DNA of 36,767 nucleotides, from the NCBI GenBank assembly GCA_018826895.1, contig JAHJYA010000027.1, forward strand, positions 1-36,767. Reading direction: 5' to 3'. Shown here piece by piece: positions 1-36,767 of this stretch (its first letter is position 1; the number at the start of each line of letters is the position of its first letter). Source of the stretch: Gammaproteobacteria bacterium. GTDB lineage: Bacteria > Pseudomonadota > Gammaproteobacteria > Pseudomonadales > Pseudomonadaceae. The translations under genes were made by a program, and so were the position numbers. A model generated the notes under the pieces. That model was given only the letters and a program-made list of their open reading frames with translations, ran no database searches and was not told the origin of the DNA.

Positions 1-142
1 AAGAAAGGTGTGGCGCCCGTGAGGGGCGCAACCCAAACGTTCAGTACACGCGTTAATGGGCCATGCCAAGCCTTCGGTCGATACGCACACAAACTTGCCA
101 GTCCGGTATGAACCAGCACTCTCACAAACTTACGAGAAAAGC

Positions 143-174
143 AAAAAACCGGCCGTGCATGAAGCCACGGCCGG
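143..174 (-). terminator. Rho-independent terminator of azoR
   Basis: Read on the minus strand, a 9-bp perfect stem (CCGGCCGTG with CACGGCCGG, 149-157 and 166-174) is followed by six T residues. It lies about 55 bp past the azoR stop codon, the right place to end that transcript. From 1 to 142 I see no gene, only a small hairpin at 13-29. Confidence 0.8.
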
Positions 175-228
175 AACAATGCACCCAGGAGCAGGGGTGC
201 CAGGAGGAGACAGGAGGAGCGCTGGTTA

Positions 229-828
229 TCAGGCCAGTTCGGCGAGCTGGGCCTTGGCACTGGCCAGGCCTCGTTCCATAAACTCAGGCCCCAGGTTCAG
301 GCCTTCGGCATGCACGAAGCGCACATCATGGATGCCGATAAACGCCAGTGCCTGACGCAGGTAGGGTTCCTGATGATCCATGCTGCCGCCGGCGTAGATG
401 CCGCCACGGGCAGTGAGGACGATGGCGCGCTTACCGCTGAGCAGGCCCTGGGGGCCAGTTTCGCTGTATTTGAAGGTCACTCCGGCGCGCAGCACATGGT
501 CGAGCCAGGCCTTGAGCGTGCTGGGAATACCGAAGTTGTACATGGGGGCGGCAAGCACCAGCACATCGGCGGCCAGCAACTCATCGGTCAACAGGTTGGA
601 GCGCGCCAATGCAGCTTTCTCGGCCTCGCTTTGCTGATCGGCCGGGGTCATCCAGCCGCCAAGCAGGCTGCTATCGAGATGCGGTACAGGGTCACGGGCC
701 AAGTCGCGCACCGTCACGGTATCGGCCGGATGCGCAGCCTGCCAGTGGCTGATGAATTCGCCTGTCAGTTGACGGGAAACAGAACCCTGCGTGCGTGCGC
801 TGCTTTCTATAACCAAAACCTGAGACAT
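229..828 (-). CDS. azoR: FMN-dependent NADH-azoreductase
   Basis: A 199-residue flavodoxin-fold NAD(P)H:quinone/azo reductase. It transfers two electrons from NADH through FMN to quinones and azo dyes, in the cytoplasm. The N-terminal SQVLVIESSAR segment is the FMN phosphate-binding loop after the first beta strand. PMYNFGIPS in the middle and TARGGIYAG further on are the other FMN-contacting loops of the AzoR family, and the length is typical. A 14-residue upstream extension is possible, but the start at 828 has GGAG nine bases ahead and begins at the family's usual N-terminus. It is transcribed alone toward a strong terminator. A LysR regulator about 0.5 kb away could control it, but an unrelated gene lies between. 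Confidence 0.93.
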   Translation of the reverse strand: MSQVLVIESSARTQGSVSRQLTGEFISHWQAAHPADTVTVRDLARDPVPHLDSSLLGGWMTPADQQSEAEKAALARSNLLTDELLAADVLVLAAPMYNFGIPSTLKAWLDHVLRAGVTFKYSETGPQGLLSGKRAIVLTARGGIYAGGSMDHQEPYLRQALAFIGIHDVRFVHAEGLNLGPEFMERGLASAKAQLAELA

Positions 829-966
829 GCCCGTTACTCCATCGATAAGGTGTGTAAGAACGATGGGCACAGCGTATGTCTGGCTAGACCGATTAAAAAG
901 CGTAAAAAACCACTGTTATCTATCGACTGTATTGATTTGTTAGAAACGACGCACTAGTCTCGACGG

Positions 967-1278
967 TCAGATACCGCACGTTAGCTCGACACGCAGACGA
1001 ATGATGCTGCGGGCGAATTTCATCGTCAGGTTACTGCTGGCACCCGGCTCCAGGCTCACCTTACGGGTGCGTGGCGCTTCGGGGCCGTTGCGAAACACTG
1101 CCGAGCATTGCGCCTGACTCTGGCCGTAGTTGTAGAGCACCACGGCACCGATGTTGTGATCGACCTCCTGGGTGGAGACCGAAACCTCGGCGCCGTTGAG
1201 CTGGCGTTCTACATCAATCGGGTAAGCGAATGCGCTCAGGGGCAACAGGGCGATTAGTGCACAGGCAAGTTTTTTCAT
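967..1278 (-). CDS. small exported protein of unknown function
   Basis: A 103-residue protein with a clear Sec signal peptide: KK, a hydrophobic core, and cleavage near AFA-YP at residues 18-19. The mature part is about 85 residues, rich in short beta-prone stretches, with two cysteines (C58 and C101) that could form one disulfide in the periplasm. GGAGG lies seven bases before the ATG, so the start is firm. I believe homologues in Pseudomonas carry the misleading label 3-phosphoglycerate kinase; nothing in the sequence supports that enzyme. It is divergent from the LysR gene at 1367 with an 88-bp shared upstream region. Function unknown. Confidence 0.8.
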   Translation of the reverse strand: MKKLACALIALLPLSAFAYPIDVERQLNGAEVSVSTQEVDHNIGAVVLYNYGQSQAQCSAVFRNGPEAPRTRKVSLEPGASSNLTMKFARSIIRLRVELTCGI

Positions 1279-1366
1279 ACGGCAGCCTCCAAAGGGGCTG
1301 CCAGTTTAGGGCGAGAATGCCGAGCTGTGCACCCGCCTGCGCGAATACCAATAGGAGAGCATCAGC

Positions 1367-2293
1367 ATGAAGGCGCCACGCGTTACCCTCGATCAATGGC
1401 GCACCCTGCAGGCCGTTGTCGACCAGGGCGGCTTCGCTCAGGCCGCCGAGGTATTGCATCGCTCGCAATCATCGGTGAGCTACACGGTGGCGCGCATGCA
1501 GGAGCAACTTGGCGTACCGCTGCTGCGCATCGACGGGCGCAAGGCAGTGCTCACCGAGGCCGGCGACGTGCTGCTGCGCCGCTCGCGCCAGTTGGTCAAG
1601 CAGGCCAGCCAGCTCGAAGACTTGGCCCATCATATGGAGCAAGGCTGGGAGGCCGAAGTGCGCCTGGTGGTCGATGCGGCCTATCCCAACGCCCGTTTGG
1701 TGCGTGCGCTGACCGCCTTTATGCCGCAAAGCCGCGGTTGCCGTGTGCGCCTGCGTGAAGAGGTGCTGTCCGGCGTCGAAGAGGTGCTGCGCGAAGGTGT
1801 CGCCGACTTGGCCATCTGCGGCTATTCCCTACCGGGTTTTCTCGGTTCGGAAATGAATCCGGTGGAATTTGTCGCCGTCGCGCACCCTGACCACAGCCTG
1901 CATCGCCTGCAACGCACCCTGAATTTTCAGGACCTGGAAACCCAGATGCAGGTGGTGATTCGCGACTCCGGTCGGCAACAACCGCGCGATATGGGTTGGC
2001 TGGGCGCCGAACAGCGCTGGACAGTCGGTAGCCTGGCCACCGCCGCCACCTTCGTCAGCAACGGCCTGGGGTTTGCCTGGCTGCCGCGTCATCTGATCGA
2101 GCGTGAGCTCAAAGATGGCCTGCTCAAGCCCCTGCCCCTGGAAAAAGGCGGCACCCGCAATCCGCCGTTCTTTCTCTATGCGAACAAGGACAAACCCCTC
2201 GGCCCGGCCACACAGATTCTCGTCGAGCTGATCCAGCGTTTCGATGAAGCTCCACTGGGCGCTGCCTTCGCTGCGCCGCTACCGCCCGCCTGA
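1367..2293 (+). CDS. LysR family transcriptional regulator
   Basis: A 308-residue LysR regulator. The N-terminal winged helix-turn-helix covers about residues 5-65 (VVDQGGFAQAAEVLHRSQSS is the recognition region). A two-lobed effector domain follows from about residue 90. AGGAG lies nine bases before the ATG. The gene is followed after 19 bp by an alpha/beta hydrolase on the same strand, so the two are probably co-transcribed. It is divergent from the small exported protein, and azoR lies beyond that. Which of these it controls, and its ligand, cannot be read from the sequence. Confidence 0.9.
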   Translation: MKAPRVTLDQWRTLQAVVDQGGFAQAAEVLHRSQSSVSYTVARMQEQLGVPLLRIDGRKAVLTEAGDVLLRRSRQLVKQASQLEDLAHHMEQGWEAEVRLVVDAAYPNARLVRALTAFMPQSRGCRVRLREEVLSGVEEVLREGVADLAICGYSLPGFLGSEMNPVEFVAVAHPDHSLHRLQRTLNFQDLETQMQVVIRDSGRQQPRDMGWLGAEQRWTVGSLATAATFVSNGLGFAWLPRHLIERELKDGLLKPLPLEKGGTRNPPFFLYANKDKPLGPATQILVELIQRFDEAPLGAAFAAPLPPA

Positions 2294-2312
2294 ACCTGCA
2301 AGGACGCTCGCC

Positions 2313-3128
2313 ATGCCCTACTTCGACCAGGACGATTGCCAGCTGCACTACGAGGACTACGGTCAGGGAACGCCATTGCTGTTGCTGCATGGGCTGGGCT
2401 CGAGCGTGCGCGACTGGGAGTACCAGATCCCGGCGCTGGCCCGCCACTACCGTGTCATCGCCCTCGACATACGCGGCCATGGGCGCTCCGACAAGCCCCG
2501 CGAGCGCTACAGCATCGCCGGCTTTGCCAGCGACGTGACGGCCCTGATCGAACACCTGGCGTTGCCGCCCGTGCACCTGGTCGGTCTGTCCATGGGCGGC
2601 ATGATCGGCTTCCAGCTGGGCGTCGACCAACCCCAACTGCTGCGCAGCCTGACCATCGTCAACAGCGGCCCGGAGGTCAAACCCAAGAGCCTGCGCGACT
2701 GCCTGGAGATCGCCCGGCGCTGGACCCTGTCCCGCGTGCTGAGTCTCGACACCATCGCTCGCGGCCTCGGTCGGTTGATGTTTCCCAAGCCCGAGCAGGC
2801 CGAGCTGCGGCGCAAGATCGAAACCCGCTGGCCGCAGAACGACAAGCGCGCCTACCTCGCCAGCCTTGACGCCATCATCGGCTGGAGCGTGCGGGAACGC
2901 CTGGCCCGTATCACCTGTCCTACTCTTGTTATCAGCGCCGACCATGACTACACCCCGGTGGCGCAGAAGGCGGCCTATGTCGCCGAGATGCCGAACGCAC
3001 GCCTACTGGTGATCGACGACTCGCGCCACGCCACCCCAATGGATCAACCCGAACTCTTCAACAGCAGCCTGCTGGCCTTTCTCGCAGAGGTCGACAGTGC
3101 TGCCCAACCCGCCCCAAGGATGCCCTGA
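2313..3128 (+). CDS. alpha/beta hydrolase
   Basis: A 271-residue alpha/beta-hydrolase-fold enzyme. It has an oxyanion-hole HGLGSS near residue 26, nucleophile elbow GLSMGG with Ser93, an acidic residue at Asp210 or Asp212 in SADHDYTP, and His239 in [11 protein letters not shown], giving a complete Ser-Asp-His triad. No signal peptide, so cytoplasmic. An in-frame upstream start at 2244 would overlap the LysR gene; I chose 2313 because the conserved fold begins there and AAGGA lies about ten bases upstream. The stop is one base away from the cyclophilin start, suggesting a LysR-hydrolase-cyclophilin transcript. The substrate is unknown. Confidence 0.88.
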
Positions 3129-3129
3129 C

Positions 3130-3684
3130 ATGCTCAAAAAACTCGTGCTCACTGCCTGCTCGCTGCTGCTGGCCAGTCACCTGATGGCTGCTGAACAACC
3201 GCGCGTACTGCTGACCACCAGCCTCGGCGAAATCGAAATCGAACTGAACGCCGACAAGGCGCCGATCAGCGTGAAGAACTTTCTCACCTATGTGGACAGT
3301 GGCTTCTACGCCGGCACCCAGTTCCACCGGGTAATTCCGGGCTTTATGGTGCAAGGCGGCGGCTTCGATGCCGACCTGCAGCAGAAGCAGACCCAAGCCT
3401 CGATCAAGAACGAAGCCGACAACGGCCTGCATAACGTACGCGGCACCCTGGCCATGGCCCGCACCCAGGTGCGCGACTCGGCCACCAGCCAGTTCTTTAT
3501 CAACCACAAGGACAATGCCTTTCTCGACCACGGCTCGCGTGACTTCGGTTACGCAGTATTCGGCAAGGTGACCCGCGGCATGGACGTGGTCGACAAGATC
3601 GCCCAGGTACCCACCGGCAATCGCGCCGGTCAGCAGAACGTGCCACTGCAGCCGGTGCTGATCATCGACGCCAAGCGCCTGTGA
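3130..3684 (+). CDS. ppiA: periplasmic peptidyl-prolyl cis-trans isomerase (cyclophilin)
   Basis: A 184-residue cyclophilin with a Sec signal peptide ([19 protein letters not shown], cleavage after about residue 20), so it acts on proline bonds of periplasmic proteins. The catalytic core [13 protein letters not shown] contains the active-site arginine, and TSQFFIN is the second conserved block. The upstream in-frame start at 3097 lies inside the hydrolase gene and would destroy the signal peptide, so 3130 is preferred. It sits one base after the hydrolase stop codon and is probably translationally coupled to it. The ABC exporter downstream begins after 93 bp and may have its own promoter. Confidence 0.92.
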
Positions 3685-3777
3685 CAACCTGGCGGTGTGG
3701 GCTCGCCTCACACCGCCCTCTGCCGCAAGGCGACCTGCGTAGTACACTCCCCCGCCCCAATCGGCAGGAAGCCCAGC

Positions 3778-5610
3778 ATGTTGTTCCAGCGTTTCGAAGC
3801 CCTTATCGACGTATTCAAGCCCAGCCCGGACGTGGCTCCGCCAGCCGGCTTACTGCGCTTTTATGCCTATTACCTGCGGCAGATCTGGCCACTGATGCTC
3901 GCGGTGATCGTGGTCGGTTTCTTCGCCGCGCTGATCGAGGTGGCGCTGTTCAGCTTCCTCGGCCGCCTGATCGATATGACCCAGGCCACACCCAGCGCAG
4001 CCTTTTTCAGCCAGCACAGCGGCGAGCTGCTGTGGATGGCGCTAGTCGCCCTGCTCATTCGCCCACTGGTGTTCGGCCTGCATAACCTGCTGGTGCACCA
4101 GACCATCAACCCGGGCCTGACCAACCTGATCCGCTGGCAGAACCACCGCTACGTGCTCAAGCAGAGCCTGGGGTTTTTCCAGAATGACTTCGCCGGGCGC
4201 ATTGCCCAGCGCATCATGCAGACCGGCCCCTCGCTGCGCGACTCGGCCATGCAGGTGGTCGATGCGCTGTGGCATGTCACCGTGTATGCCGGCAGCGCAC
4301 TCTACCTGTTCGCCGCCGCTGACCTGCGCCTGGTGATCCCGCTGCTGCTGTGGATCATCGGCTACTGCGCCACGCTCTGGTACTTCGTGCCACGCATCAA
4401 GGATCGCTCCGCTGCAGCCTCGGCGGCGCGCTCGGCGGTCATGGGCCGGGTGGTCGACGGCTACAGCAACGTCAGCACGCTCAAGCTCTTCGCCCATACC
4501 CAGGTCGAAGAGAACTACACCCGCGACGCCATGCAGACCCTGCTCGAGCGCTTCCGCCTGCAGGGCCGCACCATCACCAGCCTGGACTTCACCATCACCT
4601 GCCTCAACGGCCTGCTGATCGCCGGCACCGCCGGACTGGCGCTGTGGCTGTGGCATCAGGAATTGATCAGCACCGGCGCCATCGCCCTGGCAGTGGGCCT
4701 GGTGATCCGTATCAACGGCATGGCCGAATGGATCATGTGGGTGGTCAACGGCATCTTCGAGAACGTCGGCACCGTGCAGGACGGCATGCAGACCATCGTC
4801 CAGCCGCGTCTGGTGCAGGACCGTGACGATGCCAAGCCGCTGCAGGTGCGCCAGGGTGGCGTGCGTTTCGAGGGTGTGCAGTTCCACTACGGCAAAGCTG
4901 GCGGAGTGATCGACCACCTGGACTTGCAGGTGGCACCCGGCGAGAAGATCGGGTTGGTCGGCCCATCCGGGGCGGGCAAATCGACCCTGGTCAACCTGCT
5001 GCTGCGCCTGTACGACCTACAAAGCGGGCGCATTCTTGTCGATGATCAGGACGTCTCTCGGGTCACCCAGGAAAGCCTGCGCGCGCAGATCGGTGTGGTC
5101 ACCCAGGACACCGCCCTGCTGCACCGCAGCATTCGCGACAACCTGCGCTACGGCAGGCCCGAAGCCAGTGAAGCCGAGCTGCTGGAAGCCGCCCGCAAGG
5201 CTCGCGCCGATGCCTTTATCCCGCTGCTTGACGACGGCCAGGGCGGCCATGGTCTGGATGCCCAGGTCGGCGAGCGCGGCGTCAAGCTGTCCGGCGGACA
5301 GCGCCAGCGCATCGCCATCGCCCGAGTGTTGCTGAAGAACGCGCCGATCCTGATTCTCGACGAGGCCACCTCGGCGCTGGACTCGGAGGTCGAAGCGGCC
5401 ATCCAGGAAAGCCTCGACAGCCTGATGGAGGGCAAGACGGTGATCGCCATCGCCCACCGTCTGTCGACCATCGCGCGCATGGACCGCCTAGTGGTGATCG
5501 ACGGCGGGCAGATCGTCGAAACCGGCAGCCATGCCGAGCTGATCGCCCGTGGCGGCCTTTATGCGCGCCTGTGGCAGCACCAGACCGGCGGTTTTGTCGG
5601 CGTCGACTGA
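3778..5610 (+). CDS. ABC-type exporter, fused permease and ATPase
   Basis: A 610-residue half-transporter of the MsbA/lipid and multidrug exporter class, expected to work as a homodimer in the inner membrane. The N-terminal half holds about six transmembrane helices from residue 25 to about 310. The nucleotide-binding domain follows, with Walker A GPSGAGKST near 395, signature LSGGQRQR near 503, Walker B ILILDEAT near 523 and the switch histidine in IAIAHRLST. A start at 3697 is also open, but 3778 fits the usual N-terminus and follows GCAGGAAG. It converges on the gene at 5630 with 19 bp between stop codons. The substrate cannot be told from sequence. Confidence 0.9.
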   Translation: MLFQRFEALIDVFKPSPDVAPPAGLLRFYAYYLRQIWPLMLAVIVVGFFAALIEVALFSFLGRLIDMTQATPSAAFFSQHSGELLWMALVALLIRPLVFGLHNLLVHQTINPGLTNLIRWQNHRYVLKQSLGFFQNDFAGRIAQRIMQTGPSLRDSAMQVVDALWHVTVYAGSALYLFAAADLRLVIPLLLWIIGYCATLWYFVPRIKDRSAAASAARSAVMGRVVDGYSNVSTLKLFAHTQVEENYTRDAMQTLLERFRLQGRTITSLDFTITCLNGLLIAGTAGLALWLWHQELISTGAIALAVGLVIRINGMAEWIMWVVNGIFENVGTVQDGMQTIVQPRLVQDRDDAKPLQVRQGGVRFEGVQFHYGKAGGVIDHLDLQVAPGEKIGLVGPSGAGKSTLVNLLLRLYDLQSGRILVDDQDVSRVTQESLRAQIGVVTQDTALLHRSIRDNLRYGRPEASEAELLEAARKARADAFIPLLDDGQGGHGLDAQVGERGVKLSGGQRQRIAIARVLLKNAPILILDEATSALDSEVEAAIQESLDSLMEGKTVIAIAHRLSTIARMDRLVVIDGGQIVETGSHAELIARGGLYARLWQHQTGGFVGVD

Positions 5611-5629
5611 GGCCCGCTTAGGGGCACCC

Positions 5630-6754
5630 TTAAGCCTGGCGATACGGCAGTAAGGTGCGCGCCTCTTCGGCATACGCCAGCACACCGGCGCGCTCCTGAC
5701 CGAGAAAATCGGCCACGGCGGCGCGCAGACCGGGGTGGCAGAGGTAATGCCAGGAACGAGTGATCTGCGGCTCAAAGCCGCGGATCAACTTGTGCTCACC
5801 CTGGGCGCCGGCATCGAAACGCTGCACGCCCTGCTCGATGGCGTAGGCCATGCCCTGATAGAAACAGGTCTCGAAGTGCAGCCGATCAAACTCGGCCAAA
5901 CAGCCCCAATAGCGGCCGTAGAGGCTGTCGCCACCGATCAGGCTGAACGCCATGGCCACCGGCCGGCTGCCCTGGCGCGCCAGCACCACGCGGATTGCCT
6001 CGGGCATGCGCTCGGCCAGCAGGCTGAAAAACGCCCGCGTCAGGTACGGCGCCTGACGGCGCACCTGGTAGGTGTTGGCATAGCACTGGTAGACGAAATC
6101 CCACTCGGCCTCGGCAAGCTGATGGCCCCCGCGCCACTCGAACTCGATGCCCTGGCCGGCCACCTGCTCGCGTTCCTTGCGCATCTGCTTGCGCTTGCGC
6201 GAACTCAGGGCCTCAAGAAAATCCTGAAAATCCCGGTAGCCGCGGTTGTGCCAGTGAAACTGACAGCCGTAACGCTCCAGCCAACCCTCGCGCCCCTGCA
6301 ACAACGCATCGGCTGCTGGGTCAGTGAAGTTCACATGCACACTCGACAGCCCCTGCGGCTCCAGGCTGGCGGTCAGTTCATCGAGCAACTGCGCCGCCGC
6401 CAACGGATCGCCCAGCAGGCGCGGCCCACTGACCGGCGAAAAGGGGATCGCGCCCAACAGTTTGGGGTAGTACTCAATGCCTGCGCGGTGACAGGCATCG
6501 GCCCACGCATGATCGAACACGTACTCGCCGTAGGAATGCTGTTTGACATAGGCCGGTAGTGCCGCCAGCGGTTTGCCGTCTACCCCAAGCAGCACCTGAT
6601 GCGCCGCCTGCCAGCCCGTACCAGCGCCGATGCTGCCGCTGTCTTCAAGGGCGCTGAGAAAGGCGTGGCGCAGGAAGGGCTGAGACGAGGCGCTCAACGC
6701 GTCCCAAGCATCAACGCCCAGGCTGCTGATGGAGGTGGCAGAAACAATCGACAT
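5630..6754 (-). CDS. GNAT-like acyltransferase, COG3146 (DUF482) family
   Basis: A 374-residue soluble protein recognised as the COG3146/DUF482 family, annotated as GNAT-like or peptidoglycan-biosynthesis-like because its fold resembles FemABX aminoacyl transferases. Visible landmarks are LPAYVKQHSYGEYVFDHAWADA near residue 70, a basic SRKRKQMRKERE stretch near 190, and a C-terminal half with RFDAGAQGEHKLIRGF. The substrate is not established. The start at 6754 is preferred over 6808 because the N-terminal extension is not protein-like. It is divergent from the pyrophosphatase at 6853, so its promoter lies in the same 98-bp region as the Pho-box-like site. Confidence 0.8.
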   Translation of the reverse strand: MSIVSATSISSLGVDAWDALSASSQPFLRHAFLSALEDSGSIGAGTGWQAAHQVLLGVDGKPLAALPAYVKQHSYGEYVFDHAWADACHRAGIEYYPKLLGAIPFSPVSGPRLLGDPLAAAQLLDELTASLEPQGLSSVHVNFTDPAADALLQGREGWLERYGCQFHWHNRGYRDFQDFLEALSSRKRKQMRKEREQVAGQGIEFEWRGGHQLAEAEWDFVYQCYANTYQVRRQAPYLTRAFFSLLAERMPEAIRVVLARQGSRPVAMAFSLIGGDSLYGRYWGCLAEFDRLHFETCFYQGMAYAIEQGVQRFDAGAQGEHKLIRGFEPQITRSWHYLCHPGLRAAVADFLGQERAGVLAYAEEARTLLPYRQA

Positions 6755-6788
6755 GCAAGGTTCCACTTCAAAGGAAAACGGCAGACAG

Positions 6789-6807
6789 CTGCAATATATC
6801 TCTAACA
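6789..6807 (+). promoter_or_regulatory. candidate Pho box (PhoB site) ahead of the secreted pyrophosphatase
   Basis: Two direct half-sites, CTGCAAT and CTCTAAC, start 11 bases apart and are separated by ATAT. Against the PhoB half-site CTGTCAT/C each matches 5 of 7, and the spacer fits the A/T-rich AWAW of the consensus. The site ends 46 bp before the pyrophosphatase ATG, leaving room for a -10 element near 6818-6823. It is also upstream of the divergent gene at 6754, so the regulated gene is inferred from function. Confidence 0.5.
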
Positions 6808-6852
6808 AAGGCCAAGCAAGATAGGCGCATCATCCCCTATCGAGGCGTCACT

Positions 6853-7458
6853 ATGCATAAGTCCCTGCTTGCCCTGGGTATTGCCCTGTTCATGGGAAGC
6901 ACCGCTGTCATGGCCGAAAAATCCATCGTCCACCCTTTTCACGCTGCCCAGGCGGAAAATGCACCGAGCGATGTGCATATGGTCGTGGAAATTCCGGCAG
7001 GCAGTTTCACCAAGTATGAAATCAACGAGGAAGGCTTGGTTTTCGTCGATCGCTTTCAGTCCATGCCGGTGGTCTACCCAGCCAACTACGGCTCGCTGCC
7101 GCGTACCCTCGGTGGTGATAACGACCCGCTCGATGGCCTGGTGTTGACCCGTCAAGCACTGTTCCCCGGCGTGATGATCAAGTTCCGCCCCATTGGTTAT
7201 TTGAAAATGATCGACGGCGGTGAAGCGGACGAAAAGATCATCGGTGTACCGAGCAGTGACATTGATCCGACTTACGACAACATCCAGGACATCGACGATC
7301 TGCCTGCCATCGAACGCCAGCGCATCGAAGCATTCTTCCGGGTCTACAAACAGTTACCGGAAGGCCGCAAATCAGTCGAGCTGAACGGCTACGGCAATGC
7401 CGAAGAAGCACGCAAGATGATCCAGCAGGCGCTGGACGCTTACAAGAAACAGTCCTGA
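6853..7458 (+). CDS. secreted (periplasmic) inorganic pyrophosphatase, family I
   Basis: A 201-residue family I inorganic pyrophosphatase, hydrolysing PPi to two phosphates with Mg ions. The signature DNDPLDGLVL holds the metal-binding aspartates, and the conserved KYEINEEG and VVYPANYGS blocks precede it. Unlike the usual cytoplasmic Ppa it starts with a good Sec signal peptide (SLLALGIALFMGSTAVMAEK, cleavage near residue 21), so it should work in the periplasm. GAGG lies eight bases before the ATG. A Pho-box-like site is just upstream and an OprO/OprP porin gene is nearby, which suggests it releases phosphate from external PPi. A perfect 11-bp terminator follows. Confidence 0.92.
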   Translation: MHKSLLALGIALFMGSTAVMAEKSIVHPFHAAQAENAPSDVHMVVEIPAGSFTKYEINEEGLVFVDRFQSMPVVYPANYGSLPRTLGGDNDPLDGLVLTRQALFPGVMIKFRPIGYLKMIDGGEADEKIIGVPSSDIDPTYDNIQDIDDLPAIERQRIEAFFRVYKQLPEGRKSVELNGYGNAEEARKMIQQALDAYKKQS

Positions 7459-7477
7459 ATCTTAGGGGCTGAGTGCA

Positions 7478-7503
7478 ATAAACCCCGCCGCAGCGGGGTT
7501 TAT
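7478..7503. terminator. bidirectional Rho-independent terminator
   Basis: A perfect 11-bp stem, ATAAACCCCGC paired with GCGGGGTTTAT, with a 4-base loop, lies between the convergent pyrophosphatase (ends 7458) and the ParB-like gene (ends 7529). The A/T ends of the stem give a U-rich 3' side in either direction. Confidence 0.85.
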
Positions 7504-7528
7504 CGTTTTATCGGTGCCATTTATCGGC

Positions 7529-8446
7529 TCAACGCGCAGCCTTGTACTGAATCATATAACCCAGTTTCTTGCTGGCCATCTTGCTCAGCTCCTTGCGGTC
7601 GACACTGCTGTAACCGCCCAACTGGCGCGGGGTGAAGCCCGAGTCGCCGAGCGCTGCATCAGGCTCCTGAGCCACCATCAGTTGCGCCGCTGCGGCCACT
7701 GCATCGCGATATGAGCCTTGCTCATCGAGCGCGTAATCCTGCAAAGACAGGCGCTGACGCAGCCAGTTGCCCCAATAGAACTCGAGAAACTCCGGCGCCA
7801 CTTCACCCGAACGCGGCTTGTCGTAGGCCACTTCGCGGGTGAAATACACCAGCGCGCGGTAAGGGTCATTGCCCAGGCTGGCAAAGCCGAGTTGCGCTGG
7901 AATCTGTTCCGGCGTGATTGCCTGGCCCTGGCCATCCTTGAGCCAGACCTTGCGCTCGGCCTGCATGCGCTGCCAGAAGCTGGCCATATCCGAGCTGTCA
8001 CTGAAGTTGTCGGTAACCCTGACCCACATCTGCAACTGCGCACCGCCTTGCCCCTGCTCCCACAGCGTAGTGAAGGTGTGGTGGCCATCGGTTAAATACA
8101 GCTGGCCTTCAGGACCAACCACCACGGTTTTCATCTCGCTACTGCGCGAGCCAACCGCGCCCTGACAACTGAAGCTATCGGGCTGATGCAGGCTGGCACC
8201 CTTTGGCACCTTGCTGCTCTCGCCCTGGCCATTGCCCTCGCAGTACTCATCGAAGAGTTTGTTCGGCTCTTTGACAAAACGCCCGAGTTTGTAAAAAATC
8301 TGGTCATAACCCACCACGGCCTGGGTCGGGTGCAACTGTTCAAGGCGCACCTGCAACAACTCACCCGGTTTGGCCGCACGGTAATCCTCAGCCACAGCCG
8401 CAGCACTCATACCCGCCATCAGTAGCAACACAGCACAAACGCGCAT
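7529..8446 (-). CDS. exported ParB/sulfiredoxin-fold protein (ParBc_2 type)
   Basis: A 305-residue protein with a Sec signal peptide (MRVCAVLLLMAGMSAAAVAED, cleavage near residue 19). The mature part resembles the ParB-like nuclease 2 family (PF08857): LLQVRLEQLHPTQAVVGYDQI near residue 30 and the nucleotide-site-like TDGHHTFTTLWE near 120. Three cysteines lie in the mature chain (CEGNG, FSCQG and others), compatible with periplasmic disulfides. AAGGA precedes the ATG at 8446. It lies directly downstream of the porin gene, with only the porin terminator and 26 bp between, so it is probably expressed partly by read-through. Activity is unknown; a role in phosphorus scavenging is inferred only from position. 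Confidence 0.78.
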   Translation of the reverse strand: MRVCAVLLLMAGMSAAAVAEDYRAAKPGELLQVRLEQLHPTQAVVGYDQIFYKLGRFVKEPNKLFDEYCEGNGQGESSKVPKGASLHQPDSFSCQGAVGSRSSEMKTVVVGPEGQLYLTDGHHTFTTLWEQGQGGAQLQMWVRVTDNFSDSSDMASFWQRMQAERKVWLKDGQGQAITPEQIPAQLGFASLGNDPYRALVYFTREVAYDKPRSGEVAPEFLEFYWGNWLRQRLSLQDYALDEQGSYRDAVAAAAQLMVAQEPDAALGDSGFTPRQLGGYSSVDRKELSKMASKKLGYMIQYKAAR

Positions 8447-8472
8447 CGGTCCTTCCCCACATAAAAATTGCG

Positions 8473-8500
8473 AAAAAAAGCCCCGCACTAGGCGGGGCTT
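8473..8500 (-). terminator. Rho-independent terminator of the OprO/OprP porin gene
   Basis: On the minus strand a 9-bp stem, AAGCCCCGC with GCGGGGCTT and a 5-base loop, runs straight into a tract of T residues. It is 32 bp beyond the porin stop codon and ahead of the ParB-like gene, so it probably attenuates expression of that gene. Confidence 0.85.
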
Positions 8501-8531
8501 AAAGATAGGAGCAGCAGTTGAGCGGTGTTAC

Positions 8532-9863
8532 TTAGAACACGTACTGAGCTCGCAGGCTTATTGCATCGCCATCATCATCGCCATTGGCGTTCTCAATATC
8601 GTCGGCACTAGCTTTCAGGTAGTTGGCAGAAATCTTGACGGCTTCGTTGACATACCAATTCACACCTAAAGTATGCACTTTGGCACCAGCATCGATGCTG
8701 TCTACGGTCAGACCAGCGACAGCCCCAGCAGGCAACCGAGGTGTTTCATCTACAGTGATGTTGTCGTAGCGATAGAACACTTCCCAAGCGCCCAACTGCT
8801 TATCGTTTGGCTTGATCTTGTCAAACTTGCCGCCATCGATTTTATAGCTACGCGATTCGCCAGTCAGGGTGTAGGCCAGCTGTACGTTGTAGCCGGATGC
8901 TTCCAAGTCTTTGTCATTACCGTTCAGCGCCTCGGAACCCTCCGCAGTGCGGCTGAGGTACTCACCCTGGACGGAGAATGGGCCCATCATGTAAGCGGCT
9001 TCCAGGCTATAAGCACTGTCATCACCGTCCAAAAAGGCATCCCCATAGGTGCCGCGATTGCCGTTTACAGTGTCTTCAGTAGTGCCGCGTACGGACAAAC
9101 GTGAACGAATGCGTTCGCGATAGCCTTCTTCTACGTCACGCGTGGCGTAGTTGAGGCCGAAGTGAAGAACCTGATCCGCTTCGACGATCGGTGCAAACAC
9201 ACCACGCATAACGAAAGCATGGTTGTTCTCGCCATCTTCGTTTTGGAAGAACTCGTTGTCATCGCCGAGGTTTTGACGGTAGGCACCGATTTCCCCGTGG
9301 AATACGTCACCCAAGGTTGTGCGCAAACGAACGCCTTCACCATTCATATGGTCGTTGACCCAGGACGCAAGGTCATAGATGGCCGAGCGTTCGATGGCCG
9401 TGATCCACTTAGAGGTGACAGCCTCTTCTAGACCGAAAGTCGGATTCATCCGGCCAATGGTCAGCGTCACAGGCTTGAAACCGGTGTAGGAAATGGATGC
9501 TTCGTTCCAATCGTCATCGGTACCGCTGTCGCCGAAATTACGGTTGAACGTGTATTCGAAATCTTGGTAGGCAACACCAGAAATTTCTAGACGGGCGCGG
9601 CGGAGATACGTCTCGTCCGCGCGGTTACCGTTTGCGGTATACAAACCATCGAAGCTGTCAGCATCCACCTGCAAGCGGCCACCAATTTTGAAGGAAAAGG
9701 CCTTGTCGGTAGTCCCAACTTCCAGGCCACCCTTGGTCTTAACCACGATGTCGGCGCCGTCAGTGGTAACGGTACCGGCGAAAGCCTGGGCGGAAACGGC
9801 CAGGGCCAGAGCGCTGGTTGCGAAGCCGGCCATTACTCCACGAAAGCTGTGCTTACGGATCAT
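8532..9863 (-). CDS. OprO/OprP-family phosphate or pyrophosphate porin
   Basis: A 443-residue outer-membrane porin of the phosphate-selective O/P family (PF07396). It has a Sec signal peptide ending AFA-G at residue 29, a beta-barrel pattern throughout, conserved blocks YTLTGESRSYKIDG and GVNWYVNEAVKISANY, and a terminal phenylalanine (RAQYVF) for barrel assembly. From memory of OprP and OprO, the loop residue that is Tyr114 in phosphate-selective OprP and Asp114 in pyrophosphate-preferring OprO falls in GRMNP here, giving Asn. Which anion it prefers is therefore open. GGGGAA precedes the ATG. Only a weak Pho-box-like sequence is seen upstream (9971-9988). The gene sits between the hvf operon and the ParB-like gene. 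Confidence 0.9.
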   Translation of the reverse strand: MIRKHSFRGVMAGFATSALALAVSAQAFAGTVTTDGADIVVKTKGGLEVGTTDKAFSFKIGGRLQVDADSFDGLYTANGNRADETYLRRARLEISGVAYQDFEYTFNRNFGDSGTDDDWNEASISYTGFKPVTLTIGRMNPTFGLEEAVTSKWITAIERSAIYDLASWVNDHMNGEGVRLRTTLGDVFHGEIGAYRQNLGDDNEFFQNEDGENNHAFVMRGVFAPIVEADQVLHFGLNYATRDVEEGYRERIRSRLSVRGTTEDTVNGNRGTYGDAFLDGDDSAYSLEAAYMMGPFSVQGEYLSRTAEGSEALNGNDKDLEASGYNVQLAYTLTGESRSYKIDGGKFDKIKPNDKQLGAWEVFYRYDNITVDETPRLPAGAVAGLTVDSIDAGAKVHTLGVNWYVNEAVKISANYLKASADDIENANGDDDGDAISLRAQYVF

Positions 9864-10024
9864 CGAGAATTCCCCTGTTGGACTTTAAGTGCTGAAAACA
9901 CCCGAGCGTTGGCGCTCGTTCGTGCTGGGGGAATCTTGGCGAGGGCATATTTCAGCCCGGTTGCCGATATATAAAGATTTGGTTACAAGGGAACTTTTTA
10001 TTTCTTTTGCGTATATAGCGATGG

Positions 10025-10621
10025 TCAGCGCTTGCGCAGCCGCCGTGCCAGCCAGTCGTCCACACTCAACCAGCGCCCGGCGCCGCTGAAGAACAGCGCC
10101 ACCAGCATCACCAGATAGGTCGCCGCAAACTCGATGCCGTTGTTCAGCACCACCAGCTTGCCGCTGCTGGTCAGCCAGTCGTAATTGCCGTGCTGCTTGA
10201 GCAGTTCGCGGGCGCGTTCCAGCTTGTCCACCGACGCCATGACCCGCTCGTTGGCGAACGGCGCACTGGCATCGGCAATCGCCTGCCAACCGTAGGGCAG
10301 GTGCACGGCAAAGATCGCCACCAGCATGGTGATAATCAGCGGGATGCTGACCCAGCGCACTGCAAGGCCGAATAACAGCAATAGCGCCCCACCCGTCTCG
10401 GTCAAGGCGGCGGCCCAGGCCAGCAGCTCGGGGAATGGCAAACCCAGGCCCCAATCCGGATTACCAAACCAGGCCGCCGTAGCGTCTATATCCGCCAGCT
10501 TGTGCATGCCAGCCATCCAGAACACTGGCACCAGATAGAGGCGCAGCAGCAACGGGCCGATAAAATCCAGGCGACGAGAAGCATCCAGGGCGTCCTGGAG
10601 ACGATTGAAAAAGCTCAGCAT
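10025..10621 (-). CDS. hvfX: HvfX-like DoxX family membrane protein
   Basis: A 198-residue DoxX-family inner-membrane protein with about four hydrophobic helices: LLLRLYLVPVFWMAGMHKLA, a GGALLLLFGLAVRW region, IPLIITMLVAIFAVH and AATYLVMLVALFFSGAG. It is the last gene of hvfABCX, 53 bp after hvfC. DoxX proteins accompany MNIO-made copper-binding peptides in many proteobacteria, where they are thought to assist maturation or respond to oxidised quinones or thiols; the exact role is unsettled. GGAGAG precedes the ATG at 10621. No terminator is visible between its stop codon and the porin promoter region at 9864-10024. Confidence 0.85.
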   Translation of the reverse strand: MLSFFNRLQDALDASRRLDFIGPLLLRLYLVPVFWMAGMHKLADIDATAAWFGNPDWGLGLPFPELLAWAAALTETGGALLLLFGLAVRWVSIPLIITMLVAIFAVHLPYGWQAIADASAPFANERVMASVDKLERARELLKQHGNYDWLTSSGKLVVLNNGIEFAATYLVMLVALFFSGAGRWLSVDDWLARRLRKR

Positions 10622-10674
10622 GGCCACTCTCCACAAGCCGGCGCCTGGCGCCGAGGGTCAGATACAGCGAGGGG

Positions 10675-11373
10675 TTAAGGGCGCCAGATGCCCTGGCGCT
10701 GCCAGTCATCCAGCACGATCTGGGCGTTATTGAAATACTGCGTGTCGGCCCTCAGGCCATGCTGCTGGGCCAGTTCCAGCAGAGCCTGCTCTGCTGCCTC
10801 GCCGGCCTGCAGACGTATCGCCAATTGATAGGCGAACGGGCTGAGCTGCATAAAGCGCACCTTGTCCTGCCCATCCCGCCAGACCAGCAAGCAGGTAGGC
10901 CCCGCAGGCGGCTTGGTCGGTTGAAAATCCACACCAATACGCTGCACCGGCCACACGTAAGCCAGCGGCCAGGCCAATGGCGACCAGCCCTGCTGCGGCC
11001 CCTCGGCTTCGCTGACATCCAGCGCCAGCTCGACCCATTCGTAATGCGCCAACTCCAGAATAAACGGCGGATCGCCGGCCTCGGCGACATAGCCCTGCTG
11101 CAACCAGGCAAGAAACTCCTGGCTGATCTGCAAGAAATACGGCGTGCGCGCCTGATGCTCGGCGATAAAACTGCGCACCAGGCGCTGCCAGCGACTGGCC
11201 TCGATCAGTCGGTGCAGCACCGGAAAGGCACCGCTGATAAAGCCTTCGATATTGTTGAAGAACAGCGCTTCATACACCGCCATACGCTCGGCCGTAACAC
11301 CCGCAAGCAATGGCTGCTCTGCCGGCTGGCGAATCCGCGCAGCAAAGGCACGTTGTGCGTCAACGCCACTCAT
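10675..11373 (-). CDS. hvfC: HvfC-like RiPP maturation partner (DUF2063)
   Basis: A 232-residue protein of the DUF2063 family. It is the partner that binds the precursor peptide and presents it to the DUF692 (MNIO) enzyme in oxazolone/bufferin-type systems. Landmarks are the N-terminal helical region with VYEALFFNNIEGFISGAFPVLHRL, then ELAHYEWVELALDVSE, the conserved core of the family. Its ATG overlaps the hvfB stop codon by four bases (ATGA), so translation of the two subunits is coupled, as expected for a complex. Cytoplasmic, no signal peptide. An upstream in-frame extension inside hvfB is rejected. Confidence 0.9.
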   Translation of the reverse strand: MSGVDAQRAFAARIRQPAEQPLLAGVTAERMAVYEALFFNNIEGFISGAFPVLHRLIEASRWQRLVRSFIAEHQARTPYFLQISQEFLAWLQQGYVAEAGDPPFILELAHYEWVELALDVSEAEGPQQGWSPLAWPLAYVWPVQRIGVDFQPTKPPAGPTCLLVWRDGQDKVRFMQLSPFAYQLAIRLQAGEAAEQALLELAQQHGLRADTQYFNNAQIVLDDWQRQGIWRP

Positions 11374-12212
11374 GTGCCGTAGCTCCGCAAAGGCGCCGCA
11401 GCTGCTTGCAGCTGACGAATCTGCGCCACCTCGGCATACAGCTCGGCAATCGGCGGGAAGTTGAAGTCGCGTTCCAGCAAAGTCGGGCGCACGCCATGCA
11501 CGGCGTAGGCCTGCGCAAGCAACGCCCACACCGGGTCGATCACCGGTGCGCCGTGGGTGTCGATTTTCAGATCGCTGGCCTGGTCGTAATGCCCGGCCAC
11601 ATGCAGATAGGCGATGCGCGCACTGGGCAGGCTGGCGATATACGCCGGCGCATCGAAGTTAAAATTGATGCTGTTGACGAAGACGTTGTTCACGTCCAGC
11701 AACAGCTGGCAGTCGGCCTGTTCCAGCACCGCGCTGACAAACGTCGCTTCATCCAGCTCGCCCGGCAACTGCGCATAAGCCGAGACGTTCTCGATAATCA
11801 GCGGACGTTCCAGCACGTCCTGCACAATGCGCACGCGCTCGGCAATACGCAGCACCGACTCCTCGGAAAAGGGCAGCGGCATCAGGTCGTATAGCTGGCC
11901 ATGGTCAGCGCAGGCCGACAGATGCTCGCTGTAACCGCGAATACCGTGCTGCTCAAGAAAGCCCTTGATGGCCTTGAGCAGCTCGATATCCAGCGGGGCA
12001 AAACCACCCAGGTTGAGGGACAGACCATGACAGAGCAGTGGCAGGCGCTCGCTCAGGGCACGCAACTGCTTGCCCAGGCGCCCGCCGACACCGATCCAGT
12101 TCTCCGGCGCCACTTCGAGGAAATCCACCTCGCTTGCACTGCAGTCCTGCAGCGCGCCAAGCAGGCCGCGACGTAGACCCAGCCCGGCACCGTTAACGAA
12201 ATCCCTCTGCAT
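11370..12212 (-). CDS. hvfB: HvfB-like MNIO-type RiPP peptide maturase (DUF692)
   Basis: A 280-residue TIM-barrel enzyme of the DUF692 family, the multinuclear non-heme iron oxidases that convert peptide cysteines into oxazolone/thioamide or thiooxazole groups. Expected metal ligands are in place: His62 (CHGLSLNLGG), the SEHLS block at 95-99, Glu141 (IIENVS), Asp173 and Asn175-176 (LLDVNN), His204 and His208 (YLHVAGH), Asp218 and His220 (IDTHG) and Glu247 (LLERD). The start at 12212 is 23 bp after hvfA; a start at 12263 would overlap hvfA and is not needed. Predicted substrate: the EGKCG cysteines of HvfA. Confidence 0.94.
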   Translation of the reverse strand: MQRDFVNGAGLGLRRGLLGALQDCSASEVDFLEVAPENWIGVGGRLGKQLRALSERLPLLCHGLSLNLGGFAPLDIELLKAIKGFLEQHGIRGYSEHLSACADHGQLYDLMPLPFSEESVLRIAERVRIVQDVLERPLIIENVSAYAQLPGELDEATFVSAVLEQADCQLLLDVNNVFVNSINFNFDAPAYIASLPSARIAYLHVAGHYDQASDLKIDTHGAPVIDPVWALLAQAYAVHGVRPTLLERDFNFPPIAELYAEVAQIRQLQAAAAPLRSYGT

Positions 12213-12235
12213 GTTCTGCCCCCGCACTCGCTCAA

Positions 12236-12535
12236 TTACTCGGCTTTTTTCTCGCCGCCGCACTTGCCTTCACCGCATTTGCCCTCGCCTTCGGCCTTGG
12301 CTTCACCACCGCACTTGCCTTCGCCACACTTGCCTTCGCCTTCGGCTTTCTTCATCTCGCCGCCGCACTTGCCCTCGCCACAGCTGCCTTCGGCAGATTT
12401 CTCGCCGGCCGCCAGGCTGTAACCGCTGCTCAGCTCCTGGGCAGCAAAGGGGTTCTGTGCAGCCTGCGCGGAGAACGCAGTCGCGCTCAGCAGTGCAGCA
12501 CCCAGGGAAGCGACAACGACATTGAGTTGTTTCAT
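12236..12535 (-). CDS. hvfA: HvfA-like copper-binding RiPP precursor (oxazolone/bufferin type)
   Basis: A 99-residue precursor peptide. It has a Sec-type leader (VVVASLGAALLSATAFSAQA, cleavage near residue 25), then a linker with SGYSLA. A cysteine-rich tail holds one EGSCG and five EGKCG motifs, with C52, C57, C70, C75, C87 and C92. EGKCG is the motif whose cysteine is modified by HvfB/HvfC in Haemophilus-type systems, giving a copper-chelating peptide exported to the periplasm. GGAG lies seven bases before the ATG. The tail is built of 17-residue tandem repeats. Metal and modification are inferred from family knowledge. Confidence 0.93.
   Translation of the reverse strand: MKQLNVVVASLGAALLSATAFSAQAAQNPFAAQELSSGYSLAAGEKSAEGSCGEGKCGGEMKKAEGEGKCGEGKCGGEAKAEGEGKCGEGKCGGEKKAE
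12245..12346 (-). repeat. 51-bp tandem repeats encoding the Cys-rich units of HvfA
   Basis: Two adjacent 51-bp units encode residues 64-80 and 81-97 (each AEGEGKCGEGKCGGE plus two residues), preceded by a diverged 48-bp unit for residues 48-63. By eye about 40 of 51 bases agree between the two full units, with most differences silent or in the lysine/alanine linker. Confidence 0.85.
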
Positions 12536-12560
12536 GGCCCATCTCCACAGTGATTGGGAC

Positions 12561-12576
12561 GGTGCCGACTGGCACC
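12561..12576 (-). promoter_or_regulatory. hairpin in the hvfA 5' leader
   Basis: A perfect 6-bp stem, GGTGCC with GGCACC and a 4-base loop, would lie within the first 20 nt of the transcript if the ECF-type promoter at 12587-12614 is used. There is no T tract, so it is not a terminator; it may protect the 5' end of the message. Confidence 0.45.
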
Positions 12577-12586
12577 CTCGCATCAC

Positions 12587-12614
12587 TAGACGGGGACCTT
12601 CGCTGCGCGTTACA
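12587..12614 (-). promoter_or_regulatory. candidate ECF sigma-factor promoter of hvfABCX
   Basis: On the minus strand TGTAAC (12609-12614) and CGTCTA (12587-12592) are separated by 16 bp, the format of ECF promoters (AAC-type -35, CGTC-type -10). Transcription would start near 12580, 45 nt ahead of the hvfA ATG. The ECF sigma gene is immediately upstream on the same strand, so it is the natural candidate to read this site. No second copy was seen ahead of the sigma gene or the FabH-like gene. Confidence 0.55.
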
Positions 12615-12743
12615 GGCCCACTGATAATTTTTCTGTAGGGCGCAGTTGAAGGCATACGCACGCCAAAACGGGCCCGGCTTGGAAGCAAGCAGAACGAATG
12701 CAGGGTTAGCAGAAAGGGCTGCAGGGCAGGCCTGCAAGAAGAC

Positions 12744-12977
12744 TCAGGGCAGCTCGCGACGGATCTCGGCCAGGCGGCTGGCGAGCGCATCGAGCTCGGC
12801 GCTGGCAGGTTTGTCCAGCTGCCGCAGCACCGCCTGACTCAGGCGCATCTGGCGGATGAAGCGCCGGCAATGCCCGCACAAGGCCAGGTGCGCGCGCACC
12901 GCCAGACGGCCGCGCAGGTTCAGTTGTCCATCCAGGTAGTCACTGGAATGCGCGACCAGCTCTTTGCACGTCAACAT
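12744..12977 (-). CDS. zinc-finger (ZAS-type) anti-sigma factor
   Basis: A 77-residue protein with the zinc-binding anti-sigma motif H-x3-C-x2-C (HLALCGHC near residues 30-37), preceded by CKELVAHSSDYLDGQL, the zf-HC2 consensus. It has no transmembrane segment, so it would be a cytoplasmic redox- or metal-responsive anti-sigma factor. Its start overlaps the end of the sigma gene by seven bases, the usual arrangement for a sigma/anti-sigma pair. A 208-bp gap then precedes hvfA. The expected role is to hold the ECF factor until zinc is lost or the cysteines are oxidised or bound by metal. Confidence 0.85.
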   Translation of the reverse strand: MLTCKELVAHSSDYLDGQLNLRGRLAVRAHLALCGHCRRFIRQMRLSQAVLRQLDKPASAELDALASRLAEIRRELP

Positions 12978-13573
12978 TGGCCGGTCTCCTCGAAGTGCTC
13001 CAGCGTGGCGAATACCTTCAAACGTGCGCGATGCAGCAGCACACGGACATTGGAGAGCGAGATGTCCAAAAGATTACAGATGTCTTGAAGTTCCAGCCCC
13101 TGTTGCTCACGTAGCTGCAAGACGCTGCCTTGCAACTCGGACAGGCTGGCCAAAGTCCGTGCCAGGCAATCGCGCAGCTCGGCCTCGGTCAGCAGCGCCT
13201 CGGGGGTGTCCTGATGCCAGGCATGGGGGGCGAGCAACCAGTGGCCGTCTTCGGCGAAGCGCGCATCGTCGATGCTGCCGTGAGGCGATGGCAGATCATC
13301 CATCAACACCTCACGGCGGTTGTGGCGCAAACGGGTCTTGGCGGTATTGGCAGTGATGGTCAGCAGCCAGGTCTTGAGACTGGCGCGACCCTGGAAGCCA
13401 TCGAGGCTACGCACCACGGCCAGCCAGGCATCCTGCACCACTTCGTCGGCGTTACGGCTGCCGACAATGGCGAACGCCACCGCGCGCATGGCGCCCTGGT
13501 AAGTGGCAACCAGCTCACGGTAGGCCTTCTGCTCACCAGCCAGAAGACGCTTCAGCAGATCGACATCCGTCAT
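12971..13573 (-). CDS. ECF RNA polymerase sigma factor
   Basis: A 200-residue sigma-70 family ECF factor. Region 2 covers about residues 20-85 (VGSRNADEVVQDAWLAVVRSL, then FQGRASLKTWLLTITANTAKTRLRH). Region 4 covers about 130-185 (LASLSELQGSVLQLREQQG, then LDISLSNVRVLLHRARLKVF, the helix-turn-helix). GGGAG precedes the ATG. It follows the FabH-like gene by 67 bp and overlaps the anti-sigma gene. Its likely target is the promoter ahead of hvfA. The same order is recalled in P. aeruginosa (PA3286, PA3285, PA3284). The inducing signal is probably copper or another thiophilic metal, by inference. Confidence 0.92.
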   Translation of the reverse strand: MTDVDLLKRLLAGEQKAYRELVATYQGAMRAVAFAIVGSRNADEVVQDAWLAVVRSLDGFQGRASLKTWLLTITANTAKTRLRHNRREVLMDDLPSPHGSIDDARFAEDGHWLLAPHAWHQDTPEALLTEAELRDCLARTLASLSELQGSVLQLREQQGLELQDICNLLDISLSNVRVLLHRARLKVFATLEHFEETGQC

Positions 13574-13640
13574 GAAACTCCCGTGGGTGCGCGCACCACA
13601 GCCGCATCAATAGGTGCGCACAGCGCACCCTCCTGCGAGA

Positions 13641-14768
13641 TCAGCGCTTGCGCAGGATCACGCTGCCAATCGAGTAACCCGCACCGAAGGAACTCAGCAC
13701 GCCGATGCTGCCACTGGGCAGGTCTTCGTGGTTCTTGTGCAGGGCAATCACCGAGCCGGCCGAGCTGGTGTTGGCGTAGGTATCGAGGATCACCGGCGCT
13801 TCATGGGGCTCAGCGTCACGGCCCAGCAGTTTGCGGGCGATCAGCAGGTTCATGTTGAGGTTGGCCTGGTGTAGCCAGAAGCGCTTGACCTGGGCGACTT
13901 CCAGGCCATTCTCCTGCAGGTGCGCGGCAATCAGTTCGGCAACCATCGGACAGACGTCCTTGAATACCTTGCGACCTTCCTGCACGAACAGCTTGTCGCG
14001 GGTGCCGATCCCCTCTTCCGCCGCGCGGTTGAGGAAGCCGAAGTTGTTGCGGATGGTGTTGCTGAACTGGGTCAGCAGCTTGGTGCCGAGCACGTCGAAC
14101 TGCTGCGCCGAGGTGGCCTGGTCGGCACGCTCGATGATCACGGCGGTGCAAGCATCGCCGAAGATGAAATGGCTGTCGCGGTCACGGAAGTTCAGGTGGC
14201 CGGTGCAGATTTCCGGGTTGACCATCAGGATCGCCCGCGCCTGACCGAGCTGCACGCTGTTGACCGCAGCCTGGATACCGAAGGTAGCCGAGGAGCAGGC
14301 CACGTTCATGTCGTAGCCAAAACCCTGAATGCCTAACGCGGCCTGTACTTCAATGGCCACCGCCGGGTAAGCGCGCTGCAGGTTGGAGCAGGCGACAATC
14401 ACCCCATCGATGTCGGCGGCGGTCTTGCCGGCTCGCGCCAGGGCATCCTGGGCCGCGCCAATGGCCATCTCACAGAGGATGCCCCACTGCTCGTTGCTGC
14501 GTTCAGGGATACGCGGAACCATGCGTGTCGGGTCGAGGATGCCAGCCTTGTCGATAACGAAGCGGCTCTTGATACCCGATGCCTTTTCGATAAAGGCACT
14601 GCTCGACTCGGTCAGCGCTTCGACCCCACCACGCTCGATGGCGCTGGCATTCTCGGCATTGAACTGCTGCACGTAGGCATTGAAGGACGCCACCAGCTCA
14701 TCGTTGGAAATGCTGTTGGCCGGGGTGTACAGGCCGGTACCACTGATGACGACGTTGTGCACGGTCAT
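13641..14768 (-). CDS. beta-ketoacyl-ACP synthase III-like enzyme (PA3286 type)
   Basis: A 375-residue thiolase-fold condensing enzyme of the FabH family with a complete triad: Cys158 in NVACSSATFG, His300 in LHQANLN and Asn333 in YANTSSAGS. It is longer than housekeeping FabH (about 320) and resembles P. aeruginosa PA3286, recalled as a shunt enzyme that condenses octanoyl-CoA from beta-oxidation with malonyl-ACP. The start at 14768 is chosen because the upstream 34 codons are not protein-like. It lies 67 bp upstream of the ECF sigma gene on the same strand and may be co-transcribed with it. Confidence 0.9.
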   Translation of the reverse strand: MTVHNVVISGTGLYTPANSISNDELVASFNAYVQQFNAENASAIERGGVEALTESSSAFIEKASGIKSRFVIDKAGILDPTRMVPRIPERSNEQWGILCEMAIGAAQDALARAGKTAADIDGVIVACSNLQRAYPAVAIEVQAALGIQGFGYDMNVACSSATFGIQAAVNSVQLGQARAILMVNPEICTGHLNFRDRDSHFIFGDACTAVIIERADQATSAQQFDVLGTKLLTQFSNTIRNNFGFLNRAAEEGIGTRDKLFVQEGRKVFKDVCPMVAELIAAHLQENGLEVAQVKRFWLHQANLNMNLLIARKLLGRDAEPHEAPVILDTYANTSSAGSVIALHKNHEDLPSGSIGVLSSFGAGYSIGSVILRKR

Positions 14769-14870
14769 TCCTCTTGTTCTATGCCACACGGGCAGACAGT
14801 TATCCGGGCGGCGCAGGCAGCCTGTCCGGGAGCAAATAGGACGCTGGCGCCAGGCAGGAGCACATCCCAT

Positions 14871-15064
14871 TTAAGGGCCCCTTTAAAAACGTAGGCGAGG
14901 CAGTCAGCACAAGGCAGAAACAAGCGAAAAAGAGCTGTAAATGAGCATTTGATTCGCTTCGCTCACCCCTTCGGGGCCGTGCTAAAGCACGTTCAGCCTT
15001 ACGGCTGTGAGCTTGTTTCTAACGCAGTGATGGCAACGCAGGTAGTTTTTAGAGGGGTCCTTAG
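14871..15064. repeat. MITE-like inverted-repeat element (about 190 bp)
   Basis: The ends are AAGGGCCCCTTTAAAAAC (from 14873) and, on the other strand, AAGGACCCCTCTAAAAAC (from 15062), 16 of 18 matching, flanked by TTAA and TTAG. Further in, GCAGAAACAAGC faces GCGTTAGAAACAAGC. Two compact hairpins (CCCCTTCGGGG and CAGCCTTACGGCTG types) lie inside. It has no coding capacity, fills the FabH-like/dgdR gap and resembles a repeat recalled as common between Pseudomonas genes. Confidence 0.65.
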
Positions 15065-15115
15065 GCGGCAGAGTGTGCCACAACCAAACCCTTTCGCCCA
15101 TGCCGCTCGGAGACG

Positions 15116-15970
15116 CTACAGCGCTGGCAATTGCTGGCGAATATGCAGGGCGAACGCCGCCACCAGGCTACTCGGCTGCTCCCGGTCAAAGCGCAGGCTG
15201 ATGCCCACGGCCGGTAGCGGCGGTAAGCCGGCGCTGGCCGGCACTATTTGCAGGTCTGCCGGTACCGCAGTCTGGGTCAACACCGCAATCGCCTGGCCGG
15301 AGCGTACCAGCGCGGTCAATCCGGCCAGGCTGCTGCTGGCATAGGCCACGCGATAGGCACGGCCGACGCTGTCGAGCGACTGCCGCGCCGCCACGTGGTC
15401 AAGCGTGTCCAGGTGCGAAAGCGCCAGAGGCAGAGGCTCAAAGGCAGCGGCATCGGTACCGGAGCAGCCGACCCAGACCAGCGGTTCACGGCGGATCACG
15501 TCCGTGGCATCGGCGTCGGCCAGGGAAATCAGCGCCAGGTCCACAGCATGTCCCTCGATCCGCTCAAGCAGGCGCGGAGTGGGTGCACAGATCACCTCTA
15601 CCAGCACCTGCGGGTGCTCGCGCGCGAAACCGCGCAGCAAATGCGGCAGAAACACCGCGGCGTAATCGTCCGGACAACCGAAGCGGATGGTGCCGCTCAA
15701 GCCCTTGCCCGTGAGATCGGCCAGGGCCTCGTCGTGACAGCGCAAGATGCGCTGGGCATGCACCAGCAGGCGTTCACCCTGAGGGGTGAGCAATACACCG
15801 CGACCGGTGCGTTGCAGCAGCGGCTGGTCGAGCACCTGCTCGAGGCGTTGCATCTGCATGCTCAAGGCCGACTGGGTGCGCCCGATGTGCGCGGCGGCGC
15901 GGCTCAAGGCGCGGGTTTGCGCGACCATCACGAAACTGCGCAACAGATCGATATCCAGAGACAGACCCAC
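15116..15970 (-). CDS. dgdR: LysR regulator DgdR-like
   Basis: A 284-residue LysR regulator with the N-terminal helix-turn-helix at about residues 5-60 (MVAQTRALSRAAAHIGRTQSA) and an effector domain after it. The start is a GTG at 15970 with AGGAG about ten bases ahead. It is divergent from the 2,2-dialkylglycine decarboxylase gene with 104 bp between them, the dgdR-dgdA arrangement known in Burkholderia, where DgdR represses dgdA until a dialkylglycine such as 2-aminoisobutyrate is present. Assignment rests mainly on that context. Confidence 0.82.
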   Translation of the reverse strand: MGLSLDIDLLRSFVMVAQTRALSRAAAHIGRTQSALSMQMQRLEQVLDQPLLQRTGRGVLLTPQGERLLVHAQRILRCHDEALADLTGKGLSGTIRFGCPDDYAAVFLPHLLRGFAREHPQVLVEVICAPTPRLLERIEGHAVDLALISLADADATDVIRREPLVWVGCSGTDAAAFEPLPLALSHLDTLDHVAARQSLDSVGRAYRVAYASSSLAGLTALVRSGQAIAVLTQTAVPADLQIVPASAGLPPLPAVGISLRFDREQPSSLVAAFALHIRQQLPAL

Positions 15971-15999
15971 GCTATAAGCACTCCTGATAACTTACATAA

Positions 16000-17388
<1,389 letters not shown>

Positions 17389-17480
17389 AGCACGCAACGG
17401 GACAGCAACGCGCACGATGATACCCAGCGCGCAGGCTTTCTGGTTAAGTGTCGGCTGCGCGATCTTTCCGAGCAGCCGGC

Positions 17481-18227
17481 ATGCCCCGACGCCCCCTCAC
17501 CTGGTACTCCCTGGCTTTTGCCTGCCTGCTTCTGGTGGGCAAGGCAACAGCTGACGAACAACGACCGCTGCGTTTTTCCGTCAGCGATAGCTGGGCCATG
17601 CCGATGATGCAAATCGTCGAGGGTCAAGCGACTGCCGGCATCCTCTACGACCTGCAGCAGCGCCTTGCACAAAAGGTCGGTCGCCAGGCGGAGCTGTTGG
17701 TGCTTCCGCGTTTGCGCGTGCAGCAGATGCTGGTGCGCGGTGAAATAGACGTGCGTTGCTACGTCAACCCGGCCTGGCTGACCGAGTCCCATCATCAGTA
17801 CATCTGGAGCGTGCCCTTCATGGTTCAGCACGACTTGCTGGTAGCGCACCAGCCAGATGCTGTGGAGCCAACGCAGTTGCACGGAGAAACCATCGGCACC
17901 GTACTGGGCTTTACCTACCCGACCCTCGAAGCACTGTTCAGCAGTGGCCAGTTACGCCGCGAAGACGCACGCAGCCAGGAACTGGTGCTGGAAAAACTAA
18001 AGGCCGGACGCCAACGCTATGGCATCAGCAACTCATTGACGTTGGCCTGGTTCAATCGCCACCAGTCACCTACGCAGCAACTCTACCCAGTCAAAGCGCT
18101 GGCTTCCGATCTGGTGGCCTGCATCGTGCGTGACGAGCCGGATGTGCCGACCATGCGCTTGCTGCGCGCGTTGGTGCAGATGAGCCAGGACGGCGAATTC
18201 GAAGAAATACTCGCGCGCTATCGCTAG
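17481..18227 (+). CDS. periplasmic solute-binding protein, family 3-like
   Basis: A 248-residue extracellular solute-binding-type protein with a signal peptide (SLAFACLLLVGKATADEQ, cleavage near residue 25). Its two-lobe pattern matches SBP_bac_3: PLRFSVSDSWAMPM at the start, IDVRCYVNPAWLTES mid-way, ETIGTVLGFTYP in lobe 2. No permease or ATPase gene is adjacent, so it may be an orphan binding protein or a sensor input. A GTG at 17448 would add 11 residues; the ATG at 17481 gives a normal signal peptide. It follows dgdA by 92 bp. Its TAG stop codon is part of the CTAG boundary of a repeat element that begins there. Confidence 0.8.
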   Translation: MPRRPLTWYSLAFACLLLVGKATADEQRPLRFSVSDSWAMPMMQIVEGQATAGILYDLQQRLAQKVGRQAELLVLPRLRVQQMLVRGEIDVRCYVNPAWLTESHHQYIWSVPFMVQHDLLVAHQPDAVEPTQLHGETIGTVLGFTYPTLEALFSSGQLRREDARSQELVLEKLKAGRQRYGISNSLTLAWFNRHQSPTQQLYPVKALASDLVACIVRDEPDVPTMRLLRALVQMSQDGEFEEILARYR

Positions 18228-18494
18228 GGTCTGTTGACGTATCGTTCGCGGCCGCGCCGGAGCCAGTTTTAGCGCGAGGCAAGGCACGAGATGCGAAGTT
18301 TAGCCGGCTAAATGAGCCATCGAGAAACGCAGCATCGCGCTAAAACGGGCCCGGCCCTGCGGGTTGCGCGTAAAATCTCGCCATGCGTTGCTGGAGGACT
18401 TGGCAAGGGAACAACCATTCCCTGCGTCCTCCGCCTAGCCTGGCGAGATTTTACGCGGCAACGCGGCTCGCAACGAAACTGGAACAGACCCTAG
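18224..18494. repeat. 271-bp CTAG-bounded inverted-repeat element (long copy)
   Basis: The element starts CTAGGGTCTGTTGACGT and ends with the inverse of CTAGGGTCTGTTCCAGT. Two internal palindromes are clear: GTTTTAGCGCG at 18266-18276 against 18336-18346, and a perfect 16-bp pair at 18368-18383 against 18441-18456. No credible ORF. The left CTAG supplies the stop codon of the preceding gene. A 64-bp relative with the same ends is at 23391. Confidence 0.8.
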
Positions 18495-18543
18495 CCTAAT
18501 CCACCCAGCGCTGCTTTGCTCTGTGTCAGTCAGGCGTCCTGTG

Positions 18544-19176
18544 TCAGGGTTTTTCGCCTTTTTGCCGGCGCAGGGCCACGTCATGCAGGGCCGGATCGAG
18601 TTCGTCGAGCTGATCGATCACCGCATGCACGCCCAGGCGATACAGGCTCAGGGTGGCATCGGTGCGCAGACGCTCGCGTTGCAGGTCGTCCAGACGCTGC
18701 CAATCCGCCAGGGACTGACCGCATAGCGACCCGCAAATAGCCAGGCCGATGGTCCATAGGCCTGCATTCAGGCCGGCCTGGAGTAACTTAGGGTCGCCGC
18801 TGATCAATACGGCGCCATCGAGATGCGGCACCTGCAGGTCGATCAATGCCTGCCAGCAGGCATCCGGCGCGGGCCAGGGGCGCTGGTCGTGCTGACCTGC
18901 AGTTACCAGCCAGGCGGGTAGGGGGGCTGCCAACTGGCTGCAGACCGCCGCGGGTAATGCGTCGAGCCAGGCGCAGGGCGTGCCCCAGGCCTGCAGTTGG
19001 TGCAAGGCTGCCTCGGTGCCAGGGGTCAGTACGGCCTGTGCCTGGGCAATGCCCAGCAGGTCAGCGTTGCTTGCAGATGAGCTCTGGTTGGCCGCCGCTT
19101 GGGTGCGGGCGCCAAAATCCACCAGGCAGCCGGAAAGGCCGAACAGAAAGGCGCTGAAGGAGCAGGGGGCAGGCAT
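18544..19176 (-). CDS. phosphonatase-like HAD-fold protein lacking the catalytic aspartate
   Basis: A 210-residue protein related to phosphonoacetaldehyde hydrolase (PhnX) of the HAD superfamily. Matches include RPWPAPDACWQALIDLQV (compare GRPxPxMC of PhnX), the motif IV block VLISGDPKLLQAGLNAGLWTIGL, and LSLYRLGVHAVIDQLDEL. Motif I, normally FDxxGTxVDFG, reads FGLSGCLVDFG, so the nucleophile Asp is Gly13 and the usual second catalytic position is Ser15. The cap segment carrying the Schiff-base lysine appears to be missing. It is therefore probably not a phosphonatase, perhaps a binding protein. The 210-residue form from 19176 is preferred over 19227. It is divergent from mlaA. Confidence 0.72.
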   Translation of the reverse strand: MPAPCSFSAFLFGLSGCLVDFGARTQAAANQSSSASNADLLGIAQAQAVLTPGTEAALHQLQAWGTPCAWLDALPAAVCSQLAAPLPAWLVTAGQHDQRPWPAPDACWQALIDLQVPHLDGAVLISGDPKLLQAGLNAGLWTIGLAICGSLCGQSLADWQRLDDLQRERLRTDATLSLYRLGVHAVIDQLDELDPALHDVALRRQKGEKP

Positions 19177-19383
19177 GACAGGTGTCCGTGGCTCGAAGAA
19201 GACAAGCCTATGGCAGTCAGGTGACATTGGTGTGACGGCGCCGGTGTCCGGGAACAGGGTGTAATCATTTTTCTGTGAGCCATTGCTCGGCTATGCTGCC
19301 CTTTTAACAGGGGCGCGCCTTATACTGCGCGCCTTCGAAGGCGGCCTGGGGTCGCCGTACCTGTATACCAAGGAGAGACTGCA

Positions 19384-20085
19384 ATGCGCGTGATCGGTGC
19401 GAACTGGATTGCCCGTTTAGGTTTTTTGCTGGCCGGTGCCAGCCTTGTTGTGCTGCCGTTGGCGGCTCAGGCTGCCGAGGATGACCCTTGGGAAGGCGTC
19501 AATCGGGTGATCTTCCGTTTCAATGACACCATTGACACTTACGCCCTCAAACCGGTCGCCCAGGGTTACCAGGCCGTCACTCCGCAGTTTCTCGAAGACG
19601 GCGTGCATAAGGTCTTTGGCAATATCGGCGATGTCGGCAACCTGGCTAACAATGTGCTGCAGGGCAAGTTCCATAATGCCGGCGTGGACACCAGTCGGGT
19701 GATTTTCAACACCCTGTTCGGCCTGGCCGGGTTCTTTGATGTGGCCACCCGTATGGGACTGCAGAAAAACGATGAAGATTTCGGCCAGACCTTGGGTGCC
19801 TGGGGTGTCAACAGTGGCCCTTACGTTGTGTTGCCGCTGCTGGGCCCTAGCACCGTACGCGACACTGTGAGCCGCATACCAGACAGCTATACCGCGCCTT
19901 ATGGGTATATGGATCATGTGCCAACGCGCAACGTTACCCGCGCCGTGGAGGTGGTTGATACCCGCGCCAGCCTACTTTCGGCCGAGCGTATGATCAGCGG
20001 CGACAAGTACACCTTTATCCGCAATGCCTACTTGCAGAACCGCGAGTTCAAGGTCAAGGACGGGCAGGTCGAGGACGACTTCTAA
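19384..20085 (+). CDS. mlaA: MlaA (VacJ)-family outer-membrane lipid asymmetry protein
   Basis: A 233-residue MlaA/VacJ protein, which removes misplaced phospholipids from the outer leaflet of the outer membrane and hands them to the Mla pathway. Family blocks are DPWEGVNRVIFRFNDTID near residue 36, GNIGDVGNLANNVLQGK and EDFGQTLGAWGV followed by GPYVVLPLLGPSTVRD. AAGGAG lies ten bases before the ATG. Unlike E. coli MlaA there is no lipobox: the leader ends LPLAAQAAED, and the whole protein has no cysteine, so it would be cleaved by signal peptidase I. It converges with the PilZ gene across a shared terminator. Confidence 0.94.
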   Translation: MRVIGANWIARLGFLLAGASLVVLPLAAQAAEDDPWEGVNRVIFRFNDTIDTYALKPVAQGYQAVTPQFLEDGVHKVFGNIGDVGNLANNVLQGKFHNAGVDTSRVIFNTLFGLAGFFDVATRMGLQKNDEDFGQTLGAWGVNSGPYVVLPLLGPSTVRDTVSRIPDSYTAPYGYMDHVPTRNVTRAVEVVDTRASLLSAERMISGDKYTFIRNAYLQNREFKVKDGQVEDDF

Positions 20086-20101
20086 GGTCGTTGCACAAAT
20101 G

Positions 20102-20128
20102 AAAAAGGCGGCCAATGGCCGCCTTTTT
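20102..20128. terminator. bidirectional terminator between mlaA and the PilZ gene
   Basis: A 12-bp perfect stem, AAAAAGGCGGCC with GGCCGCCTTTTT and a 3-base loop, gives a T tract in both directions. It is 17 bp after mlaA and 13 bp after the PilZ gene's stop codon. Confidence 0.92.
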
Positions 20129-20141
20129 CATTTGTGCCTAT

Positions 20142-20441
20142 TCAGTTCATCGAATGGATGGTTAAGCCCACGGCCTGACGGCCGCTCTCCAGTGGCGCTA
20201 CGCGGACTACCTCGGCATCTGCCTTGAGTCCGGCGAGTTGGTTGTGTTCGCTGGCGATGTGCACCATTACCCGGTCACCCACGTTCAGGTCGGCGTCCAC
20301 ATCCAGTTGCATACCGGTGCTCGACAGGTCCAGGCAGACCGCCGGAATCTCACGCCCCGCGTGGTGCACGGTGACAGGTGCTTCCAGGCGCATGCGGATG
20401 TAATCGCGTTTTTCACTATAGTCGCGGTCGCTTTGACTCAT
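20142..20441 (-). CDS. PilZ domain protein (cyclic di-GMP binding)
   Basis: A 99-residue single PilZ domain. The c-di-GMP motifs are both present: R-x3-R as R12-DYI-R16 and D/N-x-S-x2-G as D38-LSST-G43. Extra residues are few, so it is likely a small cytoplasmic adaptor. A much longer in-frame ORF extends upstream to 21617, but that part is antisense to rssB and is a shadow. It is next to, and divergent from, the rssB-rssC genes, a neighbourhood recalled in other pseudomonads. Its partner is not known. Confidence 0.9.
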   Translation of the reverse strand: MSQSDRDYSEKRDYIRMRLEAPVTVHHAGREIPAVCLDLSSTGMQLDVDADLNVGDRVMVHIASEHNQLAGLKADAEVVRVAPLESGRQAVGLTIHSMN

Positions 20442-20654
20442 GGGACGCAATCCTCTTGTAGTAGGGGCTCTCCTGCGGATCTTATAACCCTCGCCGATTT
20501 GAGGTGTAAAGTCGCATGACGACAATCGGCGTGCGCTTGAATCAAGAATCGGATGGGAGTACCGTCTGCGCCTTGAAGCTAACCGAGTCCGTGCGACCAG
20601 GCCTGCCTGGCGCGTATCGCCACCCAAACCCGGCGTAGTTTGCCTGGAAGCCCC

Positions 20655-21839
20655 ATGCACAGTACCAGTGCCACGCTGCTGATCATCGATGACGACGACG
20701 TCGTTCGCGCGAGCCTTGCGGCCTATCTGGAAGACAGCGGCTTTACGGTCCTGCAGGCTTCTAACGGCTTGCAGGGGCTGGAAGTGTTCAACAGTCAGCA
20801 GCCGGATCTGGTGGTTTGCGACCTGCGCATGCCCCAGGTTGACGGTCTGGAGCTGATCCGCCGGATCAATGCCCTTGGCGTCAGTGTGCCGATTATCGTG
20901 GTATCCGGTGCCGGCGTGATGACCGACGCCGTCGAAGCCCTGCGTCTGGGTGCTGCCGATTACCTGATCAAACCGCTCGAAGACCTCGCCGTACTCGAAC
21001 ATTCGATACGCCGAGCGCTTGATCGCGCCCATCTGCGCCTTGAGAACCAGCGCTACCGCGAGAAGCTGGAAACCGCCAACCGCGAGCTGCAGGCCAGCCT
21101 GCATCTGTTGCAGGAGGACCAGAACGCCGGGCGTCAGGTGCAGATGAACATGCTGCCAGAAACGCCCTGGCAGGTCGAAGAGCTGAATTTCGCCCACCAG
21201 ATCATCCCCTCGCTCTACCTCTCGGGTGACTTCGTCGATTACTTTCGGGTGGATGAGCGGCGCATCGCCTTTTACCTCGCGGACGTCTCCGGTCACGGCG
21301 CATCGTCGGCTTTCGTCACCGTCCTGCTCAAGTTCATGACCACGCGCCTGCTCTATGAGTCGCGGCGAGGTGGAACCTTGCCCGAGTTCAAGCCCTCTGA
21401 AGTACTGGGCCACATCAACCGCGGGTTGATTAATTGCAAGCTGGGTAAGCACGTCACCATGCTTGGCGGCGTCATCGACGAGCAGACCAATCGGCTGACT
21501 TACAGCATCGGTGGGCATTTGCCGTTGCCGGTGCTCTACAGCCAGGGCGACGCCAGCTACCTGACCGGGCGTGGTTTGCCGGTGGGGTTGTTCAACGAGG
21601 CAGAGTACAACGATCACGAGATCGAACTGCCGCAGTCGTTCAGCCTGACGCTACTGTCCGATGGCATCCTCGATCTGCTGCCGGGCGATACCCTGAAGGA
21701 AAAGGAAACCGTGTTGCCCGAGTTAATCAGCCGTGCCGGTGGCTCTCTAGACGGCCTGCGTCAGGTGTTGGGGCTGGCCAATATCGGGGATATGCCCGAT
21801 GATATCGCCTTGCTGGTGTTAAGCAGGAACCTTGCATGA
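20655..21839 (+). CDS. rssB: response regulator RssB-like, receiver plus PP2C (SpoIIE) phosphatase
   Basis: A 394-residue protein. The receiver domain (about residues 1-125) has acidic pocket DDDD, phospho-acceptor Asp56 (VCDLRMP) and Lys106 (YLIKPLED). A coiled-coil linker runs to about 165 (LRLENQRYREKLETANRELQ in pieces). The C-terminal PP2C serine phosphatase of SpoIIE type shows GDFVDYF, LADVSGHGASS, SDGILDLLPG and MPDDIALLVL as metal-binding blocks. It is expected to dephosphorylate the STAS partner encoded next, linking a signal to RpoS stability or biofilm control. GGAAG precedes the ATG at 20655. Its stop codon overlaps rssC by four bases. Confidence 0.9.
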   Translation: MHSTSATLLIIDDDDVVRASLAAYLEDSGFTVLQASNGLQGLEVFNSQQPDLVVCDLRMPQVDGLELIRRINALGVSVPIIVVSGAGVMTDAVEALRLGAADYLIKPLEDLAVLEHSIRRALDRAHLRLENQRYREKLETANRELQASLHLLQEDQNAGRQVQMNMLPETPWQVEELNFAHQIIPSLYLSGDFVDYFRVDERRIAFYLADVSGHGASSAFVTVLLKFMTTRLLYESRRGGTLPEFKPSEVLGHINRGLINCKLGKHVTMLGGVIDEQTNRLTYSIGGHLPLPVLYSQGDASYLTGRGLPVGLFNEAEYNDHEIELPQSFSLTLLSDGILDLLPGDTLKEKETVLPELISRAGGSLDGLRQVLGLANIGDMPDDIALLVLSRNLA

Positions 21840-22330
21840 ATCCTGGGATGAACCCCGGTAGAATCCAGTTTGCCGAGCAGGACGGGACCTTCGTTCTGAA
21901 GTTCGTTGGCGAAGTCCGACTGACCCTGTGTTCGGCGCTGGATGCCACAATCGAGCAGATTTTCACCTCGCTGAATTTCTCGGCCATCGTTATCGACCTG
22001 ACGGAAACCCGCAGCATCGACAGCACTACCTTGGGCCTGCTGGCCAAGTTGTCGATTCTCTCGCGGCAGAAGATTGGTCTGTTGCCGACCGTGGTGACCA
22101 CCCATGCGGACATCACCCGGCTGTTGCAGTCGATGGGCTTCGATCAGGTGTTCAATATCGTCGACACGCCGATCACCCGCCCGGACTCGCTGACCGACCT
22201 GCCATCTCAGGATCAGTCAGAAGCGGTGGTGCGCACCAAGGTGCTGGAAGCGCACCGCATCCTCATGAGCCTGAACGAGTCCAATCGCGAAGCCTTCCAT
22301 GACCTGGTGAGTGCTCTCGAGCATCATTGA
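21836..22330 (+). CDS. rssC: STAS-domain anti-sigma factor antagonist RssC-like
   Basis: A 164-residue protein with a STAS domain over about residues 8-105. The phosphorylatable serine is probably Ser63 in RSIDSTTLGLLAKL. A C-terminal extension of about 50 residues (VVRTKVLEAHRILMSLNESN, helical) follows. Its ATG overlaps the rssB stop codon (ATGA), so the phosphatase and its presumed substrate are co-translated. An ATG at 21848 is also possible. No kinase/anti-sigma gene is adjacent, so the kinase must be elsewhere. A terminator at 22351 closes the pair. Confidence 0.88.
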   Translation: MNPGMNPGRIQFAEQDGTFVLKFVGEVRLTLCSALDATIEQIFTSLNFSAIVIDLTETRSIDSTTLGLLAKLSILSRQKIGLLPTVVTTHADITRLLQSMGFDQVFNIVDTPITRPDSLTDLPSQDQSEAVVRTKVLEAHRILMSLNESNREAFHDLVSALEHH

Positions 22331-22350
22331 GAAACCAAGCAGTTGAAGCG

Positions 22351-22377
22351 AACGGGGCGCCTTATGGCGCCCCGTTT
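22351..22377. terminator. terminator between rssC and tal
   Basis: An 11-bp perfect stem, AACGGGGCGCC with GGCGCCCCGTT and a 4-base loop, lies between the convergent rssC and tal genes. The T tract is short (three) on the plus strand, so efficiency is uncertain. Confidence 0.75.
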
Positions 22378-22382
22378 GCGTA

Positions 22383-23309
22383 TCAGGCTTGTGTGGCCAA
22401 CAGTTTCTCGAGATTTTCCTGGTCATGGGCGAATTGGCGAATGCCTTCGGCCAGCTTCTCGGTGGCCATGGCGTCCTCGTTCATGTCCCAGCGAAAGCGC
22501 GACTCGGGCAGGGCGGCCTCGGCGCTGCCGGCCACCTGAGCATCCAGCACACGTTGCAGGATGGCGTCATCATCAGCCAACTGCTGCAGCAGGTCGGGGC
22601 TGATGGTCAGACGGTCGCAGCCGGCAAGCTGTTCGATCTGGCTGATGTTGCGAAAGCTCGCCCCCATCACCACGGTTTTGTGGCCGTGGGCCTTGTAGTA
22701 GTTGTAGATGCGCGTGACCGACTGCACGCCGGGATCCTCGGCGCCCACGTAGTCGCGGCCTTCGGCCTTCTTGTACCAGTCGTAAATACGTCCGACGAAC
22801 GGCGAGATCAGAAAGGCCCCAGCATCTGCGCAGGCGCGCGCCTGGGCGAAAGAGAACAGCAGGGTCAGGTTGGTTTGCACGCCGGCTTTCTCTAGTTGCT
22901 CGGCGGCGCGGATGCCTTCCCAGGTCGAGGCGATCTTGATCAGGATACGCTCGCGTCCGACGCCAGCCTGGTCATACAGCTCGACCAGACGCTCGGCACG
23001 GCGCAACGTGGCCGCGGTGTCGAACGACAGGCGCGCATCAACCTCGGTGGAGATGCGCCCCGGAATCACGTCGAGAATGGCCCGGCCAACCGCCACGCCA
23101 AAATGGTCGCTGGCCAGGTCCAGGTCGCCCTTGCCGGCATCGATGGCGCGTTGCAGATGCTCGCGGTAAAGCGGCAAGGCTGCGGCCTTGAGTAGCAAGG
23201 AAGGGTTGGTGGTGGCATCGACCGGCTTGAGCCGGGCAATGGCGTCGAAGTCGCCGGTGTCGGCGACTACGGTGGTGAACTGCTTGAGTTGGTCCAGCTT
23301 GGAAGTCAT
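22383..23309 (-). CDS. tal: transaldolase
   Basis: A 308-residue transaldolase of the TalB type, moving a dihydroxyacetone unit between sedoheptulose-7-phosphate and glyceraldehyde-3-phosphate in the non-oxidative pentose phosphate pathway. The N-terminal [11 protein letters not shown] and [12 protein letters not shown] are signatures, and the Schiff-base lysine is Lys125 in [12 protein letters not shown], seven residues earlier than the recalled Lys132 of E. coli TalB. Cytoplasmic. Full family length. Transcribed alone, with a terminator just past its stop codon. Upstream, a 64-bp repeat lies between it and dusA. Confidence 0.97.
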
Positions 23310-23390
23310 GACAGGCCCTTGTCGTTACGGATCGCCTGACCATAACCCAGGGGCCGGGCGCGCTCAACTGCTGGCCGGGTGCCGCTTGCT

Positions 23391-23454
23391 CTAGGGTCTG
23401 TTGATGTTTCGTCCGCGGCAACTCGGCTCGCGACGAAACGTCAACAGACTCTAG
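23391..23454. repeat. 64-bp CTAG-bounded inverted repeat (short copy)
   Basis: The element starts CTAGGGTCTGTTGATGTTTCG and ends with the inverse of CTAGAGTCTGTTGACGTTTC, so it is almost entirely one palindrome. The ends are those of the 271-bp element at 18224. The right CTAG supplies the TAG stop codon of dusA on the minus strand. Confidence 0.8.
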
Positions 23455-24461
23455 TGGCCCTGTAGCAGCTGCGCCGCCTGATCGAACAGACCCAGCGGGT
23501 TGTCGGCTTTATGAATGTCCACCGACAGCAATTGGCGGAAGCGCCGTGCACCCTTGAAGCCCTGCGCCAGGCCAAGCATGTGCCGGGTGATGTGGTGCAG
23601 GCTGCCGCCGCTGGCCAGGTGCGCCTCGATATAGGGGCGCATCGCCTGCATGGCATCCAGTCGGCTGAGCACCGCGCCTTGCTCGCCGAAGAGCTGCGTA
23701 TCGACCTGGGCCAGCAAGTAGGGGTTGTGATAGGCCTCGCGGCCGAGCATCACGCCATCGAAGGTTTGCAGATGCTGCTGGCACTCTTCTAGGGTCTTGA
23801 TGCCGCCGTTGAGGATGATCTCCAGCGCGGGAAAGTCCTGTTTCAGCTGCGCAGCGATTTCATAACGTAGGGGCGGTACTTCGCGGTTTTCCTTGGGCGA
23901 CAAGCCTTCGAGAATGGCGATGCGCGCATGCACGGTAAAACTGCGGCAGCCGGCGGCGCTGACCTGGCCGACGAAGTCGCACAGCTCGGCGTAGCTGTCG
24001 CGACCGTTGATGCCAATGCGGTGCTTGACCGTCACCGGGATACTCACGGCGTCCTGCATCGCCTTGACGCACTCGGCAACACGCGCCGGATGGGCCATCA
24101 GGCAGGCACCGATCATGTTGTTCTGCACCCGGTCGCTGGGGCAGCCGACATTCAGGTTGACCTCCTGATAACCCGCTTCTTCAGCCAGGCGCGCGCAGGC
24201 CGCCAACTCATCCGCGACGCTGCCACCCAGTTGCAGGGCCAGCGGGTACTCGGCCACGTCATGACGCAGAAAACGCTCCCGATCACCGTGCAGCAGCGCG
24301 CCGGTGGTGACCATCTCGGTATAGAGCAGGGCATTGCGCGACAACAGGCGCATGAAGTAGCGGCAGTGGCGATCAGTCCAATCCATCATCGGCGCCACGC
24401 TGAAGCGGCGAGACAGGGGAGGGCGCGTGGTGTGTGCTGTTGAGGCTGATTCTAGAGGCAT
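23451..24461 (-). CDS. dusA: tRNA-dihydrouridine(20/20a) synthase DusA
   Basis: A 336-residue FMN-dependent tRNA dihydrouridine synthase. It has SVAPMMDWTDRHCR at the N-terminus (FMN loop and DusA signature), the catalytic cysteine Cys107 in NVGCPSDRVQ, VKHRIGIN for tRNA and flavin contacts, and a C-terminal helical domain with HMLGLAQGFKGARRFRQLLS. It reduces U20/U20a in the D loop. The last codon and stop lie in the CTAG of the short repeat element, giving a TAG stop. DusA genes are known integration sites for islands, but no integrase or att duplication is seen here. Confidence 0.95.
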   Translation of the reverse strand: MPLESASTAHTTRPPLSRRFSVAPMMDWTDRHCRYFMRLLSRNALLYTEMVTTGALLHGDRERFLRHDVAEYPLALQLGGSVADELAACARLAEEAGYQEVNLNVGCPSDRVQNNMIGACLMAHPARVAECVKAMQDAVSIPVTVKHRIGINGRDSYAELCDFVGQVSAAGCRSFTVHARIAILEGLSPKENREVPPLRYEIAAQLKQDFPALEIILNGGIKTLEECQQHLQTFDGVMLGREAYHNPYLLAQVDTQLFGEQGAVLSRLDAMQAMRPYIEAHLASGGSLHHITRHMLGLAQGFKGARRFRQLLSVDIHKADNPLGLFDQAAQLLQGH

Positions 24462-24897
24462 TTTGGACGGCGCGTTTCCGACGTATTAACGGGGTGTGAG
24501 CAATTGGCTATATGTCTGGCAAGCCATTGCGAGCGCATAGCACTCGTTGTGTTCAACTTCACAGGCCCTATCAGGTAGATAAAGGCGTAAGTCTATCAAG
24601 AGCGACAGGCTTTCACCCGTAAACGCGCGATATCAGACCAGGGGCCAGTTGCCTCGTTGCATATCACCGGCCCTAGGGTTGCTGGCTGGTGCAGACACAT
24701 TCTCAGCCACCTCCGCAAGTGCGTGTGCTGCTGCGTCGGGAGGGTAATTGTATAATTTGTAAATGATCTTTACTTGCAAATGCTAACGAATATCATTCGG
24801 CGCAATTCCGGTGGGGAGCTCGGGCGCTGTGTGGGTTGCAGTGCTCATGGAGTACGAGTGCCCGCCGGCCCTCTAGCTATTTCGGAGAGACACGCCA
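24462..24897. other. 436-bp intergenic region upstream of the TonB receptor
   Basis: No protein-coding frame here looks real. The last 150 bases hold a TATAAT at 24751-24756 without a good -35, then two overlapping Fur-box-like sequences (24759-24794). The first 280 bases, next to dusA, show nothing I can name. Confidence 0.6.
24759..24794 (+). promoter_or_regulatory. two overlapping Fur boxes at the siderophore-receptor promoter
   Basis: Against GATAATGATAATCATTATC the 19-mer at 24776-24794 matches 13 of 19 and the one at 24759-24777 matches 11 of 19; they overlap by two bases. They lie just after TATAAT at 24751-24756, so Fur bound here would cover the start of transcription. The ATG is about 100 bp downstream. 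Confidence 0.65.
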
Positions 24898-27117
24898 ATG
24901 CAGCCATGCTTCAAACTCAGCGCCCTGACCCTAGCCATGTTAATGGCCAGTGCTCCCTCAGCTTTTGCCGCAGAGGACGCCGAAGATGGGCGAGTGCAGC
25001 TGCAGGACGCCGTGGTGCTCGGTACTGCCGCAGACGAGCTGAAACAGGCACCGGGCGTGTCGATCATCACCGCTGAAGACATCAAGAAGCGTCCGCCGGT
25101 CAATGACCTCTCCGAGATCATCCGCAAGATGCCGGGTGTCAATCTCACCGGCAACAGCGCCACAGGCCAGTACGGCAATAATCGCCAGATCGACCTGCGT
25201 GGCATGGGCCCGGAGAACACGCTGATCCTTATCGACGGCAAACCGGTCAGCTCGCGTAACTCGGTGCGCATGGGCCGCAGCGGTGAGCGCAATACCCGTG
25301 GTGATACCAACTGGGTACCGGTCGAGGCCGTGGAGCGCGTCGAGGTGCTGCGTGGTCCGGCGGCAGCACGTTACGGTTCTGGCGCTGCTGGCGGGGTGGT
25401 CAATATCATCACCAAGGCCCCGACCACGAAACACAGTGGTTCTGTTACAGCCTATACCAACGTCCCCGAAGACAGCGCCGAGGGCGATACCCGCCGGCTG
25501 GGCTTCAATGCTGCAGGCCCGTTGACCGAGGCGTTGTCTTATCGCGTTTATGGCAACTTGAACCGTACAGATGCCGACGATCTGTCGCTCAACGAGGACT
25601 TCGCCAGCGCGCCAGGTGCGACGCCACCGGCAGGTCGCGAAGGGGTGCGCAACAAGGATATGAACGGCCTGCTGCGCTGGGACCTGGACCCACAGCAAAC
25701 CCTGGAATTCGAGGGTGGTTTCAGCCGTCAGGGCAATATCTATGCAGGGGATCGCGCCGTTAGCGCAGCGGGTACGCCACTACTATCGGGGTTGGCCGAG
25801 GATGGCGAGGAAACCAACATCATGTATCGCCAGTCGGCTTCGGTGACCCACCGGGGTGATTGGGATTTTGGTACTTCGCAGGTGGTGGCCTCCTATGAAA
25901 ATACCCGCAACCGTCGTCTCAATGAAGGACTTGCCGGTGGGCCGGAAGGCAGTATCAACACGACCAGCGAAATGGCTACCTCTGAGCTGAAGAGCTATCG
26001 CCTGGCGGGAGAAGTGAACCTGCCGCTGCAGTTGGGTTTTGCCCAGGTGCTGACGATCGGCAGCGAGGTGACCCGAGATGAGCTGGATGACCCCTATTCC
26101 ATGTCGCAGAGCACCGACTTCGGTGGGGCGGTGCCTGGCGCAGACACTGGCACGCGTTCCAGCGAGTCGGAGGCCGATAACTACGCGCTGTTTATCGAGG
26201 ACAACATCGAGATCGATTCGCGTTGGATCGTGACACCAGGCCTGCGTCTGGATCACCACAGCCAGTTCGGCAGCAACTGGAGCCCGAGCCTGAACAGTTC
26301 GTACAAACTGACCGATCACCTGACTCTCAAGGGTGGTGTCGCTCGTGCGTTCAAGGCACCGAACCTGTATCAGTCCAACCCCAATTACCTGTACTTCACC
26401 ATGGGTAACGGTTGCCCCGTTGACCTGCCGAGCCTGGGCAACGGTTGCTACGTGCAGGGCAACGATAGCCTTGAGGCCGAGACCAGCCTGAACAAGGAGC
26501 TGGGCCTGGCCTTCGACAAGGCCGGCTGGGGTGCGGGGCTGACCTACTTCCACAACGACTACAAGAACAAGATCACGGCTGGTATGGATCAGGTCGGGCT
26601 AACCGGGGTCAACGGCCGGATCTTTCAGTGGGAGAACGCCCCCAAGGCTGTAGTCGCCGGTTGGGAAGGTTTCTTCAACGTACCACTGCTGGGCACTGAA
26701 GGCGAAATCCTCAGCTGGAACAACAACTTCACCTACATGATCGAGAACCACAATAAAGAGACCCGCGAGCCGCTGTCGGTCATACCGGAGTACACCCTCA
26801 ACTCGATGCTGGACTGGAGCGTCAATCAGTCGCTGGATCTGTCGTTGAGCATGACTCATTACGGTGAGCAGGAGCCGCGCAAGCTCACCACCCAAGGCGG
26901 GCAGGCAGAAGGTGACGCGCTGCGTACTCGTGGTGGCTACACCGTATTTGGTGTCACCGCTAACTACCAACTGAATGACACCTGGAGCTTCTCCACTGGG
27001 GTCAGCAACCTGTTCGACAAGCAGCTGTATCGCGAGGCTAACTCGGGCGGTGAAGGCGCCAACACCTACAACGAACCCGGTCGCGCCTACTTCGCTTCGG
27101 TCACCGCCGGCTTCTAA
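24898..27117 (+). CDS. pfeA: TonB-dependent ferric enterobactin receptor (PfeA/FepA type)
   Basis: A 739-residue outer-membrane TonB-dependent receptor. Signal peptide to about residue 24 (AFAAED); plug domain to about 200 with the signatures LRGMGPENTLILIDGKPVSS in pieces, RVEVLRGPAAARYGSGAAGG and NIITK; then a 22-strand barrel ending TAGF. The segment with GNGCPVDLPSLGNGCYVQG has the paired cysteines typical of FepA/PfeA/PirA external loops. It imports ferric enterobactin or a related catecholate; the enterobactin-esterase gene downstream favours enterobactin. Fur-type control is supported by the boxes upstream. No PfeR/PfeS two-component pair is adjacent. A terminator follows 93 bp after the stop codon. 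Confidence 0.9.
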   Translation: MQPCFKLSALTLAMLMASAPSAFAAEDAEDGRVQLQDAVVLGTAADELKQAPGVSIITAEDIKKRPPVNDLSEIIRKMPGVNLTGNSATGQYGNNRQIDLRGMGPENTLILIDGKPVSSRNSVRMGRSGERNTRGDTNWVPVEAVERVEVLRGPAAARYGSGAAGGVVNIITKAPTTKHSGSVTAYTNVPEDSAEGDTRRLGFNAAGPLTEALSYRVYGNLNRTDADDLSLNEDFASAPGATPPAGREGVRNKDMNGLLRWDLDPQQTLEFEGGFSRQGNIYAGDRAVSAAGTPLLSGLAEDGEETNIMYRQSASVTHRGDWDFGTSQVVASYENTRNRRLNEGLAGGPEGSINTTSEMATSELKSYRLAGEVNLPLQLGFAQVLTIGSEVTRDELDDPYSMSQSTDFGGAVPGADTGTRSSESEADNYALFIEDNIEIDSRWIVTPGLRLDHHSQFGSNWSPSLNSSYKLTDHLTLKGGVARAFKAPNLYQSNPNYLYFTMGNGCPVDLPSLGNGCYVQGNDSLEAETSLNKELGLAFDKAGWGAGLTYFHNDYKNKITAGMDQVGLTGVNGRIFQWENAPKAVVAGWEGFFNVPLLGTEGEILSWNNNFTYMIENHNKETREPLSVIPEYTLNSMLDWSVNQSLDLSLSMTHYGEQEPRKLTTQGGQAEGDALRTRGGYTVFGVTANYQLNDTWSFSTGVSNLFDKQLYREANSGGEGANTYNEPGRAYFASVTAGF

Positions 27118-27209
27118 GGCTTAGCTCCTGCCCATCTCCAGGCGCCAGTCGGACTTCATCCTGCTGTTTGCAGGCAAGCCTGGTGGTCTTGGTGATGGGC
27201 GCTCCTTTG

Positions 27210-27236
27210 CGCCGGGCTCGCGCCTGGCGTTTTTTT
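27210..27236 (+). terminator. Rho-independent terminator after the TonB receptor gene
   Basis: A 7-bp stem (CGCCGGG with CCTGGCG, one G-T pair) and a 6-base loop run into seven T residues. It overlaps the earliest possible start of the methyltransferase frame (TTG at 27235), which makes that start unlikely, and it probably lowers expression of the downstream genes relative to the receptor. Confidence 0.8.
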
Positions 27237-27252
27237 GTTTGGGATGCGCCGG

Positions 27253-28749
27253 ATGACGCTTTGGCAAGACGGTTACCTGACCTCAATTCCTTACCCGCAC
27301 CACGTTCATCGCGAGCTTTCGCCGAGCTGGCTGGTGGCGGTACTCACGGCGCTTGGCGTACGTGCGCCGGTGCTGCGCGAAGGTTTCAGTTATTGCGAGC
27401 TGGGCTGTGGCCAAGGCTTGAATAGCCTGCTGCTGGCGGCTGCCAACCCGACTGGGCGTTTTCTCGCGGTGGATTACAACGCCCAGCATATCGAGCACGG
27501 CCGTAGCCTGGCCACGGCGGCAGGGCTGACAAACCTGGCGTTTCGCCAAGCCAGCTTTGCTGAACTGGCCGAGGAAGAGACGCAGGAGGGTTTCGACTTC
27601 ATCGTCCTGCATGGCGTCTATTCCTGGGTGTCGCCGGATAACCGTGCGGCTATCCGGCGCTTCGTTCAGCGCCGTCTGAACCCGGGCGGAGTGCTCTATC
27701 TCGGTTATATGAGCCACCCAGGTATGTCCGCGTTCATCGGCGCTCAGCGCCTGCTCTGGCAGGTTGCCCAGGGTGCCGCAGGCGGCCCGCGGGAGCGTCT
27801 GCGTGCTGGTCTTGATGCGCTCAAAGCCTTGCAGCAGTCGGGCGCCGGCTACTTTGCCGAGCACCCTGATGTGGCGCGCCGGCTAGCGGGTGCCGACGAT
27901 GCCGACCTGGCGTTTCTCGCCCACGAACTGCTCTGTGAACATTGGGCGCCGATGCATTCAGCCGAGGTGATCGGCGATATCGCCGCGTTTGGCGGGCAGT
28001 TTCTCGGTAGCGCTACGCCCCTGGAAAACATTGATGCGCTGTCGTTGCCGGGGCACTGCCTGGCGCTGTTGCAGGGGCTGGAGGCGCCTGCTCTACGCGA
28101 GACAGCCAAGGACCTGGCGCGCAACCAGGCGCAGCGCCGCGATCTGTTCCAGCATGGGCCGCAGTCGCTGGACGCGGAGCACCATCGCCAGGCGCTGCTC
28201 GCCAGTTGCTGGGCGGCGCTGCCTGGTGCGCCGGCAAGTGGCGCCCTGGTATTCGATACGCGTATCGGCCCGGTACAGGGCGATGCTCAACTGTTCAGCC
28301 CCGTGCTGCAGGCGTTGGCTGCAGGGCCGCGCAGCTTTGCCGAACTGCTGCGCCAGCCCGCCCTGGCCGCACAGCCGGGCAACCTCAGCCCGGCCCTGCA
28401 GATGCTGCTGTGGGCCGGCCATGCCCACCCGCTGCTGGATGCACCGGTGGCGCCAGGCGCCTGCCAGGGGCTTAACCGTTTGCTCGCCGAAGGCGACCTG
28501 CAAGGTGCGGGCTACGGTCATTTGGCGGCGCCGAGCCTGGGCGCGGCGCTCCCCGTGAGCCGCCTGGAAATGGCCGCTGCACGTGTGCTGCTGGAGCATC
28601 CTGAGCTTAGCGGCGAGCTTCTGTACGAAACCGTGCTGGCGCTGCTGCGACGCTTCGACCTGGCCGCCGCTACGCCGGAGCGCGAGCAGTTGCAGCGGTT
28701 CGAGCGGCACACGTTGCCTGTCTGGCGACAACTGGGTGTGGTGGAGTGA
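27253..28749 (+). CDS. class I SAM-dependent methyltransferase with regulatory domain
   Basis: A 498-residue cytoplasmic protein. The SAM-binding Rossmann domain (about residues 30-190) shows motif I YCELGCGQGLNSLLL, acidic VDYN at the end of strand 2, and FDFIVLHGVYSWV as the post-II region. The C-terminal 300 residues match the methyltransferase regulatory domain (PF10119 type). ATG codons at 27244 and 27253 are both possible; GGGA lies eight bases before 27253. Its stop codon overlaps the esterase ATG (TGATG), tying it to the iron-uptake operon. The methyl acceptor is unknown; it could act on a siderophore or its breakdown product. Confidence 0.82.
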   Translation: MTLWQDGYLTSIPYPHHVHRELSPSWLVAVLTALGVRAPVLREGFSYCELGCGQGLNSLLLAAANPTGRFLAVDYNAQHIEHGRSLATAAGLTNLAFRQASFAELAEEETQEGFDFIVLHGVYSWVSPDNRAAIRRFVQRRLNPGGVLYLGYMSHPGMSAFIGAQRLLWQVAQGAAGGPRERLRAGLDALKALQQSGAGYFAEHPDVARRLAGADDADLAFLAHELLCEHWAPMHSAEVIGDIAAFGGQFLGSATPLENIDALSLPGHCLALLQGLEAPALRETAKDLARNQAQRRDLFQHGPQSLDAEHHRQALLASCWAALPGAPASGALVFDTRIGPVQGDAQLFSPVLQALAAGPRSFAELLRQPALAAQPGNLSPALQMLLWAGHAHPLLDAPVAPGACQGLNRLLAEGDLQGAGYGHLAAPSLGAALPVSRLEMAAARVLLEHPELSGELLYETVLALLRRFDLAAATPEREQLQRFERHTLPVWRQLGVVE

Positions 28750-29663
28750 TGAAGGCATTACTGCTGTGCCTGGCGTTAATGCCGCTGTTGGCGTTGGCCA
28801 GGCCTGAACTTGAACAGGCACTGGGGCCTAACCTGGCGGACGAAGGATCGGCGTATTACCGCTTTGAGTCGTTCGAGCTGACGTCTGCCGACGGTGCAAG
28901 ACAGTATCGGGTACGCCTGGCCATTCCTCGGCGTGAAGCGCCAGTCAACGGTTATCCGGTGCTCTATCTGCTTGACGGCAACGCGGCGCTGATGGCCCTG
29001 CGCGAGGATTGGCTGGTCGAAGTGCAGCAGGGCCAGCCACCGCTGTTGGTGATGATAGGGCCGGCCAGTGACCTGCGTCTGGATCTGCCGGCGCGGGTGT
29101 TCGATTACACCCCGCTGCCGCCAGAGGGCGTGGCAGCGCTGGACGTCAGCCTGGGTAACCGGGCCACCGGTGGTGCGCCGGCGTTCCGCGAGTTGCTGGC
29201 CAGTCGCATCAAGCCCGAAGTGGCCAAACGGGTGCGGGTGGATGCCGCGCGCCAGGGTATCTGGGGCCATTCACTGGGTGGTCTGTTCGTGCTCGACACT
29301 TTACGTGTCGAGCCAAATGCTTTTCGCTTTTACATCGCCGCCAGCCCGTCGCTTTGGTGGCAGTCCGGGTTGTTGCTCAAACGCTTCGAAGGCTTTGCTG
29401 GTGGCTTGGGACAACTCTTGGTGTTGCAGGGCGGCGCCGAGCGCGGCGGTCTGCGCGCTGCAGACGATTCGCCGCGTGCACAAGCCATGGCCGCGGTGCC
29501 GGCGCATGCCGCGCGCGAGCTGAGTAAGCAGCTGGGTCGATTGCCCGGTATGCATGCGCAGTATCACGAGTTCGCCGGCCTTGGCCATGGCCCCATGCTT
29601 GCCGCGTCGCTGCGACCAGCCTTGCGCCTGGCTGCCGGCTTGGCGCCTTTTGTTGAGGATTGA
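28749..29663 (+). CDS. pfeE: periplasmic enterobactin esterase (PfeE-like)
   Basis: A 304-residue esterase-D-type hydrolase (PF00756) with a signal peptide (LLLCLALMPLLALARPE). It has the nucleophile Ser175 in GHSLGG and a histidine, His280, in GLGHGPM for the triad. PfeE of P. aeruginosa (PA2689, next to pfeA) cuts ferric enterobactin in the periplasm to free iron, and this gene has the same neighbour. Substrate assignment rests on that context. The start overlaps the methyltransferase stop codon. The next gene begins three bases after this one ends. Confidence 0.86.
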   Translation: MKALLLCLALMPLLALARPELEQALGPNLADEGSAYYRFESFELTSADGARQYRVRLAIPRREAPVNGYPVLYLLDGNAALMALREDWLVEVQQGQPPLLVMIGPASDLRLDLPARVFDYTPLPPEGVAALDVSLGNRATGGAPAFRELLASRIKPEVAKRVRVDAARQGIWGHSLGGLFVLDTLRVEPNAFRFYIAASPSLWWQSGLLLKRFEGFAGGLGQLLVLQGGAERGGLRAADDSPRAQAMAAVPAHAARELSKQLGRLPGMHAQYHEFAGLGHGPMLAASLRPALRLAAGLAPFVED

Positions 29664-29666
29664 CCT

Positions 29667-29957
29667 ATGGCGATCATTGCGCCGGCCTGGTGGCCGGTGG
29701 TTTGCCGAATACTGGCGGCGATTGTGGGCGGCTATGCCTTCACCTATGCCTTTACTGCAGCGCTGGCGCGGGTGTTGCCCTTGCCGGCGGTCGATGCGGT
29801 GTGGGTCGCCTCGTTGCCGGCATTTGCCCTCTATACCTTGGCCATGCTCTGGGCCTTCGCCGCGCGCAGCCTCTGGCGGGCCTGGTGGGGCGTCGCTTTG
29901 GCGCTGCCGCTGGGATTGCTTGGCTTCTGGCCGCAACTGATGGAGCGCCTGGCATGA
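29667..29957 (+). CDS. small inner-membrane protein, DUF3649 type
   Basis: A 96-residue protein that is nearly all membrane: three hydrophobic stretches (RILAAIVGGYAFTYAFTAAL, WVASLPAFALYTLAMLWAF, ALALPLGLLGFW). Recognised as DUF3649 by length and by its place ahead of a PepSY protein in an iron-uptake operon. The stop codon overlaps the next ATG by four bases. GAGG lies about ten bases before its start. The function is unknown, presumably part of a membrane assembly with the two following gene products. Confidence 0.8.
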   Translation: MAIIAPAWWPVVCRILAAIVGGYAFTYAFTAALARVLPLPAVDAVWVASLPAFALYTLAMLWAFAARSLWRAWWGVALALPLGLLGFWPQLMERLA

Positions 29958-31528
29958 AGCAGACCCTGACGCAGTCGATGGCCTGGCTGCACACCTGGGG
30001 CGGCCTGGTGTTCGGCTGGTTGCTGTTCGCTATCTTCCTCACCGGCACCCTGGCGGTGTTCGACAAGGAGCTCGACCTGTGGATGCGCCCGGAAGTCCCG
30101 GCGCAGAAGGTCGAGCAGAGCCAGGCCTTGCAGCGCGCGCTGGCGTATCTGCAGGCCAAGCACCCGCAGGCCGAACGCTGGAACATCAGCCTGCCCAGCG
30201 AGCGTTCGCCGACCCTCGGTGTCTCGGCCGGTAACCAGCGCCGCGGTGGTGGCGAGCAACTGGATCCGCAGACGGGCGAGCCGCTGGCGGTGCGTGAAAC
30301 AGCCGGTGGCGGGTTCTTCTTTCGGTTTCACTTCACCCTCAATATGCCGCGTACGCTCGGCATCTGGCTGGTAGGGTTGGCCGCCATGGCCATGCTGGTG
30401 GCGTTGGTCAGCGGCATCGTCATCCACAAGAAAATCTTCAAGGAGTTCTTCACCTTTCGCCCCGGCAAAGGCCAGCGCTCCTGGCTCGACGGGCACAACG
30501 CCAGTGCGGTGCTGTTGCTGCCTTTTCATTTGATGATTACTTACACCGGCCTGGTGATTTTCCTGCTGATCTATATGCCGGCGGCGGTCGATGCGCTGTA
30601 TGGCGACCGCGAGGCGTTCGGTCGCGCGCTACGCGGCGCGCCAGTCGAGCAACAAGCTGCGCGCGGCGGCGAGCAAGGCGCCCGGCAGGAACGCGCTGAA
30701 CGCCCGCGTGCGGCGCCGGCCCCATTGGCTGCACTCGGCCCGCTACTGGCAGAGGCCGAGCAACAGATGGGACCGCTGGCCGGGCTGTCGATTGATCACC
30801 CCGGGCGCAGCGATGCGCGTATTGAGGTCCGGCCGATTCTGGGCAACCGCATCGAACTGACCAAGGGCCGTAGCATGCTGTTCGATGGCGTCAGTGGCGC
30901 GGTCTTGCGCGCGCCGGCCGAGAGCCGACCGAGCCAGTTGACCCAGCGGGTAATGGCTGGGTTGCACTTTGCCCAGTTCGGCGGCTACCCGATGCGCTGG
31001 CTGTATTTCCTTTGTGGCCTGGTCAGCAGTGCGATGATCGCCAGCGGCCTGGTGCTGTTTTGCGTCAAACGGCGGCGCAAATATGCCAGTGAGGCGCCCG
31101 CTGCGCGGCGCGTCTCTCACCTGATCGAGGCGCTCAACCTGGCGGCGGTCGCCGGCCTGAGCCTGGCATGCATCGGCCTGCTCTGGGCCAACCGGCTGCT
31201 GCCTGTGGAGCTGGCGCAGCGCGCCGCCTGGGAGGTCAACGCATTCTTCGTGGTGTGGTTGCTCAGCCTGCTGCATGCGCTGTGGCGCCCGACGCTGCGC
31301 GGTTGGGGCGAGCAGCTTGGGCTGGCTGCGCTGCTTTGTATGGCGCTGCCGTTGCTCAGCCTGTTGACGTTGCCACAGCCGTGGGCGCAGCCACTGCACC
31401 AGGCATTGGAGTTGACCAGCCTGGCGTTAGGCGTGGCGTTGGCTTGGTTGGCCTGGCGCGTTTATCGACGCCAGGAGGTTGCGCCGCCGCTGCCCAGGCG
31501 CGGCGCTGTCATGCGGGAGGCGCTCTGA
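29954..31528 (+). CDS. PepSY-associated TM protein, likely siderophore ferric reductase
   Basis: A 524-residue inner-membrane protein. A first helix (GGLVFGWLLFAIFLTGTLAVF) follows LHTW, a PepSY-like periplasmic part follows, then further helices near 145-165, 190-215, 350-375 and a C-terminal group of four. Histidines in LHTW, FHFTLN, VIHKKIF, DGHNASAV, PFHLM and GLHFAQ could bind heme or iron, as in FoxB and PiuB-type reductases that free iron from siderophores. A Gln/Arg/Ala-rich linker (residues 230-265) separates the halves. The start overlaps the DUF3649 stop codon, and its own stop overlaps the next start by one base. Confidence 0.88.
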   Translation: MKQTLTQSMAWLHTWGGLVFGWLLFAIFLTGTLAVFDKELDLWMRPEVPAQKVEQSQALQRALAYLQAKHPQAERWNISLPSERSPTLGVSAGNQRRGGGEQLDPQTGEPLAVRETAGGGFFFRFHFTLNMPRTLGIWLVGLAAMAMLVALVSGIVIHKKIFKEFFTFRPGKGQRSWLDGHNASAVLLLPFHLMITYTGLVIFLLIYMPAAVDALYGDREAFGRALRGAPVEQQAARGGEQGARQERAERPRAAPAPLAALGPLLAEAEQQMGPLAGLSIDHPGRSDARIEVRPILGNRIELTKGRSMLFDGVSGAVLRAPAESRPSQLTQRVMAGLHFAQFGGYPMRWLYFLCGLVSSAMIASGLVLFCVKRRRKYASEAPAARRVSHLIEALNLAAVAGLSLACIGLLWANRLLPVELAQRAAWEVNAFFVVWLLSLLHALWRPTLRGWGEQLGLAALLCMALPLLSLLTLPQPWAQPLHQALELTSLALGVALAWLAWRVYRRQEVAPPLPRRGAVMREAL

Positions 31529-31860
31529 TGATGACTTCGTTTTTCGCTGGGCTTTTGTTGGCCTATGCCGGCATGGCGGCGCTGTGCCTGGGCATGGAGC
31601 GGCACTTCAAACAGGTCTGGCAGCGCTTGCCTTCACCCGGTCAGCGGCGGGCCTTGCGCCTGGCCGGCTGGGTGCTGCTGGCGGGCAGTTTTGCCGCGTG
31701 CGTCCGGGCCTGGGGCTGGGCGATGGGGCCGGTCGGCTGGCTGGGTCAGGTGTCGTTGGGCGGCTTTTTACTGCTCATGCTGCTGCCGTATTGGCCGCGT
31801 CTGGCCGTGCTGCTGCCGCTGTTCGCAGCGCCCTGGGTGTGGCTACTTGGCGTGATTTAG
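31528..31860 (+). CDS. small inner-membrane protein, DUF3325 type
   Basis: A 110-residue protein with three hydrophobic helices (FFAGLLLAYAGMAALCLGM, ALRLAGWVLLAGSFAACVRAW, LGGFLLLMLLPYWPRLAVLL). Position after DUF3649 and PepSY genes, and length, fit DUF3325. It is the last gene of the iron operon; no strong terminator was found after it. Function unknown. Confidence 0.8.
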   Translation: MMTSFFAGLLLAYAGMAALCLGMERHFKQVWQRLPSPGQRRALRLAGWVLLAGSFAACVRAWGWAMGPVGWLGQVSLGGFLLLMLLPYWPRLAVLLPLFAAPWVWLLGVI

Positions 31861-31952
31861 AGCCAAAGCTACGTGCTCGCTCTAAGCGGGGTGGCGCTGA
31901 TAGGCTTTGGCCAGAGCTTGACGGGTAAAGTTGGCTGTCGCAGATTTCACTA

Positions 31953-31971
31953 TTCATAATTCGATTACGCA
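31953..31971 (+). promoter_or_regulatory. candidate HmgR operator at the maiA promoter
   Basis: TTCATAA, five bases, then TTACGCA. The right arm is identical to the right arm of the hmgA palindrome and the left matches 5 of 7, with the same spacing. It overlaps a -10-like CATAAT (31955-31960), which has TTGGCT 18 bp upstream, and ends 19 bp before the maiA ATG. Confidence 0.55.
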
Positions 31972-31990
31972 ATTACCTGCGTGGCCTGCC

Positions 31991-32629
31991 ATGACTCTTG
32001 AACTGCATACCTACTACCGCTCCTCATCCTCCTACCGCGTGCGTATCGCGCTCGCCTTGAAAGGCTTGAGCTATCGGTCTGTGCCGGTCAACTTGATCCG
32101 CGATGGTGGTGAGCAGCGCATGCCGGCCTACCTTGCTTTGAACCCACAGGGCAGGGTGCCGATGCTCTGCAGCGAGGAGGGCGCGCGGCTTATCCAGTCG
32201 CCTGCGATTATTGAATACTTGGAGGAGCGCTATCCCGAGCCGCGGCTATTGCCTACCGACCTGCTGGCCCGCGCTCGGCATCGCGCTGTGGCCGCATTGA
32301 TCGGTTGCGATATTCAGCCGTTGCACAACTCTGCCGTGCTCAATCACCTGCGTGGGTTACAAATTGCCGAGGACGATGTGCAGGCATGGATCGCTCATTG
32401 GCTAGGCGAGGGGCTTCGGGCCGTCGAAGCCCTGATCGGTGACGAGGGCTTCTGCTTCGGTGAGCCCGGCCTTGCCGATGTCTATCTGTTGCCGCAGCTC
32501 TATGCGGCGCGACGTTTCAATGTCGATTTGACAGCGCTGCCGCGAATTCTGCGTGTAGAGCAGTTGGCCTTGGCACATCCTGCGTTCCAGCAGGCGCATC
32601 CTGATGTCCAGCCGGATACGCCTGCCTGA
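31991..32629 (+). CDS. maiA: maleylacetoacetate isomerase
   Basis: A 212-residue zeta-class glutathione S-transferase that isomerises maleylacetoacetate to fumarylacetoacetate in tyrosine/phenylalanine breakdown, using glutathione. The active-site loop at residues 9-15 reads SSSSYRVR, the pseudomonad form of SSCSxR, and LNPQGRVPML and QSPAIIEYLEERYP are glutathione-site blocks. The start at 31991 is chosen over 31931 because the thioredoxin fold begins there. It is not joined to hmgA-fahA: hmgR lies convergent between them. A possible HmgR operator sits at its promoter. Confidence 0.94.
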   Translation: MTLELHTYYRSSSSYRVRIALALKGLSYRSVPVNLIRDGGEQRMPAYLALNPQGRVPMLCSEEGARLIQSPAIIEYLEERYPEPRLLPTDLLARARHRAVAALIGCDIQPLHNSAVLNHLRGLQIAEDDVQAWIAHWLGEGLRAVEALIGDEGFCFGEPGLADVYLLPQLYAARRFNVDLTALPRILRVEQLALAHPAFQQAHPDVQPDTPA

Positions 32630-32686
32630 GTCATTACTGCGCAGATCAGGATTTTCGTCCAGGCCGCGGTATGCAGGCCACGTGTA

Positions 32687-33463
32687 TCAATGCGCCATCT
32701 GCGCGCCCATACGTGCGCTGATCGCCCGAGCCACCGCCAGCAAGCGCTGCGCAGCTTGGCTATCTGCTTCGGCCATAAAGCCTGGGGCTGCTCCAACGAT
32801 CGTAATAACGCCGGCCAGGCGCTGGTCGCCACTGAACAGCGGCGCCGATAGCGCGTTGACGCCGGCCATCAGTAAGCCGTGCACGGGCTGAATATGGCTG
32901 CGCTGCAGCTCACTCATCGCTGCCGTCAGTGCGGCACTGGAGGGGGCTGAGGGCAGTTTCAGCTCCTCTTCACGCAGCGCTGCTGTCTCGGCATTCGGCA
33001 TAAAAGCGTTGAACACCAGCCCGGTGGACGAGCCCAGTAGCGGTAGCACCGAGCCCACTTGGGTGACCAGGGTGACAGCCCGTATTGCCTGCTCAACATG
33101 CACCACGGTTGGGCCGCGATTGCCCCACACCGCGAGGAAACAAGTCTCGTTGAGTTCATCGCGCAGGTGCGTCAGGTGCGGTGTAGCGAGCTTGACCACG
33201 TCCAGTCGGCCGAGCGCCGCCAGGCCTACGAACAGCGCGGCACGGCCCAGACCGTAGTGGTTGGTTTGCGGGTCCTGCTCGGCGAAGCCGCTGGCGATCA
33301 GTGCCTGCAGGTAACGGTGAACCTTGCTGGCAGGCATGCCGACGTGTTCGGCCAGGCGCGAAAGCGACGTGGCCGGGGCCAGCTCCGCGAGCGCCGTGAG
33401 TATGTCCGTGCCTACCTCTGCCGCCTGGACTTTCTGTCGCCGGGGCGCGTTGCTGTCTGTCAT
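32687..33463 (-). CDS. hmgR: IclR-family repressor HmgR
   Basis: A 258-residue IclR regulator. It has an N-terminal winged helix-turn-helix (ALAELAPATSLSRLAEHVGM and KVHRYLQALIASGFAEQ) over about residues 15-80 and an effector-binding IclR domain after it. It is divergent from hmgA. In P. putida, HmgR represses the homogentisate genes until homogentisate binds. The start at 33463 is preferred over 33520, which would run into the hmgA promoter. It converges with maiA with 57 bp between stop codons and no clear terminator. Confidence 0.92.
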   Translation of the reverse strand: MTDSNAPRRQKVQAAEVGTDILTALAELAPATSLSRLAEHVGMPASKVHRYLQALIASGFAEQDPQTNHYGLGRAALFVGLAALGRLDVVKLATPHLTHLRDELNETCFLAVWGNRGPTVVHVEQAIRAVTLVTQVGSVLPLLGSSTGLVFNAFMPNAETAALREEELKLPSAPSSAALTAAMSELQRSHIQPVHGLLMAGVNALSAPLFSGDQRLAGVITIVGAAPGFMAEADSQAAQRLLAVARAISARMGAQMAH

Positions 33464-33499
33464 CGGGCGGCTACCTGTGGGAAAGGCGCTTTTTATAGC

Positions 33500-33528
33500 T
33501 TGACGCTCAGTTGAGTTCAAATTACTTT
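33500..33528 (+). promoter_or_regulatory. candidate sigma-70 promoter of hmgA-fahA
   Basis: TTGACG (33500-33505, 5 of 6) and TACTTT (33523-33528, 3 of 6) are separated by 17 bp. Transcription would start near 33535, inside the palindrome at 33530-33548, the position expected for repression by HmgR. Confidence 0.5.
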
Positions 33529-33529
33529 T

Positions 33530-33548
33530 TGCGTAATCGTGTTACGCA
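33530..33548 (+). promoter_or_regulatory. candidate HmgR operator at the hmgA promoter
   Basis: A perfect palindrome, TGCGTAA, five bases, TTACGCA, ends 13 bp before the hmgA ATG. HmgR is known to bind a palindrome at hmgA in P. putida. The hmgR gene is divergent, so the same site may also affect its expression. Confidence 0.75.
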
Positions 33549-33561
33549 TAGTAGGGCGGCC

Positions 33562-34863
33562 ATGCAATCACAACAACAAGCCAATGAAGCCACTGCTTAT
33601 CTGTCCGGTTTCGGCAACCAGTTCAGCAGCGAGGCTTTGCCGGGTGCGCTGCCGGTCGGGCAGAACTCGCCGCAGAAAGTACCTTACGGGCTCTATGCCG
33701 AATTACTCTCGGGCACTGCATTCACAGTGCCACGCGCTGAAGCGCGGCGGACGTGGCTGTATCGCATCCGCCCTTCGGCCTGTCATGGCCAGTATCAACG
33801 GCTGGACAGGCAGTTGAATGCCGAACTCGGGCCAATAACCCCCAATCGCTTGCGTTGGAATCCGCTGACCATTCCCGAGGTGATAATCGATTTCCTCGAT
33901 GGCCTGAGGTGTATGGCAGCCAACGCCGAGCCGAGCCAGACGACGGGGGTGACCCTTTATACCTACGCGGCGAATCGGTCGATGCAGCGGGTGTTTTTCA
34001 ACGCCGATGGTGAGTTCTTGATCGTGCCCCAGCAGGGCGCGCTACGCCTGGTCACCGAGCTTGGCGTGCTTGAAGTGGCGCCGCTGGAAATCGCGGTGAT
34101 TCCGCGTGGTATGCGTTTTCGTGTCGAGTTGCTCGACACGGTCGCGCGTGGCTACGTTTGTGAAAACCATGGCTGTGCCTTGCGTCTGCCGGATCTCGGG
34201 CCAATTGGCAGCAACGGTCTGGCCAATCCGCGTGATTTTCTGGCCCCTGTTGCGCGCTACGATCTCGACGAGCCGGTGCAGCAGGTGCAGAAGTTTCTTG
34301 GCGAGCTATGGGCGACCGAGCTCGACCACTCACCGCTGGATGTCGTTGCCTGGCATGGCAATAACGTGCCGTACAAATACGATCTGCGTCGCTTTAATAC
34401 GATTGGTACGGTCAGTTTCGACCATCCCGATCCTTCGATCTTCACGGTGCTGACCGCGCCGAGCGCGGTCCCGGGCATGGCCAACATCGACTTTGTGATC
34501 TTCCCGCCGCGCTGGATGGTGGCGGAAAACACCTTCCGGCCACCCTGGTTCCATCGCAATCTGATGAACGAGTTTATGGGCCTTATTACGGGTGCGTACG
34601 ATGCCAAGGCTGATGGTTTCTCACCTGGCGGTGCATCCCTGCATAACTGCATGAGCGCCCATGGCCCGGACAACGCGACGACGGTGAAAGCCGTCGAAGC
34701 AGAGCTCGTCCCGCACAAGATCGATCAGACCATGGCCTTTATGTTCGAGGCCGGCAGTGTGCTACGCCCGACCGCTTACGCACTGGAGTGCCCTGAACTG
34801 CAGCGCGACTATGACGCCTGTTGGGCCGCTATGGGCAAGACCTTCAACCCGGAGATCCGTTGA
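33562..34863 (+). CDS. hmgA: homogentisate 1,2-dioxygenase
   Basis: A 433-residue iron(II) dioxygenase that opens the ring of homogentisate to maleylacetoacetate. Metal ligands are His331, Glu337 and His367 ([12 protein letters not shown] and HGPD), each exactly four less than the recalled human residues His335, Glu341 and His371. The N-terminal [13 protein letters not shown] and [10 protein letters not shown] are family signatures. The start at 33562 is chosen; an earlier one at 33511 would put the operator inside the coding region. fahA begins one base after its stop codon. Confidence 0.97.
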
Positions 34864-34864
34864 T

Positions 34865-36169
34865 ATGACTACGCCCATTTACCTACGCAGCTGGGTCGAA
34901 TCGGCTAACGCCCACCCTGACTTTCCCCTGGAAAATCTGCCGCTGGGTATCTTCAGTCAGGGCGGCAAGCCTCGACAGGGCGGCGTCGCCGTAGGTGATT
35001 TTATATTTGCCCTACGTGCCGCGCTTGATGCCGGTTTGTTCCAGGGGGATGCCGCGTATGCGGCGCAGGTGGCCAGTGCTGACAGCCTCAATGATTTCTT
35101 CGCCTTGGGGCCTGGTCCACGCCGCGCGCTGCGTGAAGCGTTGCAGAACCTGCTGGGCAAAAACAGCCCGCACCGCGCGGCGATGCAGGCGCTTGGCGAA
35201 GCACTGCTGGTGCCAATGTGGGCGTGTCAGTTACACCTGCCCGCACGGGTAGGCGACTACACCGATTTCTATGTGGGCATCCACCACGCGAACAATGTCG
35301 GCAAATTATTCCGCCCGGATAATCCGTTACTGCCGAACTACAAATATGTGCCCATTGGCTATCACGGTCGGGCTTCGACCATCTGCGTCTCAGGTACGCC
35401 AGTACGCCGACCTAATGGCCAGACCTTGGCGGCCGATGGGCAAACACCTCAATTTGGCCCGAGCAAGCGTCTGGACTATGAGCTCGAGCTCGGTATCTGG
35501 ATCGGTCCCGGCAATGCCATGGGCAGCGCCATCGCGATTGAGCAGGCTGCAGAGCATGTGGCGGGTTTCTGCTTGCTCAATGACTGGTCTGCTCGAGATA
35601 TTCAAGCCTGGGAATACCAGCCGCTGGGGCCTTTTCTGTCGAAGAACTTCGCCAGTAGCGTATCGCCCTGGGTGGTGACCGCAGAGGCGCTGGCGCCATT
35701 TACTACTGCGCAGCCGAAACGTCCTGCAGGTGATCCGCAGCCGTTGCCTTATCTGCTCAGTGAGCGCGACCAGGCCAGTGGCGCCTTCGCTATCGAGCTG
35801 GAAGTATTGCTGCTTACCGCAGCCATGCGTGATCAGGGTTTGCCGGCTCAACGCATCGCCTTGAGCGGCACCCAGCACATGTACTGGACAGTGGCGCAGA
35901 TGGTGGCTCATCACAGCGTGGGCGGCTGCAAGCTGCAACCCGGCGACCTGTTTGGCTCCGGCACGCTTTCTGGTCCAGAGCCGCAGCAGTTCGGCAGTTT
36001 GCTGGAAAGTACGTTTGGCGGGAAACAGCCCATCCAGTTGCAAAACGGTGAGCAGCGTACCTTCCTGGAAGACGGTGACGAGGTGATCATGAAGGCGCGC
36101 TGCCGGCGGGATGGATATCCCAGCATTGGCTTTGGTGAATGCCGAGGTGTTTTGTTGCCGGCAAACTAG
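34865..36169 (+). CDS. fahA: fumarylacetoacetase
   Basis: A 434-residue fumarylacetoacetate hydrolase, giving fumarate and acetoacetate as the last step of tyrosine breakdown. It has an N-terminal SH3-like part, then the FAH fold with DFYVGIHHANNVGKLFRP in pieces, LDYELELGIWIG (metal glutamates) and DWSARDIQAWEYQPLGPF. The ATG follows the hmgA stop codon by one base, so they are co-translated. Its TAG stop codon is the CTAG boundary of a repeat element. Confidence 0.97.
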   Translation: MTTPIYLRSWVESANAHPDFPLENLPLGIFSQGGKPRQGGVAVGDFIFALRAALDAGLFQGDAAYAAQVASADSLNDFFALGPGPRRALREALQNLLGKNSPHRAAMQALGEALLVPMWACQLHLPARVGDYTDFYVGIHHANNVGKLFRPDNPLLPNYKYVPIGYHGRASTICVSGTPVRRPNGQTLAADGQTPQFGPSKRLDYELELGIWIGPGNAMGSAIAIEQAAEHVAGFCLLNDWSARDIQAWEYQPLGPFLSKNFASSVSPWVVTAEALAPFTTAQPKRPAGDPQPLPYLLSERDQASGAFAIELEVLLLTAAMRDQGLPAQRIALSGTQHMYWTVAQMVAHHSVGGCKLQPGDLFGSGTLSGPEPQQFGSLLESTFGGKQPIQLQNGEQRTFLEDGDEVIMKARCRRDGYPSIGFGECRGVLLPAN

Positions 36170-36334
36170 TGTCGCGACACAGAATAATCTGTCGCTCTCT
36201 TAGGAGCGTAGGAGCGAATTTATTCGCGATTGATCGTAGAAGCGCTGCAAACGTCGCAGCTAAAGCGGAGCCCCGCCCGGCCCCTCCCACATAGCCTGGC
36301 ATTGACCGACATTTGATGCATGGCGCGACACTAG
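36166..36334. repeat. 169-bp CTAG-bounded inverted-repeat element with REP-like core
   Basis: The element starts CTAGTGTCGCG and ends CGCGACACTAG, an 11-bp perfect terminal inverted repeat (TIR). Inside, TAGGAGCGAATTTATTCGCGA is the palindromic REP-type sequence common in pseudomonads. There is no coding capacity. The left CTAG supplies the fahA stop codon. Confidence 0.75.
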
Positions 36335-36639
36335 GACTTATCGCCACGCTGCATTTCACAACGATGCTGTGAGATGACGTCTTAGCTTGCTAGTGATGCC
36401 TGCTCAACGCCTGTCGTTTGTTTGAGTGCTCTCTTCTTGACGCCCGCCATGGTGCGCGGCTGTTTTCTAGCCGAGTGGCTGTGTATAGTGCATGCCCGTT
36501 TGATAGATGGGTGCGATTTATTCGCCGCTCAGTTTGTCAGGCAAGTGATTCGCTGAAAGTATTCTTGCAGTTCTCGTTACGTTCAACTCACCAGTGACTC
36601 CGGTTCGTTCTGGTCGCCTCCGGGCCCCTGCCATTGTAA
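36335..36639. other. intergenic region between the repeat element and the thrS leader
   Basis: About 300 bp with no credible reading frame and no tRNA. A TTGTCA at 36534-36539 and TATTCT at 36560-36565 are 20 bp apart, too far for a good promoter; the thrS promoter is therefore not placed. Confidence 0.5.
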
Positions 36640-36654
36640 GGCGGGTACACCGCC
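36640..36654 (+). promoter_or_regulatory. first hairpin of the thrS leader
   Basis: GGCGG and CCGCC pair around a 5-base loop, about 70 nt before the thrS ATG and 29 nt before the anticodon-arm mimic. In E. coli a second stem-loop (domain 4) also contacts threonyl-tRNA synthetase; whether this one does is a guess. Confidence 0.4.
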
Positions 36655-36683
36655 GAATCGCTTACTGGCTCATCCCAACCCAT

Positions 36684-36704
36684 GTGGCCTTTGGTAGAGG
36701 TCAC
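36684..36704 (+). promoter_or_regulatory. tRNA-Thr anticodon-arm mimic (translational operator of thrS)
   Basis: Stem GTGGCCT with AGGTCAC (7 bp, one G-U pair) closes a 7-nt loop, TTGGTAG. Read as an anticodon loop this has U33, GGU at 34-36 (the tRNA-Thr anticodon) and A37. The stem ends a few bases before the Shine-Dalgarno AGGAGAGGAGG. It copies the logic of the E. coli thrS operator, where the synthetase binds its own mRNA and blocks ribosome loading. Confidence 0.65.
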
Positions 36705-36723
36705 CACTAGGAGAGGAGGCGCC

Positions 36724-36767
36724 ATGCCCATCATTACTCTTCCCGACGGCAGTCAGCGTTCGTTCGA
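36724..36767 (+). CDS. thrS: threonyl-tRNA synthetase, 5' end only
   Basis: Fourteen codons and two bases before the window ends. The first residues MPIITLPDGSQRSF match the start of pseudomonad ThrS (MPVITLPDGSQRSF recalled), the beginning of the N-terminal TGS-like domain. A long Shine-Dalgarno, AGGAGAGGAGG, precedes it by three to four bases. The rest of the gene is outside the window. The leader upstream carries an anticodon-arm mimic, which supports the assignment. Confidence 0.9.
   Translation, partial: MPIITLPDGSQRSF

Follow-up and report, generated by a model that had tools for sequence, protein, structure and literature searches.

The window, a stretch of 36,767 nucleotides, carries on its minus strand the genes hvfA, hvfB, hvfC and hvfX together with those for an ECF sigma factor and a zinc-finger anti-sigma factor, all of them intact (Table 1). 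A first-pass annotation had proposed a complete hvfABCX set with an EGKCG precursor bearing a leader and with an ATGA overlap of 4 nt between hvfB and hvfC, and this is borne out by gene calls and domain matches, as is the placement of an ECF sigma factor and a cytoplasmic zinc-finger anti-sigma factor directly upstream on the same strand. Chance is ruled out, since the genes are conserved in other species.

Table 1. Features of the sigma–hvf locus, in positions of the window
Feature	Position	Strand	Remarks
hvfX, DoxX-like membrane protein	10025..10621	-	PF07681; NF050144 229.4 vs cut-off 80
hvfC, DUF2063 partner	10675..11373	-	PF09836, PF22106; NF050145 279 vs cut-off 142
hvfB, MNIO (DUF692) enzyme	11370..12212	-	PF05114; NF003818 408.7 vs cut-off 360
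hvfA, precursor peptide (leader + EGKCG repeats)	12236..12535	-	99 aa, six Cys
Promoter-like site TGTAAC-N16-CGTC	12589..12614	-	79 bp before hvfA start
Cytoplasmic zinc-finger (ZAS) anti-sigma gene	12744..12977	-	77 aa; zf-HC2, NCBIfam NF052368 above cut-off
ECF sigma gene	12971..13573	-	200 aa; Sigma70_r2, Sigma70_r4_2
Beta-ketoacyl-ACP synthase III gene (PRK07515)	13641..14768	-	upstream of the sigma pair at all 80 loci compared; we chose 14768 as the start, within a longer frame that runs to 14870

At gene level the locus is an EGKCG oxazolin/captophorin (hvf) cluster, sharing with the hvf, ngo and fon clusters (PMC13097082, PMC13419390) a precursor with leader, an MNIO, a DUF2063 partner and a DoxX protein. 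HvfA holds five EGKCG motifs, with cysteines at positions 52, 57, 70, 75, 87 and 92, the same number as in Haemophilus HvfA; it scores above the cut-off of the domain model NF050137 and below that of the stricter equivalog NF050188 (56.4 vs 95 bits). HvfB aligns with the solved MNIO 3bww in two stretches. A bufferin type was also considered: like the window, Buf1 bufferin clusters (PMC12452194) have an ECF sigma gene adjoining an MNIO peptide cluster, but they combine a DUF2282 precursor with NrsF, and this type is rejected because neither has a Pfam match in the window.

The sigma pair in its relatives

The anti-sigma gene overlaps the sigma gene by 7 nt. Its product has the zinc-ligand residues Cys4, His30, Cys34 and Cys37 (C-x25-H-x3-C-x2-C from Cys4) and no hydrophobic stretch of 19 residues, the best mean being 0.49. 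Relatives of the sigma gene were collected at 296 loci, of which the best 80 were kept, 76 of them titled Pseudomonas. The beta-ketoacyl synthase gene precedes the pair in all of these 80 best named relatives. The hvf genes are far less constant: hvfA lies within the fetched stretch at 23 of the 80 loci and was not found there at the other 57, four of which have less than 5 kb past the anti-sigma gene. Of 40 genomes with this hvf type, 11 place hvfB on a different contig from the sigma gene or at a distance of over 6 kb. The first-pass annotation had regarded the pair as the operon's own, a view that these two counts overturn, and a pair dedicated to hvf is rejected on the first of them. The sigma pair is a conserved Pseudomonas module and hvf its predicted, optional target.

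Seen from the side of the enzyme, all of the 40 best HvfB matches come from genomes with the sigma gene, which make up 128 of the 298 overall (Fisher 3.5e-17, ancestry ignored), with a boundary of the HvfB type (376 vs 357 bits) that was chosen after the scores were known and at whose edge identities overlap (62-63%). G126, a genome of the kin of P. aeruginosa, has two HvfB-like genes.

A site before hvfA and msrB

TGTAAC-N16-CGTC stands in the gap of 208 nt that separates the stop codon of the anti-sigma gene from hvfA. The exact site precedes hvfA at 21 of the 23 named loci, and at the other two it is one base off. Where hvf is distant from the sigma gene the site is still exact before hvfA in 10 of 11 genomes, with TGTAAT in the eleventh. 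The other hvf type has the site at none of 20 loci, nine of them in sigma-bearing genomes, although at six of the 20 no precursor gene was seen within 800 bp of hvfB and the upstream region may escape the scan; one sigma-bearing genome (G155) has both types. Genome-wide the site is not enriched, with 10 matches vs 30 for a reversed control.

The same site lies 155 bp before msrB, which encodes a methionine sulfoxide reductase, in the window's genome. Because the same sequence stands upstream of both, hvfABCX and msrB are predicted as joint targets, and we infer from it that the sigma factor controls the two. Of the 287 genomes with a match, 120 had their msrB regions read, a choice made among the matches listed and not at random; in a first set the site occurs in 23 of 45 sigma-bearing vs 2 of 35 sigma-less genomes, and in a second the exact site occurs in 1 of 20 and 0 of 20, respectively. 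In the first set 22 of the 45 sigma-bearing genomes miss it, 12 of them with GGTC in place of CGTC. The msrB link is thus patchy outside some clades. In some genomes without the sigma gene, the sequence before msrB is instead TGAAAC or GGAAAC, so that another ECF sigma factor may read msrB. Two further ideas about the msrB region were discarded: a known RNA family gave a single weak match below the gathering score in L088, L100 and L101, and a structured leader of 55 nt folds no better than its shuffles (z -1.29).

A predicted oxidant switch for hvf and msrB

Neisseria and Haemophilus already provide demonstrated cases in which a sigma factor with a zinc-finger anti-sigma factor controls hvf and msr genes together. 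In N. meningitidis, sigma-E and its anti-sigma factor NMB2145, in which three cysteines were shown to matter, control the DoxX-containing operon NMB2140-2145 and msrA/msrB, and sigma-E is not induced by peroxide, diamide or singlet oxygen (PMC2893595). The ligands of the window's anti-sigma factor fall at the same positions as in NMB2145 (Cys4, His30, Cys34, Cys37), and in both species a cluster with a DoxX-like gene adjoins the sigma gene and an msr gene is the second target, here a predicted one. The promoters differ: the Neisseria -35 element is GTMAGBWTT with a spacer of 12-13, so that the -10 CGTC is all that it has in common with the window's site. In H. influenzae, RpoE2/HrsE controls msrAB and a DoxX cluster under hypochlorite (PMC7907618). 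It likewise pairs an ECF sigma factor with a cytoplasmic ZAS anti-sigma factor, of 67 aa, and its targets, an msr gene and a DoxX/COG3220/DUF2063 cluster, are demonstrated there and predicted here from the shared site. The layout is reversed, with the sigma gene near msrAB and hvf elsewhere in Haemophilus, whereas in the window it is near hvf, with msrB elsewhere; unlike the gene for RpoE2, it also comes after a beta-ketoacyl synthase gene.

On this sequence evidence the pair is probably a cytoplasmic oxidant-sensing switch that acts in trans on hvfABCX and the distant msrB. At rest the reduced, zinc-loaded anti-sigma factor would hold the sigma factor, as the NMB2145-like ligand positions suggest. 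Hypochlorite-like oxidants would then oxidise its cysteines, zinc would be lost, and RNA polymerase with the freed sigma factor would read hvfA and msrB from the site they share. HvfB and HvfC are expected to convert the six cysteines of HvfA to 5-thiooxazoles, and the exported peptide to hold periplasmic copper, by analogy with the products known from Haemophilus, Neisseria and Fontimonas; the choice between oxazolone/thioamide and thiooxazole, which the first-pass annotation left open, has been decided in print for the Haemophilus hvf product in favour of 5-thiooxazole (PMC13097082, PMC13419390). MsrB would repair oxidised methionine alongside. That the sigma pair switches the operon, as the first-pass annotation proposed, is favoured by the conserved ECF-type site and by the two precedents (PMC2893595, PMC7907618), with use of the site itself predicted.

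The products of hvf bind copper (PMC13097082), and a copper switch is conceivable, in which the zinc site of the anti-sigma factor yields to copper, through displacement or oxidation, and the sigma factor serves copper defence through hvf, with msrB as a side target. An expression module of P. aeruginosa, described at the level of a DUF692 RiPP and not of named genes, rises with hypochlorite, in keeping with the oxidant switch, and also with supplemented copper. Yet the pair is kept without a nearby hvfA at most of its loci, and oxidants are what both the Haemophilus case and the site before msrB indicate; copper is not excluded in Haemophilus, and the word is absent from the text of that paper (PMC7907618). 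We regard copper sensing as unlikely.

Just as unlikely, in our judgement, is that another ECF sigma factor or a master regulator reads the sites while the pair serves the synthase or other genes. The constancy of synthase, sigma and anti-sigma genes beside a variable hvf would fit, as would the two sigma-less genomes (G214 and G150) that keep the msrB site with no close sigma relative, and at none of the 80 loci does a site precede the sigma pair, in a scan that began 300 bp ahead of the synthase gene and ended at the start of the sigma gene, within the reach of each stretch. Against it, the sigma gene is present in all 40 genomes with the top HvfB matches, the other hvf type is without the site in genomes with and without sigma, and the window's own genome has only three further sigma matches, all weak (E up to 0.001).

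If the oxidant switch holds, Pseudomonas would be the third genus in which a single switch governs both an msr gene and a copper-peptide cluster of wide distribution, and this points to oxidant defence as the role of hvf peptides. In at least three genera, on that view, the copper-holding thiooxazole peptides would belong to oxidant defence and be coupled to methionine repair, instead of being produced at the command of a copper sensor.

Relation to PA3285 and autoregulation

NmSigE and HiRpoE2 belong to ECF group 13. The window's sigma factor we take, by synteny with PA3285 of P. aeruginosa, to be of the PA3285/ECF293 type, which is described in print without an associated anti-sigma factor and without a function. 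The statement that ECF293 has no adjoining anti-sigma gene is contradicted at 80 of 80 loci, if the assignment by PA3285 synteny is right. Control at the level of transcription only, with the sigma factor run via PvdS as predicted in print for PA3285/ECF293, the listing without an anti-sigma factor taken at face value and the small zinc-finger gene irrelevant, is very improbable, given that in all 80 best named relatives the sigma gene is followed by a zinc-finger gene which overlaps it and encodes all four ligands, and given the 67% identical anti-sigma gene in G126. A PA3285-type sigma factor very likely has both an anti-sigma factor and a function. We see even chances that, with its overlooked anti-sigma factor, it is the missing hypochlorite switch for msrB and for the hvf copper peptide in those genomes that encode one. 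Pseudomonas msrB, activated by hypochlorite in P. aeruginosa, thereby gains a candidate regulator, and the sigma factor a candidate partner, two candidate targets and a candidate promoter.

Autoregulation is strong in Neisseria and slight in Haemophilus. With no such site ahead of it, the sigma pair is probably not self-amplifying, and a single autoregulated operon as in Neisseria is rejected in favour of a separate promoter-like site. One subgroup shows a second class of sites, which precede a small gene and one resembling an NADH dehydrogenase gene; in G087, one carrier of this class, the sigma relative is only 54% identical.

The sigma factor pair and its hvf companion

The minus-strand cluster of the window is transcribed in the order ECF sigma gene, zinc-finger gene, hvfA, hvfB, hvfC and hvfX. 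The zinc-finger gene encodes 77 residues, overlaps the sigma gene by 7 nt and is separated from hvfA by a gap of 208 nt, while hvfC is coupled to hvfB through an ATGA overlap. HvfB (the MNIO or DUF692 enzyme), HvfC (its DUF2063 partner) and HvfX (DoxX-like) exceed the curated cut-offs of their profile models, the precursor HvfA is recognised via a repeat domain model and falls short of the stricter equivalog model, and the 77-residue protein matches zf-HC2 and an anti-sigma family model. The account of this cluster in the first-pass annotation is accurate; the hvf cluster is an ordinary example of its kind. Elsewhere in the window a row of TonB-dependent receptor, methyltransferase, esterase and PepSY-domain genes resembles a metal-chelate uptake cluster.

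Positions of the cluster, its neighbours and the hvf remnant of a related locus
Feature	Sequence	Position	Strand	Remark
Phosphate-type porin gene	window	8532-9863		downstream of hvfX
Sigma pair and hvfABCX	window	10025-13573	minus	
TGTAAC-N16-CGTC site	window	12589-12614		before hvfA
Beta-ketoacyl-ACP synthase III gene	window	13641-14768		upstream of sigma pair
Uptake-like gene row	window	24898-31528	plus	
hvf remnant	P. cuatrocienegasensis locus (L001)	6928-7531		two joined hvfC pieces, hvfX scrap

Sigma and anti-sigma genes form a conserved module, with hvf as an optional companion. A search with the sigma protein gave 296 named loci, of which the best 80 were fetched (identity at least 77%); in all 80, sigma is preceded by a match to the synthase and followed by one to the anti-sigma. 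hvfA is present in 23 of these best 80, at distances between 114 and 4481 nt from the anti-sigma hit; in four of the 57 loci lacking hvfA in the fetched stretch, the remaining sequence is shorter than 5 kb. In P. cuatrocienegasensis the sigma factor is 99% identical to that of the window and the pair is intact, while most of hvf is gone. Among 298 family genomes, 128 encode the sigma factor (E up to 1e-60), and the 40 highest-scoring HvfB matches all fall in sigma-bearing genomes; counted from coordinates, 29 of them lie no farther than 6 kb from sigma, and the other 11 do not. The anti-sigma zinc ligands Cys4, His30, Cys34 and Cys37 recur in the same pattern in 80/80 relatives. The constant upstream neighbour in the best 80 of 296 loci (80/80) is the beta-ketoacyl-ACP synthase III gene.

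A promoter-like site before hvfA and its precedents

The sigma pair is linked to hvf by a promoter-like site, TGTAAC-N16-CGTC, preceded by an A-rich stretch, through which regulation is predicted. The exact site occurs in 21 of the 23 hvfA-bearing loci, 73-85 bp before hvfA, and the remaining two are a single base off, in CGTC. Where hvf is remote from the sigma gene, the exact site is kept before hvfA in 10 of 11 genomes (G171 and G203 included); the eleventh, G246, has TGTAAT instead. A second hvf type (L235-L254), found in family genomes with or without this sigma, has the site in 0/20 loci, 11 from sigma-less and nine from sigma-bearing genomes. An EGKCG peptide is readable before its hvfB in 14 of the 20, and 13 of these 14 carry an EF-hand-like tail, read by eye. 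One genome (G155) holds both types, with the site only at the first.

The layout of sigma pair and hvf adds a third case to a switch already known, its regulation here being predicted. The sigma-E of N. meningitidis (NMB2144) sits within the operon NMB2140-2145 alongside a DoxX-like gene and controls this operon and msrA/msrB; its anti-sigma NMB2145 requires Cys4, Cys34 and Cys37, and the -35 element of sigma-E is unlike the one here (PMC2893595). The window's anti-sigma shares these three positions. Meningococcal sigma-E is not induced by peroxide, diamide or singlet oxygen, though peroxide raises msrAB and two genes of the operon in gonococci (PMC2893595). Under hypochlorite, H. influenzae RpoE2, paired with the 67-aa HrsE, drives msrAB and a cluster of DoxX, COG3220 and DUF2063 genes (PMC7907618). 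The peptides of Haemophilus and gonococci contain 5-thiooxazoles and are copper-binding (PMC13097082, PMC13419390). A survey of MNIO clusters places sigma and NrsF genes with Buf1 clusters, and one section of it names none for EGKCG clusters (PMC12452194).

msrB as a second candidate target

The Neisseria msr result was already known when the msrB site was met. The genome of the window comprises 4.4 Mb in 136 contigs and is 88% complete. In it TGTAACN{15,18}CGTC has 10 matches versus 30 for the reversed control and is not enriched overall; five have N16, among them the hvfA site and an exact match 155 bp before msrB, the methionine sulfoxide reductase gene, which is followed by glutathione-peroxidase-like and then MarR-like frames. 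Upstream regions of msrB were compared in 120 genomes. The exact site precedes msrB in 23/45 sigma-bearing versus 2/35 sigma-less genomes of a first set and in 1/20 versus 0/20 of a second, which comprises one genus with a more distant msrB (pooled, 24/65 versus 2/55). A flanking frame, CTTGGCAG ... CAGACT, is preserved in many first-set genomes, sigma-bearing and sigma-less alike, and both hexamers are mostly missing where sigma is missing. Several observations count against the msrB link. The 22 first-set sigma-bearing genomes without the exact site include 12 with GGTC for CGTC and five with TGTAAT and CGTC. Two genomes (G214, G150) have the msrB site and no close sigma, and some sigma-less genomes carry the variants described below. 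We read msrB as a predicted target of this sigma within certain clades, its control having been lost or passed to another regulator in others; all regulation at the sigma, hvf and msrB loci is prediction.

In some sigma-less genomes (L222, L225, L228 and the GGAAAC cases of the first set) msrB has TGAAAC or GGAAAC for TGTAAC, as if a different ECF sigma took over. Between ECF-type site and msrB, L088 and other upstream regions carry a G+C-rich inverted repeat with a T run behind it, resembling a terminator; one 55-nt piece of the msrB leader folded no better than shuffles. In one Pseudomonas subgroup (L095-L099), CTGTAACG...ACGTCTA sites precede two genes, one of them small and the other NADH-dehydrogenase-like, possibly another ECF target.

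A probable counterpart in Pseudomonas aeruginosa

In G126, whose azurin shares 98% identity with the P. aeruginosa protein, synthase, sigma, anti-sigma, hvfABCX and porin are ordered as in the window, and the exact site stands at both hvfA and msrB. If PA3282-PA3284 are hvf genes, their rise in a znuA mutant would be consistent with the anti-sigma losing its zinc. The increase is 4.1- to 5.0-fold with no Zur site listed, and the paper's text does not mention PA2827 (PMC4542158). This msrB gene is activated by hypochlorite (PMC9241726) and overproduced under oxidative stress (PMC10687435), both cited from the same earlier paper. PA3285 itself was stated to be without associated anti-sigma factor or assigned function (PMC3832394, 2013), and is elsewhere listed as ECF293 with predicted regulation by PvdS (PMC8999054). 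Among the titles and abstracts listed in searches of open-access literature, none unites this sigma, hvf and msrB in Pseudomonas. New here are the promoter-like site, the link to msrB, the optionality of hvf and a likely anti-sigma of PA3285-type sigmas. Expression of a P. aeruginosa DUF692 RiPP module increases under hypochlorite, GlcNAc and supplemented copper (PMC9023270); because G126 has two HvfB-like genes, this module may be the other hvf-like cluster and not the window-type one.
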